From: Curtobacterium sp. 458 | Lineage (GTDB): Bacteria > Actinomycetota > Actinomycetes > Actinomycetales > Microbacteriaceae | Length of the DNA: 64,000 nt | Direction of reading: 5' to 3' | Assembly (NCBI RefSeq): GCF_030406605.1 | Contig: NZ_CP129104.1 | Span: 2,072,799 to 2,136,798 of the forward strand | In this document: positions 1 through 64,000 of the stretch, piece after piece | Numbering within the stretch: the stretch's first letter is position 1 | Layout of the letters: each line of letters starts with the position of its first letter | Made by a program: the position numbers and the translations under genes | Notes under the pieces: generated by a model | What the model saw: the letters and a program-made list of their open reading frames with translations, nothing else | The model's database searches: none | Told to the model about the DNA's origin: nothing

Positions 1-1
1 C

Positions 2-439
2 GACCCGGACGTCATCGCGTTCGTCCGGCGCACGGCGGAGCACGCCACCTGGGTGACGTCGGTGTGCACCGGCGCGTTCGTGCTCGGCGCGGCGGGCCTC
101 CTCGCGGGCAAGCGCGCGACGACGCACTGGGCCTCGAAGCCGATGCTCGCGGCGTTCGGCGCGGACCCGGTGGAGCAGCGCATCGTCGACGACGGCGCGG
201 TCGTCACCGCGGCCGGGGTCAGCGCGGGCATCGACATGGCACTCTGGTTGGCCGGTGAACTCGCCGGACAGCCGGCAGCCGAGCGCATCCAGTTGCAGAT
301 CGAGTACGACCCGCAGCCGCCGTTCGACGCCGGGTCGGCCGAGTGGGCGGACGCCAGGGTCGTCACCGAGGCACGCGCTGCGGCCGAGGACGCACGGGGT
401 GAGCGGGTGGCGCGCGCGGCCGCAGCGGTCATCCGCTGA
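2..439 (+). CDS. DJ-1/PfpI-like protein, C-terminal part
   Basis: The window opens inside this gene; the frame is open from base 2 and the true start lies upstream. The visible 145 residues contain TSVCTGAFVLG, in which the Cys sits at the nucleophile-elbow position of DJ-1/PfpI and class I glutamine-amidotransferase-like folds, followed by a THW motif and the segment GVSAGIDMALWL, both usual in this family. No AraC-type HTH follows, so it looks like the stand-alone domain and not a GlxA-type regulator. The C-terminus is a charged Ala/Arg-rich helix. Some relatives are isonitrile hydratases, others proteases or glyoxalases; the substrate cannot be told. It ends 15 bp from the convergent LysR-like gene. 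Confidence 0.8.
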   Translation, partial: DPDVIAFVRRTAEHATWVTSVCTGAFVLGAAGLLAGKRATTHWASKPMLAAFGADPVEQRIVDDGAVVTAAGVSAGIDMALWLAGELAGQPAAERIQLQIEYDPQPPFDAGSAEWADARVVTEARAAAEDARGERVARAAAAVIR

Positions 440-454
440 CGTCGGGGCTGCCGC

Positions 455-1249
<795 letters not shown>

Positions 1250-1256
1250 GCAACCG

Positions 1257-1275
1257 AGCATAGGGGCCGTACCCT
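1257..1275. promoter_or_regulatory. Divergent leaderless promoter pair
   Basis: Only 33 bp separate two divergent start codons. On the minus strand TATGCT (1262-1257) is 7 nt before the ATG at 1249. On the plus strand TACCCT (1270-1275) is 7 nt before the ATG at 1283. Both arrangements put the predicted transcription start at or next to the start codon. The -35 elements would lie within the opposing genes and are not obvious. Confidence 0.5.
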
Positions 1276-1282
1276 GGTGTGC

Positions 1283-1669
1283 ATGGCGCAGGAACAGACC
1301 ATGAAGCCCGAGACGGCCGCGAAGAAGCTCGGCATCCTGCTGTCGGCCGCCCCGGAGTCCTTCCGCGGTGCGCCGGTCAGCAGGACCGCGTTCGACGAAC
1401 TCCGGACCGAGCCGCCGGCGTGGCTCGAGGACCTCCGTCGCGACGGTCCGCACCCGCGACCCGTCGTGGCGCAGAAGCTCGGCGTGTCGATCTCGGGGCT
1501 GAGCCGTGCGGGCATCGACGAGCCGCTGACGACCGCGGAGATCAAGACGCTCCTCCAGGAGAAGCCCGAGTGGCTGGTGCGCGAGCGGGCGACCCAAGCC
1601 GCGGTGCACACCGAGAACGCCCGGGTGAAGCAGGAGCGCGCCGCGAAGGCCGCCCGTTCCGAGGACTGA
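1283..1669 (+). CDS. DUF5997 family protein
   Basis: A 128-residue soluble actinobacterial protein of unknown function. Visible hallmarks are TMKPETAAKKLGILL near the N-terminus, a PPAWLEDLRRDGPHPRP block and the repeated style KLGVSISGL / PLTTAEI / WLVRERATQAAV, which match my memory of DUF5997. The Lys-Leu-Gly/Ser-rich helices resemble a small DNA-binding or adaptor fold, but no catalytic residues stand out. The start is the ATG 7 nt after a TACCCT -10-like hexamer; no Shine-Dalgarno is present, consistent with a leaderless transcript. It pairs divergently with the HTH-less LysR-like gene, which hints at a shared function. Confidence 0.75.
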   Translation: MAQEQTMKPETAAKKLGILLSAAPESFRGAPVSRTAFDELRTEPPAWLEDLRRDGPHPRPVVAQKLGVSISGLSRAGIDEPLTTAEIKTLLQEKPEWLVRERATQAAVHTENARVKQERAAKAARSED

Positions 1670-1685
1670 ACACCTCCGACCGCCC

Positions 1686-2201
1686 ATGACCGCCGTGCAC
1701 GAGACCGTCGCCGACGCGATGCTCGTCGTGCCGCAGTTCGCGTCGGTGTGCTGCATCGTCGGTGACCGCTACCGGCCGCGCATCGGTGTGATCGTCCCGG
1801 CGACCGTGATGCTCGGGGCGATGCTGCTCCCGGTCGTGCACGCGGGCGCGGTGTGGACGCTCCTCGCCGCGACCGTCCTCCTGCTGCTCGCGCCGCTCCC
1901 GGTGGTGCGACGCCGTCGGCAGGACGGGCGCCGCGCAGAACCGATGGACGTGCACCGCGCGCTCTCGGCTGTCGTGATGGCCGGGATGCTCCTGATGGGC
2001 CACGCGACCGGTGCCGTCGACGGACACGCTGGTCACGGCATCGCGCTCACGGCGGTGCTCGGCGCCGGCGTGATCGGCTACTGCGCGTTCAGTGGGTGGC
2101 TCCTCCGGTACGAGTGGGCGCAGGAGGACCGCCGGGCGGTCCGGAGCGGCGAGGTCTTCGCGATGACCGTCGCCGTGGTCGGCATGACCCTCGCGATGTA
2201 G
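1686..2201 (+). CDS. Small polytopic membrane protein, unknown function
   Basis: A 171-residue protein with about four or five hydrophobic segments: residues 35-50 (VIVPATVMLGAMLLPVV), 55-75, 95-110, 120-140 and 155-170. A basic loop RRRRQDGRR follows the second segment. The second half has scattered His residues (GHATGAVDGHAGHG) that could bind metal; this is inference only. The overall look resembles actinobacterial DUF5134-type proteins, but I cannot assign it firmly. It begins 16 bp after the DUF5997 gene, likely in the same transcript, and ends 3 bp from the convergent holin-superfamily gene. Confidence 0.6.
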   Translation: MTAVHETVADAMLVVPQFASVCCIVGDRYRPRIGVIVPATVMLGAMLLPVVHAGAVWTLLAATVLLLLAPLPVVRRRRQDGRRAEPMDVHRALSAVVMAGMLLMGHATGAVDGHAGHGIALTAVLGAGVIGYCAFSGWLLRYEWAQEDRRAVRSGEVFAMTVAVVGMTLAM

Positions 2202-2204
2202 CGG

Positions 2205-2659
2205 TCAGTCGCGCGTCGACTCGTCGGTCGTCCGCGCGACGCGGTCATCCGTGACGCGGTCCTTCGTGACACGGTCCTTCGCGGCGCGGATGGTGTCCTT
2301 CGGCACGGGTGGCACGCCACGGCGGATGCCCCGGACCCCGACGGCCGCGAGGACCCCCGTCACGATCGCGAACACGACGAGCGTGATCCCGGTCGCCGCC
2401 CAGACCGGGAGCGCGAGCGCGAGGAGGGCCACCAGGAACCCCGCCAGCAGGACGAGCGTGGTCAGCGCGAACGCGACCGCCGCGCCGGTGAGCACCAGGC
2501 CGGTCCTCGCGCTCTTCGCGCGGGCGCCGACCTCTCGGCGGGCGGCGGCGACCTCCTCGCGGACGGCGCGCAGGAGCGGCTCGAGGCTCGCTGCACGAGG
2601 CCGGCGGTGAGCGAGTCGCGGGTGGACGGCTTGCCGCCGTCGTGGTCGTCGGTGCTCAC
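2205..2659 (-). pseudogene. Holin-superfamily (DUF1469-like) membrane protein with apparent frameshift
   Basis: Two minus-strand frames together give one recognisable protein. From a GTG at 2659 the first frame reads an acidic N-terminus (DDHDGGKPSTRDSLTAGLVQ). After about 2586-2592 the continuation is found in another frame: SLEPLLRAVREEVAAARREV, then GARAKSARTG, two transmembrane helices (LTTLVLLAGFLVALLALALP and ITLVVFAIVTGVLAAVG) and the tail PPVPKDTIRAAKDRVTKDRV. This is the standard layout of the actinobacterial phage-holin-superfamily III proteins of about 140-150 residues. The second frame has no ATG, GTG or TTG before 2495, so it cannot start alone with a full domain. Inserting one base near 2588 restores a single frame. 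It could be a true mutation or a sequencing error. Confidence 0.65.
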
Positions 2660-2751
2660 GGGGGCTCCTCGTCGTCGGCGCGTCGGGCGCGCGTCACGGT
2701 CAGTGTCCGGCCACGCTACGCGCGGCTCCCAGCGCGCGGTACCGTCGTGGC

Positions 2752-3294
2752 ATGTCCGAACGTGCCGCTCGCCGTCCCGACCCCAGCCCGCGGTTCGACG
2801 AGGTCGACGAGCGCATCCTCTGGACCCTCGCCGAGGACGCCCGCATCCCGAACAACCGGCTCGCCGCGGCCGTCGGCATCGCCCCGTCGACGTGCCTCGC
2901 TCGTGTCCGTGCCCTCGAGGACGCCGGGGTGGTCCGCGGCTACCGGGCCGACGTCGACGTCGCGCGGCTCGGGTTCTCGATCGAGGCGATGGTCTCGGTC
3001 CGCGTCCACGCCGCCGCACGGCACGAGCTCCGGGAGTTCGCGAAGCGGTTGCTGCGGGTACCCGTCGTGCAGGACGTGTCGTTCCTCGCGGGTGACAAGG
3101 ACTTCCTCGTGCACATCGCGTGCACGTCCACCGAGCAGCTCCGGGACTTCGTGGCCGACGAGCTGAGCGGGGACCCGTCCGTGGCGACCACCCAGACGAA
3201 CATCGTGTTCGAGCGGCTCGTGGCGGACCGGACGCACCAGGGGCGGTCGTTCGACGAGCTCCGTCGTTGGCGTGCGGAGCGGTCTAGCGGGTGA
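2752..3294 (+). CDS. Lrp/AsnC family transcriptional regulator
   Basis: The 180-residue protein has an N-terminal AsnC-type HTH (about residues 15-65; DEVDERILWTLAEDARIPNN and VGIAPSTCLARVRALEDAGV) and a C-terminal RAM/alpha-beta ligand-binding domain (about 75-160, with VVQDVSFLAGDKDFLVHI). Lrp-type proteins bind DNA as dimers or octamers and usually sense amino acids; the ligand here is unknown. A TACCGT hexamer at 2740-2745 lies 6 nt before the ATG, so the mRNA is probably leaderless. It overlaps the convergent acetyltransferase gene by 11 bp at the 3' ends. No adjacent amino-acid transporter reveals its target. Confidence 0.93.
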   Translation: MSERAARRPDPSPRFDEVDERILWTLAEDARIPNNRLAAAVGIAPSTCLARVRALEDAGVVRGYRADVDVARLGFSIEAMVSVRVHAAARHELREFAKRLLRVPVVQDVSFLAGDKDFLVHIACTSTEQLRDFVADELSGDPSVATTQTNIVFERLVADRTHQGRSFDELRRWRAERSSG

Positions 3295-3715
3295 GGGTCA
3301 TCGGGATGTGCGGGATCCGGTCCTCGGAGTACGGCGCTCCGGAGCGGACGAAGCCGAACCGGCCGTAGAAGTCCTCGAGGTGCTCCTGCGCTCCGAGGAG
3401 GATCCGCGGGGCACGGGCCTCGGCGATCGCTGCCTCGATGAGCCGCCCGGCGAGCCCGTGTCCGCGGGCGTGCCGAGCGGTGGCCACGCGGCCGATCCGC
3501 TCGCTGCCGTCCGGTTCGCGGAGCAGCCGCACCGTCGCGTCGACCGATCCGCGTCCCGCCCAGAACTGCACCGTGCCCGGCTCGAGGTCGCGCCCGTCGA
3601 TGTCGTCGTACGCGGCGCCCTGCTCGACCACGAAGACGTCCTGCCGCAGACGGAGGATCTCGTGCAGCGTCACGGGGTCGAGGTTGCGGGTCGGAGCGCT
3701 GAAGATCGGGACCAC
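3284..3715 (-). CDS. GNAT family N-acetyltransferase, ElaA-like
   Basis: The protein has the ElaA-type GNAT signature LHEILRLRQDVFVVEQ near the N-terminus, YDDIDGRDLEPGTVQFW, then the acetyl-CoA pyrophosphate-binding stretch [20 protein letters not shown] and FYGRFGFV near the C-terminus. I chose the GTG at 3715 because AGGAAAGG precedes it by about 6 nt, giving 143 residues; a longer form starting at 3742 is possible. It transfers an acetyl group from acetyl-CoA to an unknown amine acceptor. It is convergent with the Lrp gene (11-bp overlap). Confidence 0.88.
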   Translation of the reverse strand: MVPIFSAPTRNLDPVTLHEILRLRQDVFVVEQGAAYDDIDGRDLEPGTVQFWAGRGSVDATVRLLREPDGSERIGRVATARHARGHGLAGRLIEAAIAEARAPRILLGAQEHLEDFYGRFGFVRSGAPYSEDRIPHIPMTLTR

Positions 3716-3826
3716 TGCCGGCCTTTCCTGACGTTTCCCCACGAAAAGGGATGCGAACTCGGGCGGACGGGCGTACCGTACCGAGCAACCACTCTACGTG
3801 CGCAGCCAGGATCAGGAGGTGAGCGC

Positions 3827-5152
3827 ATGGATCAGGCGATGCGTGCACCCCTGAGCACGCTGGTCCGGTACGTCCTGCTGGGCGTCGGGCTCGCTGCTGC
3901 CCTCGTGCTGCTCACCCTCGTCTTCGGCGTCCGGTCCGCTTCGGCGTCGACCGCCGCCCCGACGTCCGCCGCGTCCACCAGCGACCGGCCGGGTCTGCTC
4001 GGCGGGGTCACGGAAGGCCTCGGATCGACCGTGCAGGGCGTCACCCGCGGCGTCGGTTCGGTCGTCGGCGAGGTGGTCGACCCCGTCCGCACCGCCGTCG
4101 CCCCGAAGCCCCCGGCGCAGCACCCGGCTCCCGGTCCCGCGGCTCCGGCTCCGGCGCCCGCGGCGCAGCCGGTTCCCACTGCCCAGCCGGCGCAGGCCGC
4201 TGCCCGACCGGCAACCGCGGAGCCCGCTCCGGCACCCGCGAAGCCCGCTCCGGCACCGGCCGCGCCCGTCCACAAGCCGGCACCGGCGCCCGCCGCGCAC
4301 GCACCCGCCGAGCCCGCAGCACCGGCTCCCGCACCGACGTCCACGGCGGGCTCCGCGGCCGAGGCGACCAGTGCCTCCCGGCCGCTGACCGGCCCGCTCG
4401 CGACGGCACTGCGCCCCGTCACGGGAGCCGTGCAGGACCTCACCGACGCACGCCCCGTGACCGGGCTCGTGGACGCTCTCGACCGCGTCGTCGCCGGACT
4501 CCCGGTCGTCGGACCGGTCGCCGGCGACGGTGCCCTCGGGACCGTCACGGCACCCGTCACCGGGCTCGTCGACGACACGCTCGGTGGCGTCGGCGGCACG
4601 GTCGGCGACCTCCCCGGCGTGGTCGACGGCACGGTCCCACTCACGCCCGGAGGCGCGCTCCCGCCGCTCGACGGCGCGCAGCCGCCGGTCGCGACCCTCC
4701 CTGGAGGCACGACCCCCGTCACCGGGACCGGCCTGCCCCCGGTGGGCAGCGGCTCCGGAGCCCCCGCGGTCGCGACCACGCCAGCGCCGTCCTCCGTGCC
4801 CCAGGCCGGGTCGGCCGACGCTGCGGCAACGACCACGTCACCGGTCGCGGCGGTTCGGGTCCCCGCGGCCGGTGACGCGTCCCTCGGTGCCGCGCCGACG
4901 ACCTCCGTGGTCGTGGACGGGCGCGCGCTCCTCGTCCCGGAGGGTGGTGCCCCCGTGCACCTGCCGGCCGACGGCCCCGCCGCGACCGGCACCCCCGGTG
5001 GTGCCACGGGTGGCTCGTCGATCACCGCGCCGGTCGGCACGACCGCCGGTTCGGACGCCCAGTTCTCCCTCGCCGCGGGGTCACGCGGTTCCCTCGCCGA
5101 CGACGTGGTCCCCGCGTCCCTCGTCGGCGACCACGACGTCGCCCCTGACTGA
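3827..5152 (+). CDS. Secreted Pro/Ala-rich low-complexity surface protein
   Basis: The ATG at 3827 follows a strong AGGAGGT (3814-3820). The 441-residue product has an N-terminal hydrophobic export segment (YVLLGVGLAAALVLLTLVFG, about residues 12-31) ending near SASA. A helix-breaking region follows with GLGSTVQGVTRGVGSVVGEV, then Pro/Ala repeats (PAPAPAAQPVPTAQPAQ and similar, about 95-190), then alternating PVTGxV/LPVVGPV-type motifs (about 200-290) and a Thr/Gly/Ala tail. No catalytic domain or LPxTG-like anchor is visible. The composition fits a cell-wall-spanning or matrix protein. It lies 91 bp upstream of the repeat protein below, probably co-expressed. The string GTGCCTCCCGGCCG (4371-4384) is a half-copy of the dispersed palindrome family inside the coding sequence. 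Confidence 0.8.
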   Translation: MDQAMRAPLSTLVRYVLLGVGLAAALVLLTLVFGVRSASASTAAPTSAASTSDRPGLLGGVTEGLGSTVQGVTRGVGSVVGEVVDPVRTAVAPKPPAQHPAPGPAAPAPAPAAQPVPTAQPAQAAARPATAEPAPAPAKPAPAPAAPVHKPAPAPAAHAPAEPAAPAPAPTSTAGSAAEATSASRPLTGPLATALRPVTGAVQDLTDARPVTGLVDALDRVVAGLPVVGPVAGDGALGTVTAPVTGLVDDTLGGVGGTVGDLPGVVDGTVPLTPGGALPPLDGAQPPVATLPGGTTPVTGTGLPPVGSGSGAPAVATTPAPSSVPQAGSADAAATTTSPVAAVRVPAAGDASLGAAPTTSVVVDGRALLVPEGGAPVHLPADGPAATGTPGGATGGSSITAPVGTTAGSDAQFSLAAGSRGSLADDVVPASLVGDHDVAPD

Positions 5153-5192
5153 GATCGGTGCGCCTGTCCGCCACGGCAGGCACGCACACACC

Positions 5193-5214
5193 CCCGACCG
5201 TCACCACGGTCGGG
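5193..5214 (+). other. Hairpin between the two surface-protein genes
   Basis: A 9-bp perfect inverted repeat, CCCGACCGT / ACGGTCGGG, with loop CACC. No T-tract follows. It may act as an attenuating or mRNA-stabilising hairpin 29 bp ahead of the next ATG. Confidence 0.5.
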
Positions 5215-5243
5215 AACCGATCTCGATCAGGGAGTGAACGACC

Positions 5244-7238
5244 ATGAACAAGTACGTCTCGAGAGGGCTCTGGTTCGCCCTCTTCGTCGGCGGCCTGACC
5301 CTCGGGGGAGCGGCGGCAGCGAACGCCGCGACGACCTCCGGAGCGGACGGAGCCGTCTCGGGCACACAGGTCGCCCCGTCCGTCGACGCACCGGTGTCCG
5401 TCACCGGCAACGCGCTCGGCGTCCTCGGCGACGCGATTTCGACGGCGACCGGGTCCGGCGCTGCGTCGACCCCGGCACCCGCGGCTCCGGCATCCTCGGC
5501 TCCGGCAGCTCCGGCTCCGGTCACCTCGGGGGCGGACGGCGCCGCCTCGGGGACGCAGGTCGCTCCGGCGGTGAGCCTCCCGGTGACCGTGTCCGGCAAC
5601 GCCGTCGGGGTCGCAGGCGATGCGTCCTCGGCGACCGCTCCGGCTCCGGCACCCTCGGCTCCTGCGCCTGCGCCTGCGCCGACCACGTCGGGCGCGGACG
5701 GCACGGCCTCGGGCACGCAGATCGCCCCGGACGTGGACGTCCCGGTGACCGTGTCCGGCAACGCCGTCGGGGTCGCGGGCGATGCGTCCTCGGCGACCGC
5801 TCCGGCGGCTCCGGCTGCGGACTCGTCCGCTTCGGCCCCGACGACGTCCGGCGCGGACGGCACCGCCTCGGGCACGCAGGTCGCACCGGTCGTGTCCGTG
5901 CCGGTGACGGTTTCGGGCAACGGGATCGGCGTCCTCGGTGACGGTGCGGCCTCCGGCTCGACGACCACGACGCCGGTCGGGACGGGGACGGGCACGGGAG
6001 CCCCGACGCCGACCACGGACGGTTCCGACGGGCTGCTCTCCGGCACGCAGGTCGGTGGCCTCGTGTCGGTGCCCGTGACGATCTCCGGGAACGGGATCGG
6101 GGTCGTCGGTGACGGCACGAGCTCGGGTTCGACGGCTGGTTCGGGTTCGTCGGGTTCGGTCCCGTCGGCCGGTGGGACGACGGATGGTTCGGACGGCATC
6201 GGTTCGGGGACGCAGGTCTCCCCGGTGATCAGCCTGCCGATCAGCGTCGGCGGGAACGGGATCGGGGTCGTCGGGGACGGCACGAGCTCGGGTTCGACGT
6301 CCGGCACGGGTTCGTCGGGTTCGGTCCCGTCGGCCGGTGGGACGACGGATGGTTCGGACGGCATCGGTTCGGGGACGCAGGTCTCCCCGGTGATCAGCCT
6401 GCCGGTCACCATCGGTGACAACGGGATCGGCATCATCGGTGACGGCGCGAGCTCGGGTTCGACGTCCGGCACGGGTTCGACCGGTTCGGTCCCGTCGGCC
6501 GGTGGGACGACGGACGGTTCGGACGGCATCGGTTCGGGGACGCAGGTCTCCCCGGTGATCAGCCTGCCGGTCACCATCGGCGGCAACGGGATCGGCATCA
6601 TCGGTGACGGCGCGAGCTCGGGTTCGACGGCTGGTTCGGGTTCGTCGGGTTCGGTCCCGTCGGCCGGTGGGACGACGGATGGTTCGGACGGCATCGGTTC
6701 GGGGACGCAGGTCTCCCCGGTGATCAGCCTGCCGATCAGCGTCGGCGGGAACGGGATCGGCATCATCGGTGACGGCACCAGCACGATCACGACCCCGGGT
6801 GACGGTACCGACCCCGGGACGGGCACCGACCCCGGGACCGGCACGGACCCTGGTGACGGCACCGACCCCGGGACGGGCACCGACCCCGGGACGGGTACGG
6901 ACCCGGGTGACGGCACCGACCCCGGGACCGGCACGACCCCCGGGACCGGGACCGGGACCGGAACCGGCACGACGCCCGGATCCGGCACCGGGACGACCAC
7001 CGGTTCGGCGCCCGTGACGGCGACCGTCCCGGTGACCGCAGCCGCCGTGACGGCGGCGACCAGCGCCTCCCGGCCGGCGACGGTCGCAGCGGTGACCGCC
7101 GCCGCGGCCACCGCGTCCGGGAGCACCGCGACGGGCCTGGCCTACACGGGCGCGGCGTCGCCGACGCTGCCGCTGACCGCCGCGCTGCTGCTGCTCCTCG
7201 CCGGAGCCGGCGTGCTCACGCTGCGTCGTCGGCACTGA
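5244..7238 (+). CDS. Chaplin-like nine-repeat surface protein with LAYTG sorting signal
   Basis: A 664-residue exported protein. Residues 1-28 form a signal peptide ending ANA. Residues about 29-513 hold nine repeats with core SGTQVxPxVSxPVTVSGNGIGV, preceded by TTSGADG or TTDGSDG and separated by Ser/Ala/Gly/Pro linkers. The cores resemble the chaplin consensus (SGN..QVPVHVPVN.CGN.V.VIG) without the Cys pair. Residues about 516-585 are GTGTDP/GDGTDP repeats, probably a wall spacer. The C-terminus is LAYTG (632-636), a hydrophobic helix and RRRH: the LAxTG signal used by class E sortases. Repeats 5-9 are almost identical at DNA level. It follows the Pro/Ala-rich gene and ends before a strong hairpin. 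The likely role is a surface coat, adhesin or amyloid-like layer; this is inference. Confidence 0.85.
   Translation: MNKYVSRGLWFALFVGGLTLGGAAAANAATTSGADGAVSGTQVAPSVDAPVSVTGNALGVLGDAISTATGSGAASTPAPAAPASSAPAAPAPVTSGADGAASGTQVAPAVSLPVTVSGNAVGVAGDASSATAPAPAPSAPAPAPAPTTSGADGTASGTQIAPDVDVPVTVSGNAVGVAGDASSATAPAAPAADSSASAPTTSGADGTASGTQVAPVVSVPVTVSGNGIGVLGDGAASGSTTTTPVGTGTGTGAPTPTTDGSDGLLSGTQVGGLVSVPVTISGNGIGVVGDGTSSGSTAGSGSSGSVPSAGGTTDGSDGIGSGTQVSPVISLPISVGGNGIGVVGDGTSSGSTSGTGSSGSVPSAGGTTDGSDGIGSGTQVSPVISLPVTIGDNGIGIIGDGASSGSTSGTGSTGSVPSAGGTTDGSDGIGSGTQVSPVISLPVTIGGNGIGIIGDGASSGSTAGSGSSGSVPSAGGTTDGSDGIGSGTQVSPVISLPISVGGNGIGIIGDGTSTITTPGDGTDPGTGTDPGTGTDPGDGTDPGTGTDPGTGTDPGDGTDPGTGTTPGTGTGTGTGTTPGSGTGTTTGSAPVTATVPVTAAAVTAATSASRPATVAAVTAAAATASGSTATGLAYTGAASPTLPLTAALLLLLAGAGVLTLRRRH
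6040..6780 (+). repeat. Near-identical tandem coding repeats (repeats 5-9 of the chaplin-like protein)
   Basis: Units of roughly 130-150 bp repeat nearly unchanged, for example the blocks reading GACGACGGATGGTTCGGACG and CAGGTCTCCCCGGTGATCAG recur around 6178, 6343, 6508 and 6670. Linker codons differ by a few bases (GCTGGTTCG versus TCCGGCACG). Earlier repeats (1-4) are more diverged, so the 3' copies look recently amplified and could vary in number by slippage or recombination. Confidence 0.85.
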
Positions 7239-7264
7239 CCGGACGGGCCAGCGACCCCGCGGTC

Positions 7265-7297
7265 GCGCCGGGACCACCTCCGAGGTGGTCCCGGCGC
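7265..7297 (+). terminator. Strong hairpin after the surface-protein operon
   Basis: A 15-bp perfect stem, GCGCCGGGACCACCT paired with its reverse complement, closes a CCG loop. It sits 27 bp after the stop codon. There is no clear T-tract, which is common for actinobacterial terminators. Confidence 0.75.
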
Positions 7298-7427
7298 ACC
7301 GCGCTGCCCGCCGGACGTCCACCTGTGAGCGAACCGGACGGACTCTGGAAGGTGGTGATGCTGATCCTGTGAGCAGTGGAAGCGGCTCGGCGGCTGGTCG
7401 GCAGCCGGCCGGGGCCACGATTGGCAC

Positions 7428-8747
7428 GTGCTCCACGAACTCCTGCGCCTCAAGATCACGGACAGTGACGTCCTCGTCCCGGTGGACGTCATCGCCGGCC
7501 TCCTCGTGCTCTGGGCGCTCGTCGTTCGACCGTGGTCGCTCTCGCGGTTCCTCGTCCGGATCGCCGCCATGGGCGTCGGAGCCGTCGTGGGGCTCGGCCT
7601 CGTGTGGTGGTTCGGCGACGTGCAGGACGCGTTCGGCGTCGCCTTCACGCCGATCACCCGGATGTGGGTGGCCTTCGCGGTCGCCGCCGTCGCGCTCCTC
7701 GTCACGGTCGCGGTGCAGGGCGGATGGGGGCGTCGGGTGATCGCGCTCACGGCGGCGGGAGCGGTCGTCCTCGCGGCCGGGCTCGGCGTCAACGTGGACT
7801 TCGGGTTCTACAAGGACATCCAGCAGGCGCTCGTCACGAATCCCTACCCCTACAAGGACCTGCCGGTGCTCGCGACGGGACCGACGACCCGGCCCGCCCT
7901 CGACCCGTCTGGGTGGCACGCCCCCGCGGGCATGCCGGCGAAGGGCGAGGCGATCAGCGTCCGGATCCCCGCGACGGTGTCGCACTTCCACGCGCGGAAG
8001 GCCGTCGTCTGGTTGCCCCCGGCAGCACGGACAGCGCACCCGCCGACGCTCCCCGTGATCGTCGCGCTCTCCGGGCAGCCGGGCGAGCCGTCCGACCTGT
8101 TCCAGACGGGCGACATGGGGCGCTTCCTCGACCGCTACGCTGCTGCCCACGACGGGCTGGCCCCGATCGTGGTGTCGCCCGACCAGCTCGGCGCGCCGAA
8201 CCGCAACCCGATGTGCGTCGACTCCCGCCGCCTCGGCCGGAGCGAGACCTACGTGATGACCGACACCGTCGACTGGATCCGGAAGCACCTCCCGGTGGCC
8301 GCGGCCCCGTCGGGGTGGGCCGTCGCCGGGTTCTCCGAGGGGGCGACCTGCGCGATGCAGTTCTCCTCCGAGTTCCCCGACGTGTTCGGCTCGGCGCTCG
8401 CCATATCGAGCGAGCCCGCACCGCTGACCGGGAGCGCCGCGAACAGCATCAAGGTGGCGTTCGACGGTTCCGCGGCGAAGTACCGGGCAGCGGCGCCCGC
8501 AGCGCTCATGGCGGCGCACGGGCACTACGTCGACCACCTCACGGTGTTCGGCGTCGGGCAGGACGACGCGCCGTACCGGCGGTCGACCGCGATGCTCGAC
8601 GCCGCCGCGCGCAAGGTGGGCATCACGACCGAGGTCATCGTCTCGCCCGGCTCCGCGCACGACTGGAACACCGTGCGGTACGTCCTCGCGCACGGACTCC
8701 CGACGGTGATCGCCCACCTCGGCCTCCCCGCGAGCGGTGCCCTGTGA
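7428..8747 (+). CDS. Membrane-anchored alpha/beta hydrolase, candidate aminoacyl-PG hydrolase
   Basis: The 439-residue protein has about four N-terminal transmembrane helices (residues 15-130) followed by an extracellular esterase domain. The nucleophile motif GFSEG lies in VAGFSEGATCAMQFS, the region LPVIVALSGQPG resembles the oxyanion strand, and SPGSAHDWNTVR supplies the likely catalytic His. The fold is like Ag85/esterase D hydrolases. Its 4-bp overlap (GTGA) with the MprF-type synthase downstream implies translational coupling. AhyD-type hydrolases that remove amino acids from phosphatidylglycerol are known to sit beside such synthases, so this is the favoured role; a general esterase is the alternative. 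The GTG at 7428 has no clear Shine-Dalgarno. Confidence 0.8.
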   Translation: MLHELLRLKITDSDVLVPVDVIAGLLVLWALVVRPWSLSRFLVRIAAMGVGAVVGLGLVWWFGDVQDAFGVAFTPITRMWVAFAVAAVALLVTVAVQGGWGRRVIALTAAGAVVLAAGLGVNVDFGFYKDIQQALVTNPYPYKDLPVLATGPTTRPALDPSGWHAPAGMPAKGEAISVRIPATVSHFHARKAVVWLPPAARTAHPPTLPVIVALSGQPGEPSDLFQTGDMGRFLDRYAAAHDGLAPIVVSPDQLGAPNRNPMCVDSRRLGRSETYVMTDTVDWIRKHLPVAAAPSGWAVAGFSEGATCAMQFSSEFPDVFGSALAISSEPAPLTGSAANSIKVAFDGSAAKYRAAAPAALMAAHGHYVDHLTVFGVGQDDAPYRRSTAMLDAAARKVGITTEVIVSPGSAHDWNTVRYVLAHGLPTVIAHLGLPASGAL

Positions 8748-11170
8748 GCCCGCAGACCCGAGCGTGGCCGCGGCGCGCGCAACAGACCCTTCGGCGGTAC
8801 CCGGTCACCACGGTGCTCGCCCTGCTCGTCCTCGTCACCTCCGTCGCCGCGGTGGTGCTCCGCGTGCAGCACGGCACCCAGCCCGCGTCGTTCGGCCCGT
8901 TCCGGGTGTTCGCCGCGTCGACCGGCCTGGTCGCGATCCTCGTGACGATCGCCGGCGTGGTCGTGCTGATCGGTGCATCGGAACGGCTGATGGGGCCGTG
9001 GCGGACGATCGTCGCGTTCGTCGTCACCACCGTGGTCGGGACCGGGGTCGGCGCGCTCACCGCCTTCGTCGACACCGACGGCCGTGACGTCGGGCACCTC
9101 CTGCTCGGCCGCGCCACGGCGTTCGACCCGTGGACCGCGATCGTCGGCACAATCGTCACCGCGAGCGCGTTCGCCGGCACGCTCTGGCGGCGTCGCATCC
9201 GGGTGAACGCCCTCGCCGTCGTGGCGGCGCTGCTCCTCTACGCCGGCCACGTGTCGGACCTGTACGCCGTGCTCGCCGCGGCCGCCGGCTGGGTGCTCGG
9301 CGAACTGCTCCGACGGACGCCGAAGCGCACCGGGTGGCTCCGCAGCTCCCACCGGGAGATCCGGGTGCTGCTCGGGACCGCCGTCCTCGTCTCGGCGGTC
9401 GGACCCGTCATCGCGCTCGTCTCGAGGGCCCGCGTCGGACTGCTCGCCCCGCTCGCCGCGGTCGTCGGTGCCGGTCCGGTGAGTCCGGTGCGCGGGTGCC
9501 GCGCGGACGGTGTCGCGGGGGAGTGCCTCCGCGGACTGCTCTCGTTCCGCGCGACCGACCCGTGGACGCTCGTCCTCGCCGTGGCGCCGCTCCTCGTCCT
9601 GCTCGTCGGCGGCCTCGGGCTCTTCCGCGGCAGCCGCTTCGCGGTGTGGCTCGTCGTCGTCGTCGACGTCGTCACCGGGGTGGCCGCCGCCGTCACCTAC
9701 GGACTCGTGCCGGGGCGCGTCACGGCCCTGCACGGCTTCGAGGACCAGTTCGTCGTCGACGTGTCGATCGCCGCGTCGATCGTGGTGCCGCTCGCGACCG
9801 CGGTCGTGCTCGTCCTGCTCCGCCGCTCCTTCACCGTGCTGCCGTCCCGCCGACGGGTCGTCGGCTTCGCGGTGACCGTCGGTGCGTCGGCACTCGTGCT
9901 CGTGACCATCGTGCTGGTCGTGGCCGCGTCCTCGCCGGCCCACGTGGAGGACCCCGTCCGGCTCGCGCTCGCCGCGCTCGGCCCGCTCGCGCCGGTGTCG
10001 TTCTGGGACCGGCTGCCGTCGCTCGACCCGGCACTCCGGCTCGTCGTCGGCCTGAGCGGACCGGTGCTCTGGGTCGTCGTCGCGCTCGCCGCGGTCCGGC
10101 CGACCGGCGCGGTCGAACCCGACACCGACGCGGACGGCTCGCGGGCTGACCGCGAGCGGGCACGCGCACTCCTGCTCGCCGGCGGGGGCGACACGTTCGG
10201 TTGGATGACGACGTGGCTCGGCAACCAGTACTGGTTCGCGGCCGACGGGCGGGCGGGCGTGGCGTTCCGGCGGAACGGCGCGGTCGCGGTGACGGTCGGC
10301 GGTCCGTTCGGGTGGCCCGACGCACGCGAGCGCGCGCTGACGGACTTCGCCCGGTACTGCGACGACAACGGCTGGACCGCTGCGTTCTACGGGATCGAGG
10401 CCGAGGTCGCGGAGCACCTCACGCCGCAGGGCTGGGGCACGCTGCCGGTCGCCGAGGACGCCGACTTCGACCCCCGCACGTGGACCACGAGCGGGAAGAA
10501 GAAGCAGGACGTCCGGACCGCGGTGAACAAAGCCCGCCGCGAGGGCATCACCGCGACCTGGTCGTCCTGGCAGGACCTCCCGACGCCGACCGTCCGGCAG
10601 ATCGAGGCGATCTCGGAGGAGTGGGTCGCCGAGCGGGAACTCCCCGAGATGGGGTTCACCCTCGGCGGCGTCGACGAGATGCGCGACCCCGCCGTCCGTA
10701 CCCTCGTCGCGCAGGACGCCGAGGGCACCGTGCTCGCCGTGACGAGCTGGCTCCCCAGCCACCGGGACGGGCGCGTCGTCGGGTGGACGCTCGACGTGAT
10801 GCGGCGGACCGACCACGCGCCGAACGGCGTCATGGAGTTCCTCGTCGCGAGCGCCGCGGAGCAGATGCGCGACGACGGGGTCGAACGGCTCAGCCTGTCC
10901 GCCGCGCCGCTCGCGCAGGTCTCGGACCCGGAGGCGCCGACGGACGGCGTGCAGAACCTCCTCGAGCTCGTCGGCGGGGTGCTCGAGCCCGTGTACGGGT
11001 TCCGCTCGCTCCTGCGCTTCAAGCAGAAGTTCGGCCCCGAACTGCACCCGCTCGTCCTCGCCTACCCCGACCCCGTCGCGCTGCCGGCCATCGGCATCGC
11101 GGTGGTGCGGGCGTACCTGCCCGACCTGTCGTTCCGGCAGGCGGTCGCCTTCGCGCGGGGGCGCGGCTGA
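8744..11170 (+). CDS. MprF-type phosphatidylglycerol aminoacyltransferase (DUF2156)
   Basis: The 808-residue protein has a multi-helix membrane part (about residues 1-460) and a cytosolic C-terminal DUF2156 domain (about 470-790) with the family landmarks WLGNQYWFAADGRAGVAFR, VAVTVGGPFGWPDA, the KKKQDVRTAVNKARREG block and GFRSLLRFKQKFGPE. Such enzymes move an aminoacyl group (Lys or Ala) from tRNA to phosphatidylglycerol, lowering surface charge and helping resist cationic peptides. The amino acid used here cannot be told from sequence. The start is the GTG overlapping the hydrolase stop by 4 bp. A long palindrome follows the gene. Confidence 0.88.
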   Translation: MSPQTRAWPRRAQQTLRRYPVTTVLALLVLVTSVAAVVLRVQHGTQPASFGPFRVFAASTGLVAILVTIAGVVVLIGASERLMGPWRTIVAFVVTTVVGTGVGALTAFVDTDGRDVGHLLLGRATAFDPWTAIVGTIVTASAFAGTLWRRRIRVNALAVVAALLLYAGHVSDLYAVLAAAAGWVLGELLRRTPKRTGWLRSSHREIRVLLGTAVLVSAVGPVIALVSRARVGLLAPLAAVVGAGPVSPVRGCRADGVAGECLRGLLSFRATDPWTLVLAVAPLLVLLVGGLGLFRGSRFAVWLVVVVDVVTGVAAAVTYGLVPGRVTALHGFEDQFVVDVSIAASIVVPLATAVVLVLLRRSFTVLPSRRRVVGFAVTVGASALVLVTIVLVVAASSPAHVEDPVRLALAALGPLAPVSFWDRLPSLDPALRLVVGLSGPVLWVVVALAAVRPTGAVEPDTDADGSRADRERARALLLAGGGDTFGWMTTWLGNQYWFAADGRAGVAFRRNGAVAVTVGGPFGWPDARERALTDFARYCDDNGWTAAFYGIEAEVAEHLTPQGWGTLPVAEDADFDPRTWTTSGKKKQDVRTAVNKARREGITATWSSWQDLPTPTVRQIEAISEEWVAERELPEMGFTLGGVDEMRDPAVRTLVAQDAEGTVLAVTSWLPSHRDGRVVGWTLDVMRRTDHAPNGVMEFLVASAAEQMRDDGVERLSLSAAPLAQVSDPEAPTDGVQNLLELVGGVLEPVYGFRSLLRFKQKFGPELHPLVLAYPDPVALPAIGIAVVRAYLPDLSFRQAVAFARGRG

Positions 11171-11188
11171 CCGACGCACCACCTGACG

Positions 11189-11228
11189 GCCGGGAGGCTC
11201 GTGGCGGCGCCGCCACGAGCCTCCAGGC
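11189..11228. repeat. Dispersed palindrome (GCCTCC family), terminator-like
   Basis: A 40-bp near-perfect palindrome: GCCGGGAGGCTCGTGGCGGC followed directly by its complement with one mismatch. It lies 18 bp after the mprF-like stop and is the fullest member of a family seen at many gene ends in this window. It probably ends the upstream transcript as well. Confidence 0.75.
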
Positions 11229-11298
11229 TGCTGCGTGTCACGCGAGGAAACCGGCGCAACCGGACCGTCATGCGGGTGGGGTATCGTTCCCGGTACGC

Positions 11299-11431
11299 AA
11301 GCGCTCCGGGGTCGGTGCAAGTCCGAACCGGTGGTGACAGTCCACGAACTGATGACGGGTGCGAACCCGGCAGAGGTTGACCTGGTGGGATTCCAGGACC
11401 GACGGTGAAAGTCCGGATGGGAGGAAGCGCT
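11299..11431 (+). promoter_or_regulatory. FMN riboswitch (RFN element)
   Basis: The leader shows the conserved RFN core in order: GCGCTCCGGGGTCGGTG, CAAGTCCGAACC, GGTGACAGTCC, CGAACCCGGCAGAG, and ACGGTGAAAGTCCGGATGGG ending in GGAAGCGC, which closes the P1 helix with the 5' GCGCT. RFN elements bind FMN and switch off riboflavin genes. It directly precedes ribE-ribB-ribH, so feedback control of riboflavin synthesis is expected. Confidence 0.95.
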
Positions 11432-11464
11432 GGCGGGCAGGTCGACCGTGTCGACCCGTCCGCC
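11432..11464 (+). promoter_or_regulatory. Candidate riboswitch expression-platform hairpin
   Basis: Immediately 3' of the RFN core, GGCGGGCAGGTCGAC (11432-11446) can pair with GTCGACCCGTCCGCC (11450-11464) around a CGT loop, with one G-U pair and one mismatch. No T-tract follows. It could be a terminator stem, or an anti-terminator if it competes with P1. The ribE start is 50 bp further on. Confidence 0.55.
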
Positions 11465-11513
11465 CGTGTCGACGACCGTCGAGCACCCCCGGAGTCCCGT
11501 TGAGAGGACACCA

Positions 11514-12200
11514 GTGTTCACCGGCATCATCGAGGAACTCGGCACCGTCACCGCCGTCGAGCAGCACGGCGACTCCGTCGCGCTCACCGTCCGCGGTCCG
11601 CTCGTCGTCGCGGACGCATCGCACGGCGACTCCATCGCCACGTCCGGCGTCTGCCTGACCGTCGTCGAGCAGACCCCCGACACCTTCACGGCCTTCGTCA
11701 TGAAGCAGACGCTCGACATGAGTGCCCACGGCGCACTCGTCGTCGGCGACCGCCTCAACCTCGAGCGCGCCGCGTCGGTGGGGGACCGCCTCGGGGGCCA
11801 CATCGTGCAGGGGCACGTGGACGGCACGGCGACCGTGCTCGAGACGTCCGACGGCGACGGCTGGCGGCGCGTGCGGTTCTCCCTCGCGCCCGAGCTGAGC
11901 CCGCTCGTCGTCGACAAGGGATCGATCGCGCTCGACGGCGTCTCCCTCACCGTGAGCGCGGTCTCGTCCGAGGACACCGCACCCGACGCCGCGTGGTTCG
12001 AGGTCAGCCTCATCCCGGAGACGCTCGAGGCCACCACACTCGGGCTCCGGGTGCCGGGGGACCGGGTGAACGTGGAGACCGACGTCCTCGCCAGGCACGT
12101 CCGGCGGATGCTGCGGCTCGACGCCGCGGCGACGGCCGCCGGCGCTGCTGTGTCGGCCGGTGCTGCCGGTGCGGCGGAACCCGTCCTGGAGGCGCGGTGA
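11514..12200 (+). CDS. ribE: Riboflavin synthase, alpha subunit
   Basis: The enzyme dismutates two 6,7-dimethyl-8-ribityllumazine molecules to riboflavin. The start is the GTG giving [12 protein letters not shown], the invariant N-terminus of the family, preceded by GAGAGGA. The 228 residues contain the expected duplicated lumazine-binding barrels: the first with [13 protein letters not shown] and [13 protein letters not shown], the second with [14 protein letters not shown] and [16 protein letters not shown]. The C-terminal Ala-rich extension is slightly long. It is the first gene after the FMN riboswitch and shares one base with the next start. Confidence 0.96.
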
Positions 12201-12901
12201 TGGTCACGCACGCCACACCCGTCGCCGCGTCCGGCCCCGGCGAACACCGCGTCCCCGGACTGTCGAGCATCGACGACGCCGTGGCCGCCATCGCGTCCGG
12301 CCGCCCGGTCATCGTCGCGGACGACGAGCACCGCGAGAACGAGGGCGACGTCATCCTCGCCGCCGAGCTCGCGAGCCCGGAGTGGATCGCGTGGACCGTG
12401 GCGCACTCGTCCGGGTTCGTCTGCGCACCGGTGTCCGCGGAGATCGCCGACGCGCTCGACCTGCCGCCGATGGTGGCCCACAACGAGGACCCGAGGGGGA
12501 CGGCCTACACGGTCACCGTCGACGCGGCGTCCGGCATCACGACGGGCATCAGCGCACACGACCGCGCCCGGACCCTGCGAGTGCTCGCCGACCCGGCGTC
12601 CGTCCGGTCCGACCTGCACCGCCCGGGCCACGTCGTGCCGCTCCGCGCCCGCCCGGGTGGCGTCCGCGAACGCGCCGGCCACACCGAGGCGGCCATCGAA
12701 CTCGTGACCGCTGCGGGCCTGCGCCCGGCGGCGGCCATCTGCGAGATCGTCGACGAGGACGGCAGCATGATGCGGCTGCCGCGGCTCGTCGAACTCGGGG
12801 CGCGCGAGGGCGTGCCCGTCATCACCATCGCCGCGCTCGTCGAGTGGCTGGACGCGGCCGACCGGGCGGGGAAGTCGCCCACGGAAGGAACGACACGATG
12901 A
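12200..12901 (+). CDS. ribB: 3,4-dihydroxy-2-butanone-4-phosphate synthase, stand-alone
   Basis: Converts ribulose 5-phosphate to the four-carbon unit of lumazine. The acidic active-site stretch [17 protein letters not shown] is at about residues 38-54, followed by [20 protein letters not shown] and the [13 protein letters not shown]...GHTEA region with the conserved His. The 233-residue length covers only the RibB domain; the GTP cyclohydrolase II half of the usual actinobacterial RibBA fusion is absent, and the frame ends cleanly. The ATG at 12200 overlaps the ribE stop by one base; a GTG three bases earlier is possible. It overlaps ribH by 4 bp. Confidence 0.93.
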
Positions 12902-13377
12902 GCGGAGCGGGAGCTGCGGAGCGCGGCCACGTCGACGGCACCGGGGTGCGGGTCGCGATCGTCGCCGGGCAGTGGCACGACGTCATCGCCGCGGGACTCC
13001 TCGCGGGGGCGCAGCGCGAGGTCGAACGGCTCGGTGCGACGGCGACCGTGATCCCCGTGCCCGGGAGCTTCGAACTGCCGGTCGTCGCGAAGTCGGCGCT
13101 CGAGTCCGGGTTCGACGCGGCGGTGGCGCTCGGGGTCATCATCCGCGGCGGCACCCCGCACTTCGAGTACGTGTCGGACGCGGCGACGAGCGGCCTCACC
13201 CGCGTCGCGATCGAGACCGGGAAGCCGATCGGCTTCGGGGTCCTCACCCTCGACGACGAGCAGCAGGGCATCGACCGCGCGGGGCTGCCCGAGTCGAAGG
13301 AGGACAAGGGAGCCGAGGCCGCGCACGCCGCCATCGCGACCGCGGTCACGCTCCGGTCGCTGCGCGTCCCCGCCTGA
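12898..13377 (+). CDS. ribH: 6,7-dimethyl-8-ribityllumazine synthase
   Basis: Condenses the RibB product with the ribitylamino-uracil to form lumazine, the RibE substrate. The 159 residues carry [26 protein letters not shown] signature ([18 protein letters not shown]), [16 protein letters not shown] with the catalytic His, and the phosphate-binding [10 protein letters not shown] segment. The ATG overlaps the ribB stop (ATGA) and has GGAAGGAA upstream. It closes the ribE-ribB-ribH operon; ribD and ribA are not in the window. Confidence 0.96.
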
Positions 13378-13405
13378 CCACCGCGTCCGCGCGCCCCGCA
13401 ACGCT

Positions 13406-13465
13406 GCACGACCGAAGACACCCCGCACCACGTTCCGACGCGGTTCGGGGTGTCTTCGGTCGTGC
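13406..13465. repeat. Long inverted repeat, family 2 (copy A)
   Basis: Perfect 20-bp arms (GCACGACCGAAGACACCCCG, 13406-13425, and its reverse complement 13446-13465) flank a 20-nt loop. It lies 28 bp after the ribH stop and may terminate that operon. A closely related inverted repeat occurs at 52968-53021, so this is a dispersed element and not just a terminator. Confidence 0.8.
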
Positions 13466-13608
13466 GCGAGCCGTCGAGACGCGTGGAGCGGGCCGGGTCA
13501 GCTGGCGCGCCGGCCGGGCGGGCGCGCAGTCGGCAGGCCGGCCTGCGTGACGAGTGCTGCGTGGCGGGCCCGAGCCGCGCCTCCAGGCCGTGCGCGCAGC
13601 GGAACGAC

Positions 13609-13640
13609 GACGGCCCCGCACCGATGGGTGCGGGGCCGTC
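13609..13640 (-). terminator. Terminator-like hairpin for the small membrane protein gene
   Basis: GACGGCCCCGCACC (13609-13622) and its exact complement (13627-13640) flank the loop GATG. It begins 18 bp beyond the stop codon of the minus-strand gene at 13659. The hairpin is symmetric, so it could also stop plus-strand readthrough from ribH. Confidence 0.7.
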
Positions 13641-13658
13641 CGTGCCGTGCGGTGGTGA

Positions 13659-13829
13659 CTACCGCTTGCCGAACACGTGGATCGGCAGGAAGAACGAGAT
13701 GCACATGAGGATCAGGCCACCCATGAAGACGAACGCCTGACCCGACGCGACCTGGAACGCGAAACCGAACAGGTACATCGACACCAGCAGCAGCAGGATC
13801 GAGAAAACAGCGGCGATGACGCGGCCCAC
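13659..13829 (-). CDS. Small two-helix membrane protein
   Basis: A 56-residue protein starting with GTG at 13829 behind GGAGGT (7-nt spacing). It reads GRVIAAVFSILLLLVSMYLF, then FAFQVASGQAFVFMGG, then LILMCISFFLPIHVFGKR. Two transmembrane helices (about residues 3-22 and 34-50) and a basic C-terminus are evident. No family is recognised. Codon use, ribosome-binding site and a downstream hairpin support a real gene. Confidence 0.75.
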   Translation of the reverse strand: MGRVIAAVFSILLLLVSMYLFGFAFQVASGQAFVFMGGLILMCISFFLPIHVFGKR

Positions 13830-13895
13830 GGTGGTACCTCCGGAATCAGCGGGTGATGCAGTCGCCAGTCTATCCCCAGGAGCGCGGGTGCTGGT

Positions 13896-14444
13896 TCACG
13901 CCGCGGGCTTCGTCGCGATCAGACGGTCGACGACGGCGAGCAGGGCCTCCATGTCGACGACGCCGCGGGTCGGTCGGACGTCCGTCGTCGCGCCGAGCGA
14001 GGCCTGGTGGTACAGCCCGTCGCCGAGCAGCTTGACGGCCTGCGCGGTCGGCTCGTCGCCGAGCTCCTCGACGAGGGTCTCGAGCCAGGCGTTCTCGGTG
14101 TCGTCGAGGGTCCGTCCGGCCTCCTCGTACCCGGCCTGCTGCAACCGGCTCGCTGCGAGCAGGGCGAGGTCGAGCTCGCTGCCGACCCACTGGCAGTTGC
14201 GGACGAAGTAGCGGGCCACACCGTCCTCGGCCTCGCGCATCCGCTCGACGTCGATGTGCGACAGGTCGGAGAGCCGCTCGCACAGCCCCTCGACGAGGGC
14301 GGCCTTCGAGCCGAAGTGGTAGAGCAGTCCGCCCTTCGAGACGCCGGCGCGGGCGGCGACGGCGTCGAGGGTCGCCGGACGCTCGCCTTCCTCGCACACG
14401 ATGGCGACGAAGCTGTCCAGGACACGATCGCGGGCGCTTGCCAT
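13896..14444 (-). CDS. TetR/AcrR family transcriptional regulator
   Basis: 182 residues with the N-terminal TetR HTH (about 5-50): RDRVLDSFVAIV, TLDAVAARAGVSKGGLLYHF, SKAALVEGL. The C-terminal part is a helical ligand-binding domain with the RLQQAGYEEAGRTLDD region. I start at ATG 14444 (MASARDRVL), preceded by a CAGACT hexamer 6 nt upstream on the coding strand. The gene lies 124 bp downstream of the ABC transporter operon on the same strand, possibly as a separate unit. Its target is unknown. Confidence 0.9.
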   Translation of the reverse strand: MASARDRVLDSFVAIVCEEGERPATLDAVAARAGVSKGGLLYHFGSKAALVEGLCERLSDLSHIDVERMREAEDGVARYFVRNCQWVGSELDLALLAASRLQQAGYEEAGRTLDDTENAWLETLVEELGDEPTAQAVKLLGDGLYHQASLGATTDVRPTRGVVDMEALLAVVDRLIATKPAA

Positions 14445-14568
14445 GCCGGAAGTCTGCCATGCGCGGGACCGGGCGGCGCGCACCGGTCGCGCCGCGACCG
14501 GGGGCCGCACCGTCGCCGGGCAGCGCGCAGGCGCCGTGGGCCATCCTCCACGGCGCCTGCGGGTCGGG

Positions 14569-15492
14569 TCAGCCCTTGAGTGCTCCGGCGGCGATGTTCG
14601 CGATGAAGTGCCGCGAGCCGATGATGAACACCCCGATGAGCGGGAAGACGCTGATCACCGCGCCCGCCATCACCGAGCCGAGGTCCGTCGCGTTCACCGA
14701 GCTGAGGGAGGCCAGCGCCACCTGGAGCGTCTGTCCCTTCGGATCGATGAGCACGATGAGGGGCCAGACGTAGTCGTTCCACGAGCTGATGAACGTGAAG
14801 ATGCCGAGGAAGGCGAGGCCTCCGCGGAGCATCGGCACCGCGATCGACCACCACGTCCGGAAGAACCCGGCACCGTCCACCCGCGCGGAGTCGATGATCT
14901 CGTTCGGGATCGACCCGGTCGCGAACTGCCGGAGCAGGAAGATGCCGAACGCGTTCGCCGCCCCGGGGACGATGAGTGCCTGGAGCCCACCGATCCAGCC
15001 GAGGTGCGCCATGAGGACGAAGCTCGGCACCAGCGAGAGGCTCCCGGGCACGAGGAAGGTCGCGAGCATGACGGTGAAGAGCGACCGCTTGAACGGGAAC
15101 TCGTACTTGGCGAACGCGAACGCCGCGAGCGAGTCGAACAGCATGACGAGCACGGCCGTGGCCCCGGACACGAGCACGGTGTTGCCGAGCGCGCGGAGCA
15201 TGTCGACGCTGCTGAACACCGTCGCCAGGTTCTGCATCGTGTGGTCGCTGAACCAGAGCGAGGGCGGGTAGCCGAAGATCTGCGCGTTCGACGACGTCGA
15301 CATCACGAGCAGCCAGTAGAAGGGGAAGATCGACAGCACGACCCCGACGATCAGGCAGAGGTGCGTGACGAGCCGTCCGACCCAGCCGTGCCTGAACCCG
15401 CGACGGTGGTCGTCGGGGCGGTCCGCGGCGGCGTTCGGTCGGCCGAGGGCCGCGGCGGTGTTCGTCGTGCTCGGTGCGGTGTCGGCGCTCAT
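14569..15492 (-). CDS. Carbohydrate ABC transporter permease, MalG type
   Basis: 307 residues with six transmembrane helices and the cytoplasmic EAA-loop equivalent [19 protein letters not shown], which docks the ATPase. The hydrophilic N-terminus (about 35 residues) is followed by the first helix [20 protein letters not shown]. MalG/CUT1-type permeases pair with a MalF-type partner to import sugars. It overlaps the upstream permease by 4 bp (ATGA), so the two are translationally coupled. It is the last gene of the binding protein-permease-permease operon. Confidence 0.93.
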
Positions 15493-16556
15493 GCGCGGTC
15501 CCCCTTCGAGGCGGTGGTGGCACCGGCGCGGCCGGACGTCGCCGGAGCGAGGGTGCGCGCGGTGCGCAGCCGTCGCGGTGTCTTCAACCCGTCGCGTTCA
15601 CTGAGCAGGCGCCAGTTGATGATCGCGAAGACCACGGAGAAGAAGAAGAGCACCCAGGCGATCGCCGAGCCGTAGCCGAAGTCGAACTGGTTGAAGGCCT
15701 GGTCGTACTGGTAGAGCACGATCGTCATGCCGGCTTCGTCTGGTCCGCCGACGGCCTGGCCCTGGAACAGGATCTGCGGCTCCGTGAAGAGTCCGAGGCC
15801 GCCGATCGTCGACGTGATCACGGTGAAGAGGATCACCGGCCGGAGCATCGGGATGGTGATCCGGGTGAAGATCTGCCAGGTGTTCGCGCCGTCGACCTTC
15901 GCGGCGTCGTACAACTCCGTCGGGATCGACTGCAGTCCGGCGAGGTAGATGATCGCGTTGTACCCGGTCCACCTCCAGATCACCATGACGGCGATCGTGA
16001 CCTTGACGCCCCAGTACGTCGAGAGCCATCCGACCGGGTCCGCGCCGACGGCACGCAGGGCGGCGTTGACGAGCCCGAACCCGTCCGAGAACACCGACCC
16101 GAAGACGATCGCCATCGCGACCATGCTCGTGACGTTGGGGATGAAGAACGCGACGCGGTAGAAGCCCTTCGCCCGGATGTTGCCGTGCAGCAGGAACGCG
16201 AGCACGAGCGCGAGGAAGAGCATCGGGACGGTCGAGATGATCCAGATGATGAAGGTGTTCGACACCGCGTTCCAGAACCTCGGGTCGCCGAGGAGGTACT
16301 GGTACTGCGCGAACCCGACCCACGCGGGGGAGCCGACGCCGTCCCAGTCGGTGAAGGACAGGACGATCGAGAACACGATCGGGAACAGGCCGAACACGAG
16401 GAACAGCACGTAGAACGGTGCGATCGCGACGTACTGCGGCCAGAACCGGCGGAGGCCCGACCGGCGGCCGGCCGCAGCGGTCGAGATCGACGAGGTGGGT
16501 GTGCCGCCGACGGTCGGGTTCGCCGTGGTCGCGGGTGCTTCACGGGTCGAGGTCAT
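15489..16556 (-). CDS. Sugar ABC transporter permease, MalF type
   Basis: 355 residues with a hydrophilic N-terminal tail, a first helix [26 protein letters not shown] typical of CUT1 permeases, and the EAA loop [21 protein letters not shown] chose the ATG at 16556 (MTSTREAP), which overlaps the binding-protein stop by 4 bp. It forms the pore with the MalG-type subunit. Confidence 0.93.
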
Positions 16557-17857
16557 GCCGCAACACCCCGCTTCGCGAGGACCCGGTCGGTCTGGTCGAC
16601 CGCGTCCTTCCACGCCCGCTCGGGGTCCTTGCCCGTCGACTCGACGTTCGTGATCTCCGTGGCGAAGGCCCCGATGAAGCGCTCGCGGTTCGAGATGTAG
16701 GTCACGGGCACCTCCGGTGCGGCATCGCTGAAGAAGTCGAGCGGGTCCTGGTCACCGAAGTAGTCGCCCGGGTTCCGCATCAGGCCGTTGGTGAACGACG
16801 CCGGGGTGGAGGGGAAGAGCTGGATGTCGTTGTAGGTGTGCGACTGGATCTCGGGCTGCGTGATCCACTTCGCGAACGCCACGGCGGCCTCCGGGTCCTT
16901 CGAGGACTTCGGGACCGCGAGGAAGGAGCCGCCGCTGTTGCCCGGCCGCTCCGGCTGCTTCGCGATGCGCCACTTGCCGGACAGGTCGGGTGCGGTGTCG
17001 TGGATGATCTGCGTCCACCAGGCGCCCTCGATCTGCCCGGCGACGCGGCCCGCCACCCACCCGGCGTTCTGGTCCGTGCCGGACTGCAGGTTGCCCGTGA
17101 TGCCGGCGTGGATCGACTCGACCGCGTTGTCCCAGGCCTTCCGCACCGAGCCGTCGTCGCGCTGGTAGAGCGGCTCGTCGTCGCGGTCGAAGTACCGGGT
17201 CGGGCTCGCGGCGATGAACTGGTTGAAGAGCTGTGTGGCGGTGATGATCGTGGCCGCGCCCGTCTTCTGCTTGATCTGCTTGCCGACCGCACGGAAGTCG
17301 GCCCAGGTGCTGATCGCGGCGCCGACCTCGTCGGGTTCGGTCGGCAGGTCCGCCTTCTGCAGCACCTCCTGGTTGTAGAAGAACCCGGTGGGTCCGGTGT
17401 CGACGGGCCAGAAGCACTGGCGTCCGGACGGGGTGCGCCCGAGCGAGAGCTTCCAGTCGTAGTAGTCCTCCCGCTCCGCAGCCGTCGGCCGGAAGTCGGT
17501 GAAGAGCTCTTCGTCGGGGAAGTACAGCCAGCAGTTCGAGTTGATCATGAGCACGTCCGGGATGAACGCGTTCCCGGCCAGCGCCGTGCGGAACTTCGTG
17601 TCGTACGAGGCGCCGCCGATGAGGTCCGGTCGCAGACGCTTCGCTCCCTGCCCGGGGATGCCGCCGGCCGCCTGGCGGAGGAACTTCGGGTCGAGTGAAC
17701 GGTTCCAGTACCAGAGGACGAGTTCGTCGGGGTCCTTCGAGATCGCGGTCCCGGTCGAGCACCCCGTGAGGAGTGCGGTGGTGGCGAGTGCCCCGAGGGC
17801 TCCTGCGCCGGCGAGGAACCCCCGCCTGCTGAGACGGACGGATGGTGCTGCTGTCAC
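16553..17857 (-). CDS. Extracellular sugar-binding lipoprotein of ABC transporter
   Basis: A family 1-type solute-binding protein. Near the N-terminus a twin-arginine-like motif [10 protein letters not shown] is followed by the lipobox LLTGC, so the mature protein is a lipoprotein that may be exported folded by Tat. Later landmarks are [45 protein letters not shown] and [21 protein letters not shown] use the GTG at 17857, close to the signal and preceded by a purine-rich stretch; an earlier GTG at 17935 would add 26 residues. First gene of the transporter operon, divergent from the oxidoreductase fusion. The ligand is unknown. Confidence 0.92.
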
Positions 17858-17967
17858 GGACGACCTGCTCTCGTCGTTGAGATTGCCGGACACCTCGGCG
17901 GCGCGCTCGTCGGGCAGCGGCCGGCGCACGGGCACTCATCGTCGAGACCCGTGCCGAGCGTTCGACC

Positions 17968-17979
17968 GTGAACGCTCAC
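17968..17979. promoter_or_regulatory. LacI-type operator candidate 1
   Basis: GTGAACGCTCAC is a near-palindrome with the central CG typical of LacI-family sites. It lies 111 bp upstream of the binding-protein start and within the divergent intergenic region also serving the oxidoreductase. Confidence 0.5.
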
Positions 17980-18070
17980 GAAGTGCTCAGAGCATGCTCT
18001 CCGCGACACGCCGTGTCAAGCATCCTCGGCATTGTGCCGTGGCGGAGATCGGGCTAGCGTCGCTGCGACC

Positions 18071-18082
18071 GTGAAGGTTCAC
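18071..18082. promoter_or_regulatory. LacI-type operator candidate 2
   Basis: GTGAAGGTTCAC shares both GTGAA/TTCAC half-sites with the site at 17968 and lies 17 bp before the ATG of the oxidoreductase fusion, where a bound repressor would block initiation. The LacI gene is the second gene of that operon. Confidence 0.55.
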
Positions 18083-18098
18083 GACGAACAGGATCCGC

Positions 18099-20174
18099 AT
18101 GTCAGCGCAGACCGCGACCCCCACCTCCACCCGCACGCAGGAAGGGTGGGCCGTCCTCGGACCCGGTGGCATCGCGCGCCGGTTCCTCTCCCAACTGCCG
18201 GCGAGCGGGAACGGCGTCACGGGTGACGTCGACCCGTCGGTCGGCGGCCTGCTCGTGGCCGCCGGGAGCAGCGACCCCAGCCGTGCGCAGGCGTTCGCGG
18301 ACGAGGCTGCCGAGCACGGCTTCGCCGACGTGACCGCGGCCGGCTACGACGAGGTGCTCGCCGATCCGCGGGTCGACGCGGTGTACGTCTCGACGGTGCA
18401 CACCGGGCACGCACGTCTCGTGCTCCGCGCCCTGGCTGCCGGCAAGGCGGTCCTCTGCGAGAAGCCCCTCTCCCCGAACCACGGCACCGCGATGGCGCTC
18501 GTCGACGCCGCACGCCAGGCGGGGCTGCCCCTGGTCGAGGCCTACATGTACCGCTTCCACCCGCAGACCGCGGCGCTCCGCGAGCTCGTGCGTGACGGCG
18601 CGATCGGCGACGTCACCCACGTCGACGCGTCCTTCGCCTTCCGCGCCGGCTCCCGTACGGGTCGCCTGTTCGACGTCGAGACCGCCGGTGGCGGCATCCT
18701 CGACGTCGGCGGGTACCCGGTCACGATGACCGCGGCCGTCGTGCAGGCGGCGACGGGCGTCGCGGTCGCGGAACCGACCGAGCTGACCGCGACGGGGACC
18801 CTCGGGCCGACGGGCGTCGACGAGTGGACCACGGCGCACCTCACGTACCCGTCCGGCATCACCGCGGTGGTCCGGACCGGTGTGCGGGTGCAGGACGAGA
18901 ACGCCGTGACGGTGTACGGCACCCGCGGCCGGATCGTGCTGACGGACCCGTGGACCCTCGGGGACGACCCGACGATCGAGGTCCGCACCGTCGACGAGGA
19001 ACCCCGCACGCTCTCGTTCGCCGGTGCGGCGCCGTACGCGCTCGAGGCCGACGCCACGACCGCCGCCCTGCGCGACGGACGCACCGACGCCCCGGAGATG
19101 ACCACCGACGAGTCGCTCGCGACCGCCAGGACCCTCGACCGCTGGCGCGAGGCGATCGGCCTCCGCTACCCGTTCGAGGCCGAGGATGCCGACATCCCGA
19201 CGGTGAGCGGCGAGCCGCTGACCGTCGCGGCCCTCGAGCCGGACCGGGCCGACAACCCGATGCGGTACGGGGAGATCGCCGGGGTCGGCAAGCGGCTGTC
19301 CCGACTCGTGATGGGTGTCGACAACCAGCTGGACCTCGCCCACGCGAGCGCGATCTTCGACCACTTCGTCAGCCGCGGCGGCAACGTCTTCGACACCGGC
19401 TACATCTACGGCGGCGGCACGATGGAGGGCCGCCTCGGGAAGTGGATCCAGAACCGCGGCGTCCGGGAGGACGTGGTCGTCATCACGAAGGGCGCCCACA
19501 CCCCGTACTGCGACCCGGAGTCACTGACGCGGCAGCTGCTCGAGAGCCTCGATCGCCAGGGCACCGACTACGCGGACATCTACATGATGCACCGCGACAA
19601 CGAGGACGTCCCCGTGGGGGAGTTCGTCGACGTCCTCGACGAGCACCGCCGCGCCGGCCGCATCCGGGTGTTCGGCGGTTCGAACTGGAGCCTCGCGCGC
19701 TTCGACGAGGCGAACGCCTACGCGGCGGCGAACGGCAAGCACGGCTTCGAGGTGCTGAGCAACCACTTCGGCCTGGCCGAGGCGTACGACGTGCCGTGGG
19801 CGGGCTGCCGCCACGCGACCGACCCGGAGTCGAAGCGGTGGCTCGAGGAGCGTCAGGTCCCGCTGCTGCCGTGGTCGTCGCAGGCCCGTGGGTTCTTCAC
19901 CGGCCGTGCGGCGCCGGAGGACACGAGCGACGCCGAGCTCGTCCGCTGCTACTACTCGGACGAGAACTTCGAGCGGCTCCGTCGCGCCCGGGAGCTCGGT
20001 GCGCAGTTCGGGGTGCCCGCGACGGCCATCGCCCTCGCGTACGTCCTGAACCAGCCGTTCCCGACGTTCCCGCTCTTCGGACCGCGTACGATCGCGGAAG
20101 CCCGCTCCTCGATGCAGGGCCTCTCCGTCGACCTCACTCCCGAACAGGTGGCATGGCTGGACCTCCGCGACTGA
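18099..20174 (+). CDS. Gfo/Idh/MocA oxidoreductase-aldo/keto reductase fusion
   Basis: A 691-residue two-enzyme fusion. Residues about 1-345 form a Gfo/Idh/MocA dehydrogenase: Rossmann WAVLGPGGIARRFL, then LCEKPLSPN with the Lys of the EKP motif, then EAYMYRFHPQ. Residues about 385-691 form an aldo/keto reductase: NVFDTGYIYGGG (Asp, Tyr), VITKGAH (Lys) and YMMHRDN (His) supply the full catalytic tetrad, and the C-terminal LFGPRTIAEARSS matches the NADP(H)-binding end. Both halves could act in sequence on a sugar or sugar acid imported by the divergent ABC transporter. The downstream LacI gene overlaps it by 22 bp. Substrate unknown. Confidence 0.92.
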   Translation: MSAQTATPTSTRTQEGWAVLGPGGIARRFLSQLPASGNGVTGDVDPSVGGLLVAAGSSDPSRAQAFADEAAEHGFADVTAAGYDEVLADPRVDAVYVSTVHTGHARLVLRALAAGKAVLCEKPLSPNHGTAMALVDAARQAGLPLVEAYMYRFHPQTAALRELVRDGAIGDVTHVDASFAFRAGSRTGRLFDVETAGGGILDVGGYPVTMTAAVVQAATGVAVAEPTELTATGTLGPTGVDEWTTAHLTYPSGITAVVRTGVRVQDENAVTVYGTRGRIVLTDPWTLGDDPTIEVRTVDEEPRTLSFAGAAPYALEADATTAALRDGRTDAPEMTTDESLATARTLDRWREAIGLRYPFEAEDADIPTVSGEPLTVAALEPDRADNPMRYGEIAGVGKRLSRLVMGVDNQLDLAHASAIFDHFVSRGGNVFDTGYIYGGGTMEGRLGKWIQNRGVREDVVVITKGAHTPYCDPESLTRQLLESLDRQGTDYADIYMMHRDNEDVPVGEFVDVLDEHRRAGRIRVFGGSNWSLARFDEANAYAAANGKHGFEVLSNHFGLAEAYDVPWAGCRHATDPESKRWLEERQVPLLPWSSQARGFFTGRAAPEDTSDAELVRCYYSDENFERLRRARELGAQFGVPATAIALAYVLNQPFPTFPLFGPRTIAEARSSMQGLSVDLTPEQVAWLDLRD

Positions 20175-21244
20175 CCGATCCGCAGCACGCCGTGGGTGCG
20201 CCGGACCCGTCCGACGCGCCCGCGGCACCTGCGACGCAGTCGTCGCCCGCGGCTCCCGGGACACCGTCACGGGCCACGATCATCGACGTCGCCGCCGCCG
20301 CCGGCGTCTCCCGGCAGACCGTCACCCGCGCGATGAACGGGATGTCCGGGATCAGTGCCGCCACGAAGGAACGGGTGCTCGCCGTCGCCGAGCAGCTCGC
20401 GTACCGTCCGTCCCGCTTCGGCCGCGGCCTCGTCACGGGCGGCGACCACCAGCTCGGCCTGGTCGTCAACGACCTCCGGAACCCCTACTCGCCACAGCTC
20501 GCGTCCGCCGTCTACCGCCTCGCGGCCGAGCAGGGGTGGAACGTCATGCTCGCCGACACGACGCTCGCCGGGGACGCCGACCGCATCGTCGCCGCCCTCG
20601 GCAGCCAGACGGACGTCGTCATCGGGTACCTCGGAAACCGGCGCGAGCGGTGGACCGCGCTCCTCGGCTCCGTCCCCATGGTCGAGCTCGACCCGTCCGC
20701 CGACCCGCCGACGGCCGCCGTGTGGATCGACCCGGCGGAGTCGATCGAGCAGCTCGCCGACCACCTCGTCGCGACCGGCGTCCGACACCCCGTGGTGCTC
20801 GACAACTCCGAGCCCGGACGGCCGAGCGCGCGTGGCGCCCTGATGCTCGACGCCCTGCACCGGCGCGGGTACCTGCCCGAGCTCGTGCACGGTCCGCACG
20901 GCACCGCGGAGTGCGGCGCGGAGGAGACCACGAAGGTGCTCGCGCGCCGACGCCGGCTCGACGCCGTCCTCGCCTTCAACGACGTCATGGCGCTCGGGGT
21001 GCTCCAGGCGTGCCGACGCGCGGGCCGCGACGTGCCCGGCGACGTACGGGTCGTCGGGGTGGACGGACTGCCGCTCGGTGCGCTCGTCTCACCGACGCTC
21101 ACGACCCTCGCGGTCGACCTCGATGCCGTGGCGCGGGAGGCCCTCGACCTCGCGCTCGGGATGCTCGCGGGGGAGCTGCCGCGCAGCGGCGCTGCCGTGC
21201 AGCGCACGGTGCGGCACCGGCTGCTGGTGCGCGAGAGCGCGTAG
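20153..21244 (+). CDS. LacI family transcriptional regulator
   Basis: 363 residues starting at ATG 20153, inside the end of the preceding gene and preceded by AGGTGG. A 40-residue Ala/Pro-rich leader comes before the LacI HTH and hinge (about 41-95; TIIDVAAAAGVSRQTVTRAM and AYRPSRFGRGLVTG). A periplasmic-binding-like effector domain follows, with LGLVVNDLRNPYSPQLASAV, LAFNDVMALGVLQA and VVGVDGLPLGALVSPTLTTL. It probably controls its own operon and the divergent transporter through the palindromes at 17968 and 18071. The inducer is presumably the imported sugar or a derivative. Confidence 0.93.
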   Translation: MAGPPRLTDPQHAVGAPDPSDAPAAPATQSSPAAPGTPSRATIIDVAAAAGVSRQTVTRAMNGMSGISAATKERVLAVAEQLAYRPSRFGRGLVTGGDHQLGLVVNDLRNPYSPQLASAVYRLAAEQGWNVMLADTTLAGDADRIVAALGSQTDVVIGYLGNRRERWTALLGSVPMVELDPSADPPTAAVWIDPAESIEQLADHLVATGVRHPVVLDNSEPGRPSARGALMLDALHRRGYLPELVHGPHGTAECGAEETTKVLARRRRLDAVLAFNDVMALGVLQACRRAGRDVPGDVRVVGVDGLPLGALVSPTLTTLAVDLDAVAREALDLALGMLAGELPRSGAAVQRTVRHRLLVRESA

Positions 21245-21276
21245 CCGATCGCGCGAGCGCACGCCCACCACGCACC

Positions 21277-21318
21277 GGCCTGGAGGCCCGTGGCGGGCCC
21301 GCACCGTGCCTCCCGGCC
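21277..21318. repeat. Dispersed palindrome (GCCTCC family)
   Basis: A 42-bp imperfect palindrome running from GGCCTGGAGGC to GCCTCCCGGCC with a GTGGCGGGCC centre. It lies 32 bp after the LacI stop and ends 4 bp before the MFS-gene operator. The same layout occurs at 34613-34654. Confidence 0.75.
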
Positions 21319-21322
21319 GCTC

Positions 21323-21363
21323 GTTGGTTGCATTTGCAACCAACACCGTCCAGACGGTACACT
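21323..21363 (+). promoter_or_regulatory. MFS-gene promoter with long operator palindrome
   Basis: The arms GTTGGTTGCA (21323-21332) and its exact complement (21335-21344) are separated by TT. TTGCAA inside the right arm (21334-21339) fits a -35 box, and TACACT (21358-21363) fits a -10 box 18 bp away. A repressor bound here would cover the -35. The cognate regulator is not adjacent; a TetR or MarR type is plausible. Confidence 0.65.
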
Positions 21364-21468
21364 TACGGAGTCCTGACGGGCGCGTGTCGATCTCCGCGCC
21401 CCGTCCCGGACCACCCCCACCGAAGTGCCGTCGACCTGGTCCGGCTCGAAGTCCTCCAGGAGTCCTGC

Positions 21469-22992
21469 GTGTCCGCTCTGCTCACCAGCTCGGTCCCCAC
21501 CGTCGCCACCGGCAGCCGCGCCCGACGGTTCGCCGCGCTCGCCGTGCTGATGCTCCCCGTGCTGCTCATCTCGGTCGACAACACCGTGCTGAGCTTCGCC
21601 CTCCCGTCGATCAGCCGCGCCCTCGACCCCGACGCCACGACCCAGCTGTGGATCGTCGACGCCTACCCGCTCGTCCTCGCCGGCCTCCTCGTCGTGATGG
21701 GGAGCATCGGCGACCGGATCGGACGACGCCGCATCCTGGTCGTCGGTGCCACCGGCTTCGCGCTGCTGTCCGTCGCGGCCGCCTTCGCCACCGACGCCTG
21801 GATGCTCGTCGCCGCCCGGATCGCGATGGGCGTCTTCGGTGCGATGCTCATGCCGGCGACGCTCTCGATCATCCGCAACGTCTTCACGGACGCGGGGGAG
21901 CGGCGGATGGCGCTCGCCGTCTGGTCGACGATGTTCGCTGCCGGCAACGCGCTCGGACCGCTCGTCGGCGGGGTGCTCCTCGCGCACTTCCCCTGGGGCA
22001 GCGTGTTCCTCGTCGCCGTGCCGATCCTCGTGCTCATGCTCGTCGGCGTGCCGTTCTTCGTCCCGGAGTCACGCGACCCCGCGCCCGGGCCGGTCGACGT
22101 GCCGAGCATGCTGCTGTCCCTCGGCGCGCTCGGCCCCGTCGCCTGGGCGATCAAGTCGGTCGTGCACCCGGAGGAGCGGGGGCTCGCGATCGCGATGCTC
22201 GCGGTCGGCGTCGTGTGCGGCATCGCCTTCGTCCGCCGGCAGCTGCGCTCCCGCACGCCCATGCTCGACCTGACGCTGTTCCGCAGCACGGCGTTCACCG
22301 GCAGCGTGCTCATGAACCTCGCGGCGATGTTCTCGCTCACCGGGTTCCTGTTCTTCATCGCGCAGCACCTGCAGCTCGTGGCCGGGCTCGACCCGTTCAC
22401 CTCGGGCGTCGTGCTCATCCCCGGCTCCGTGCTGACGATCGTCGCCGGCCTCGTCGTCGTGCCGATCGTCGCCCGTGTCGCGCCGCGCTGGGTCGTCGCC
22501 GTGGCGCTGCTGTTCTCCGCGGCCGCGTACGCGATGGTCGCGGTCCTGGGGCACCACGCCACGGTGGTCGCCCTCGGGTTCGCCTTCGTGCTGCTCGGCA
22601 TCGGGATCGGCGCGTCGGAGACGGTGACGAACGACCTCATCATCTCCACCGCTCCCGCCGACAAGGCCGGTGCGGCGTCCGCGCTCTCGGAGACGGCGTA
22701 CGAGATCGGGGCCGTGCTCGGGACGGCCGTGCTCGGCACGATCCTGGCGACCGCCTACCGTGCCCACGTGGCGGTGCCCGACGGGCTGTCCTCCACCGCG
22801 CACACCGCAGCGCAGGAGACCCTCGGCGGAGCGGTCTCGGCGGCTGCTGACCTCGGCGGCTCGGCCGGCGAGGCGTTGCTCGCCTCGGCCCGGGCGGCGT
22901 TCGACTCCGGCGTGACGATCACCGGTTCGGTGGCCGCGGTGCTCATGGTCGTCGCCGCGTCGGGTGCCGTGGTGATGCTGCGCCGTCGGTAG
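21469..22992 (+). CDS. MFS drug/efflux transporter, DHA2 (14-TM) type
   Basis: 507 residues with about 14 transmembrane helices. The first helix carries PVLLISVDNTVLSFALPSIS, where the Asp-Asn-Thr region is the DHA2 motif D1; motif A is GSIGDRIGRRRIL after helix 2, and motif C-like GNALGPLVGGVLL follows in helix 5. Such proteins export drugs, dyes or metabolites by proton antiport. The GTG at 21469 has AGGAG about 7 nt upstream. The strong operator palindrome upstream suggests induction by a ligand, as for multidrug pumps. Its substrate is unknown. Confidence 0.92.
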   Translation: MSALLTSSVPTVATGSRARRFAALAVLMLPVLLISVDNTVLSFALPSISRALDPDATTQLWIVDAYPLVLAGLLVVMGSIGDRIGRRRILVVGATGFALLSVAAAFATDAWMLVAARIAMGVFGAMLMPATLSIIRNVFTDAGERRMALAVWSTMFAAGNALGPLVGGVLLAHFPWGSVFLVAVPILVLMLVGVPFFVPESRDPAPGPVDVPSMLLSLGALGPVAWAIKSVVHPEERGLAIAMLAVGVVCGIAFVRRQLRSRTPMLDLTLFRSTAFTGSVLMNLAAMFSLTGFLFFIAQHLQLVAGLDPFTSGVVLIPGSVLTIVAGLVVVPIVARVAPRWVVAVALLFSAAAYAMVAVLGHHATVVALGFAFVLLGIGIGASETVTNDLIISTAPADKAGAASALSETAYEIGAVLGTAVLGTILATAYRAHVAVPDGLSSTAHTAAQETLGGAVSAAADLGGSAGEALLASARAAFDSGVTITGSVAAVLMVVAASGAVVMLRRR

Positions 22993-23035
22993 CGGGACAC
23001 ACGGCGCGCCCGGGATCGCCGGAACCTGTGAATCG

Positions 23036-23066
23036 TTGACCTCAACCCCGGTTCAGGTCCTACGTT
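23036..23066 (+). promoter_or_regulatory. MerR/SoxR-like promoter of flavin reductase-sodA
   Basis: TTGACC (23036-23041) and TACGTT (23061-23066) are 19 bp apart, the over-long spacer that is diagnostic of MerR-family activation. Within the spacer sits the dyad CCTCAACCCCGGTTCAGG (23040-23057), very like the SoxR box CCTCAA...TTGAGG. Downstream genes encode a flavin reductase and superoxide dismutase, which fits redox control. No SoxR or MerR gene is adjacent. Confidence 0.7.
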
Positions 23067-23125
23067 GGGACCTGGCCGCGATGCACGCGGTCGACCCCCC
23101 GATGACAGGAACGACCACGACCACG

Positions 23126-23632
23126 ATGTCCGACGCGCCCGCGAACCTCGCCGAGGCCTACAAGTCCGCCTTCCGGGGCCATCCCGCCGGCGTCGCCGTC
23201 ATCACCGCTGAGGGCCCCGACGGCCCGACCGGGCTCACGGCGTCGAGCGTCGCGAGCGTGGCGATCGACCCGCCGGTCCTCGTCTTCTCGCTGTCGACGA
23301 ACTCCGGGTCCGCCGGCGTCGTCCTCGGCGCCCCGATCTTCGTCGTGCACCTCGTCGACTCGCTCGGCGTCGCGCTGGCGAAGCGGTTCGCGAGCACCGG
23401 GAGCCCGGCCGCGGACGACCCGATCTGGGGCACGCTGCCCTCGGGGGACCGCTACCTGCCGGGTGCCGCGACCGCGCTCCGGTGCCGGCCGCTCTCGACG
23501 ACACCGATCGGCTCGTCGACCGTCGTCGTGGCCGAGGTCCTCGACATCGTCCTCGGCCTCGAGCACGGCGAGCCGCTCGTCTACCACAACCGGGAATTCC
23601 ACTCCCTCACCGACCGTTCCCGGCTCTCGTGA
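23126..23632 (+). CDS. Flavin reductase family protein
   Basis: A FMN-binding split-barrel flavin reductase: YKSAFRGHPAGVAVITAEGP, GLTASSVASVAIDPPVLVFS and the C-terminal HNREFHSL are characteristic. Such proteins use NAD(P)H to reduce flavin, often feeding a monooxygenase. I chose the ATG at 23126 (168 residues); in-frame ATGs at 23102 and 23081 are possible and no start has an ideal Shine-Dalgarno. It follows the MerR-like promoter and precedes sodA by 45 bp, so an oxidative-stress operon is likely. The partner oxygenase, if any, is not here. Confidence 0.88.
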   Translation: MSDAPANLAEAYKSAFRGHPAGVAVITAEGPDGPTGLTASSVASVAIDPPVLVFSLSTNSGSAGVVLGAPIFVVHLVDSLGVALAKRFASTGSPAADDPIWGTLPSGDRYLPGAATALRCRPLSTTPIGSSTVVVAEVLDIVLGLEHGEPLVYHNREFHSLTDRSRLS

Positions 23633-23677
23633 GCCGCGGGACACCGTTCCGCCAACCACCGATCGAAAGGACCCCAC

Positions 23678-24292
23678 ATGGCTGAGTACACCCTGCCGGA
23701 GCTGCCGTACGACTACGCGGCGCTCGAGCCGCACATCAGCGGCAAGATCATGCAGCTGCACCACGACAAGCACCACCAGACCTACGTGACGGGCGCCAAC
23801 ACCGCGCTCGAGCAGCTCGCCGAGGCACGCGAGTCGGGCAACCTGGCGAACGTGAACAAGCTCGAGAAGGACCTCGCGTTCAACCTCGGTGGCCACGTCA
23901 ACCACTCGATCTTCTGGACCAACCTCGGCCCCGACACGAAGGTCCCGGAGGGCGAGCTCGCCGCGGCGATCGACGAGTTCTTCGGCTCGTTCGAGAAGTT
24001 CCAGGCGCAGTTCACCGCCGTCGCGACCGGCATCCAGGGTTCCGGCTGGTCGGTGCTCGCGTGGGACCAGGTCGGGCAGAAGCTCACCACGTTCCAGCTC
24101 TTCGACCAGCAGGCCAACGTGCCGCTGGGCGTCGTGCCGATCTTCATGCTCGACATGTGGGAGCACGCCTTCTACCTCGACTACCTCAACGTCAAGGCGG
24201 ACTACGTCAAGGCCGTGTGGAACATCGTCGACTGGGAGAACGTGGCCGCGCGCTTCGCGAACGCGAAGTCGCAGAGCTTCGTCACGCTCTGA
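23678..24292 (+). CDS. sodA: Superoxide dismutase, Mn/Fe type
   Basis: 204 residues with the full family signature: the [13 protein letters not shown] helix (first metal His about residue 28), [13 protein letters not shown] (second His), and [19 protein letters not shown] carrying the Asp and His ligands. Cytosolic enzyme converting superoxide to peroxide and oxygen. The residues [13 protein letters not shown] lean towards the manganese type, but Mn versus Fe cannot be fixed by eye. GAAAGGA precedes the ATG. It is the second gene behind the SoxR-like promoter and is followed by two hairpins. Confidence 0.97.
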
Positions 24293-24304
24293 GTCGTGTG
24301 CAGC

Positions 24305-24372
24305 GGGTCGCGTGACGCGACCCGGAGACGGACGGGAGGGACGGTGCCGGACGGCACCGTCCCTCCCGTCCG
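24305..24372 (+). terminator. Double hairpin terminator after sodA
   Basis: The first stem is GGGTCGCG-TGA-CGCGACCC (24305-24323). The second is a 20-bp perfect stem, CGGACGGGAGGGACGGTGCC and its complement around GGAC (24329-24372). The second stem resembles the terminators at 31020 and 47688 and the dispersed CGGGAGG family. The region is convergent with the TetR gene, so it may work in both directions. Confidence 0.85.
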
Positions 24373-24402
24373 TTGCACGTTGTGCGGAGTCGTTGCTCCC
24401 CG

Positions 24403-24978
24403 CTAGGCGACGGGCACCTGCGCTCCGGAAGCGAGCCGGTCGGCGATCGCGCGGAGCGCGCCGTCGACGTCGGTGCCGTCCGGGTCGACGAGCGCTGCCC
24501 ACTGCGCTCCCCGTGCGGCGCAGACCGCCTCACTCGCTGCCTGTTCGGCATCGGGAGTCGCGTAGCCGTGTGCCCTGCACCACTCGGCGACGGCGGCGAG
24601 GTGACCGTGGTGCACGAGACGCTCGCGCTCCCGCCCGTCGAGGGTCTCGACCGCGCCGAGCTCGAACGTGAGCCGTGCGGCGAGGAACCGATCGCGGTGC
24701 TCGAGCCCGCCGAACACCGCGATCAGCCAGTGGCGCAGCGCGGCGGGGCCCGCGTCGGGCACGAGGCGGAGGTCGGCGAGGTCTCGGTCGAGGTGCTCGA
24801 CGACGGCGTCGATCAGCGCCTCCCGCGAACCGAAGTGGTACACGATCGGGTACGCGCTCGTCCCGAGGACCCGGCCGAGGCTCCGGACAGAGACCGCCTC
24901 GAGCTTGGTGTCGTGCAGGTGCTCGGTGACCTTCTCGATGATCGCGGGCTTGAGCGTGGGATCGGGCTTCCTGGGCAC
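24403..24978 (-). CDS. TetR family transcriptional regulator
   Basis: 191 residues from GTG 24978, with GGAGGA upstream. The N-terminal HTH (about 8-55) includes IIEKVTEHLHDTKLEAVSVR and LGTSAYPIVYHFGSREALID; the C-terminal domain is helical and Ala-rich. A TAATAT -10-like hexamer (25031-25026, minus strand) gives a leader of about 40 nt, consistent with the Shine-Dalgarno. It is divergent from the PfkB kinase gene and may control it; no clear operator was found apart from the ACCGTACGT stretch around 25031. Confidence 0.88.
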   Translation of the reverse strand: MPRKPDPTLKPAIIEKVTEHLHDTKLEAVSVRSLGRVLGTSAYPIVYHFGSREALIDAVVEHLDRDLADLRLVPDAGPAALRHWLIAVFGGLEHRDRFLAARLTFELGAVETLDGRERERLVHHGHLAAVAEWCRAHGYATPDAEQAASEAVCAARGAQWAALVDPDGTDVDGALRAIADRLASGAQVPVA

Positions 24979-25025
24979 GGGTCCTCCGGGGCTGCTGGCA
25001 CGGCCGCCGTGTGCGACCACCAGAA

Positions 25026-25112
25026 ATATTACCGTACGTGCGATGCATTCGAGATGGCGGAGCCTGAGTGATCCGCGAGAAAAGAGGAGCAAAGCTCGTG
25101 TCCACGTACACT
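25026..25112. promoter_or_regulatory. Divergent promoters of tetR and pfkB-like genes
   Basis: On the minus strand TAATAT (25031-25026) fits a -10 box for the TetR gene. On the plus strand TACACT (25107-25112) lies 7 nt before the kinase ATG, predicting a leaderless mRNA. The 141-bp region is less GC-rich than its surroundings, as promoter regions often are. Confidence 0.5.
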
Positions 25113-25119
25113 AGGGCGG

Positions 25120-26094
25120 ATGTCCACGTCCCACGAGCACGCTGTGCCGCCACGAACGCCCGTACCAGGGCGGGCGCAGCCTGCTGACCGAGGACGGCGT
25201 CGGGGCGCCGGGAAGCGCTTCCTGGTCGTCGGCGACGTCCTCGACGGCATCCTCGTGCACACCACCGCTGACGCCATGGGCCTGCACGACCCGGCCGCCA
25301 CCATCCGCCACCGCGCGGTCGGCGCCGGGGGGAACACCGCGACGTGGTTGGGGTGGCTCGGTGCCGAGGTCGACCTGGTGGCCCGGGTGGGCGTCGACGA
25401 CGTGCACCGACACGAACGAGGACTCGAGGACGCCGGAGTCCGTCCGCACATCCGCTACGACGCTCGTGCGAGCACCGGGACCGAGGTCTCCGTGCGGAAC
25501 CGGAACGGGCGCACGGCGATGTCCGACCCGGCGGCCACGGGCCTCCTGTCAGCGGCCGACGTGCCGCCCGACCTGGTCGCCCGCGCGGACATCGTGCACC
25601 TGACCGGCGCGGGCATGCTGTCCGGCGGCGGGGTGGACCGGCTCGCGGAACTCGTGGCGTGCGCCCGCTCGGGACCGGCCCGGGTGTCGCTCGACCCGTC
25701 GTCGCCGTCGGTCGTCCGGGCGCTCGGTGCCCCGGCGTTCCTCGAAGCCCTCGCCGGGGTCGACGTGCTGTTCCCCGGACGCGAGGAGACCCTGGCGCTC
25801 ACGGGAGCCGCCGATCTCCGTGAGGGTGTCCGGCGGCTCACCGAACACGTCCCGCTGGTGGTCGTGACCGTCGGAGCGGACGGCGCCGTCGTGGGGCGGC
25901 CGGGGCGGAGTCCGCAGCGGGTGGCGGCCACGCCGGCGACGGTCGTCGACACGCTCGGGGCGGGGGACGCCTTCGCCGCCGGGTTCCTCCGCGCCTGGGC
26001 GACCGACCCGGTCCGGATCGGGTCGGCCGCGCGCGAGGGCGGACGGGTCGCTGCACGGGCGCTCGGCTTCGTCGGCGGTCGTCCGCCGGTCTGA
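25120..26094 (+). CDS. PfkB family carbohydrate kinase
   Basis: 324 residues of the ribokinase/PfkB fold. After an N-terminal basic extension (about 30 residues) comes KRFLVVGDVLDGILV, then the substrate-binding VGAGGNTATWLGWLG, and the ATP/anion-hole signature VVDTLGAGDAFAAGFLRAW with the catalytic Asp. It phosphorylates a sugar or nucleoside with ATP; the substrate is not evident. Leaderless start 7 nt after TACACT. Divergent from a TetR regulator. It ends 14 bp from the convergent serine hydrolase gene. Confidence 0.92.
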   Translation: MSTSHEHAVPPRTPVPGRAQPADRGRRRGAGKRFLVVGDVLDGILVHTTADAMGLHDPAATIRHRAVGAGGNTATWLGWLGAEVDLVARVGVDDVHRHERGLEDAGVRPHIRYDARASTGTEVSVRNRNGRTAMSDPAATGLLSAADVPPDLVARADIVHLTGAGMLSGGGVDRLAELVACARSGPARVSLDPSSPSVVRALGAPAFLEALAGVDVLFPGREETLALTGAADLREGVRRLTEHVPLVVVTVGADGAVVGRPGRSPQRVAATPATVVDTLGAGDAFAAGFLRAWATDPVRIGSAAREGGRVAARALGFVGGRPPV

Positions 26095-26108
26095 CCTCCG
26101 GTCGCTGC

Positions 26109-27551
26109 TCAGGCCTCGTTGGGCTCGGCCGTCACCGTCATGGTCTGCACGAGGCCGGCGGCGAGCGGCGCGAGTCGGATCTCGACCCGGAGTCGACCAC
26201 CCGCGCCGGGGAGCCACCACCGCAGGTGCGTCGGCGCGACCGAGCGCTCCTCGGCCGGTGCCGCCGTGAGGTCGGCGCCGACGGCAGCGGCGGCCTCGGC
26301 CAGGTGTCGACGCCGGCGCTCGTAGGGCTCGTCGAGCGCGACGTTCGGCGAGAGGATCCGATCGGCGAGGGCGTCGTCCCAGTCGGCGAGCAGGGTGGAG
26401 ACGCGGCGCTGCGCCTCCCGGGTCTGCGGGAGCACCGCGACCTCGGCCGCGACCGGACCTCGTGCAGACCGCCCGGTCTCGCGCTCGCGCTCGCGTGCGT
26501 CGAGCAAGAGGTCGAGGGCCTCGGTGGCGGCCTGGGATACCTTGGCCTGCGTCGCGTTCTCGAAGGCGACGACGCCGATGCCGTGCCGGGTGGACCAACG
26601 CATGTGGGCGGAGAAGCCCGGGTACCCGCCGGAGTGCGAGGCGATCGGACCGTGACGGTCGTCCTGCTCGACGAACAGCCCGAACCCGTACGCCGTCGCA
26701 CGGGTCGAGCCCGGGACGACGACGGGCGGGACGACCCGCATCGCCTGCTGCATGAGCCGTCGATCGGCCGGTGCCACGGGCCCGGGTTCGGGCCGGTCCG
26801 CGAACGCCGAGGCCAGGTGACCGCCCCACCGAGCCAGGTCCGAGACCGTCGAGTAGAGGCCGCCGATGGAGGAGAAGGCGCCGGGGCCGGTCAGCGGCAG
26901 CGGCTCCCAGGTACCGGCGTACGGCCGGACCCCGGTCACGACGAAGCCGTTCGAGTCCTCGGCGGAGAACACCGTGTCGTGCAGGCCGAGCGGGCGGAGC
27001 ACCCGGTCCGTCGCCGTCGCGGTGTAGGGCTCGTCGGACACGACCGCGACGACCCGACCGAGCAGGGCGTACCCGAGGTTCGAGTAGGCGAACCCGGTGC
27101 CGGGGACGCTGTCGAACAGCAGCCCGTCGGTCAGCACTGCGTCCAGCTCGTCGTCGCTGATGGACTCCTGACGGTCTGCCCAGGGGTCATCCGTCGGGAA
27201 CCCGGCGGACATCGTCAGCAGCATCCGGACGGTGGGCACGGGGGAGTCCGTCGTCGGGAGCTCGACCGCGCGGAACGCCGGGACGAAGTCGGTGACCGGG
27301 GCGTCGAGGTCGAGCCGGCCGTCGGCGACGAGGGTGAGCAGGGTCGCCGCCGTCACGCTCTTCGTGCACGAGGCGATCCGGTAGACCGTCGAGGCATCGG
27401 GCGCGGTGCCGTCACCGCGGTCGCCGTGGCCGCCCGACGCCACGAGTCCGCTCGGGTCGAAGACGCCCCAGACCGAGCTCGGGGCCAGGCCCCGTGCGAC
27501 GCGGTCTCCGAAGACGGCGTCGACCCGGGCGATGACCTCCGCCGTGGTCAC
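26109..27551 (-). CDS. Serine hydrolase, beta-lactamase/penicillin-binding-like
   Basis: 480 residues from GTG 27551, overlapping the photolyase stop by 4 bp. The class C beta-lactamase-like domain spans about 1-370: the SxxK motif is SCTKSVTAATLL, the YxN motif is YSNLGYALLGRV, and a HSGG motif occurs in ASHSGGYPGFS. The remaining 110 residues form an extra C-terminal domain with Arg/Glu-rich helices and a beta-rich end (LRWWLPGAGGRLRVEIRLAP). There is no signal peptide, so it looks cytosolic. Relatives are esterases or D-amino peptidases. Third gene of the MarR-photolyase operon. Confidence 0.88.
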   Translation of the reverse strand: MTTAEVIARVDAVFGDRVARGLAPSSVWGVFDPSGLVASGGHGDRGDGTAPDASTVYRIASCTKSVTAATLLTLVADGRLDLDAPVTDFVPAFRAVELPTTDSPVPTVRMLLTMSAGFPTDDPWADRQESISDDELDAVLTDGLLFDSVPGTGFAYSNLGYALLGRVVAVVSDEPYTATATDRVLRPLGLHDTVFSAEDSNGFVVTGVRPYAGTWEPLPLTGPGAFSSIGGLYSTVSDLARWGGHLASAFADRPEPGPVAPADRRLMQQAMRVVPPVVVPGSTRATAYGFGLFVEQDDRHGPIASHSGGYPGFSAHMRWSTRHGIGVVAFENATQAKVSQAATEALDLLLDARERERETGRSARGPVAAEVAVLPQTREAQRRVSTLLADWDDALADRILSPNVALDEPYERRRRHLAEAAAAVGADLTAAPAEERSVAPTHLRWWLPGAGGRLRVEIRLAPLAAGLVQTMTVTAEPNEA

Positions 27552-28897
27552 GATCGACGCATCCGGTCGTAGGCGCCGAGCGCGCGCTGCCGGGTCTCCT
27601 TGAGGTCGACCATCGGCTCGGGTCGGTCCTCGTCCGCGGGCACCCACCGCCGGACGTACTCGCGGTGCGGGTCGAAGCGCTCGAGCTGGCGCTCCGGGTT
27701 GAACACGCGGAAGTACGGTGCCGCGTCGAAGCCCGACCCCGCCACCCACTGCCAGTTGCCCGGGTTGTTCGCGGCGTCCGCGTCGACGAGGGTGTCCCAG
27801 AACCACTGCTCGCCGACGCGCCAGTCGACCAGGAGGTTCTTCACGAGGAAGCTGCCCGCGGCCAGCCGGACGCGGTTGTGCATCGCGCCGGTGTGCCAGA
27901 GCTCCCGCATGCCCGCGTCGACGAGGTCGAAGCCGGTCGTCCCGGTCCGCCACGCGTCGAGCTCGGCGTCCGAGGCGTCGCGCCACGGGAAGCCGTCGAA
28001 CTCGCGGCGGACGTTGACCGTCGCGATGTCCTCGCAGTGGAAGTACTCGTTCCAGTTGAACTCACGCCACGCGAGCTGCCGGAGGAACGCCGGCGCCTGC
28101 TGCCGCTGCGACGGCTCCATCTGTCCGTGCAGGCGGTGCCACACCTGGTACGGGCTGATCTCGCCCCAGCGCAGGTGCGGGGAGAGGCCGCTCGTGGCGT
28201 CCATCGACGGCTCGTCACGCTGGTCGTAGTCCTCGAGGGCGTGCTCCACGAAGTGCTCGAGGCGACGGTGCGCACCGAGCTCGCCCGGGGTCCAGGCGTC
28301 GCGGAGTCCGGCGGCCCAGTCCGGCTTCGTCGGCAGGAGCGCCCAGTCGTCGAGGTCGTCGCCCGTGACGTCCGCCGCAGCCGGGAGGTCGCGCGGCTTC
28401 GGGAGCGGGTGGCGGGGCTCGGGCATCGCCTGGGCCGCGCGCCAGAACGGCGTGAAGACCTTGTACGGCTCGCCCTGGCCGGTCGTGACCGTCCACGGCT
28501 CCCAGAGCAGGTTCGCGGCGAAGCTGTGCGCCTCGACGCCGTGGTCGTGGAGGGTCGACTTGATGCCGGCGTCGATCTCGCGTTCGGCGTGACCGTAGCG
28601 GCGGTTCCAGAACACCGCGTCCGCCCCGGTGTCCGCGACGAGGGTGTCGATGACCGCGGCTGCGGCTCCGCGCCGGAGCACCAGTCGGGAACCGCGCTCA
28701 CGCAGTGCGTCGTCGAGGGCGGTCAGTGAGTGGTGGAGCCACCACCGCGCCGCAGCGCCGATCGACCGGACGCCGGGGGACTCGTCGTCGAGGACGTACA
28801 CGACCGTCAGCGTCCCGCCGTGGTCGATGCCGGCCCGGAGCGCCGGGTTGTCCGCGAGCCGGAGGTCGTCGCGGAGCCAGACGATCGCGCCGGTCAC
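27548..28897 (-). CDS. phr: Deoxyribodipyrimidine photolyase
   Basis: 449 residues of the DNA photolyase/cryptochrome family. The N-terminal antenna domain starts IVWLRDDLRLADNPAL; the C-terminal FAD domain contains GLSPHLRWGEISPYQVWH, FLRQLAWREFNWNEYFH, TGFDLVDAGMRELWHTGAMHNRVRL and WQWVAGSGFDAAPYFRVFNP. These match CPD photolyases, which split UV-induced pyrimidine dimers using blue light. The GTG at 28897 overlaps the MarR stop by 4 bp. Confidence 0.95.
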   Translation of the reverse strand: MTGAIVWLRDDLRLADNPALRAGIDHGGTLTVVYVLDDESPGVRSIGAAARWWLHHSLTALDDALRERGSRLVLRRGAAAAVIDTLVADTGADAVFWNRRYGHAEREIDAGIKSTLHDHGVEAHSFAANLLWEPWTVTTGQGEPYKVFTPFWRAAQAMPEPRHPLPKPRDLPAAADVTGDDLDDWALLPTKPDWAAGLRDAWTPGELGAHRRLEHFVEHALEDYDQRDEPSMDATSGLSPHLRWGEISPYQVWHRLHGQMEPSQRQQAPAFLRQLAWREFNWNEYFHCEDIATVNVRREFDGFPWRDASDAELDAWRTGTTGFDLVDAGMRELWHTGAMHNRVRLAAGSFLVKNLLVDWRVGEQWFWDTLVDADAANNPGNWQWVAGSGFDAAPYFRVFNPERQLERFDPHREYVRRWVPADEDRPEPMVDLKETRQRALGAYDRMRRS

Positions 28898-29376
28898 ACG
28901 GAGGCCGTGTCGGGAGCGGAGCGTCGTGCGGGGATGCCGGTCCCTGCCGCGCGGCGCACCTTCGTGCAGAGCTCGGTGAGGGTGCGGAGCTCGACGTCGG
29001 TGAGTCCGGCGCCGAGCTGCGCGGCGATGCTCGCGGCGTGCTGGACCGCGACCGCGCGGTAGACGTCGAACCCGTGCGGGGTGAGGGCGACGTAGACGCC
29101 GCGTGCATCGGTGGGGTCGGGCTGCTTCTCCACGATGCCGCGCGAGGCGAGGCGGTCGACGAGGCGGCTCACGCTCGGCTGGGTGAGGAGGAGGTGGCCG
29201 GTCAGGTCACGCATCCGCGACCGTCGACCCGGCTGGGTGGAGAGGTTGAAGCAGACGTCGTACTCGTTGAACGAGATCTCGCCGCCGGGGAACTCCGCGT
29301 TGAGGTTCCGCATCACCTGTACCTGGGCGCGGAAGAGGGCCTCCCACGCCGTGACCGCAGTGGCCTTGTCGCTCAC
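28894..29376 (-). CDS. MarR family transcriptional regulator
   Basis: 160 residues from GTG 29376, preceded by GGGAG. The winged-helix core includes FNEYDVCFNLSTQPGRRSRM, DLTGHLLLTQPSVSRLVDRL and the wing KQPDPTDARGVYVALTPHG. It heads an operon with photolyase and the serine hydrolase, with 4-bp overlaps at both junctions, so it probably autoregulates all three. The ligand is unknown; light or oxidative signals are only a guess. Upstream lie the tandem hairpin repeats. Confidence 0.92.
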   Translation of the reverse strand: MSDKATAVTAWEALFRAQVQVMRNLNAEFPGGEISFNEYDVCFNLSTQPGRRSRMRDLTGHLLLTQPSVSRLVDRLASRGIVEKQPDPTDARGVYVALTPHGFDVYRAVAVQHAASIAAQLGAGLTDVELRTLTELCTKVRRAAGTGIPARRSAPDTASV

Positions 29377-29464
29377 CTTGCTGCTCCCTCCGGTCCGTCG
29401 CCCAACCCTACCGACGACGCCCGACAGACGGACGCCGGTGCCGCCGGCCGGAGCACTGGGGAAG

Positions 29465-29650
29465 GCACGAGGGCCGGCCACCTTGTCGGCGGCCGGCCCT
29501 CTCCCTTGCACGATGGGTGCAGCTCCGGGAAGCACGAGGGCCGGCCGTCCGAAGGCGGCCGGCCCTCTCCCTTGCACGATGGGTGCAGCTCCGGAAAGCA
29601 CGAGGGCCGGCCATCCGAAGACGACCGGCCCTCTCCCTTGCACCAAGAGT
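29465..29650. repeat. Tandem 66-67 bp hairpin repeat, three copies
   Basis: Three consecutive units start at 29465, 29532 and 29598. Each has GCACGAGGGCCGGCC, a short variable centre, GGCCGGCCCTCTCCCTTGCA and, in the first two, CGATGGGTGCAGCTCCGG. Every unit folds into a GC-rich hairpin. The 422-bp stretch 29377-29798 lies between the stop of the winged-helix gene and the start of the MarR operon, both on the minus strand, and holds no gene that I can see. The units may act as serial terminators or protein-binding sites. Confidence 0.9.
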
Positions 29651-29798
29651 GTCCTGCAATCACATTCCACAGGCGGTGCCACAGCAAACACTGCCTGCAG
29701 GAACGACTGTATAACGAAGCGGTAACGGCACGCTAGACCACACGTGCCCCGTTCGCTGCGAGTTCACCAAGAGCGGTCGATGTCCTCGCCGAGAGGCC

Positions 29799-30566
29799 TC
29801 AGAACAGGTCGGGCGACGGCGTCGACGCGTAGCGGACCGCGACGTCGGCGTGGCGGTCGAAGCGGTAGCCGACGCCCCGGACGGTCCGCACGATCTCCTC
29901 GAACACGCCGAGCTTCGACCGCAGCCGGCGGACGTGCACGTCGATGGTGCGCTCGTTCGGCGTCTCGTCCTCGCCGTCGGACCACAGCCCGTCGATGATC
30001 GCCGAGCGGTCGACGGTCCGGCCCTCGCGGAGCACGAGGAACTGCAGCAGCTCGAACTCCTTGTAGGTCAGCGGTGCCGGCTCGCCGTCGAGCGTGACGC
30101 GCTTCCGGGAGATGTCGATCACGACGCCGGTCTCCTCGGGCTCGGGCTTCTCGGCCTGCTTCCGCGCGGCGACGGCGGAGCGGTCCTGCAGGGCGAGCCG
30201 GACGACGTCGACGTCACGCCCACCGGAGCCCTCGGCGGCTACGGCGACCGCGGCGTAGGTCTCCGACGTCGGCACGAGCTGCGCCGTCAGGGCCTTGAGC
30301 TGCTCGACCACGGCCGCGAGCGTCGTGCCGGCCGCTGCCGCCTTCGCCTCGTCGATCCCGACGTAGAGGGCGAAGCCGCGGGCCTCGGTGCCCTCGGGCA
30401 GTGCGCGGTTGCGCTGCGGGGCGACGACCGGGCTCGTGGGCACCGGGCTCGCCTGCGGTGTCACCGGGTGGCGACGGGGACGCAGCGGCGTCACCGTGCC
30501 GAGGTCGGTCGGTGCGGGTGCCGAGGTGCGGAGCGGGGTGCGGGGCTGGGCGATGGTGAGCGACAT
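29799..30566 (-). CDS. OmpR/PhoB-type winged-helix regulator lacking a receiver domain
   Basis: 255 residues from ATG 30566 with GGAG upstream. Residues 1-60 are Pro/Thr-rich and likely disordered; about 65-130 form a small alpha/beta region (GFALYVGIDEAKAAAAGTTL). Residues about 155-245 are a PhoB-type winged helix: PLTYKEFELLQFLVLREG, RTIDVHVRRLRSKLG and IRTVRGVGYRF-like VRTVRGVGYRF. The receiver domain with its phosphorylated Asp is absent, so it is probably not a conventional response regulator. A predicted leader peptide (30822-30941) lies upstream on the same strand. Its target genes are unknown. Confidence 0.88.
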   Translation of the reverse strand: MSLTIAQPRTPLRTSAPAPTDLGTVTPLRPRRHPVTPQASPVPTSPVVAPQRNRALPEGTEARGFALYVGIDEAKAAAAGTTLAAVVEQLKALTAQLVPTSETYAAVAVAAEGSGGRDVDVVRLALQDRSAVAARKQAEKPEPEETGVVIDISRKRVTLDGEPAPLTYKEFELLQFLVLREGRTVDRSAIIDGLWSDGEDETPNERTIDVHVRRLRSKLGVFEEIVRTVRGVGYRFDRHADVAVRYASTPSPDLF

Positions 30567-30592
30567 GGCTGGTTCTCCGGGAGGAAGGTCGC

Positions 30593-30622
30593 GGTGCTGC
30601 GGTGCTGCGGTGCTGCGGTGGT
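30593..30622. repeat. Short tandem repeat GGTGCTGC
   Basis: About three and a half copies of the octamer GGTGCTGC lie 27 bp upstream of the winged-helix start, in its 5' leader. Copy number could vary by slippage. The 255 bp between this gene and the leader peptide contain no other gene that I recognise. Confidence 0.7.
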
Positions 30623-30821
30623 GCGACCGGTGTCGAATGCGTCGGCCCGGGTACGGCGGTGTGCCGAGGATCCCCCGCGGTCCTGCTGCGGACCGGGGAG
30701 CCCGGGAGTGCGGGGATCGATCGCGTCGGACGCCTGGCGTCGTCGACGTGGTCGTCACCCGGGGATCACGCCTGCGCGACGGGGGTGGGGTCGCGGGGGA
30801 TCCGGCTGGAACGGGTGCCGA

Positions 30822-30941
30822 TCAGGCACACATTCGACAACGCATGACCGACATCATCGGCATCATCATGCCGACGGTCCCCACTGCTCCAGAGGTGGAG
30901 CGCGCCTCGATGAGGACGCGGGCGGACACGGTTGCAGTCAT
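30822..30941 (-). CDS. Predicted leaderless leader peptide, 39 aa, Cys-containing C-terminus
   Basis: From ATG 30941 the frame encodes MTATVSARVLIEARSTSG, then AVGTVGMMMPMMSVMRCRMCA and stop. The ATG is 6 nt after a CATACT -10 box whose -35 is a perfect TTGACA (30977-30972), so the predicted transcription start is the start codon itself. The two Cys codons near the end recall cysteine-responsive attenuator peptides of actinobacteria. The next gene downstream is the winged-helix regulator, 255 bp on. It might instead be a non-translated 5' end. Confidence 0.45.
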   Translation of the reverse strand: MTATVSARVLIEARSTSGAVGTVGMMMPMMSVMRCRMCA

Positions 30942-30947
30942 GGATCG

Positions 30948-30993
30948 AGTATGGGTGGGATACCAACGCGGTGTCAACCGTCCGACCGGACGG
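30948..30993 (-). promoter_or_regulatory. Consensus promoter plus upstream palindrome
   Basis: On the minus strand TTGACA (30977-30972) and CATACT (30953-30948) are spaced by 18 bp, one of the closest matches to the housekeeping consensus in the window. Directly upstream of the -35 is the palindrome CCGTCCG-AC-CGGACGG (30978-30993), a possible activator or repressor site. It drives the leader peptide and probably the winged-helix gene. Confidence 0.65.
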
Positions 30994-31019
30994 TGCGTTC
31001 CGCGTCCGTGAACCGGGAA

Positions 31020-31063
31020 CGGACTGAAGGCACGGTGCCAGCTGGCACCGTGCCTCCAGTCCG
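31020..31063 (-). terminator. Hairpin terminator after upp
   Basis: CGGACTGAAGGCACGGTGCC (31020-31039) pairs with the segment 31044-31063 around an AGCT loop, with one mismatch in 20 bp. It lies 31 bp past the upp stop. The core GCACGGTGCC-AGCT-GGCACCGTGC matches the ccsB terminator at 47688. Confidence 0.85.
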
Positions 31064-31093
31064 TCCATCGGTCGCGGATGCGACCGGGGTCGT

Positions 31094-31729
31094 CTACTCG
31101 GCCAGACCGTAGAGGCGGTCGCCCGCGTCGCCGAGGCCCGGCACGATGTAGCCGTTCTCGTCGAGCTTCTCGTCGAGCGCGCCGAGCACGATCGAGACGT
31201 TGCGGTCGCCGACGGCCTGCTCGACGGCGGCGAGGCCCTCCGGAGCGCCGAGGATGCACACGCACGTGACCTCTTCCGCTCCGCGGTCGAAGAGGAAGTC
31301 GATCGCGGCGGCGAGGGTGCCACCGGTCGCGAGCATCGGGTCGAGCACGAAGCACTGCCGGCCGGAGAGGTCGTCCGGCAGCCGCTCGGCGTAGGTCTGC
31401 GGCTCGAGGGTCTCCTCGTTGCGGGCCATGCCGAGGAAGCCGACCTCGGCCGTGGGGACGAGCTTGACCATGCCCTCGAGCATGCCGAGCCCGGCGCGGA
31501 GGATCGGGACGACGAGCGGGCGGGGCTTCGCGATGGCGACGCCCATGGTGTGCGCGACCGGGGTGTCGATCGGCGTGGCGGTGACCCGGACGTTCCGGGT
31601 GGCCTCGTAGGCGAGGAGCGTGACGAGCTCCTCGGTCAGGGCGCGGAACGTCGGCGAAGGGGTCGTCCGGTCGCGGAGCACCGAGAGCTTGTGCGTGATG
31701 AGCGGGTGGTCGGCGACGTGGACTCGCAT
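31094..31729 (-). CDS. upp: Uracil phosphoribosyltransferase
   Basis: Salvages uracil with PRPP to form UMP. The 211 residues start [20 protein letters not shown] and contain [14 protein letters not shown], the PRPP loop [15 protein letters not shown] and the C-terminal [17 protein letters not shown] that binds uracil. The ATG is 7 nt after TAGGCT (31742-31737, minus strand), so the mRNA is predicted leaderless. It is divergent from tadA, 40 bp away. Confidence 0.97.
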
Positions 31730-31769
31730 AGGGTCGAGCCTACCGTGCTGCCGACTGCCTGGAGGTCCC

Positions 31770-32237
31770 GTGGAAGCACCCGCCGCCCGCCCGTGGGCCG
31801 CCGCGATGGAGGCCGCCCTCGCCGAGGCCCGCGCGTGCCTGGCGACCGGGGACGTCCCCGTCGGCGCGGTCGTGGTGGACGCCGCCGGGGCGGTCGTCGC
31901 GACCGGGCGCAACGAGCGCGAGGCCCGGCAGGACCCGACCGCGCACGCCGAGGTGCTCGCGCTCCGGGCAGCGGCCGCGGTGACGGGGGACTGGCACCTC
32001 GAGGACTGCACGCTCGTGGTCACGCTCGAGCCGTGCGTCATGTGCGCCGGGGCGGTCCTCGCCGCTCGGGTGCCCCGCGTGGTGTTCGGCGCGTGGGACC
32101 CGAAGGCCGGCGCGACGGGGAGCGTCTACGACGTCGCGCGTGACCGTCGGTTGCCGCACCGGTCCGAGGTCGTCGGCGGGGTGCTCGAGGCACCGTGCGC
32201 GGCCCTGCTGGACGACTTCTTCGGCGCGCGTCGCTGA
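31770..32237 (+). CDS. tadA: tRNA adenosine(34) deaminase
   Basis: Converts A34 to inosine in tRNA-Arg(ACG). The 155 residues show the cytidine/deoxycytidylate deaminase zinc site: HAEVLAL (His and catalytic Glu) and [12 protein letters not shown] (two Cys). GATGSVYDV and [10 protein letters not shown] are typical of TadA. The GTG at 31770 has GGAGGT 4 nt upstream. Divergent from upp. Confidence 0.94.
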
Positions 32238-32257
32238 CACCGGCCCGCCGGGCCAGC

Positions 32258-32297
32258 GGGCCGTCGGGCCGTCGGGCCGTCAGGTCGTCAGGTCGTC
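32258..32297. repeat. 8-bp tandem repeat between tadA and membrane gene
   Basis: Five consecutive octamers: GGGCCGTC three times, then AGGTCGTC twice. They span the gap after tadA and touch the stop of the convergent membrane-protein gene at 32296. Confidence 0.7.
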
Positions 32298-32670
32298 ACC
32301 AGATGACGGCGATGAGGACGTTCACGATCGCGAGCGCACCCGCGGAGTGGAAGAACGGCAGGGCGGCCTTGTCCTTCGCCTGCCCCGCATCGGCCCGCTT
32401 CTGACGGGCACGCGCGACGAACGCGAGCACGAGCGCGACGAGGGCGATGACGAGCTTGACCCCGAGCTTGGCGTGGTTCGCGCCGCCGTCCGTCGTCGCG
32501 TCGATGAGCCCCATGAGGCCGAGGCCGGTGACGAGCTGCACGACGAGGCCGATCACGATCCAGTTCGTCTCGAAGCCGCCCTTGCGCCGCACCTGGAACA
32601 GGAACGAACCGATCACCGCCGCGAGGCCGATGAAGTGGAGGATGAGCAGGACGTCACGCAGCGCGGTCAT
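32296..32670 (-). CDS. Four-helix integral membrane protein, unknown function
   Basis: 124 residues with four predicted helices: LLILHFIGLAAVIGSFLF (about 8-25), NWIVIGLVVQLVTGLGLMGL, KLGVKLVIALVALVLAFVAR and FHSAGALAIVNVLIAVIW at the C-terminus. A conserved-looking His in the first helix (LHFIGL) and in NHAKLGVK recalls the CopD/DUF2269-type membrane proteins, but this is uncertain. The ATG at 32670 has a CACGAT hexamer 6 nt before it. It is upstream of nothing on its strand and convergent with tadA. Confidence 0.75.
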   Translation of the reverse strand: MTALRDVLLILHFIGLAAVIGSFLFQVRRKGGFETNWIVIGLVVQLVTGLGLMGLIDATTDGGANHAKLGVKLVIALVALVLAFVARARQKRADAGQAKDKAALPFFHSAGALAIVNVLIAVIW

Positions 32671-32735
32671 GCAGCCATCGTGCAACATCCGACATTCGGG
32701 CCGCCAGCAAGGGCACCCTCAGTCGACGAGCCCGC

Positions 32736-33692
32736 TCAGTCGGCGGCGCGGAGGACGATCGCCTCGGTCGGTGGGCGCGGCCCGGTCCGGAGCACGTCCG
32801 GCTCGACGTAGATCACCCGGGCGATCGGGACGGCCTGCCGGACCCGGTGCTCGACGGTGTCGATGCCCGCCGCGACGTCACCGAGCCGTCGGTCGCCGTC
32901 GACCGCGACCTTCACGCCGACCATGAGCTCGTCCGGGCCGAGGTACAGCGTCTTGATGTGGATGATCGCCTCGACCTCGGGGCCGTCGAGCACGGCCTCC
33001 TTGATCCGTGCGACGTCGGCTGCGGTCGCGCCCTCGCCCACGAGCAGGCTCTTCGTCTCGACGCCGAGCACCAGCGCGACGGCGATCAGCAGCACCGCGA
33101 TGAGGATCGTGCCGATCGCGTCGAACACCCCGTTGCCGGTGATCGCGGTCAGGCCGACGCCGAACAGCGCGAAGACGAGGCCGGTCAGCGCCGCGGTGTC
33201 CTCGAGCATGACGACCGGGAGCTCCGGCGCCTTCGCCCGTCGCACGTACTGCACCCACGACAGCGAGCCCTTGTTCGGCCGTGCCTCGCGGAGTGCGGTC
33301 CGGAGCGAGAAGCCCTCCAGGCCGATCGCGATGACGAGCACGAGCAGGGGGAGCCACCAGCTCTCGAGCGGGTGCGGGTTCCGCAGCTTCTCGATGCCCT
33401 CGTAGAGCGAGAACACGCCGCCGACCGAGAACAGGACGATCGACACGACGAACGCGTACACGTAGCGCTCGCGGCCGTAGCCGAACGGGTGCTCCTCGTC
33501 CGCGGCCCGTCGGGCACGGCGGCCGCCGAGCAGCAGCAGGAGTTGGTTCGCGGAGTCGGCGAGGGAGTGCACGCCCTCCGCCAGCATCGACGCCGAGCCG
33601 CTGATCGCCGCCGCGACGAACTTCACGATCGCGATGCCGACGTTCGCACCGAGTGCGGCGAGGATCGCCTTCGTGCCTCCGGAAGCGCTCAC
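32736..33692 (-). CDS. Cation diffusion facilitator (CDF) family transporter
   Basis: 318 residues from GTG 33692, with GAAGGGG upstream. Six transmembrane helices; the metal site in helix 2 is HSLADSANQLLLLLG and in helix 5 the corresponding MLEDTAALTG. The loop EHPFGYGRERYVYAF is a CDF signature. The C-terminal cytosolic domain (about 225-318) carries IHIKTLYLGPDELMVGVKV. It exports divalent metals (Zn, Mn, Fe or Co) by proton antiport; the metal cannot be fixed here. Divergent from proC. Confidence 0.93.
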   Translation of the reverse strand: MSASGGTKAILAALGANVGIAIVKFVAAAISGSASMLAEGVHSLADSANQLLLLLGGRRARRAADEEHPFGYGRERYVYAFVVSIVLFSVGGVFSLYEGIEKLRNPHPLESWWLPLLVLVIAIGLEGFSLRTALREARPNKGSLSWVQYVRRAKAPELPVVMLEDTAALTGLVFALFGVGLTAITGNGVFDAIGTILIAVLLIAVALVLGVETKSLLVGEGATAADVARIKEAVLDGPEVEAIIHIKTLYLGPDELMVGVKVAVDGDRRLGDVAAGIDTVEHRVRQAVPIARVIYVEPDVLRTGPRPPTEAIVLRAAD

Positions 33693-33752
33693 GGGTACCC
33701 CTTCAGTCCTGGCCTGACTGACGATCCTAGGCCGTCGGTAGGGTCGGGGGTC

Positions 33753-34583
33753 ATGACCATCGAACTGCCCCGCACCGCTCTCCTCGGCGTCGGCTCCATG
33801 TCCGGCGCGGTCCTCGACGGGCTCCTCGCCGCCGGTCTCGACCCGTCGACCGTCGTCCTCACGACGAAGTCGGAGGAGTCCGCGGCGGCGCACCGCTCGC
33901 GGGGTCTCGACGCACACGCGAGCGACACCGAGCCGGACGCCAACCGTGCTGCCGTCCGCGGTGCGGGACTCGTCGTCATCGGGGTGAAGCCGTACATGAT
34001 CGCCGACCTGCTCGCCGAGGTCGCGGAGGACCTCGCGCCGGGGACGGTCCTCGTCAGCGTCGCCGTCGGTACCACCATCGCGAGCATGGAGGCTGCGGTG
34101 CCCGAGGGGGTCCGGGTCGTGCGGGCCCTGCCGAACACGCCGATCGGTGTCGGGCGCGGCGTCACCGGGATCAGCGCGGGCGACTCGGCAGACGAGGACG
34201 CCGTCGCGCTCGCCTCGTCGGTCTTCTCCGTGTCGGGCTCGGTGATCGAGGTGCCGGAGTCGCAGCTCGACGCGCTCTCGGCGGTGTCCGGGTCCGGCCC
34301 CGCCTACGTGTTCCTGGTCGTGGAGCAGTGGCAGCGAGCGGCCGAGGAGCTCGGGTTCACGCCCGAGCAGGCCGCGACCATGGTGCAGGGCACGCTCAGC
34401 GGGGCGGTCGCGCTCCTCGAGTCGTCCGACCGGACCCCGGCGGAACTCCGCCGCGCCGTGACGAGTCCGAAGGGGACCACCGAGCGCGCGGTCGCCGTCC
34501 TGCAGGACGCCGACCTCTCGGCGACGCTGCTGCGCGCGTCGCGCGCGGCGATCGCGCGGGCCGAGGAGATCGCGGCCGGCTGA
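33753..34583 (+). CDS. proC: Pyrroline-5-carboxylate reductase
   Basis: Last step of proline synthesis: reduces P5C with NAD(P)H. The 276 residues have a Rossmann start ALLGVGSMSGAVLDGLL, VVIGVKPYMI, RVVRALPNTPIGVGRGV, AVSGSGPAYVF and VTSPKGTTERAV, all family motifs. The ATG is 8 nt after TAGGGT (33739-33744), predicting a leaderless mRNA. Its downstream partners in M. tuberculosis as I recall them (small HTH protein, bS22) also follow here, with KtrAB inserted. Confidence 0.96.
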   Translation: MTIELPRTALLGVGSMSGAVLDGLLAAGLDPSTVVLTTKSEESAAAHRSRGLDAHASDTEPDANRAAVRGAGLVVIGVKPYMIADLLAEVAEDLAPGTVLVSVAVGTTIASMEAAVPEGVRVVRALPNTPIGVGRGVTGISAGDSADEDAVALASSVFSVSGSVIEVPESQLDALSAVSGSGPAYVFLVVEQWQRAAEELGFTPEQAATMVQGTLSGAVALLESSDRTPAELRRAVTSPKGTTERAVAVLQDADLSATLLRASRAAIARAEEIAAG

Positions 34584-34612
34584 GGCGGGTGCCGTGGTCG
34601 CGACCAGACATC

Positions 34613-34654
34613 GGCCTGGAGGCGCGTGGCGGGCCCGCCCCGCTCCTCCCGGCC
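34613..34654. repeat. Dispersed palindrome (GCCTCC family)
   Basis: Runs from GGCCTGGAGGCGCGTGGCGG through GGCCCGCCCC to CTCCTCCCGGCC, the same 42-bp layout as at 21277-21318. It lies between the convergent ends of proC and ktrA, where a bidirectional terminator would be expected. Confidence 0.75.
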
Positions 34655-34691
34655 GTCACGGGACCGGTCGACGCACCGCGACCCGACCAGC

Positions 34692-35402
34692 TCACTCCAC
34701 CGCTGCGAAACGCTCCAGGTCGGCCGTCGCGCCGGAGACGATGATGACGTCGTCCTCGCCGATGATGCTCTCGGGCGTGGCGGGCACGAACGCCTGACCC
34801 GGCGTCTTGATGCCGAGCACCGTGAGACCGAAGCGTGTGCGGATGACCGTCGTGGCGAGGTCCTTCCCGCGCACGGCCCGCGGCGGGAACATCTTGACGA
34901 CGGCGAAGTCCTCGTCGAACTGGATGAAGTCGAGCATGCGGCCCGACACCAGGTGCGCCGTCCGCTCTCCGGCCTCGCGCTCCGGGTAGACGACGTGGTT
35001 CGCGCCGATGCGGGACAGGATCACGCCGTGCGAGCGGCTGATGGCCTTCGCCCAGATCTGCGGGATGCCGAGGTCGACGAGGTTCGCCGTGATGAGCACG
35101 CTCGACTCGAGGTCGGAGCCGACCCCGACGACGGCGATCGCGAAGTCCTGCGCGCCGATCTGCCGGAGCGCATCCATGTCGGTGGCGTCCGCCTGGACCG
35201 CGTGCGTCACCCGGTCGGACCACTTCTGCACGAGCCCCGCGTCCGTGTCGACCACGAGGACCTCGCGGTGCTGCCGCTCGAGCTGCCCCGCGGTCGCGGC
35301 ACCGAAGCGACCGAGCCCGATCACCAGGACCGGAGCGTCGTGGCTGACGGCGCCGGCGAGCGGGTGGGTGGACGGCAACGGTGCGCGGGTGCGGTCAGCC
35401 AA
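34692..35402 (-). CDS. ktrA: Potassium channel regulatory subunit, TrkA/KtrA type
   Basis: 236 residues. The RCK-N Rossmann domain begins VLVIGLGRFGAATAGQLE and binds NAD(H) or ATP; an RCK-C domain with GKDLATTVIRTRFGLTVLGI occupies the C-terminus. Cytosolic gating ring of the KtrAB potassium transporter. It starts with TTG at 35402 and overlaps ktrB by 8 bp, with GGAGAGG about 8 nt upstream. Confidence 0.92.
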   Translation of the reverse strand: MADRTRAPLPSTHPLAGAVSHDAPVLVIGLGRFGAATAGQLERQHREVLVVDTDAGLVQKWSDRVTHAVQADATDMDALRQIGAQDFAIAVVGVGSDLESSVLITANLVDLGIPQIWAKAISRSHGVILSRIGANHVVYPEREAGERTAHLVSGRMLDFIQFDEDFAVVKMFPPRAVRGKDLATTVIRTRFGLTVLGIKTPGQAFVPATPESIIGEDDVIIVSGATADLERFAAVE

Positions 35403-36828
35403 CGATCGGCCTCTCCTCGGGACGGCGGAACAACTGCCGGCTCTGGCTGGCGGCGAGGGCTGCGGCGATCGTCACTGTACCGACCCGACCGAGGAACATC
35501 GTGGCGGCGAGCACGTACTTGCCCGCCTCCGGGAGCTCGGCGGAGATGCCGGACGAGAGCCCGCACGTGGCGAACGCCGAGATGACCTCGAAGAGGACGC
35601 GGTCGAGCGAGTCGCGTGTGATCTGCAGCAGGGCGATCGTGGCGACGGCGACGATCGTCGCACCCCAGAGCACGACGGCGACCGCGACACGGAGCACGTC
35701 GCTCGGGATCCGACGGCCGAACGCCTCCATGCTCTGCCGGCCACGGGCCTCGGCCACCGCGGCGAGGAACAGCACCGCGAGCGTCGTCACCTTGATGCCG
35801 CCGGCGGTCGAGGCCGAGCCCCCGCCGATGAACATGAGCATGTCCGTGACGAGCAGGCTCGCACCGTGCATCTGCTCGACGTCGATGGTGGCGAAGCCGC
35901 CCGAGCGGGTCATGGTCGAGAAGAACAGCGCCTGGAACGCCGTGTGGCCGGCACCGGCCTCGCCGAGTGTCGCCTTGTTGGACGCCTCGAGCGCCGTGTA
36001 GACGACCGCGCCGACGACGAGCAGCACGGCGCTCGTGACGAGGGTGAGCTTGACGTGCAGGGACCAGCGGCGCGGCGTGCGGAACTGCTTGGTGATCGTC
36101 CGGATGACCGGGAACCCGATCGAGCCCGCGACGACCGCGATCATGATGAGCGTCAGGAACCAGTAGTCGTTCGCGAACGGCGCCAGTCCCTCGGCGTTGG
36201 GGGAGAAGCCGGTGTTCGTGAAGGCCATCGCGGCGTAGTAGAACGCGTCGCCGACCGCGGTCCAGAACGGGTAGCCCGCGACGAGCACGGACGGCAGGAG
36301 CAGCAGGCCGACCGCGATCTCGATGGTCAGCGTGCTCACCGCGACCGTCGCGAGCAGCGTGCCGACCTCCCCGAGCCGGACGGCCTGCCCCTCCGGCACG
36401 GCGCCGTGGTGGGTGCGGAGCGGGTTCGAGTCCCCGGCGGCCATGAGCTTCGCCCGGAGACCGAGACGCCGGGTCACCACGAGGCCGAGGATCGATGCGA
36501 ACGTGAGCACCCCGACCGCGCCGATCTGGGTGCCGACGACGATGACGACCTTGCCGAACACCGACCAGTGCGTCGCCATGTCGACGGTCGCGAGCCCGGT
36601 GACGCACACCACGGACGCCGCCGTGAAGAGCGCGTCGGAGAAGTGCGTGGGGCGCCCGTCCGCGGCGGCCCACGGCGTCATGAAGAGCGACGTGAAGACG
36701 AAGATCAGCGCCAGGAACACGAGTATCGCCAGCCGCGACGGACTCGCTCGGAGGACCGCTCCGACCTGGCTCAGGCGACGCCGCGAGGTCGACGGGCCCA
36801 CGCGCAACTCTTCCGTGTGGTCCAGCAT
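35395..36828 (-). CDS. ktrB: Potassium uptake membrane subunit, TrkH/KtrB type
   Basis: 477 residues from ATG 36828, with GGAGG upstream. Four repeated M1-P-M2 units form the channel; selectivity-filter-like segments end in Gly as in SVVCVTGLATVDMATHWSVF, AMAFTNTGFSPN, TMTRSGGFATID and SAFATCGLSSGI. Sodium- or proton-linked potassium uptake with KtrA. Divergent from the ArsR-type gene, 74 bp away. Confidence 0.94.
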   Translation of the reverse strand: MLDHTEELRVGPSTSRRRLSQVGAVLRASPSRLAILVFLALIFVFTSLFMTPWAAADGRPTHFSDALFTAASVVCVTGLATVDMATHWSVFGKVVIVVGTQIGAVGVLTFASILGLVVTRRLGLRAKLMAAGDSNPLRTHHGAVPEGQAVRLGEVGTLLATVAVSTLTIEIAVGLLLLPSVLVAGYPFWTAVGDAFYYAAMAFTNTGFSPNAEGLAPFANDYWFLTLIMIAVVAGSIGFPVIRTITKQFRTPRRWSLHVKLTLVTSAVLLVVGAVVYTALEASNKATLGEAGAGHTAFQALFFSTMTRSGGFATIDVEQMHGASLLVTDMLMFIGGGSASTAGGIKVTTLAVLFLAAVAEARGRQSMEAFGRRIPSDVLRVAVAVVLWGATIVAVATIALLQITRDSLDRVLFEVISAFATCGLSSGISAELPEAGKYVLAATMFLGRVGTVTIAAALAASQSRQLFRRPEERPIVG

Positions 36829-36902
36829 CGTCGTATGCCTCCGGGGACATGGGCGGGTCGGATGGCATGGTACATCCGGGACGGGGCGGATAGCCTTGTC
36901 CC

Positions 36903-37418
36903 ATGGCCGACATCTTCTCCGTCGTGGCGGACCCGACCCGACGCGAGCTGCTCGGAGCACTCCTCGCCGCGTACGGCTCCGACGTCACCGGTGGGGAGCT
37001 CAGCGTCGGTCAGCTCGTCGAGAAGCTCGGCGTCAGCCAGCCCACCGTGTCGAAGCACCTCCGGGTCCTCCGCGACATCGGCCTCGTGTCCAGTCGCGAG
37101 GAGGGGCAGCACCGCTTCTACCGTCTCGACCCGGAGCCGTTGCTGCCGGTCGAGGAGTGGGTGCTGTCGTTCACGGGCGCGGTCGACGCCGACGGCACCC
37201 CGGCCACGACCGCGTGGACGCCGGACGGACAACCGGTCTCGGTGCGACGGAACGGAGCCGCGGGCAAGGCCACCGTCGAGGTCGGCACGGAGCTCGGCCG
37301 CGTGATGGCCGAGGCGTCCTACCGGGCTTCGGCGGCGCTCACGGGGGCACAGCAGGGTTGGGAGCGCGTGGTCGACCGCGGCCGGAAGCGCTTCACCCGT
37401 CGCGGCGACGAGGACTGA
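36903..37418 (+). CDS. ArsR-type HTH transcriptional regulator
   Basis: 171 residues. The N-terminal winged helix is ArsR-like: MADIFSVVADPTRRELLGAL, VGQLVEKLGVSQPTVSKHLR and VSSREEGQHRFYRLDPEPL. The second half has no clear domain and no Cys-based metal site, so it probably does not sense metals. The ATG is 6 nt after TAGCCT (36891-36896), predicting a leaderless mRNA. Confidence 0.88.
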   Translation: MADIFSVVADPTRRELLGALLAAYGSDVTGGELSVGQLVEKLGVSQPTVSKHLRVLRDIGLVSSREEGQHRFYRLDPEPLLPVEEWVLSFTGAVDADGTPATTAWTPDGQPVSVRRNGAAGKATVEVGTELGRVMAEASYRASAALTGAQQGWERVVDRGRKRFTRRGDED

Positions 37419-37421
37419 GCA

Positions 37422-37467
37422 CGCCCGCTGGTCGGCGTCCGTGCCGCCCGCTCGTCGGCGTCCGTGG
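37422..37467. repeat. Direct 23-bp duplication
   Basis: CGCCCGCTGGTCGGCGTCCG plus TGC is followed at once by CGCCCGCTCGTCGGCGTCCG plus TGG, so two copies differ at two positions. It lies just after the ArsR-type gene and 20 bp before the promoter of the small HTH gene. Confidence 0.8.
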
Positions 37468-37487
37468 CCGAGTCGTGACCGTGTGCC

Positions 37488-37517
37488 TGGACAGGTGTTC
37501 CCACCGGCCTCTACAGT
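37488..37517 (+). promoter_or_regulatory. Promoter of the small HTH gene
   Basis: TGGACA (37488-37493) and TACAGT (37512-37517) are 18 bp apart. The start codon is 78 bp further on, so this gene has a leader of about 70 nt, unlike most of its neighbours. Confidence 0.55.
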
Positions 37518-37595
37518 GATCAGAGACCACACAGGTCACACCCAACCCGTGCGTCCGACGCCCGTCGTCCCGCACGAGTCTCCCGAAGGCGGATC

Positions 37596-37790
37596 ATGAC
37601 CGGCAGTTTCGACGACGTGCGCTTCCTCACCGTGGCCGAGGTCGCGGAGATGATGCGCGTCTCGAAGATGACCGTCTACCGCATGGTGCACGCCGGGGAG
37701 CTCCCGGCCATCCGCTTCGGTCGGTCCTTCCGCGTCCCGGAGTCGGCGGTCGCCGACGTCCTGCGCGGGGGCATCGCCGACGTCGGCTGA
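37596..37790 (+). CDS. Small excisionase/BldC-like HTH protein
   Basis: 64 residues consisting almost only of a MerR-like winged HTH: FLTVAEVAEMMRVSKMTVYR, MVHAGELPAIRFGRSFRVPE and SAVADVLRGG. Proteins of this size bind DNA head to tail and include Xis and BldC. A small HTH gene next to bS22 is a conserved actinobacterial arrangement as I recall it, so it is unlikely to be a phage remnant. GAAGGCGG precedes the ATG. Confidence 0.88.
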   Translation: MTGSFDDVRFLTVAEVAEMMRVSKMTVYRMVHAGELPAIRFGRSFRVPESAVADVLRGGIADVG

Positions 37791-37822
37791 GCACCCCACC
37801 GCGCCGGGTGCGGCCGCTGTGT

Positions 37823-37851
37823 TCGACAGGACCGGCGCGCTCCGCTAGACT
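37823..37851 (+). promoter_or_regulatory. Promoter of the bS22 gene
   Basis: TCGACA (37823-37828) and TAGACT (37846-37851) are separated by 17 bp. The leader to the ATG at 37926 is about 68 nt and carries a GAGG ribosome-binding sequence. Confidence 0.6.
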
Positions 37852-37925
37852 CGGCCGGGTTGATTTTCCGCGGTCCCGACGGGCGCGGTGTCCACACATC
37901 AGCATCGTTCCGAGCGAGGTCCACT

Positions 37926-38024
37926 ATGGGTTCTGTCATCAAGAAGCGCCGCAAGCGCATGGCGAAGAAGAAGCACCGCAAGCTCCTTCGCAAGACGCGT
38001 CACCAGCGTCGCAACAAGAAGTAA
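37926..38024 (+). CDS. 30S ribosomal protein bS22 (AURKAIP1/COX24 domain)
   Basis: A 32-residue, highly basic protein: MGSVIKKRRKRMAKKKHRKL then LRKTRHQRRNKK. It matches the very small actinobacterial ribosomal protein bS22 found on the 30S subunit near the decoding region. It has its own promoter, a GAGG Shine-Dalgarno and a rho-independent terminator, fitting high expression. Confidence 0.92.
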   Translation: MGSVIKKRRKRMAKKKHRKLLRKTRHQRRNKK

Positions 38025-38042
38025 GTCCAGTACTTGCACCCG

Positions 38043-38066
38043 AAGCCCCGGTCCGCCGGGGCTTTC
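38043..38066 (+). terminator. Intrinsic terminator of the bS22 gene
   Basis: AAGCCCCGG (38043-38051) pairs with CCGGGGCTT (38056-38064) around TCCG, and the stem runs into TTTC. It starts 19 bp after the stop. Confidence 0.8.
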
Positions 38067-38153
38067 GTGTTCCCCGGGCACGGCACGACACGGCGGGCCC
38101 GCGTACGCCGCGCACGCCGGAGGGCTTCGGACGCAGGCCGGTACGCTGACCCC

Positions 38154-38408
38154 ATGCCCGCCGTGACCCTCCTGACGAAACCCGGATGCCACCTCTGCGA
38201 CGACGCGAGACCCATCGTCGAGCGGGTCGTCGCCGAACATCCCGGCGTGACGCTGCAAGAACGGTCGATCCTCGACGACGACGCCCTCCGCGAGGAGTAC
38301 GCCGAGGACATCCCGGTCGTCCTGGTCGACGGGCGTGTCCACAGCAACTGGCACGTCGACGCCGATCGGCTGCACCGTGCCCTCGAGAAGGCAGAGGCCT
38401 CCGCATGA
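38154..38408 (+). CDS. Glutaredoxin-like protein (DUF836)
   Basis: 84 residues of thioredoxin fold with a CxxC site in LLTKPGCHLCDDARPIVERV and the cis-Pro region EDIPVVLVDGRVH. Likely a cytosolic thiol-disulphide oxidoreductase, perhaps working with mycothiol; the partner is unknown. The ATG is 6 nt after TACGCT (38142-38147), predicting a leaderless mRNA. It overlaps the next gene by 4 bp. Confidence 0.88.
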   Translation: MPAVTLLTKPGCHLCDDARPIVERVVAEHPGVTLQERSILDDDALREEYAEDIPVVLVDGRVHSNWHVDADRLHRALEKAEASA

Positions 38409-38698
38409 TCCACCACGTCGTCGCCTGGACCCTCCGCGAGGACGTCGACCGCGACGCCTCGATCGCTCGCGTCCGGGAACTCCTCACGGGGCTCGTCGGC
38501 ACCGTGTCGTCGATCCGCTCGCTCGAGGTCGTCGAGAACGTCGCCTACCCCGACAAGAACTCCGACCTCGCCGTGGTCGCGACCTTCGACGACCTCGACG
38601 GGCTCGACGCGTACCAGGTCCACCCGGACCACCAGGCCGCGGCAGCGGAGATCCGCGGACTGGTCACGGGGCGGGCCGCCATCGACTGGCGGAGCTGA
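38405..38698 (+). CDS. Dabb family protein (stress-responsive A/B barrel)
   Basis: 97 residues of a dimeric alpha+beta barrel: MIHHVVAWTLREDVDRDAS, SSIRSLEVVENVAY, NSDLAVVATFDDLDGLDAYQ and VHPDHQAA. These are the landmarks of the Dabb fold, whose biochemical role is mostly undefined. Coupled by ATGA overlap to the glutaredoxin-like gene, suggesting a common redox or stress task. Confidence 0.9.
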   Translation: MIHHVVAWTLREDVDRDASIARVRELLTGLVGTVSSIRSLEVVENVAYPDKNSDLAVVATFDDLDGLDAYQVHPDHQAAAAEIRGLVTGRAAIDWRS

Positions 38699-38738
38699 GC
38701 CGCGCCTCCCGGCTGATCGCGCCGACCCTTCCGGACCG

Positions 38739-38773
38739 GAACGGCCCCCTCCCGATCGGGAGGGGGCCGTTCT
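38739..38773. terminator. Bidirectional terminator between the Dabb gene and aspS
   Basis: GAACGGCCCCCTCCC (38739-38753), loop GATC and the exact complement GGGAGGGGGCCGTTC (38758-38772) form a 15-bp stem between two convergent genes. Confidence 0.88.
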
Positions 38774-38803
38774 CGTGTGCAGCGTCCGCGCGGGCGGCTC
38801 CGC

Positions 38804-40144
38804 CTACGGGGTGAGGCGCGTCGGTCCGCGGAAGAGGTACGTGACCTCGCGGATCGACGGCTCGTGCAGCGCGAGCATCAGCACGCGGGCGAGGCCCATG
38901 CCGAAGCCGCCGTGCGGCGGGACGCCGTAGCGGAAGAAGTCGAGGTACCAGTCGATCTCGGCGGTGTCGAGACCCTTCTCCTCGGCCTGGGCCGCGAGCC
39001 GGTCGACCCGGTGCTCGCGCTGGGCGCCGGTGGAGATCTCCGCGCCGTTGAAGAGCAGGTCGTAGCTGTTCGTGAGCGTCGGGTCGTCTTCGTGGCGCAT
39101 GTGGTAGTACGGCCGGATCGACGCGTCGTAGTCGGTGACGAACACGAACTCGGAGCCGTGCGTCTCCTTCGCCCAGGCACTCACGCGTCGCTCGCCCTCG
39201 GGGTCGAGGTCGCCGTCGGCGCGCACCACGTCGTAGCCGCTGTCGGCGACGATCTTGCGGGCCTCGGCCAGGGTCACGCGCGGGAACGGAGCTGTCGGCA
39301 CGACGAACTCGAAGCCGAAGACGTCCTCGATCTCCGCGCCGTACTTCTCCTTGACGGCGGTGAACCCGGCGACGAGGACCTCCTCGTGCATGGCCATGAC
39401 GTCCTGGTGCGACTCCACCCAGGAGATCTCGGCGTCGACGCTCGTGAACTCGGTCGCGTGCCGGCTCGTGAACGAGGGGTCGGCGCGGAAGGCGTCGGCG
39501 ATCTCGAACACGGCGCCGAACCCGGCCGGCTGGGCCATCTGCTTGAAGTTCTGCGGCGACTGCGCCAGGTACGCGGTGGTCTCGAAGTACTCGAGCTGGA
39601 AGAGCTCGGCGCGCGACTCGGAGGCGGAGGCCATGAGCTTCGGCGTGTGGATCTCGATGTAGTCGCGGTCGACCCAGTACGAGCGGAACGCGTGCTCCAT
39701 CGTCGTCTGGATGCGGAAGATGAGGTTCTGCTTGCGGTTGCGGAGGTCGAGGAAGCGCCAGTCGAGCCGCTTGTCGAGCGACGAGTCGTCCGCGATCGGC
39801 GTCTCCGGGATGGCGGCGCTCACGACCTCGAGGGAACCGACCTTGACCTCGAGCCCGCCGAGCTTGACGCGCTCGTCGTGCTTCAGCGTGCCCTGGACGT
39901 GCACGAACGTGCCGTGGGCGAGCCCGGAGATCTCGTTCGTGATCGCCAGTGCTGCCTGCGCGGCGGCGTCGCCGTCCTCGGCCTCACGAGTGGCGGGGTT
40001 GACGAGCTGCGCGGCGCCGGTCTCGTCGCGGAGGACGACGAACTGCACCTTCTTCTGGTCTCGGACGGTCTCGACCCATCCGGCGACGGAGACGGGGCCG
40101 TCGGGGAGCGCGGCGAGTTCGGCGATGCGGGTGCGTTCGATCAC
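38804..40144 (-). CDS. aspS: Aspartate--tRNA(Asp/Asn) ligase, archaeal type
   Basis: 446 residues: an OB-fold anticodon-binding domain (VSVAGWVETVRDQKKVQFVV) followed by the class II core with HTPKLMASASESRAELFQ, the motif 2 region FRADPSFTSRHATEFTSVDA and motif 3 GFGMGLARVLMLAL. The short length and lack of the bacterial GAD insertion indicate the archaeal-type, usually non-discriminating enzyme, which also charges tRNA-Asn for repair by GatCAB. GTG start 8 nt after TAGACT (40158-40153, minus strand), predicting a leaderless mRNA. Confidence 0.95.
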   Translation of the reverse strand: MIERTRIAELAALPDGPVSVAGWVETVRDQKKVQFVVLRDETGAAQLVNPATREAEDGDAAAQAALAITNEISGLAHGTFVHVQGTLKHDERVKLGGLEVKVGSLEVVSAAIPETPIADDSSLDKRLDWRFLDLRNRKQNLIFRIQTTMEHAFRSYWVDRDYIEIHTPKLMASASESRAELFQLEYFETTAYLAQSPQNFKQMAQPAGFGAVFEIADAFRADPSFTSRHATEFTSVDAEISWVESHQDVMAMHEEVLVAGFTAVKEKYGAEIEDVFGFEFVVPTAPFPRVTLAEARKIVADSGYDVVRADGDLDPEGERRVSAWAKETHGSEFVFVTDYDASIRPYYHMRHEDDPTLTNSYDLLFNGAEISTGAQREHRVDRLAAQAEEKGLDTAEIDWYLDFFRYGVPPHGGFGMGLARVLMLALHEPSIREVTYLFRGPTRLTP

Positions 40145-40298
40145 GGGGGTCGAGTCTAACCGGCTCGCTCCGCGGCCGCTCCTCCACAGTGGGTGCGCCG
40201 GCTCGTTCCCTCCACAGGTCTGCCGGGAGGCACGGATCGCCGCGTGCGGATCCGTAGCGTCGTCGACGTGGCCGGGTCGCGAGTTCGGGGGAGGTCCC

Positions 40299-40640
40299 AT
40301 GACGGCAGGGACGGAGGGGCTCGCGGCCTGGCCGCCTGCGGCGGTGGCGACGGTGGTCGCGGCGGTCGTGACCACCGGGCTGACGTTGGTCGTCGCGGTG
40401 GTCGGTGGCGTCTGGGTCGTCCTGCGGTGGCGGCGGGACGTCGCGCGAGAAGAGCGTGACCGCTACTGGAGTCGACTCACGGTGGTGTTCGAGCTCATCT
40501 CGGACCGCGAGGTGGGACGGCGCGAGATCGGTCGAGGTCTCGCGAAGGCGATGTACGAAATGCAGAAGGTGCCTCGCGGCGAGGAACCGGCTGCGAAGGT
40601 GTTGGAGGAACTCTTGATCGACGGAAGGGGACGAAGGTGA
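40299..40640 (+). CDS. Single-pass membrane protein, unknown function
   Basis: 113 residues. The ATG has GGAGGT just upstream. One transmembrane helix (about 15-45, including VATVVAAVVTTGLTLVVAVV) is followed by a basic charged cytosolic part with RDVAREERDRYWSRLTVVFE and a Glu/Lys-rich end. I recognise no family. It overlaps the next gene by 4 bp, so the pair is probably an operon. Confidence 0.7.
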   Translation: MTAGTEGLAAWPPAAVATVVAAVVTTGLTLVVAVVGGVWVVLRWRRDVAREERDRYWSRLTVVFELISDREVGRREIGRGLAKAMYEMQKVPRGEEPAAKVLEELLIDGRGRR

Positions 40641-40891
40641 CCGGTCGACTACGCCGAGCGTGGGGCGAACTGGTCCGGCCGGAGCCGCGGACCGGAGCAG
40701 ACCCGCGTCCTCGCGTCGGACCCGACCCGGGTGAGGACCTGTGGGAGTGGGCGCAGCGACGCTCGATCGAATGGCAACTGCACGTCGAGGAGGGAGAGCT
40801 CCGGATGGACCTGGCACGTCGTGCGATGCGCGCGAGGGTGTTGGCCGAGGGTGACGCGGTCGCCGGGTCAGGGGAGCGAAGCGCGGAGTGA
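40637..40891 (+). CDS. Small charged protein, unknown function
   Basis: 84 residues from GTG 40637, overlapping the preceding stop by 4 bp. The sequence is rich in Arg, Glu and Trp (GEDLWEWAQRRSIEWQLHVE) with no membrane helix or known motif. Its last 24 bp overlap the 3' end of the convergent MerR gene. A partner of the membrane protein upstream is a reasonable guess. Confidence 0.6.
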   Translation: MTGRLRRAWGELVRPEPRTGADPRPRVGPDPGEDLWEWAQRRSIEWQLHVEEGELRMDLARRAMRARVLAEGDAVAGSGERSAE

Positions 40892-41242
40892 ACCGAGCGT
40901 GCCGATGAACTCCTCGGCCATGCCGGCGCGCTCGACGAGCTTCGCGTGTCGGGCCCGCGCGTCCTCCAGGAACTCGTCCAACCGTGCGGCCAGGGCCGGT
41001 TCGTCGTCGGCCGTCCGGGCGCGGAGCGCATCGACGACCCGCAGCAGTTCTGCCATCTCGTCGAGGGTGAACCCGAGGGGCTTCATGCGACGGATGACCA
41101 GCAGCCGTTCGAGGTCCTCCGCGGTGTAGACGCGGAACCCACCCGTGGTGCGTCCGCTCGGCACGAGCAGCCCGACCTCGTCGTAGTGCCGGATCGTGCG
41201 CAGGGACATGCCGGCCCGGTCGGCCAGCTCCCCGATGTGCAT
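40868..41242 (-). CDS. MerR family transcriptional regulator
   Basis: 124 residues from ATG 41242 (GGAG upstream). Typical MerR winged helix MHIGELADRAGMSLRTIRHY and YTAEDLERLLVIRRMKPLGF, followed by a coiled-coil dimer helix and no clear effector domain or metal-binding Cys. Divergent from the sulfate-permease-type gene. The 18-bp palindrome at 41271-41288 is its probable operator. Confidence 0.9.
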   Translation of the reverse strand: MHIGELADRAGMSLRTIRHYDEVGLLVPSGRTTGGFRVYTAEDLERLLVIRRMKPLGFTLDEMAELLRVVDALRARTADDEPALAARLDEFLEDARARHAKLVERAGMAEEFIGTLGSLRASLP

Positions 41243-41270
41243 CGTCTCCACGGAACCAGCGTACCGACCT

Positions 41271-41288
41271 TACCCTCACGTGAGGGTA
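41271..41288. promoter_or_regulatory. MerR operator candidate
   Basis: TACCCTCACGTGAGGGTA is a perfect 18-bp palindrome between the divergent MerR and SulP genes. TAGGGT (41287-41292) overlaps its end and ends 8 nt before the SulP ATG, so the SulP mRNA may be leaderless and controlled from this site. Confidence 0.75.
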
Positions 41289-41300
41289 GGGTTGCCGACG

Positions 41301-42791
41301 ATGTCCGCGATCACGCACGCCCCGACGCCCGCCACCGTCCTCGGGGCACTCCGTTCCCCACGCCTGCTCACCCGTGAGGTCCTCGCCGGCGTCGTGACGG
41401 CGCTCGCCCTCATCCCCGAAGCGATCTCCTTCTCGGTCGTCGCGGGTGTCGACCCGGCGGTCGGTCTGTTCTCCAGCGTGGTGATCGCCGTCGTGATCGC
41501 GATCGTCGGCGGCCGACCGGCGATGGTGTCCGCCGCCGCGGGGTCGGTCGCGCTGGTCATCGCTCCGCTCGTCCGCGACCACGGCATCGCCTACCTGGTG
41601 CCCGCGGTCCTCCTCGGCGGCGTCGTCCAGATCGTCCTCGGTCTGCTCGGGGTGGCGCGGCTCATGCGGTTCATCCCGCGGAGCGTGAACGTGGCGTTCG
41701 TGAACGCCCTCGCGATCCTCATCTTCACCGCGCAGCTGCCGAACCTGTTCGGCCACGACGTGCCGTTCGTGGTGTGGCCGCTCACGGCCCTCGGCATCGC
41801 GGTGATCGTCGGCTTCCCGTTCCTGACGAAGGCCGTCCCCGCGCCCCTCGTCGCGGTCGTCGTGATCACCGCGATCACGATCGTGTTCGGCGTCGCGGTG
41901 CCGACCGTCGGCGACGAGGGTGCCCTGCCGACGGCGCTGCCCGGGTTCAACGGCGTCACGGTCCCGGTCACGTTCGAGACGCTGCAGATCATCGCGCCGT
42001 ACGCCGTCGGCATGGCGGTGGTCGGGCTGATCGAGACGCTGCTGACCGCCCAGCTCGTCGACGCGATCACCGAGACCGGGTCGAGCAAGTGGCGGGAGTC
42101 GTGGGGGCAGGGTGTCGCGAACATCGCGTCGGCGTTCTTCGGCGGGACCGGCGGCTGCGCGATGATCGGCCAGACCGTCATCAACGTGAAGACCGCCGGC
42201 GCACGGACCCGGATCTCGACGTTCGTCGCGGGCGTCTCCGTGCTCGTGCTGACCATCGTCCTGCACGACCTCGTGGCGCAGATCCCGATGGCGGCGCTCA
42301 CCGCGGTCATGGTCATGGTCTGCGTCGCGACCTTCGACTGGCACAGCATCCGACCGAACACCCTGCGCCGGATGCCGCTCGGCGAGACCGTCGTCATGGC
42401 GCTCACGGTCGTGGTCGTGGTCGTGACGGACAACCTCGCGACGGGCGTGCTCGTCGGGGTCGTGGCTGCCGCACTGGTCTTCGCCCGCCGAGCCGCCCAC
42501 GTGGTGTCGGTCGTCCGCGAGCCCGTGGACGAGCGCACCGTCCGGTACCGGGTGCGGGGCGCGCTCTTCTTCGCGAGCTCGAACGACCTCGTGACCCGGT
42601 TCTCATACGCCGAGGACCCCGAGCACGTCGTCGTCGACATGACCGACGCGCACGTGTTCGACGCGAGCACCGTGGCCGCGCTCGACGGCGTCGAACAGCG
42701 GTACGCGCAGCACGGCTCGACCGTCCGGGTGGAGAACCTCAACACCGGCTCGGTCGCCATCCACGGGCGTCTGTCCGGCCACCTCGGCTGA
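41301..42791 (+). CDS. SulP family anion transporter
   Basis: 496 residues. The membrane domain has about 12 helices, beginning LTREVLAGVVTALALIPEAI and containing GGRPAMVSAAAGSVALVIAP, VTFETLQIIAPYAVGMAVVG and AFFGGTGGCAMIGQT. The C-terminal STAS domain includes VVVDMTDAHVFDASTVAALD. SulP proteins carry sulfate, bicarbonate or other anions; the substrate cannot be told. The MerR control is unusual for this family. Confidence 0.92.
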   Translation: MSAITHAPTPATVLGALRSPRLLTREVLAGVVTALALIPEAISFSVVAGVDPAVGLFSSVVIAVVIAIVGGRPAMVSAAAGSVALVIAPLVRDHGIAYLVPAVLLGGVVQIVLGLLGVARLMRFIPRSVNVAFVNALAILIFTAQLPNLFGHDVPFVVWPLTALGIAVIVGFPFLTKAVPAPLVAVVVITAITIVFGVAVPTVGDEGALPTALPGFNGVTVPVTFETLQIIAPYAVGMAVVGLIETLLTAQLVDAITETGSSKWRESWGQGVANIASAFFGGTGGCAMIGQTVINVKTAGARTRISTFVAGVSVLVLTIVLHDLVAQIPMAALTAVMVMVCVATFDWHSIRPNTLRRMPLGETVVMALTVVVVVVTDNLATGVLVGVVAAALVFARRAAHVVSVVREPVDERTVRYRVRGALFFASSNDLVTRFSYAEDPEHVVVDMTDAHVFDASTVAALDGVEQRYAQHGSTVRVENLNTGSVAIHGRLSGHLG

Positions 42792-42870
42792 ACGCTCGGC
42801 TGAAGGTCCCCGCAGCCGTGAATCCCCTGGGCGGGGGGTGGGAGCGTCCGGGCGACCTAGACTGGAGGTC

Positions 42871-43527
42871 ATGCCCGCGACCCGAGTCCACCTCGTCCGT
42901 CACGGCGAGGTGCACAACCCCGGCCGTGTCCTCTACGGTCGGCTCCCGGGCTTCGGACTGAGCGACCTCGGCAAGCAGATGGCGTCCGCGTCGGCAACGG
43001 CGTGGCACGATGCCGGCGTCGACGTCCGGCGCATCGTCGCCTCACCGCTGCAGCGCACGCAGGAGTCCGCGGCGCCCTGGGCGGACGCCTACGGGCTCGA
43101 GGTCGCCCTCGACGAGCGCCTCATCGAGCCGACGAACCGGTACGAGGGGCAGCCCCCGGGGTTCACCAAGCGCTCGATCGGGCGTCCGGCCGAGTGGCCG
43201 TGGATCGCGAACCCGTTCCGCCCGAGCTGGGGCGAGGCCTACGAGTCCATCGCCAACCGCATGCTCGCGGCCGTCGCCACGGCATGGGAGAGCGTCGACG
43301 AGGGGGACGTCGTCCTCGTCAGTCACCAGTTGCCCATCTGGATGGTGCACCGTCGTCTCGCCGGGGAGCACCTGTGGCACGACCCGCGGCAGCGGCGGTG
43401 CGACCTCTCCAGCATCACGACCCTCGAGCGTGTGCCAGCCACGCCGACCGGTCGCTTCGCCGAGGTCGGGTACGCGGACCCTGCCGAACGGCTCCGGGAG
43501 ACCGCGATCGACGAAGGAGCAGTGTGA
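42871..43527 (+). CDS. Histidine phosphatase family protein
   Basis: 218 residues with the catalytic RHG motif in VHLVRHGEVHNPGRVLYGRL, the second site RIVASPLQRTQESA and the late HQLPIW His. It is a phosphoglycerate-mutase-like phosphatase of unknown substrate. It leads the cytochrome c maturation operon, as does Rv0525 in M. tuberculosis as I recall it. A TAGACT box (42858-42863) ends 7 nt before the ATG with GGAGGT lying between them, so the Shine-Dalgarno may not be in the mRNA. Confidence 0.93.
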   Translation: MPATRVHLVRHGEVHNPGRVLYGRLPGFGLSDLGKQMASASATAWHDAGVDVRRIVASPLQRTQESAAPWADAYGLEVALDERLIEPTNRYEGQPPGFTKRSIGRPAEWPWIANPFRPSWGEAYESIANRMLAAVATAWESVDEGDVVLVSHQLPIWMVHRRLAGEHLWHDPRQRRCDLSSITTLERVPATPTGRFAEVGYADPAERLRETAIDEGAV

Positions 43528-44144
43528 GGACCACCAGCAAGCGACTCGCGACGGTGGCGGCGACGGCGGTCATCGCCGCGCTCGCCCTCGCCGGGTGCTC
43601 GTCGAGCAACGACGCGCTCACGAAGCAGTACGGCAACGGGACCACGCAGAACTACATCTCCGGCAACGGCGCGGTGACCGAGGTCGCCGTGGACAAGCGC
43701 ACCGACCCGATCTCGTTCGACGTGAAGAGCATGACCGGGGAGCGACTGTCGTCGAAGGCCCTCAAGGGCAAGGTCGTCGTCGTCAACTTCTGGTACGCCA
43801 GCTGCCCGCCGTGCCGTGCCGAGGCGAAGTACCTCAACACGGTCGAGGCGAAGTACTCCACCGACCAGGTCCAGTTCATCGGCGTGAACGTCCGCGACGA
43901 GCAGGCCACGGCCGAGGCGTTCGAGCGCACGTTCGGGACCGACTACCCGACCGTGCTCGACGCCGGCACGGGCTCCATGCAGTTGGCGATGTCCGGTCAG
44001 GTCGCGCCGAACGCGGTCCCCGCGACGATCGTCCTCGACAAGGAGGGCCGCGTCGCCGCTCGCGTCCTCGGCGCGGTGGACGGCCCCGGCATCCTCGACA
44101 CCCTGGTCAGCGACGAGCTGACCGGGAAGGCCAAGGCCTCCTGA
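43524..44144 (+). CDS. resA: Thiol-disulphide lipoprotein, TlpA/ResA type
   Basis: 206 residues. Lipobox LALAGC after a signal helix; thioredoxin-like domain with VVNFWYASCPPCRAEAKYLN (CxxC) and VPATIVLDKEGRVA (cis-Pro). It reduces the disulphide in apocytochrome c before haem attachment, receiving electrons from CcdA. GTG start overlaps the phosphatase stop by 4 bp. Confidence 0.92.
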   Translation: MRTTSKRLATVAATAVIAALALAGCSSSNDALTKQYGNGTTQNYISGNGAVTEVAVDKRTDPISFDVKSMTGERLSSKALKGKVVVVNFWYASCPPCRAEAKYLNTVEAKYSTDQVQFIGVNVRDEQATAEAFERTFGTDYPTVLDAGTGSMQLAMSGQVAPNAVPATIVLDKEGRVAARVLGAVDGPGILDTLVSDELTGKAKAS

Positions 44145-44146
44145 CC

Positions 44147-44887
44147 GTGGCCAGCAACCCCTTCGCCGACGCGATCCTCAGCGGCCAGATGGCGGTCGCG
44201 CTGCCCGTGGCGGCGCTCGCGGGACTCGTGTCGTTCCTCTCGCCGTGCGTCCTGCCGCTCGTCCCGGGCTACCTCGGGTACGTCGGCGGCGTCGCGGAGG
44301 GCGGGCAGCGCAAGGGGCGGGTCGTCCTCGGTGTGCTGCTGTTCATCCTCGGCTTCACGGCCGTCTTCGTCGCGTACACGACGGTGTTCGGCGCGCTCGG
44401 GTTCTGGCTCGTCCGGTGGCGCGACCTCATCACGCAGGTGCTCGGCGTCCTGGTCATCCTGATGGGCCTCGTGTTCGTGGGGCGCTTCACGTTCATGCAG
44501 CGCACCATCAAGCCGAGCTGGACGCCCGCCACCGGGCTGGTCGGCGCGCCCCTGCTCGGCATCGTGTTCGGCCTCGGGTGGACGCCGTGCCTCGGCCCGA
44601 CCCTCGCCGCGATCAACCTGCTCAGCGTGCAGTCCGGCAGCGCCTGGCAGGGCATGTGGCTCGGAGTGGCGTACTGCCTCGGCCTCGGCATCCCGTTCGT
44701 CCTCGTCGCGCTCGGCGCCGGCTGGGCGACCGGGGCGATCCGGGCCGTGAAGCGCCACATGCGCACCGTCAACATCATCGGAGGAGCGATCCTGATCGTC
44801 ATCGGTCTGCTCATGGTCACCGGCATCTGGTCGGCCGTCATGTCGAGCCTCGGGGCGGTGATCCAGAGCTTTGTCCCGGCAGTCTGA
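44147..44887 (+). CDS. ccdA: Cytochrome c biogenesis protein CcdA
   Basis: 246 residues with six helices. The redox Cys pair lies in SFLSPCVLPLVPGYLGYVGG and GLGWTPCLGPTLAAINLL. CcdA passes electrons from cytosolic thioredoxin to the ResA-type protein on the outside. It starts GTG 2 bp after the resA stop and overlaps resB by 17 bp. Confidence 0.94.
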   Translation: MASNPFADAILSGQMAVALPVAALAGLVSFLSPCVLPLVPGYLGYVGGVAEGGQRKGRVVLGVLLFILGFTAVFVAYTTVFGALGFWLVRWRDLITQVLGVLVILMGLVFVGRFTFMQRTIKPSWTPATGLVGAPLLGIVFGLGWTPCLGPTLAAINLLSVQSGSAWQGMWLGVAYCLGLGIPFVLVALGAGWATGAIRAVKRHMRTVNIIGGAILIVIGLLMVTGIWSAVMSSLGAVIQSFVPAV

Positions 44888-46664
44888 CCACGACGGCACG
44901 GCAGCGCAGGACGGCGCCGACGCGCAAGACGGCGCCGACGCGCAGGACGCGGCGACCGACGCGCAGGAGGGCACCGACCTCGTCTCCGACCCGCAGCGGC
45001 CGTCCGACCACGTCGACAGTGCCCCCGCGCCGCGCGAGCGGATCGCCCCGGGCGGCGCCGACGTCGCGCAGCCGAAGCTCGGCCTCGTCGGGTACCTCCG
45101 GTTCTTCTGGCGCCAGCTGACGAGCATGCGCACGGCGCTGTTCCTGCTGATGCTGCTCGCGCTCGCGGCCATCCCGGGCTCGCTCGTCCCGCAGCGCACC
45201 GCCGACCCGAACGGCGTCGTGCAGTACAAGTCCGACCACCCCGCGCTCTACCCGGTGCTCGACAAGCTCCAGGTCTTCGACACCTACACGTCCGTGTGGT
45301 TCTCGGCGATCTACCTGCTCCTGTTCGTGTCGCTGATCGGGTGCATCGTCCCGCGCACGAAGCACCACTGGCAGGCGCTGCGCACCCGGCCGCCGAAGAC
45401 CCCCGTCCGGCTCGGCCGACTCGCGGGCTTCCAGTCGGTGCCGGTGGACGCGACCAGCGTCGGGACCGGGGCCGACGGAGCGGACGCCGCCACGGGCCTC
45501 CCGTCCGTCGACCACGCGGTGACGCGCGCCGCGGCGATCCTGAAGCGCTCCGGCTACCGCGTCGAGCGCTTCGGCGACTCCGTCAGCGCGGAGCGCGGCT
45601 ACCTGCGTGAGACCGGCAACCTCGTCTTCCACGCCGCCCTCGTCGGGGTGCTGCTCGCCGTCGGCGTCGGCGGCGGCTTCGGGTTCACCGGTCAGCGCCT
45701 GCTCGTCGAGGGGCAGACGTTCTCGAACAGCCTCGTGGCCTACGACTCGTTCAACCCGGGGCGCTGGTTCCAGCAGTCCGACCTGCAGGGCTACAACCTC
45801 AAGCTCGACAAGTTCGTGACGAAGTACGAGGAGAAGAACCTCAACGCCCTCGGACAGGCGCTCGACTACGACGCCACCGTCACGACGACGACGAAGAGCG
45901 GCCAGACGAAGACCCAGCGGCTCGGCGTGAACGACCCGGTCTCGATCGGCGGGACCAACGTGTACCTGCTCGGCAACGGCTACGCGATGCAGGTGACCGT
46001 CCGGGACGGCAAGGGCAACGTGGCGTTCAAGGACGTCGTGCCGTTCCTGCCGCAGGACGCGAACTACACGTCGGTCGGCGTCATCAAGGTGCCGGACGCG
46101 AAGCCGGACCAGCTCGGGATCCAGGGCTTCTTCTACCCGACGGCGCAGGAGATGTCGACGGGCGCGTTCACCAGCACCTACCCGGACACCGAGAACCCGC
46201 TGCTCAGCCTGCAGGTCTACACGGGCGACCTCGGTCTCGACGACGGCGTCCCGCAGAGCGTCTACACGCTCGACACCAGCGGGCTGAAGGAGATCGCGGG
46301 CACCCGCGCGGACACGGCCTCGGTCCAGCTGGAGCCGGGCCAGACGAAGCAGCTCCCGGACGGCGCCGGGTCGATCACGTTCGACGGGGTGAAGCGCTAC
46401 GTCTCCCTCGACGTGCACCACGACCCGTCGCAGCTCTGGGTCGGCGGCTTCGCGCTGCTCTCGACCCTGGGCCTCCTCACCTCGCTGTTCGTGCCCCGCC
46501 GCCGCGTGTGGGTGAAGGCCGTCCCGCGGAAGGGCGCCGAGCACGGCGAGTACGACCTCGAGTACGCGGGGCTCGCCCGCGGTGAGGACCCCAACCTCGA
46601 ACGTGCGGTCGCGGAGATCGCCAAGCGGCACGTGTCAGACCTCGGCGTTAGGATGCCCCAGTGA
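44871..46664 (+). CDS. resB: Cytochrome c biogenesis protein ResB
   Basis: 597 residues. After a Gln/Asp/Ala repeat N-terminus (QDGADAQDGADAQDAATDAQ, about 12-32) come helices LTSMRTALFLLMLLALAAIP and FSAIYLLLFVSLIGCIVP, then a large extracytoplasmic region (about 270-500) and a final helix LWVGGFALLSTLGLLTSLFV. With CcsB it ligates haem to apocytochrome c. TTG start 16 bp inside the end of ccdA; overlaps ccsB by 4 bp. Confidence 0.9.
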   Translation: MSRQSDHDGTAAQDGADAQDGADAQDAATDAQEGTDLVSDPQRPSDHVDSAPAPRERIAPGGADVAQPKLGLVGYLRFFWRQLTSMRTALFLLMLLALAAIPGSLVPQRTADPNGVVQYKSDHPALYPVLDKLQVFDTYTSVWFSAIYLLLFVSLIGCIVPRTKHHWQALRTRPPKTPVRLGRLAGFQSVPVDATSVGTGADGADAATGLPSVDHAVTRAAAILKRSGYRVERFGDSVSAERGYLRETGNLVFHAALVGVLLAVGVGGGFGFTGQRLLVEGQTFSNSLVAYDSFNPGRWFQQSDLQGYNLKLDKFVTKYEEKNLNALGQALDYDATVTTTTKSGQTKTQRLGVNDPVSIGGTNVYLLGNGYAMQVTVRDGKGNVAFKDVVPFLPQDANYTSVGVIKVPDAKPDQLGIQGFFYPTAQEMSTGAFTSTYPDTENPLLSLQVYTGDLGLDDGVPQSVYTLDTSGLKEIAGTRADTASVQLEPGQTKQLPDGAGSITFDGVKRYVSLDVHHDPSQLWVGGFALLSTLGLLTSLFVPRRRVWVKAVPRKGAEHGEYDLEYAGLARGEDPNLERAVAEIAKRHVSDLGVRMPQ

Positions 46665-47659
46665 ACATGACCGCGACTCTGGCCAGCTACTCGGTCGTCC
46701 TGACGTACTCGGCGATGGCCGTCTACGTCATCGCGTTCATCGCGTTCGCGCTCGACATGGCGAAGCGCGCGGGCAACGTCGCAGCGGGTGAGACCACCGC
46801 TGCGGCACCGTCCACCGCTGCCCCCGCCGAGACCGTCGCGACGGTCCGCGGCGGCACGGTCGTGCTCGAGAAGGTGGACGCCGGCACCCCGGCCGACCCG
46901 ACGAAGCGCGGGACGAAGTTCGAGCGCGTCGGCATGGCGATGATGATCCTCGGGGTCATCCTGCACATCGGCGCCGTCGTGCTCCGGGGCATCGCCGCCG
47001 ACCGCGTGCCGTGGGGCAACATGTTCGAGTTCTCCCTCACGGGGACGGCGCTCATCGTGCTGATCTTCCTCGGGGTGCAGCTCTGGCAGAACCTCAAGTT
47101 CCTCGGCGTGTTCATCTCCGGTCTCACGCTCATCCTGCTCGGCGTCGCGACGGTGAACTACTACGTCCCCGTCGTCCCGCTCGTGGCCGCGCTCCAGTCG
47201 TACTGGCTCGTCATCCACGTGTTCGTCGCCATCGCCGGCACCGGGTTCTTCGCCCTGGGCGCCGGGCTCGCGGTGTCGCAGCTCGTGCAGACCTACCGCC
47301 AGGGCCGTCCGGTCTCGAAGAAGCTGCGCTTCATGGAGACGCTGCCTGACGCCGACCGGCTCGAGGTCCTGAGCTACCGGGTCATCCTCGTCGGCTTCGT
47401 CCTCTGGACCTTCACGCTCATCGCCGGCGCGATCTGGGCCGAGCGGGCCTGGGGCCGTTACTGGGGCTGGGACACGAAAGAGGTCTGGACCTTCATCATC
47501 TGGGTCCTCTACGCCGGCTACATCCACGCTCGGGCGACCCGCGGTTGGCGTGGCGCGCGCTCGTCGTGGCTGGCGCTCATCGGTTTCGGTGCGGTGATGT
47601 TCAACTTCTCCGTCGTCAACGTCTTCTTCAAGGGCCTGCACAGCTACTCGGGCCTGTGA
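46661..47659 (+). CDS. ccsB: Cytochrome c biogenesis protein CcsB/ResC
   Basis: 332 residues with eight helices and the haem-handling tryptophan-rich motif RYWGWDTKEVWTFIIWVLY (WWD domain), flanked by His residues in LHIGAVVLRG and WLVIHVFVAIAG. The haem-delivering half of the system II (ResBC) synthetase. GTG start overlaps resB. A terminator follows. Confidence 0.95.
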   Translation: MNMTATLASYSVVLTYSAMAVYVIAFIAFALDMAKRAGNVAAGETTAAAPSTAAPAETVATVRGGTVVLEKVDAGTPADPTKRGTKFERVGMAMMILGVILHIGAVVLRGIAADRVPWGNMFEFSLTGTALIVLIFLGVQLWQNLKFLGVFISGLTLILLGVATVNYYVPVVPLVAALQSYWLVIHVFVAIAGTGFFALGAGLAVSQLVQTYRQGRPVSKKLRFMETLPDADRLEVLSYRVILVGFVLWTFTLIAGAIWAERAWGRYWGWDTKEVWTFIIWVLYAGYIHARATRGWRGARSSWLALIGFGAVMFNFSVVNVFFKGLHSYSGL

Positions 47660-47687
47660 GCCTGGGGCGCTGACGCGCCACGACCGG

Positions 47688-47725
47688 ACGGGAGGCGCGG
47701 TGCCAGCTGGCACCGCGCCTCCCGT
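47688..47725 (+). terminator. Terminator of the cytochrome c maturation operon
   Basis: ACGGGAGGCGCGGTGCC (47688-47704) pairs perfectly with 47709-47725 around AGCT. It belongs to the GCCTCCCG palindrome family. The 247 bp from ccsB to menC otherwise show no gene; 47731-47906 holds nothing that I recognise. Confidence 0.85.
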
Positions 47726-47906
47726 CGTCCTGTGCGTGCGTTCGGCGTGCTGAGTCTGGCCGTCGGCGGGATCCGATCACGACTCCCCGGCTGCGCGCAC
47801 TCACGCGGTCACGAACGGTCGCCCCGGCGTCCGGACACCGACGTTCCGCGACCGGTGGTCGGGCGTGAGCGGGGTGTCGTGACCGGCCCCGCGAGCCGCG
47901 TGCCGG

Positions 47907-48884
47907 TCAAGCGGCGAGCACGGCGTGCACACGACGGACGCGGTCGAGCCACCACGCGGTCCGCTCGGGCGACGCCGCGTGCCGTTCGAGCAGGCCCCGG
48001 TCGACGTCGACCCGCCGCACCGCGATCCGCCCGTCGACGGGGAGCAGCGGGTCCGCCGAGACGTCCGCCGCGAACATCGCCGCCGTCCCGAGTCCGGCCG
48101 CGAACACGGGTGCCATCGAGCGCGCCGCGAGGAACGCACCCATCCCGAGTCCGACCGAGGTGTCGAGCGCACTCGAGACCACACAGGGGAGCCCGGCATC
48201 GGTGACGATCGCAGCAGCGGCCGTCACGCCACCGAGCGGCTGCGCCTTCACCACGAGGACGTCGGCGGCCCCGGCCCGGGCGACGGCGAGCGGGTCGGAG
48301 GCCTTGCGGACGCTCTCGTCCGCCGCGATCCGGACGCCGAGGCCGTCGATGCGCGACCGCAGCTCGGCGAGCTCCGGGACGCTCGCCACCGGCTGCTCCG
48401 CGTACTGCAGGTCGAACACCGCGAGCCGCTCCAGCGCGACGGCTGCTTGTTCAACGGACCAGAGGCCGTTGGCGTCGACCCGGACGGCGGCGTCCGGGCC
48501 CATCACCCGTCGGACCTCGGCGACGCGTGCGACGTCGTCGTCCAGGGTCGTGCCGGGCTCCGCGACCTTGACCTTGGCGGTCGTGCAGCCGGGGTACCGC
48601 GCGAGCAGCTCGGCGACCTGCGCGGCACCGATCGCGGGCACGGTGGCGTTCACCGGCACGGAGTCGGACGCTGCCTCGTGCGCGGTCCACCCGAAGTCGA
48701 CGGCGGCACGGAGCCACGCGGCTGCTTCGGCGTCGTCGTACTCGACGAACGGCGAGAACTCCGTCCACCCCTCGGGGCCGCGGAGGACGACGGCCTCGCG
48801 GGTGGTGATCCCGCGGAACCGGACGCGCATCGGCAGGGACACCACGTGGGCGTCGGCGAGGAGTTCAGCGAGGTCGGGGAGCAC
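47907..48884 (-). CDS. menC: o-Succinylbenzoate synthase
   Basis: 325 residues of the enolase fold. Lys of the KxK motif in TTAKVKVAEPG, metal-binding Asp/Glu/Asp in VRVDANGLW, LQYAEQPV and IAADESVR, and the second catalytic Lys in LVVKAQPLGG. It dehydrates SHCHC to OSB in menaquinone synthesis. GGGAGG precedes the GTG at 48884 by 9 nt; an ATG at 48893 adjoins the GGGAGG too closely. It is the only menaquinone gene besides menF on the minus strand. Confidence 0.93.
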   Translation of the reverse strand: MLPDLAELLADAHVVSLPMRVRFRGITTREAVVLRGPEGWTEFSPFVEYDDAEAAAWLRAAVDFGWTAHEAASDSVPVNATVPAIGAAQVAELLARYPGCTTAKVKVAEPGTTLDDDVARVAEVRRVMGPDAAVRVDANGLWSVEQAAVALERLAVFDLQYAEQPVASVPELAELRSRIDGLGVRIAADESVRKASDPLAVARAGAADVLVVKAQPLGGVTAAAAIVTDAGLPCVVSSALDTSVGLGMGAFLAARSMAPVFAAGLGTAAMFAADVSADPLLPVDGRIAVRRVDVDRGLLERHAASPERTAWWLDRVRRVHAVLAA

Positions 48885-49036
48885 GATGACCATCCTCCCA
48901 GGAGCGTCCAGGGTGCCCCACGGTTGTTCGGAGGGGACCGCCAGCGCAGCGCACTAGCATGCGACGGTCGGCCACGGTCGGCGCAGACGTCGGCGGGGCC
49001 CGAGCCCGCCGGACGACCGACGTAGAGGGAGGCTCG

Positions 49037-49699
49037 GTGTCGCCGGATCCGCAGCGAGGAGCAGCACCACGCGGTGCGACTCCGCAGCAGCGCGCCACCG
49101 CAGCGCAGCAGCGTGCAGCGCAGCAGCAGGGGACGGCCCAGCAGCAGCGGACGGCCCAGCAGCAGCGGGCAGCGCAGCCGCAACGGGCAGCGCAACCCCG
49201 AGCAGCCGAACAACAGCGGGCAGCGCAGGCCCGTACCGCCGCCCGGACGCAGACCCAGCAGCAGCGGGGCGGCGCCGTCCAGGCCCGCTCGGCCGGAGCC
49301 GCCCGCTCGACCGGTCAGACCGACGAGTTCGCCCGGCTCATGCAGCGGAACACCGTGGACGTCCGCAACGCCCGCGGTGCCACCCGTCGTCGTCGCAACC
49401 CCCTGGTCGGCAAGATCGCCCTCGGCATCGCCGTGGTCTGCGCCGCCATCGACGCGAGCGCCTTCGCCGTGTTCGTCGGCGGCGACACGACCTTCGCGTT
49501 CGGCATCTGCTTCGTGACGGTGTTCCTGACCCTCGTCGCCGCGGTCCTCGGGTTCATCGCGGCGGTCGGCTCGCTCGGCCGCTGGTACGGGGCGATCGGT
49601 GTCGTGGTGGCGTTCCTCGCCAACCCGGTGATCCTCATCGTCCTGATCGTCGTCGTGGCGCCGGAGCTCCTCACGGACATGGGCGGCAGCGCGACCTGA
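49037..49699 (+). CDS. Membrane protein with Gln/Ala/Arg-rich cytosolic tail
   Basis: 220 residues from GTG 49037 with AGGGAGG upstream. Residues about 15-90 are a repeat-like run of QQRAAQ units with alternating Thr, Ala and Arg; about 100-120 has TDEFARLMQRNTVDVRNARG; about 130-210 holds three or four helices (IALGIAVVCAAIDASAFAVF and following). No family recognised. It lies 49 bp upstream of menB on the same strand and could be co-transcribed. Confidence 0.7.
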   Translation: MSPDPQRGAAPRGATPQQRATAAQQRAAQQQGTAQQQRTAQQQRAAQPQRAAQPRAAEQQRAAQARTAARTQTQQQRGGAVQARSAGAARSTGQTDEFARLMQRNTVDVRNARGATRRRRNPLVGKIALGIAVVCAAIDASAFAVFVGGDTTFAFGICFVTVFLTLVAAVLGFIAAVGSLGRWYGAIGVVVAFLANPVILIVLIVVVAPELLTDMGGSAT

Positions 49700-49747
49700 C
49701 CGGGAAGCACCGGCAGCGCACCGGCAGCCCGGCGGTACGTTGGACGC

Positions 49748-50677
49748 ATGCCTGCCCCTGTCTCCGACCTGTTCGATCCCGACGTCTGGACCGAGGCTCC
49801 GATCGCGGAGCACTTCACCGACATCACGTACCACAAGCACGTCTCGCAGGGGATCGTCCGCGTCGCGTTCGACCGTCCCGAGGTCCGGAACGCCTTCCGC
49901 CCCCGCACGGTCGACGAGCTCTACCGTGCCCTCGACGACGCGCGGCAGGACCCTCGGGTCGGTGTCGTGCTGCTCACCGGCAACGGCCCGAGCCCGAAGG
50001 ACGGCGGCTGGGCGTTCTGCTCCGGCGGTGACCAGCGCATCCGAGGTCGGAGCGGCTACCAGTACGTCGGCGACGAGGGCGCCCCGCCCGAGGGCGTCGA
50101 CCCGGCTGCGGCGCAGGCGTCGATGGGCCGGCTGCACATCCTCGAGGTCCAGCGGCTCATCCGCATGATGCCGAAGGTCGTCATCGCGGTGGTGCCCGGC
50201 TGGGCAGCCGGTGGCGGGCACTCCCTGCACGCGATCTGCGACCTCACGATCGCGAGCGCCGAGCACGGCCGGTTCAAGCAGACCGACGCCGACGTGGGCT
50301 CGTTCGACGGTGGGTACGGAAGCGCCTACTACGCGAAGCAGATCGGGCAGAAGTTCGCCCGCGAGGTCTTCTTCCTCGCCCAGGAGTACTCCGCCCAGCG
50401 CGCGTACGAGATGGGTGCCGTGAACGCGGTCGTCCCGCACGAGGACCTCGAGCGTGAGGCGATCCGCTGGGGCGAGATCGTCCTCGGCAAGTCCCCGACG
50501 GCGATCCGGATGCTCAAGTACGCGTTCAACGCGGTCGACGACGGCATGGTCGGGCAGCAGGTGTTCGCGGGCGAGGCGACGCGCCTCGCCTACGGCACCG
50601 ACGAAGCCGTGGAGGGCCGCGACTCGTTCCTCGAGAAGCGCAAGCCCGAGTGGACCTCCTTCCCCTGGCACTACTGA
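49748..50677 (+). CDS. menB: 1,4-dihydroxy-2-naphthoyl-CoA synthase
   Basis: 309 residues, crotonase fold. Signature segments are IVRVAFDRPEVRNAFRPRTV, the FCSGGDQRIRGRSGY loop with the conserved Gly-Asp, and KTDADVGSFDGGYGSAY-like KQTDADVGSFDGGYGSAYYA near the active site. It cyclises OSB-CoA to DHNA-CoA. The ATG is 6 nt after TACGTT (49736-49741), predicting a leaderless mRNA. menE follows with a one-base overlap. Confidence 0.96.
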   Translation: MPAPVSDLFDPDVWTEAPIAEHFTDITYHKHVSQGIVRVAFDRPEVRNAFRPRTVDELYRALDDARQDPRVGVVLLTGNGPSPKDGGWAFCSGGDQRIRGRSGYQYVGDEGAPPEGVDPAAAQASMGRLHILEVQRLIRMMPKVVIAVVPGWAAGGGHSLHAICDLTIASAEHGRFKQTDADVGSFDGGYGSAYYAKQIGQKFAREVFFLAQEYSAQRAYEMGAVNAVVPHEDLEREAIRWGEIVLGKSPTAIRMLKYAFNAVDDGMVGQQVFAGEATRLAYGTDEAVEGRDSFLEKRKPEWTSFPWHY

Positions 50678-51813
50678 TGCCCCGCCCGCTGGTCGCGCTC
50701 GGCACGTCCGACCCCTCCGCGGTGCTGCGCGGCCTGGAGGCAGCACTCGCCGGCGGCCCCGCCCTGCTCCCCGTCGCCGAAGGTGCTCCAGCGCTGCCGA
50801 CGCCGCCTCCGGCCGACGTCCCCAGGCGGGTCGCCCTGGTGGTGGAGACGAGCGGATCGACGGGCACGGGCAAGCGGGTGGCGCTGTCGTCCGAGGCACT
50901 GCTCGCCGGGGCAGCAGCCGCCGACGCGGCGCTCGGCGGACCGGGACACTGGCTGCTCGCCCTCCCGACGCACTACATCGCCGGGCTCAACGTCCTGACG
51001 CGGTCGATCACCGCGGGGACGACGCCGGTCCTCGTGCCTCCGGGGCACTTCGACCCGGCGGCCTTCGCCGACGCCGCGGACCGGCTCGTGACCGACCGTT
51101 CGGCTCCGAACCGGTACACCTCGCTCGTGCCGGTCCAGCTCGCCCGGGTGCTCGACGACGAGCGGGCCACCGCGGCCCTCGCGGGGTTCGACGCGGTGCT
51201 CGTCGGCGGGCAGGCGACGCCCGAGCCGCTGCGCGAGCGTGCCCGGTCCGCCGGGGTGCGTATCGTGACGACCTACGGCGCGAGCGAGACGAGCGGCGGG
51301 TGCGTGTACGACGGCACGCCGCTGGGCCCCGTGCACACGACGGTCGACGACGGCGAACTGCTGCTCGCGGGACCCGTGCTGGCCGAGGGCTACCTCGGCG
51401 ACGAGGAGCGCACGTCCCGGGCGTTCACCGAGCTCGACGGGCAGCGCTGGTACCGCACGGGCGACGCCGGGGCGGTGGTCGACGGTCGGGTCCGCGTGAC
51501 CGGTCGGCTCGACGACGTCGTGATCTCCGGCGGCGAGAAGGTCCCGCTCGGCGCCGTCGAACGGATCGTCCGCGGACTGCCGGGCCAGGACGGCGCGGTC
51601 GTCACACGACGGACCTCGGGGGAGTGGGGCGAGGTGCCGGTGGTGGTCACCGAGCGTCCGCTGGACCTCGACACCGTCCGCGAAGCCGTCGGCGCCGTGC
51701 TCGGCCGCGCCGCCCGACCGGCCGACGTGGTGGTGGTCGACCGCCTGCCGATGCTCGCGACCGGCAAGCCGGACCGCCGGGCGCTCCGCGCGCTCGTCGA
51801 CCCGGCCACCTGA
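50677..51813 (+). CDS. menE: o-Succinylbenzoate--CoA ligase
   Basis: 378 residues of the ANL adenylate-forming family: the P-loop VVETSGSTGTGKRVALSSEA, RIVTTYGASETSGGCVYDG and the hinge motif WYRTGDAGAVVDGRVRVTGR with ATP contact GGEKVPLGAVE. It is shorter than most acyl-CoA ligases because the N-terminal part is trimmed, normal for actinobacterial MenE. Makes OSB-CoA for MenB. Confidence 0.93.
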   Translation: MPRPLVALGTSDPSAVLRGLEAALAGGPALLPVAEGAPALPTPPPADVPRRVALVVETSGSTGTGKRVALSSEALLAGAAAADAALGGPGHWLLALPTHYIAGLNVLTRSITAGTTPVLVPPGHFDPAAFADAADRLVTDRSAPNRYTSLVPVQLARVLDDERATAALAGFDAVLVGGQATPEPLRERARSAGVRIVTTYGASETSGGCVYDGTPLGPVHTTVDDGELLLAGPVLAEGYLGDEERTSRAFTELDGQRWYRTGDAGAVVDGRVRVTGRLDDVVISGGEKVPLGAVERIVRGLPGQDGAVVTRRTSGEWGEVPVVVTERPLDLDTVREAVGAVLGRAARPADVVVVDRLPMLATGKPDRRALRALVDPAT

Positions 51814-51922
51814 TCGGGCGGGTCGACCCGGTCCGGCGATCCGTGCCTCCCGTTCGGTACCCACGCCGTCGGCGCACGGATGGTCGTCGTCCTCATGGTG
51901 ATCGCCGGTACGATGATCGGCC

Positions 51923-52921
51923 GTGGCACGATCGAAGCAGCAGAGCCGTCCCAAGGGCCGGAGTGGCAACCCCGCGAAGGCCGCAGGCCTGCAGCGGGGC
52001 GGACAGCGGAAGGCGACCGCTCGCGACTGGATCGGCGGCGCCCGTCTGCGGACCCTGACGCTCGGCGTGGTCCCGGTGGTGCTCGGCACGGCCGTCGCGT
52101 TCGTGGACAGCGGCGACCCCGGCGACTTCGGGGACTACCTGACGAAGGACGGGCACCTCGCGATCGCCATCCTCGCCCTCGCCGTGGCTCTGTTCCTGCA
52201 GATCGGCGTGAACTACAGCAACGACTACTCCGACGGCGTGCGCGGGACGGACGAGTACCGGGTCGGACCCGCTCGACTGACCGGAGCGGGCATCGCGAAG
52301 CCCCGCACGGTGCTGACCGTCGCGCTGACGTTCTTCGGCCTCGCTGCCGTCGCTGGACTCGTCATCGTGGTGCTGACCGGCCTCTGGTGGATCCTGCTCG
52401 TCGGGGCGGCCGCGATCGTCGCCGCCTGGTTCTACACCGGCGGCAAGCGGCCCTACGGGTACAACGCCCTCGGCGAGGTGTTCGTGTTCGTGTTCTTCGG
52501 CCTCGTCGCCGTGCTCGGGACGCAGTACACGCAGATCCAGCAGGTGACGACGAGCGGCTGGGCGGCGGCCGTCGCTGCCGGGTTCTTCGCCTGCGCCGTG
52601 CTCATGGTGAACAACATCCGCGACATCGACGAGGATCGGGCGGCCGGCAAACGGACCCTCGCGGTGGTGCTCGGCCGGACGGTCGCGCGCACGCTGTACG
52701 GCCTGTTCCTGATGCTCCCGTACGTGGTGCTGCTCTGGTTCGTGCTGCTCTACTTCCGCACCGGGCTGACGTACTTCTCGCTGCTGCTCGCGCTCCCGGC
52801 CCTCGTGATCGGGGTCTCGACGCGGAAGCCGCGCGAGCTGATCACGGCGCTGCAGCTCTCGTCGTTCGCGTCGCTCGCGTACGGCGTGGTGCTCGGCATC
52901 ACGCTCGCCGTCCAGCCGTAG
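51923..52921 (+). CDS. menA: 1,4-dihydroxy-2-naphthoate polyprenyltransferase
   Basis: 332 residues of the UbiA fold. The prenyl-diphosphate/metal motif is GVNYSNDYSDGVRGTDEYRV and the second Asp-rich site is NNIRDIDEDRAAGKRTLAV. A basic N-terminus (about 35 residues) precedes eight to nine helices. It joins DHNA to the polyprenyl side chain in the membrane. The GTG start is 8 nt after TACGAT (51909-51914), consistent with a leaderless mRNA. Confidence 0.95.
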   Translation: MARSKQQSRPKGRSGNPAKAAGLQRGGQRKATARDWIGGARLRTLTLGVVPVVLGTAVAFVDSGDPGDFGDYLTKDGHLAIAILALAVALFLQIGVNYSNDYSDGVRGTDEYRVGPARLTGAGIAKPRTVLTVALTFFGLAAVAGLVIVVLTGLWWILLVGAAAIVAAWFYTGGKRPYGYNALGEVFVFVFFGLVAVLGTQYTQIQQVTTSGWAAAVAAGFFACAVLMVNNIRDIDEDRAAGKRTLAVVLGRTVARTLYGLFLMLPYVVLLWFVLLYFRTGLTYFSLLLALPALVIGVSTRKPRELITALQLSSFASLAYGVVLGITLAVQP

Positions 52922-52967
52922 CCGGGCAGCGGCGGGTGCGCCCGCCGCGACGCGATTTGCGGCTGCA

Positions 52968-53021
52968 CAACCGAAGTCACCCCGAACCAGCGGAACGCGC
53001 GGTTCGGGGTGACTCCGGTTG
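52968..53021. repeat. Long inverted repeat, family 2 (copy B)
   Basis: CAACCGAAGTCACCCCGAAC plus C (52968-52988) and the segment 53001-53021 form 21-bp arms with one mismatch around a 12-nt loop. The arms share the block CCGAAG.CACCCCG with the repeat at 13406. It lies between the convergent ends of menA and the DUF4229 gene. Confidence 0.8.
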
Positions 53022-53088
53022 GGCGAACGGCGCTCGCACCTTGAACACGGCGCGCCCGCGCCGCCGCGCCGCGTCAGGCGTCGCCGCG

Positions 53089-53409
53089 TCAGGCGTCGTC
53101 GCGACGCGTGGCGTGCCGATCGGCGTCGGAGACGGGCTGCTCGCGCGGGGCCTCACCGTCGGCGGCGTCCACGAAGTCGTCCTCGAAGTCGGTGTCGGCG
53201 TCGTGTGCCGGCCCCGGTCGACGCTCGGCCAGGCTCAGCGCGACCCGGTGGCGGAGCTTCCCGAGGGCGATGTACGACACCAGCAGCCCCACGAGCGCGG
53301 CGACGATCGTGGCCCAGTACCAGGGCATCGGCGTCAGGACGAGCAGCAGCACGAGGGCGGCCGCGAAGACGCCGAGACGGGCCAGGGTGTAGAGGAGCCA
53401 CGCTTTCAC
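53089..53409 (-). CDS. DUF4229 family membrane protein
   Basis: 106 residues: VKAWLLYTLARLGVFAAALV, then two helices (LLLVLTPMPWYWATIVAALV / GLLVSYIALGKLR) and an acidic cytosolic tail (DTDFEDDFVDAADGEAP). Matches actinobacterial DUF4229, function unknown, often near menaquinone genes. GTG start 6 nt after TACACT (53421-53416, minus strand), predicting a leaderless mRNA. Confidence 0.85.
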   Translation of the reverse strand: MKAWLLYTLARLGVFAAALVLLLVLTPMPWYWATIVAALVGLLVSYIALGKLRHRVALSLAERRPGPAHDADTDFEDDFVDAADGEAPREQPVSDADRHATRRDDA

Positions 53410-53472
53410 GCGACAAGTGTACGAAGCTCCGGATGGCAGGTGCTGTACAGGCGCCGTGCCTAGACTCCGTGC

Positions 53473-53841
53473 ATGGTCCGACTGTGGCTCGTCGTCGTCG
53501 TCGCCGCCGTGGCGTTCACGGTGTGGGCGGCGATCGACTGCGCCACGATGCCCCGCCAGCGCGTGCGTTCCCTGAGCCGCGGCGTGTGGGTCCTGCTCGT
53601 GATCGTCCTCCCCGTCGTCGGCGGTGTCCTCTGGCTCCTGCTCGGTCGGGCACCCGCCGGTCCGGGCCCCGCGCAGCGGTACCGTGGACCCGAAGACGAC
53701 CCGGACTTCCTCGGCGGCGGACCCACGCCCCCGGAGCGGTCCCGCACGGACAAGGACCAGGACGACGCAACCCTCCGAGACCTCGAAGACCAGTTCCACG
53801 ACCGGGACGCCCGGGACGACGACGGACGCCAGAACGGCTGA
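53473..53841 (+). CDS. PLDc_N-domain membrane protein
   Basis: 122 residues with two N-terminal helices (VRLWLVVVVAAVAFTVWAAI and LLVIVLPVVGGVLWLLLGR) forming the phospholipase D N-terminal domain that usually precedes cardiolipin synthases, followed by an acidic disordered tail. No HKD motif, so it is not an enzyme by itself. ATG is 6 nt after TAGACT (53461-53466), leaderless. It precedes menD by 40 bp. Confidence 0.85.
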   Translation: MVRLWLVVVVAAVAFTVWAAIDCATMPRQRVRSLSRGVWVLLVIVLPVVGGVLWLLLGRAPAGPGPAQRYRGPEDDPDFLGGGPTPPERSRTDKDQDDATLRDLEDQFHDRDARDDDGRQNG

Positions 53842-53881
53842 GCGACACCCGGCCAGCAGCACGCCGGCCGACACCGCCGGC

Positions 53882-55612
53882 GTGCGCCGCAGCCCGGCGA
53901 CCGACTTCGCCGTCGCGCTCCTGCAGGAACTCGCGCGTACGGGTGTCACGGACGTCGTGGTCAGCCCCGGCTCTCGGTCGCAGGCCCTCGCGCTCGCGGC
54001 CGTCGCACTCGAGCGCGCCGGTGGCACCACCGTGCACGTGCGGCTCGACGAGCGCACGGCCGGGTTCTTCGCGCTCGGCCTCGCGGTCGAGACCGGCCGC
54101 CCCGCCGCCGTCGTCACGACCAGCGGCACGGCGGTCGCGAACCTGCACCCGGCCGTCCTCGAGGCGCACCACTCCGGCGTCCCGATGATCGTCCTGAGCG
54201 CCGACCGCCCGGACGAGCTCCGCGGCATCGGCAGCAACCAGACGACCGTCCAGCCGGGGATCTTCGGGCCCGCGGTGTCGTTCGTCCGTGACGTGCAGGC
54301 TCCGGTCGCCGAAACCCCCGCCGACGAACTCCACCGCACGGCTCGCGAGCTCGCCCGACAGGCCGTCGCCGCCGCGTCCGGGCACGAGGGCCAGCCCGGA
54401 CCGGTGCAGCTCAACGTCGCCCTCCGCGAGCCCCTGTCCGCCGGGCTCGCCGACGGTGCGGTCGCGGCCGTGCCCGACGACGAGGTCGACACCGCGTACG
54501 CCGCGCGCCGACAGCACACCGGCCTGCCCGTCGCCGAGCTGACACCGGACGAGGAGCCCGCGACCGTCGTCATCGCCGGGCACGACGCCGGCGAGGACGC
54601 CGAACGGATCGCCTGGGAGCTCGGGGCACCGCTCATCGCCGAGGTGTCGAGCGGGGCCCACTTCGGTCGGCACCTCGTCGTCGCCTACCGGCAACTCCTG
54701 CAGGACCCGGCGTTCGGCGGCGCCGTCCGTCGCGCCGTCGTGCTCGGACACCCCACGCTCAGCCGCGAGGTCCCCACGCTGCTGCAGCGGGCCGACGTCG
54801 AGACGATCGTGGTCCGCGCACCGGGAGCCGACGTCTACGACCCGGCCCGTGCCTCCCGGCCGGACGCGGCGACCACGGTCGTGTCCGGCGTCCGCGTCAC
54901 GGGCCGCACCACCCCGGCGCACCGCGCGTGGGTGGGCCGCTGGGTGGTCGCGAGCCGCGCGCTGCTCGGCGAGGGTGACGCCGCGCCCGACCTGGACGCG
55001 AAGCGGTCGCCCGACCGCGCCGAGCGGAACCGGTTCCTCCGCGACGAGGTGGCGCTCCGCCGACGCCCCGTCGACCGAGCGATGCTCGCCGAGGCCGTGT
55101 GGGGCGTCACCTGGCCGCACGACCGGCTCGTGCTCGGCGCGTCACAGCTCATCCGCGTCGCGGACGGACGGGTCCCGGGCAAGAAGCTGCGTGTGCACGC
55201 CAACCGCGGACTCGCGGGCATCGACGGCACCGTGTCGACCGCCCTCGGCATCGCGGCGGCGCTCGAACGGTCGTCCGCCTCGATCGGGACGACCCGCGTG
55301 CTCGTCGGGGACCTCACGTTCCTGCACGACCTCGGGGCCTTCGTCACCGGGACCGCGGAGCGCACGCACCGGGTGCAGGTGGTCGTGGGCAACGACGGCG
55401 GCGGGGCGATCTTCCGGGGGCTCGAGGTCGCGGCCACCACGCCCGAGGCCGACATGACCCGCATGATGAGCACGCCGCAGCACGTGGACGTCGAGCGGGT
55501 GGTCACCGGGCTCGGGTGGCAGTACCGGCGTGCCGCGACGTGGGGTGACCTGGAGCAGGTGCTGACGGACCCGACCGAGCGGATCGTCATCGAGGTGCCG
55601 CTGGCCGACTGA
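53882..55612 (+). CDS. menD: SEPHCHC synthase (MenD)
   Basis: 576 residues, thiamine-diphosphate enzyme. N-terminal VVSPGSRSQALALAAVALER and VRLDERTAGFFALGLA; C-terminal cofactor motif VGDLTFLHDLGAFVTG. Couples isochorismate and 2-oxoglutarate to SEPHCHC, committing to menaquinone. GTG 53882 is the only suitable start; no Shine-Dalgarno is obvious. The stretch GTGCCTCCCGGCCGG (54849-54863) within the gene is a half-copy of the dispersed palindrome. Confidence 0.95.
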   Translation: MRRSPATDFAVALLQELARTGVTDVVVSPGSRSQALALAAVALERAGGTTVHVRLDERTAGFFALGLAVETGRPAAVVTTSGTAVANLHPAVLEAHHSGVPMIVLSADRPDELRGIGSNQTTVQPGIFGPAVSFVRDVQAPVAETPADELHRTARELARQAVAAASGHEGQPGPVQLNVALREPLSAGLADGAVAAVPDDEVDTAYAARRQHTGLPVAELTPDEEPATVVIAGHDAGEDAERIAWELGAPLIAEVSSGAHFGRHLVVAYRQLLQDPAFGGAVRRAVVLGHPTLSREVPTLLQRADVETIVVRAPGADVYDPARASRPDAATTVVSGVRVTGRTTPAHRAWVGRWVVASRALLGEGDAAPDLDAKRSPDRAERNRFLRDEVALRRRPVDRAMLAEAVWGVTWPHDRLVLGASQLIRVADGRVPGKKLRVHANRGLAGIDGTVSTALGIAAALERSSASIGTTRVLVGDLTFLHDLGAFVTGTAERTHRVQVVVGNDGGGAIFRGLEVAATTPEADMTRMMSTPQHVDVERVVTGLGWQYRRAATWGDLEQVLTDPTERIVIEVPLAD

Positions 55613-55663
55613 GCGGCGTGGGCCGCGTGGTCTCGCTGGTCGCGTCCGTCGGGCGCTGGTCGT

Positions 55664-55709
55664 GACGGCCTGGAGGCACGGCGCCGGCCCGCCACGCGCC
55701 TCCCGTCCG
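55664..55709. repeat. Dispersed palindrome (GCCTCC family)
   Basis: GACGGCCTGGAGGCACGGCG, then a GGCCCGCC centre and CACGCGCCTCCCGTCC form an imperfect 46-bp palindrome between the convergent ends of menD and menF. Confidence 0.75.
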
Positions 55710-55725
55710 GCGGGTGGCGCGGCCG

Positions 55726-56985
55726 TCAGGCGAGGGCGTCGGTGATCGGGCGGAACTTCAACGCGGTCTCGGCGACCTCGCGCTCCGGGACCGACCCCGC
55801 GACGATGCCCGCACCGGCCCAGGCCCGCACCGTCCGGTCCGGGGTGATGCGGGCGCTGCGGAGCGCGAGCATCCACTCGCCGTCGCCGTTCGCGCCCAGC
55901 CAGCCGACCGGCCCGGCGTAGCGTCCGCGGTCGACGCCCTCCAGCTCCGAGACCAGTCGCACGGCGACGTCGGTCGGGGTGCCCGCGACGGCTGCGGTCG
56001 GGTGCAGGGCGTCGGCGACGTCGAGCGACGTCGTCCCCGCGGGCAGGGTCGCCTGCACGTCGGTCGCGAGGTGCCAGAGGTTCGGCAACTGCAACCGGAA
56101 CGGCTCCGGGTCGGCGCGGAGGTCGGTGGCGAGGGGACGGAGGGCGGCGAGCAGGCTCTCGATCGCGAAGGCGTGCTCCTCCACGTCCTTCGTGCTCGAC
56201 GCGAGGGCCTCGGCGGCGGCGCGGTCCGACACCGGGTCGTCACCGCGTGCGGCGCTGCCGGCGAGCACCCGCGCGGACACCCGCGTGCCGTCGGTGCGGG
56301 CGAGCGTCTCGGGCGTCGCTCCGACGATCCCGTCGACGGCGAAGGTCACGCACTGCGGGTACGCCTCGGCGAGGTCGAGGAGGAGCGCGCGCTGGTCGGC
56401 GTCCTCCGGCAGCGTGCCGACGAGGTCACGGGCGAGGACGACCTTCCGGGCGTCGCCGGCGCCGATGCGGCGGACGGCCTCGGCGACCGAGCGGGCGTAG
56501 GCGTCCTCGTCGATGCGTCCCGGCGTGAGCGCCACCCGGACGTGACCGCCCACGCGGGGGACCGGCACCGAGGTCCGGCGGAACGCCAGCGGTGCCGGGT
56601 CGGGCGTCGTGTCGACGGCGGTCAGCCAGGCCTTGCCGCGACGACGGCCGATGACCACGCGGGGGACGATGAGCACGCTCGTGTCGGCGGAGTCGTCCGC
56701 GAACGCGAAGGCACCGAAGGCGACGAGGCCGGAGCCGCGGAGCTGCACGGGGTCGTCGACCTCGGCCGACGCGACGACGTCCCGCCAGAGGGCCGAGGCA
56801 TCGCGCATCCGGGACGGCCCCGTGAACTCGAACCGCAGCGCCTCACCGATCCCGACGATCCCGTCACCACCACGGACGAAGGCCAGCGGGGCGTCGTGCA
56901 GGGTGTGGCGGAGGACGTCGCCCGGGTCGTCGAGGATCCGGGTCGAGACCGTCAGCGGCGGGGCGGCCGTGGTGGTTCGGGGCAC
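55726..56985 (-). CDS. menF: Isochorismate synthase
   Basis: 419 residues of the chorismate-binding family. Landmarks are DARKVVLARDLVGTLPEDAD, GATPETLARTDGTRVSARVL, the AGSAARG segment, EEHAFAIESL and LHPTAAVAGTP with a final GAGIVAGSVPEREVAETALK. Makes isochorismate for MenD; salicylate synthase is an alternative but the context favours menaquinone. GTG start 6 nt after TACGAT (56997-56992, minus strand), leaderless. Confidence 0.92.
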   Translation of the reverse strand: MPRTTTAAPPLTVSTRILDDPGDVLRHTLHDAPLAFVRGGDGIVGIGEALRFEFTGPSRMRDASALWRDVVASAEVDDPVQLRGSGLVAFGAFAFADDSADTSVLIVPRVVIGRRRGKAWLTAVDTTPDPAPLAFRRTSVPVPRVGGHVRVALTPGRIDEDAYARSVAEAVRRIGAGDARKVVLARDLVGTLPEDADQRALLLDLAEAYPQCVTFAVDGIVGATPETLARTDGTRVSARVLAGSAARGDDPVSDRAAAEALASSTKDVEEHAFAIESLLAALRPLATDLRADPEPFRLQLPNLWHLATDVQATLPAGTTSLDVADALHPTAAVAGTPTDVAVRLVSELEGVDRGRYAGPVGWLGANGDGEWMLALRSARITPDRTVRAWAGAGIVAGSVPEREVAETALKFRPITDALA

Positions 56986-57082
56986 GCACCGATCGTACGC
57001 GCAGCACCCCTGCCGGTCGCGTCCGGGCCACGCGACGCACGCTCACGGGAACGCACCGGCACGGACCTCTAGGATTGGTCGG

Positions 57083-57892
57083 GTGAGCAGAGCGGACCTG
57101 AACAAGCGGCCGGACGAAGTGGCGGCCATGTTCGACGACGTCGCGGCGAAGTACGACCTCACGAACGACATCCTCTCCGCGGGCAACGCCCCGCTGTGGC
57201 GCGTCGCGACGGTCCGGGCGGTCGACCCGCAGCCGGGCGAGAAGGTGCTGGACATCGCCGCCGGCACCGGGACGAGCTCGGCGGCCTTCGCGAAGAAGGG
57301 TGCCGAGGTCACGGCGCTCGACCTGTCCGCCGGCATGATCCGCGTCGGCCGTGAGCGCCACCCCGAGATCACGTTCGTCGAGGGGGACGCCGAGCAGCTG
57401 CCCTTCGACGACGACACGTTCGACGCCGTCTCGATCTCCTTCGGCCTCCGAAACGTCAACGACCCGCAGCAGGCGCTCGGCGAGATGCTCCGCGTCCTCA
57501 AGCCCGGCGGCCGCGTCGTCATCTGCGAGTTCTCCACGCCGCCGCTCGCGCTCCTGCGCTTCGGGTACGGCACCTACCTCAAGCGGGTGCTGCCCGGCGT
57601 CGCGAAGCTGTCGTCGAGCAACCCCGCCGCCTACCGCTACCTCGCGGAGTCGATCGACGCGTGGCCCGAGCAGCAGGTGCTCAGCCAGTGGCTCCGCGGC
57701 GTCGGCTTCACGATGGTCGCCTACCGGAACCTCACGGCCGGTATCGTCGCACTGCACCGCGGCCGCAAGCCAGTCGCGGGCACGGTCCGCGCCTCGGTCG
57801 CTCGTCGCGCGAAGGCCCGCCGTGACCACCAGGTCACCGGCGAGCAGCCGCGCGTCCAGCCGGGCACCGACGCCGCCGACCACGACGGCTGA
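57083..57892 (+). CDS. menG: Demethylmenaquinone methyltransferase
   Basis: 269 residues. SAM-binding VLDIAAGTGTSSAAFAKKGA, then the UbiE/MenG signature FDAVSISFGLRNVNDPQQAL, VICEFSTPP and the C-terminal MVAYRNLTAGIVALHRG. The last ~40 residues are an extra basic tail. GTG start 7 nt after TAGGAT (57070-57075), leaderless. It precedes the polyprenyl diphosphate synthase by 30 bp, likely one operon. Confidence 0.95.
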   Translation: MSRADLNKRPDEVAAMFDDVAAKYDLTNDILSAGNAPLWRVATVRAVDPQPGEKVLDIAAGTGTSSAAFAKKGAEVTALDLSAGMIRVGRERHPEITFVEGDAEQLPFDDDTFDAVSISFGLRNVNDPQQALGEMLRVLKPGGRVVICEFSTPPLALLRFGYGTYLKRVLPGVAKLSSSNPAAYRYLAESIDAWPEQQVLSQWLRGVGFTMVAYRNLTAGIVALHRGRKPVAGTVRASVARRAKARRDHQVTGEQPRVQPGTDAADHDG

Positions 57893-57922
57893 ACCATCCC
57901 CTCCCCGAGTACGGAGCAGCAC

Positions 57923-58999
57923 TTGAACCCGAGCGTCCCGGTCGCACGTCGCGCACCGAGTCTCCGCGCCTCGCTGGGCATCGGCGAACGGCTGTTCGCG
58001 TCCCCCGCCGACCGACGGTTCATCACCGCGGTGGACGACGGGCTCGAGGTCGTCGAGCACGCGCTCGAGGCCGCGATGCACTCGGCCGACACGCTGGCCG
58101 ACACCACGAGCCGGTACCTGCTCGCCGCCGGTGGCAAGCGCATCCGGCCGACGCTCACGCTCCTCATCGCGCAGCTCGGCCGCGGCGTCACGGACGAGGT
58201 GGTGAAGGCCGCCGTGAGCATCGAGACCACCCACCTCGCGTCGCTGTACCACGACGACGTCATGGACGAGGCGCCCGTCCGTCGCGGGGTCCCCGCGGCG
58301 CACGTGACCTACGGCAACAACGTCGCGATCCTCACCGGGGACCTGCTCTTCGCCCGTGCGAGCCTCATCACGGCCGACCTCGGCGTCGAGGGCATCCGGA
58401 TGCAGGCCGAGACCTTCCAGCGGCTCTGCCTGGGGCAGCTGCACGAGACGACCGGCCCGCGCGAGGGCGAGGACGCCGTCGCGCACTACATCCAGGTGCT
58501 CAGCGACAAGACGGGTTCGCTCATCGCGACCGCCGCGCGCGCTGGTGTCCTCTTCTCCGGGGCGGACCGGGCCTACCTCGAGCCGGTCGCGGTCTTCGGC
58601 GAGAAGGTCGGCGTGGCCTTCCAGCTCGTGGACGACGTCATCGACCTGGCTCCGGCGGGCGACCGCACCGGCAAGATCGCGGGGAACGACCTCCGTGCCG
58701 GCGTCGACACGCTGCCGCTGCTCCACCTCCGGGCCCTCGCTGCGACCGACCCCGACGCCGCGGCCGTGCTCCGACGGATCGAGGACGACGTCCGGGACGC
58801 CGACGACGACGCCGTGGACACCGAGGCCTACCAGTCCGCGGTCGCCGCCCTCCGCGACCACGAGGCGACCGCCACGACCCGGGCCGTCGCGGTCCGCTGG
58901 GCCGAGGAGGCAGTCGACGCGCTCGCTCCGCTGCCCGACGGCACCGTGAAGAAGGCCCTCACCCGGTTCGCGGAGTCCGTCGTCGACCGCAGCCGCTGA
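57923..58999 (+). CDS. Long-chain polyprenyl diphosphate synthase
   Basis: 358 residues. First Asp-rich motif DDVMDEAPVRRG and second DDVIDLAPAGDRTGKIAGND, with substrate Lys/Arg in AAGGKRIRPTLTLL. It builds the multi-isoprene side chain for MenA; the length cannot be fixed by eye (heptaprenyl to nonaprenyl). TTG start with GGAG about 7 nt before. It follows menG, as in many menaquinone loci. Confidence 0.93.
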   Translation: MNPSVPVARRAPSLRASLGIGERLFASPADRRFITAVDDGLEVVEHALEAAMHSADTLADTTSRYLLAAGGKRIRPTLTLLIAQLGRGVTDEVVKAAVSIETTHLASLYHDDVMDEAPVRRGVPAAHVTYGNNVAILTGDLLFARASLITADLGVEGIRMQAETFQRLCLGQLHETTGPREGEDAVAHYIQVLSDKTGSLIATAARAGVLFSGADRAYLEPVAVFGEKVGVAFQLVDDVIDLAPAGDRTGKIAGNDLRAGVDTLPLLHLRALAATDPDAAAVLRRIEDDVRDADDDAVDTEAYQSAVAALRDHEATATTRAVAVRWAEEAVDALAPLPDGTVKKALTRFAESVVDRSR

Positions 59000-59080
59000 C
59001 AACCGCTCGACGGTGCCCACCGGCACCGACGAGCCGCACGACCCCGGGAGCACCCCACCCGAACGAACTGGAGACGATCA

Positions 59081-60454
59081 GTGCCCACCCTCCGACTCGC
59101 CATCGTCGGCGCCGGCCCCGCCGGCATCTACGCCGCGGACATCCTGCTCCGCGAGGCGCACGGCCACGACGTGTCGATCGACCTCTTCGAGCAGCTCCCC
59201 GCGCCGTACGGGCTCGTCCGGTACGGGGTCGCGCCGGACCACCCCCGCATCAAGGGCATCATCAACGCCCTCCGCGACGTGCTGGACCGCGGCGTCGTCC
59301 GGCTGTTCGGCAACGTCCGCTTCGGCGAGGACATCACCCTCGAGGACCTCAAGAAGCACTACAACGCGGTCGTGTTCTCGACGGGCGCGATCAAGGACGC
59401 CGACCTCGACATCCCCGGCATCGACCTCGAGGGCTCGTACGGCGCCGCCGACTTCGTGAGCTGGTTCGACGGCCACCCGGACGTCCCGCGCACGTGGCCG
59501 CTCACGGCGGAGAGCGTCGCGGTGATCGGCAACGGCAACGTCGCCCTCGACGTCTCGCGGATCCTGGCGAAGCACGCCGACGACCTCCTGCCCACCGAGA
59601 TCCCGGACAACGTGTACGAGGGACTCAAGACGAGCCCCGTCACCGACGTCCACGTGTTCGGCCGCCGCGGTCCGGCGCAGGTGAAGTTCACGCCGCTCGA
59701 GCTCCGCGAGCTCGGCGAGGTCCGCGACGTCGACATGGTCGTGTACGACGAGGACTTCGACCACGACGAGGCCTCGCTCGCGGCGATCCAGACGAACAAG
59801 CAGGTCATGGTGATCAACCGCGTCCTGAACCAGTGGCGCGAGCGGGAGGTCGGGCAGGCCAGCCGTCGTCTGCACCTGCACTTCTACGCGAAGCCCCTCG
59901 AGCTCGTCGGTGACGCGGACGGGCACGTCGCCGCGATCCGGTACGAGCGCACCCGGCCGAACGGCGAGGGCGGCGTCGAGGGCACGGGGGAGATCCGGGA
60001 GATCCCGGTCCAGGCCGCCTACCGCGCGGTCGGGTACTTCGGCTCGCCACTCCCCGGCCTGCCGTTCGACGAGCGCCAGGGCATCATCCCGAACCGCGAG
60101 GGCCAGGTCCTGGGCGAGGACGGTCAGCAGCTCCCCGGCGTCTACGCGACGGGGTGGATCAAGCGCGGACCGGTCGGCCTCATCGGGCACACGAAGTCCG
60201 ACGCGATGGAGACCGTGCAGCACATCGTCAACGACCAGGCCTCGTGGTGGACCCCGGAGGACCCCTCCGCCGAGGCCGTCCCGGCCCTGCTCCGCGAGCG
60301 CGGCGTCGCCTACACGGACCTCGACGGCTGGCACAACCTCGACGAGCACGAGCTCGCGCTCGGCGCAGCGGTCGGCCGCGAGCGCATCAAGGTCGTCCCG
60401 CGTGACGAGATGGTCGACGTCTCGCTCGGCCGGGCCGCCGCCCCGACCAGCTGA
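59081..60454 (+). CDS. Ferredoxin/adrenodoxin-type NADP reductase (FprA-like)
   Basis: 457 residues. FAD motif AIVGAGPAGIYAADILL, then LPAPYGLVRYGVAPDHPRIK, an NADP Rossmann SVAVIGNGNVALDVSRIL and the C-terminal GPVGLIGHTKSDAMETVQHI, matching FprA and mammalian adrenodoxin reductase. It moves electrons between NADPH and a ferredoxin in the cytosol. GTG start with GGAG about 7 nt upstream. It is the first gene after the polyprenyl synthase, perhaps part of the same unit. Confidence 0.93.
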   Translation: MPTLRLAIVGAGPAGIYAADILLREAHGHDVSIDLFEQLPAPYGLVRYGVAPDHPRIKGIINALRDVLDRGVVRLFGNVRFGEDITLEDLKKHYNAVVFSTGAIKDADLDIPGIDLEGSYGAADFVSWFDGHPDVPRTWPLTAESVAVIGNGNVALDVSRILAKHADDLLPTEIPDNVYEGLKTSPVTDVHVFGRRGPAQVKFTPLELRELGEVRDVDMVVYDEDFDHDEASLAAIQTNKQVMVINRVLNQWREREVGQASRRLHLHFYAKPLELVGDADGHVAAIRYERTRPNGEGGVEGTGEIREIPVQAAYRAVGYFGSPLPGLPFDERQGIIPNREGQVLGEDGQQLPGVYATGWIKRGPVGLIGHTKSDAMETVQHIVNDQASWWTPEDPSAEAVPALLRERGVAYTDLDGWHNLDEHELALGAAVGRERIKVVPRDEMVDVSLGRAAAPTS

Positions 60455-60467
60455 CGGACCGTTCGCC

Positions 60468-61595
60468 GTGACCACCGCAGCACGCCCCGTACCGCCCGAC
60501 GCGGTGCGGGGCGTGCCCGCGTCGGGGCCCCGACTGCAGGGTGTCGACGTCGCCCGGGCGATCGCCCTGCTCGGCATGATCGCCACGCACGTCGGCGACG
60601 TCCCGGACGGGGTCGACTGGTCGGACCCGTCGACGTGGGTCGCCGTCGCGCACGGCCGGTCCTCGTCGCTCTTCGCCGTCCTCGCCGGGGTGTCGATCGG
60701 CCTCACGAGCGGTCGGACCCGCCCGCCAGGTCCGCCGCTCATCGGTCGGGTGCGAGCCCGTCTGGCGATCCGCGCCGTCGCGGTGGTCGGGATCGGCCTC
60801 CTGCTGATGGCGCTGGGCACGCCCGTGTACGTGATCCTCCCGACCTACGGCGTGCTCTTCCTGCTCGCGATCCCGGTGCTCCGGGTGCGCGCCCGCTGGC
60901 TCCTCGCCCTCGCGGGCGTGTGCGCGGTCGCTTCGCCCGTGGCCGCGCTCGCGGTGCTGCCCCTGTACGCGGAGGCGGGCATGTGGGAGGTCCAGCTCGG
61001 TCTGGTCTACCCGGTGATCACCTTCCTGGCGTACGTCCTGGTCGGGCTCGCGGTCGCCCGGGCCGGCGGTCTGGAGGCACGGGTCACCCAGGTCGCGCTC
61101 CTCGCGTCCGGCGCGCTGGTCGCCGTCGCGGCCTACGTCATCGGGACCGTGCTCGCGCCGGTGCCCGCCGATGCACCGTGGGCGTCGTTCCCCGGCGTGC
61201 CGTACGCACCGCAGGGCAGCACGCCGGCACAGGCCCTCGCGCAGGAGTTCCTGTCGCCGCGGGACCACTCCTCCTCGGTCGTCGACGTCGTCGCGACCGC
61301 CGGAGTCGCCGTCGCGGTGACGGCGCTGTGCTGCCTGCTCGTTGACGGTCGCGGCCGGACGGTGCAGCGGATCGCGTTCCCGCTCGTCGCCGTCGGCGCG
61401 ATGCCCCTGTCGGTGTACGCCTTCCACCTCGTCGTGATCGCGTTCCTGCCCGATTACCCGCAGAGCGCCGCCGCCTGGGGATGGTTCGCGATCGGTTCGG
61501 TGCTCTTCGCGATGACGTGGCGCACGTTCCTCGGTCGCGGGCCGCTCGAGCGCCTGCTCGCCCGACTCACCGGAACCGTCCCGCTCACCCGCTGA
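60468..61595 (+). CDS. Acyltransferase-like membrane protein (DUF1624/DUF418 type)
   Basis: 375 residues with about ten helices. The N-terminal RLQGVDVARAIALLGMIATH is the signature of heparan-alpha-glucosaminide acetyltransferase-like (DUF1624) proteins, and the C-terminal MPLSVYAFHLVVIAFLPDYP resembles DUF418. These are thought to acylate surface sugars or lipids across the membrane; the substrate is unknown. The GTG start lies 13 bp after the FprA-like stop, likely co-transcribed. Confidence 0.85.
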   Translation: MTTAARPVPPDAVRGVPASGPRLQGVDVARAIALLGMIATHVGDVPDGVDWSDPSTWVAVAHGRSSSLFAVLAGVSIGLTSGRTRPPGPPLIGRVRARLAIRAVAVVGIGLLLMALGTPVYVILPTYGVLFLLAIPVLRVRARWLLALAGVCAVASPVAALAVLPLYAEAGMWEVQLGLVYPVITFLAYVLVGLAVARAGGLEARVTQVALLASGALVAVAAYVIGTVLAPVPADAPWASFPGVPYAPQGSTPAQALAQEFLSPRDHSSSVVDVVATAGVAVAVTALCCLLVDGRGRTVQRIAFPLVAVGAMPLSVYAFHLVVIAFLPDYPQSAAAWGWFAIGSVLFAMTWRTFLGRGPLERLLARLTGTVPLTR

Positions 61596-61630
61596 ACCAC
61601 CGCCCCCCGGCCGCCGTCGAACCACGAACC

Positions 61631-61667
61631 CGACGTCGAACCAGGACCCGGACGCGGTTCGACGTCG
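61631..61667. repeat. Inverted repeat with GTCGAACC arms
   Basis: CGACGTCGAACC (61631-61642) and its exact complement (61656-61667) flank a 13-nt loop. A further GGTTCGACGT copy sits at 61675. It lies between convergent genes. The shared GGTTCG word resembles the family 2 repeats but the arms differ. Confidence 0.65.
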
Positions 61668-61758
61668 CTTCCGCGGTTCGACGTACCGAAGTGCCCTTCG
61701 CGACCGCGCACCGGGGCGGGCCGACCCACAGGGGCCGACCCGTGCCTCCCGGCCGTGC

Positions 61759-63219
61759 CTACTGGAGCGCCGCCGTGAGCCGCGCGACGTTGTCGAGCAC
61801 CTTCGACCGGCGCGGCCGGTCCACCCACGAGTCGAGCGTCAGCTCGAAGCTGTGCTCCTTGTAGGCGTCCTGCACCCGGCGGAGTGCGTCGACGAAGCGG
61901 CTGCCGCGGACCATCACCGACACCTCGAGGTTGAGGCTGAACGACCGCATGTCCATGTTGCTCGACCCGATCACGGCGACCTCGTCGTCGATCGTGAAGT
62001 GCTTCGCGTGCAGGATCGTCGGCGCCCGGTAGAGCCAGATCTTCACCCCGGCGCGGAGCAGCCCCTCGTAGTAGGAACGCTGCGCGTGCCAGGTCATCGC
62101 GTGGTCGCCCATCTCGCCGACGAAGAGCTCCACCTCGACCCCGCGCTGGGCCGTCGTCGTGATGGCGTAGAGCATCGAGTCGTCGGGGACGAAGTACGGC
62201 GACGTGATCGACACCTTCTGCTGCGCCGAGTACAGCAGCGCGTTGAAGAGGCGCAGGTTGTTCTCGCCGTCGAAGCCCGGACCGGACGGCACCACCTGGC
62301 AGTCGAGGGCGTCGCCGCGGTCAGCGCGCTGGACCGGGTCGCTCTCGCGGAGGAGCAGCTCGTCGGTCTCGCTGTACCAGTCCGTCACGAACAGGGCGTT
62401 GAGCCCCGCGACGACCGGCCCCTCGAACCGGGCGAACAGGTCCTTGTAGGCCATGTGCCGCTTCTTGTGCGACTCGAGGTCGTAGGACTTGTCGATGAGG
62501 TTCTGCGACCCCGTGAACGCGACCGAGCCGTCGATCACCATGATCTTGCGGTGGTTCCGGAGGTCGGGGCGCTGGAACTTCCCCTGCAGCGGCTTGAGCG
62601 GCAGCATGAGGTGCCACTCGATGCCGGCGCGGTCGAGGAACGCCAGCGTGTCCTTGTAGTCCGGGTAGCCGCGGCTCGCCCAGTGGTCGAGGAGGAACCG
62701 CACGGTCACGCCGCGGGACTGCGCACGGGCGAGGGCCTCGAAGAACGGTCGGGTCGTGTCGTCGAGCGTCGCGATGTAGAACTCGACGTGCACGAACCGA
62801 CGCGACTGGTCGACCGCGCGCGTCATCTCGGCGTACGACTCCTCGTAGTCCGGGTAGAGCTCCGCCGAGTTGCCGCCGACGAGGGGCATCGACCCGAGCC
62901 CGCGGTTCAGCGTGACGATGCTCTCGAGCCACGGAGGCCACGGATGGTCCTTGCGGACGCGGTCCATGCCCTCGGTCTGGTCGAGGATGTACTGGTTGAT
63001 CTCCGCCTGCTTGTCGCGGCGGTCACGTGGGAGCTTCGTCGACCCGATGACCAGGAACACGATGAACCCGATGTACGGGATCAGGAAGATCGCGAGCAGC
63101 CACGCCGTCGCGGTCTGCGGCTTCCGGTTGATCGGGACGTAGATGATCGAGAACACACGGATCGCGAGGTCGAGCAGGACCAGCAGGATCGTGATCGCGA
63201 CGGAGAGCCAGTGCTCCAC
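61759..63219 (-). CDS. cls: Cardiolipin synthase
   Basis: 486 residues. Two N-terminal helices (ITILLVLLDLAIRVFSIIYV, WLLAIFLIPYIGFIVFLVIG) and two HKD phosphodiesterase motifs: HRKIMVIDGSVAFTGSQN and HAKHFTIDDEVAVIGSSN. The catalytic His, Lys and Asp are intact in both. Joins two phosphatidylglycerols to cardiolipin at the membrane. GTG start, no clear Shine-Dalgarno. The half-palindrome GTGCCTCCCGGCCG lies just beyond its stop. Confidence 0.95.
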   Translation of the reverse strand: MEHWLSVAITILLVLLDLAIRVFSIIYVPINRKPQTATAWLLAIFLIPYIGFIVFLVIGSTKLPRDRRDKQAEINQYILDQTEGMDRVRKDHPWPPWLESIVTLNRGLGSMPLVGGNSAELYPDYEESYAEMTRAVDQSRRFVHVEFYIATLDDTTRPFFEALARAQSRGVTVRFLLDHWASRGYPDYKDTLAFLDRAGIEWHLMLPLKPLQGKFQRPDLRNHRKIMVIDGSVAFTGSQNLIDKSYDLESHKKRHMAYKDLFARFEGPVVAGLNALFVTDWYSETDELLLRESDPVQRADRGDALDCQVVPSGPGFDGENNLRLFNALLYSAQQKVSITSPYFVPDDSMLYAITTTAQRGVEVELFVGEMGDHAMTWHAQRSYYEGLLRAGVKIWLYRAPTILHAKHFTIDDEVAVIGSSNMDMRSFSLNLEVSVMVRGSRFVDALRRVQDAYKEHSFELTLDSWVDRPRRSKVLDNVARLTAALQ

Positions 63220-63257
63220 GGTGACGTCGTCGGTGTCGGGTCAGGCGGACGCGGGCG

Positions 63258-63746
63258 TCAGCGGAAGTTCACGAACTGCAGCGGGACGTCGAACTCTTCG
63301 CCCTTCAGCAGCTGGATGGTGTTCTGGAGGTCGTCGCGGCTCTTCGAGGACACCCGGAGCTCGTCGCCCTGGATCTGGCTCTTCACGCTCTTCGGCGCCT
63401 GCGCGCGGAGGAACGCGCCGATCTTCTTCGCGACGTCCTGCTCGATGCCGTTCTTGAACTTCACCTCGATGCGGAACTCCTTGCCCGAGGGGAAGGGGTC
63501 GCCGGCGTCGAGGCTCTTGAGGCTGATGCTGCGCTTGATCGCCTTGGACTGCAGCACGTCGAGGACGGCGCGGGCCCGCTCCTCGGAGTTCGCCTTGATG
63601 AGGACGTCGTCACCGCTGAACGCGATCGATGCGCCGGCGCCCTTGAAGTCGTAGCGCTGTTCGATCTCCTTGGCCGCCTGGTTGACGGCGTTCTCCGCCT
63701 CCATCTTGTCGACCTTGCTCACCACGTCGAAGGAACTGTCTGCCAT
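63258..63746 (-). CDS. YajQ family cyclic-di-GMP-binding protein
   Basis: 162 residues: MADSSFDVVSKVDKMEAENA, RYDFKGAGASIAFSGDDVLI, and the closing EEFDVPLQFVNFR are strongly conserved in YajQ. The fold has two ferredoxin-like domains; some members bind c-di-GMP, others nucleic acid. The ATG is 7 nt after TAGGCT (63759-63754, minus strand), predicting a leaderless mRNA. It precedes cls by 38 bp on the same strand. Confidence 0.95.
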   Translation of the reverse strand: MADSSFDVVSKVDKMEAENAVNQAAKEIEQRYDFKGAGASIAFSGDDVLIKANSEERARAVLDVLQSKAIKRSISLKSLDAGDPFPSGKEFRIEVKFKNGIEQDVAKKIGAFLRAQAPKSVKSQIQGDELRVSSKSRDDLQNTIQLLKGEEFDVPLQFVNFR

Positions 63747-63891
63747 GCCGGACAGCCTATCGGCGGCCGGGAGGCGCGGTTCAGGACCGCGGACCGGCCC
63801 GGCTCGACGGGGTGGTCACGACCACCCCCGCGCATCGGCTATGCTGTTCTGCGCGCCTCCGGTTGGTGATCACACGGGCTGGGTGCGCGAT

Positions 63892-63973
63892 GGCAAGTTA
63901 CCCAAGCGGCCAAAGGGATCTGACTGTAAATCAGCCGGCGTAGCCTTCGGGGGTTCGAATCCCTCACTTGCCA
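63892..63973 (+). tRNA. tRNA-Tyr (GTA)
   Basis: An 82-nt tRNA with acceptor stem GGCAAGT / ACTTGCC, anticodon GTA at 63926-63928 within TGACTGTAAATCAG, the long variable arm expected for tRNA-Tyr and a T arm containing GGTTCGAATCC. The discriminator is A and the CCA end is not encoded. A TATGCT hexamer at 63840-63845 is a candidate -10 box. Confidence 0.96.
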
Positions 63974-64000
63974 CGTGATCGAAGCCCCCTCCTCGGAGGG

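Follow-up and report, generated by a model that had tools for sequence, protein, structure and literature searches.

Chaplins are functional amyloids of filamentous Streptomyces, and the chaplin domain coats the filaments of these bacteria. The family of Curtobacterium sp. 458, the Microbacteriaceae, is mostly non-filamentous. A preliminary description of 64,000 nucleotides of its genome (the window, meaning the whole stretch analysed) nevertheless proposed that one gene there encodes a long chaplin relative, anchored to the wall and new in kind. This raises the questions of whether the protein is related to chaplins, how it is held at the surface, and whether its gene is expressed on its own.

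The repeat protein and its relation to chaplins

The gene comprises the following parts.

5244..7238, + strand: chaplin-like repeat protein, ATG start, 664 aa, nine Cys-less units, LAYTG anchor
5244..5333, + strand: signal peptide MNKYVSRGLWF...ANAAT, placed by alignment; model helix 2-28; predicted cleavage site
5358..6773, + strand: overall span of nine unit cores, each matching roughly 2-36 of the 45 positions in a chaplin profile
5358-5432, 5547-5621, 5709-5783, 5868-5942, 6039-6113, + strand: unit cores 1-5
6204-6278, 6369-6443, 6534-6608, 6699-6773, + strand: unit cores 6-9
6798..7136, + strand: GTGTDP-type repeats of the spacer plus an Ala/Thr-rich stretch; model confidence is low
7137..7235, + strand: LAYTG sorting signal, hydrophobic helix, and RRRH tail (NCBIfam NF058582, 23.8 bits, below the cut-off of 27)

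The open reading frame and motif positions confirm the nine units, the absence of Cys (0 of 664 residues), the length, the GTGTDP spacer, and the LAYTG anchor that the preliminary description had listed. The core motif SGTQ[VI]...P.....N..G..G starts at residues 39, 102, 156, 209, 266, 321, 376, 431, and 486, and its 24-residue consensus is SGTQV..V..PVTV.GN.IGV.G. Units of about 55 residues follow one another at distances of 53-63 residues, constant at 55 in units 5-9, which are closely similar DNA repeats (165 bp, 93%); Tandem Repeats Finder independently reports 165 bp x 4.2 with 93% matches and a score of 1177, and also 162 bp x 2.8. Between the cores lie linkers of 29-39 residues enriched in G, S, T, A, and P. 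The spacer starts at residue 519, and LAYTG occupies residues 632-636, ahead of the hydrophobic helix and RRRH. The unit cores are hydrophobic, with a mean GRAVY of 0.84 where Streptomyces-type chaplins have 0.61 over the equivalent span; the linkers, at -0.27, are not.

The reading frame 5244-7238 is under selection. Across seven comparisons with Curtobacterium relatives, dN/dS was 0.22-0.34 in unit cores and 0.27-0.50 in linkers, the linker value being the higher in six of the seven and the reverse holding only in L036. The signal peptide is well conserved across aligned relatives. AlphaFold models are of low confidence, with a mean pLDDT of 47.4 for three units (71 rows) and 55.1 for the full protein (39 rows). 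A Foldseek search of the PDB returned 17 matches, none at E <= 0.001 (best E 3.8), and the best match in a sequence search against solved structures had E 0.38.

The preliminary description had suggested a chaplin resemblance and a profile search as its check, and that search bears the resemblance out: Pfam ChpA-C (PF03777) matches the full protein with 54.3 bits against a cut-off of 21, over nine stretches, and is the sole Pfam family at E <= 10. Single units stay below this cut-off in a six-frame search, the best scoring 20.1. A second profile, which we built from Cys-bearing domains (55 distinct ones in 30 loci, Streptomyces-type by motif), gives the protein 70 bits, and 2000 controls, block-shuffled at 57 residues, reach 8.9 at most. 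One relative, in Leifsonia, reaches 81.1 bits, relatives keep the PV/GN register, and one protein from another family of the order (L156) combines Cys-bearing and Cys-less units. Judged from these profiles, the units are homologous to the chaplin domain.

The protein is not, however, a canonical chaplin. According to the excerpts consulted, canonical domains have three GN motifs, 12-13 residues apart (PMC13251363), and two Cys (PMC13251363, PMC7766987), the exceptions to the two-Cys rule being ChpE and one ChpB domain. Each unit here corresponds to the initial two thirds of the domain (profile positions 2-36 of 45). T, S, or G stands at the position of the first Cys, and the third GN and the second Cys fall within the segment that the units lack. 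The first GN position reads GT in all nine units and the second GN in eight of nine, with DN in one. The protein thus has neither two Cys nor three GN motifs per domain.

Anchoring and distribution across genomes

Three sortase genes of the genome score above the Pfam cut-off. One is assigned to class E (NF033747, 225.3 bits, cut-off 160) and one to class F (173 bits, cut-off 166); the third, at 105.7 bits, lies below the class F cut-off. Class E sortases recognise LAXTG and anchor long chaplins in Streptomyces, as stated in an excerpt of PMC5148588, and the same pairing of an LAXTG signal with a class E sortase is present here as LAYTG and one class E gene. A six-frame PF03777 search of the genome found no short chaplin. 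The single other match (E 0.38, below the cut-off) lies antisense to a frame that we take to be ileS.

Genes of this type are widespread in the family. A three-unit profile at E <= 1e-6 detects them in 58 of 199 sampled family genomes, the present one included, in 30 of 85 genera, and in all four listed Curtobacterium genomes. PF03777 matches 115 of the same 199 genomes at E <= 1, a level at which 4 of 14 control genomes match as well, and 44 above the cut-off. At E <= 1e-3, at least 96 of 394 genomes match class-wide, a lower bound that the present genome itself fails to enter. Scanning genome contigs yielded 76 distinct loci, mainly from Curtobacterium, then from Leifsonia, Herbiconiux, Frigoribacterium, and others; the closest relative is in C. 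luteum (best segment 74%), and four loci (L097, L102-L104) match in the spacer only. Among 99 unit-matching frames (L009-L104), seven and eight units are the commonest numbers, with 24 frames each, some frames ending at contig ends, N runs, or frame breaks. Cys occurs in two of 612 distinct family units, gathered with the units of this protein as seed.

Other actinobacterial families have Cys-bearing proteins of three to eight domains, and outside the order short and multi-domain forms co-occur (L145 with L159 in one genome; L152). What the preliminary description had noted of the missing Cys, the many domains, and the anchor stands, but the protein is not singular, given its presence in 58 of the sampled family genomes. 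Nor is a new kind supported, given the Cys-bearing multi-domain forms and ChpE, which is described as a Cys-less Streptomyces chaplin in excerpts of PMC5618241 and PMC3079736. Chaplin-like genes also occur in the non-sporulating Arthrobacter chlorophenolicus, and attachment might have been the first role of chaplins, according to an excerpt of a review (PMC4255298). The titles and opening abstract lines of the open-licence papers searched mention neither multi-unit Cys-less chaplins of Microbacteriaceae nor the leader RNA described below, and the terms chaplin, sortase, Curtobacterium, Leifsonia, and Microbacteria were all absent when the main text of PMC10987492 was searched for them.

The exported-protein gene and the leader RNA

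The region in front of the repeat protein contains these features.

3827..5152, + strand: exported Ala/Pro-rich protein, 441 aa, N-terminal signal/TM, ending DHDVAPD-stop
5144..5246, + strand: leader RNA, three-way junction by minimum free energy (MFE)
5144-5159 with 5216-5231, + strand: P1, the outer stem, with 5149 and 5226 unpaired
5160-5185, + strand: P2
5193-5214, + strand: P3

The 103 nucleotides from the end of the upstream reading frame to the start codon fold into the three-way junction at -53.4 kcal/mol. For 5146-5252 the predicted energy is -49 kcal/mol (z -4.66), and none of 200 shuffles is as good. The upstream stop codon, TGA 5150-5152, lies inside the 5' arm of P1, and the stem extends into the first bases of the Shine-Dalgarno-like AGGGAG at 5229-5234. 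Readthrough into the chaplin-like gene was ruled out at this locus, since the 94 nt from TGA to ATG are not a multiple of three.

We compared 71 leaders (this locus and L029-L101 without L093, L097, and L100). The pattern CC.G[AG][CT]TGA occurs within 150 nt upstream in 71 of 71; as background, CC.GA[CT]TGA stands 40-150 nt upstream of 2 of 870 ATGs in the window. MFE folding gives the outer stem in 70 leaders, versus 269 of 710 shuffles in which the first 13 nt were left in place; it encloses two hairpins, no more and no fewer, in 67 leaders versus 91 of the 710. The leaders without an outer stem by this measure are L052 (of the 71), L025 (of the 20 loci described below), and L205. Leader lengths span 89-144 nt. 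The outer stem, in other genera, frequently stops a few bases short of the Shine-Dalgarno site and does not cover it, while the stop codon in the 5' arm and the start site beside the 3' arm recur across genera and families. An ungapped 7-nt partner test, weakly discriminating, found partners in 16 of 39 own pairs versus 116 of 1370 crossed pairs.

Covariation supports the predicted fold. In alignment A7, 23 of 30 pairs change on both sides, with a covariation score of 0.449 versus 0.160 (sd 0.010) for shuffles and 0.077 for the best slid register. A7 holds 33 leaders, chosen by score from 35 sources (E <= 0.003) and fitted to the model: 19 are of Curtobacterium type and 14 are others, mainly Leifsonia. 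L063 and L068 were offered and fell below the threshold, and L041 was excluded because its minus-strand match passed it; minus-strand matches of this sort, over the leaders, reflect the complementary strand of the stems. Of the 33 leaders, 19 form the pair closest to the Shine-Dalgarno site and 4 the one at the unpaired pyrimidine. When the comparison is restricted to Curtobacterium, the figures are modest: two-sided changes are seen in 7 of 30 pairs (score 0.115 versus 0.082), and further pair types do not exceed shuffles, 32 of 500 of which reach them.

RNA models were then used for searches. R1, built from this locus and 40 Curtobacterium loci, was run on 48 other loci; with E <= 1 it placed 20 leaders at or within a few nucleotides of the expected position and failed to find 28. 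Its best matches, all in Leifsonia, are L082 (8.9e-9), L081 (3.7e-7), L070 (2e-6), and L067 (3.7e-5). R2 gave 23 matches in the 199 family genomes, one per genome, under stricter filters than those of the protein profile with its 58 genomes, and a genome without a match may still hold the RNA. Of these matches, 21 precede chaplin-like genes and two (G040, G049) precede decayed relatives, with a similar signal peptide and degenerate units. The frame before the match ends in PD in 21 and in PG in two, endings that are not independent evidence, as R1 and R2 include the last stop-proximal bases. In 248 genomes at the level of the order, R2 found ten matches, the present one included. The nine others fall in the same family (two) and in three other families (seven); they end in PD (six), PG (two), or PA (one), with UAG replacing UGA in two. 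Seven precede clear chaplin-like proteins, L200 ends at a contig end after 42 residues, and L203 is degenerate. No Rfam 15 family reaches its gathering score on the leader (best 17.7 and 17.4 bits versus 43 and 70). Judged by conservation and covariation, the leader is a conserved RNA without an Rfam match, found in this family in front of chaplin-like genes or their decayed relatives.

A second R1 match in the window, at 42881-42970, was judged to be due to chance (24.5 bits, E 0.011 in the window and 0.07 in the whole genome); it lies at the start of a gene that presumably encodes a histidine phosphatase. A further R1 match lies at 41795-41885 (18.7 bits, E 0.27).

The gene in front of the leader, whose product changes fast, was missed by filtered BLAST; comparison of stop codons and tails found it, and we reject the reading of the chaplin-like gene as a stand-alone gene. 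In 70 of the 71 loci the upstream frame runs through 120 or more open codons ahead of its stop. In 17 loci that were read, the product has an N-terminal hydrophobic signal, most with an A-x-A-like site and many with a GLLG-V..V stretch. In searches with three such proteins, neither Pfam nor NCBIfam gave a match at its cut-off. The upstream proteins have a variable middle and a conserved end of 16 residues: among 70 tails, D is found at -5 in all 70 and at -16 in 59, and P at -13 in 68; the last two positions read P (-2) in 70 and D (-1) in 69, with one G, although these two counts are not independent, the pattern itself imposing P and then D or G. Independent of it are its presence in 71 of 71, the other tail positions, and loci drawn by PF03777, for which the pattern used left the last residue freer. 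In 20 family loci drawn by PF03777 score irrespective of the RNA, an upstream frame ends in PD in all 20, the outer stem forms in 19, and D is at -5 in 13. In more distant families, nine of ten Cys-bearing chaplin loci lack the pattern within 160 nt, L159 being left uncounted.

We rejected a conserved operon with BLAST-visible neighbours. Genes for Lrp, GNAT, riboflavin, esterase, and LPG synthase are common to the Curtobacterium loci and L056 and absent from the other genera of L029-L101. Among twenty loci of other genera, some groups, for example the Leifsonia loci, have shared neighbours of their own (three to six loci), none of them set-wide.

Proposed function and known systems

Sequence comparison establishes the homology, the sorting signal, the class E sortase, the RNA fold with its covariation, and the gene pair. 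From these we propose, as a reading that is rather probable on the whole, that the protein self-associates, while tethered, into a hydrophobic coat or acts as an adhesin, and that its translation is coupled to that of an exported partner. Its likeliest function, we infer, is that of a chaplin-like coat or adhesin working by itself. The protein would be exported through its conserved signal peptide and attached to the wall at LAYTG by the class E sortase of the genome. The hydrophobic cores, on flexible linkers, could then associate between neighbouring chains, or alternatively contact hydrophobic surfaces or the air-water interface. The result would be a hydrophobic coat or an adhesive layer in a genome in which no secreted short chaplin was found.

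Two other readings of the protein appear quite improbable. It could be a wall scaffold on which secreted short chaplins polymerise, the role proposed for long chaplins in Streptomyces, as its layout and sorting signal, both those of Streptomyces long chaplins, and the co-occurrence of short and multi-domain forms outside the order would allow; yet the own genome has no short chaplin match, the other match being antisense, and the units lack the third GN and Cys. To a similarly small degree, we consider that it is an adhesin stalk or spacer, serving for ligand binding or mere extension, whose Val/Gly repeats came to look chaplin-like by convergence. The simple composition and low-confidence structure models are compatible with this, but a profile score far above that of shuffles, the PV/GN register kept in relatives, and the mixed protein L156 speak against it.

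Translational coupling of the two genes is likely. The three-way junction would close beside or over the start region of the chaplin-like gene, and a ribosome ending the upstream gene would sit on the 5' arm of the outer stem and hold it open, because the stop codon lies in that arm; with no terminating ribosome, the stem would close next to or over the start region. The conserved RNA and exported-protein gene in front of such genes suggest shared control of a surface coat. It is improbable that the leader instead acts in RNA processing or stability, or weakly terminates the upstream gene, with translation left uncoupled. The great stability of the fold and an outer stem that does not always reach the Shine-Dalgarno bases would fit such an element, whereas the position of the stop codon and start site at the two arms across genera and families, and the absence of a U-run after the leader in the window, speak against it.

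The upstream frame might also be a nascent-chain sensor, in which the PD-stop stalls or slows the ribosome when export is slow, opening the stem and raising output as in SecM. The N-terminal export signal, variable middle, and conserved last 16 residues would suit a sensor, as would a stop codon in the 5' arm of a structure ending at the Shine-Dalgarno region, and in SecM-secA a stem-loop sequestering that site follows an exported protein whose C-terminus carries an arrest sequence, according to an excerpt of PMC7897499. Against this, the frame has 441 aa, above the criterion of 80-200 aa in that excerpt, and does not precede sec or yidC; the tail has no known arrest motif and may act outside the cell, and plain coupling accounts for the RNA equally well. 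We regard the sensor as doubtful. A related possibility is an undescribed control module of the order, in which the PD tail acts on its own terminating ribosome at the stop within the three-way-junction RNA, and production of the coat, a Cys-free polymer of many units that needs no short chaplin, is confined to times when the partner is exported, either keeping pace with that export or responding to it; this we consider rather unlikely. Both estimates take into account that D at -5, present in 70 of 70 tails of the pattern set, is not invariant (13 of 20) in loci drawn by PF03777.

The presence of a Cys-free, shortened form with many units in much of this mostly non-filamentous family suggests a further role for the domain, as a tethered coat or adhesin independent of aerial growth. 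The protein offers a core of about 24 residues for study that has no disulfide, and the covarying leader, with a stop codon in its outer stem, offers a view of how an exported partner and a surface polymer may be kept in step.

Among known systems, the protein most resembles in layout the Streptomyces long chaplins ChpA-C, with a signal peptide, hydrophobic units, a spacer, and LAXTG for a class E sortase. It differs from them in its number of units (nine, where they have two), in the truncation of every unit to the initial two thirds of the domain, in lacking Cys and the third GN, in the absence of a short chaplin match in its genome, and in the exported-protein gene and leader RNA in front. 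With ChpE it shares a chaplin domain without Cys, and ChpE forms cross-beta fibrils (excerpt of PMC3079736); ChpE, likened here by description and not by alignment, is short, single-domain, and unanchored. The Cys-bearing multi-domain chaplins (L144, L146-L149, L151, L159, L167) likewise have three to eight PF03777-type units and are secreted, and their C-terminus has either an LPXTG/LAXTG-like motif or a hydrophobic tail, but they carry Cys in most units, and seven of the eight have no PD-stop within 160 nt of the start, L159 being left uncounted. The upstream frame and RNA recall SecM, VemP, and MifM in their export signal, conserved C-terminus, and downstream start beside an mRNA structure, and an excerpt of PMC7897499 describes for SecM-secA that the stem hiding the Shine-Dalgarno site takes part in control. 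Unlike those frames, the one described here is longer and precedes a gene for a surface protein rather than sec or yidC.

Leader RNA and upstream gene

The chaplin-like gene (5244-7238, forward strand) is preceded by two elements:

3827-5152: exported Ala/Pro-rich protein, its conserved C-terminus ending in PD before the stop codon
5144-5246: three-way-junction leader RNA, between this gene and the chaplin-like gene

The outer stem of the leader RNA contains a stop codon. No family was matched in an Rfam search of this RNA, and the exported protein was without a family in searches of both Pfam and NCBIfam. At three other loci (L183, L190 and L203), where the downstream proteins carry decayed or changed units, the leader RNA stands in front and an upstream frame ending in PD or PA before its stop is also present.

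Downstream neighbors

Further features of the window are:

7428-8747: esterase, adjoining the next gene
8708-11170: membrane protein, C-terminal phosphatidylglycerol lysyltransferase domain (PF09924, 271 bits)
11299-11432: FMN riboswitch (RF00050, 91.8 bits)
29459-29643: tandem repeat with a period of 66 bp, present in 2.8 copies at 90% matches

Among the relatives' loci (L029-L101), the esterase and the membrane protein were each matched in 26 of 73. We read the genes downstream of the riboswitch as riboflavin synthesis genes.

A very long relative and other LAYTG proteins

One relative's chaplin-like frame (L085) holds 19 unit matches and LPGLPG repeats, and spans at least 1407 residues, being ended by a contig edge. 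Outside the window, a search pattern covering a subset of codons recovered six more proteins of the same Curtobacterium genome with LAYTG, a helix and a basic tail (at loci L173, L174, L175 and L176), three of these proteins within C1:3362000-3366000; these are probably additional sortase substrates.
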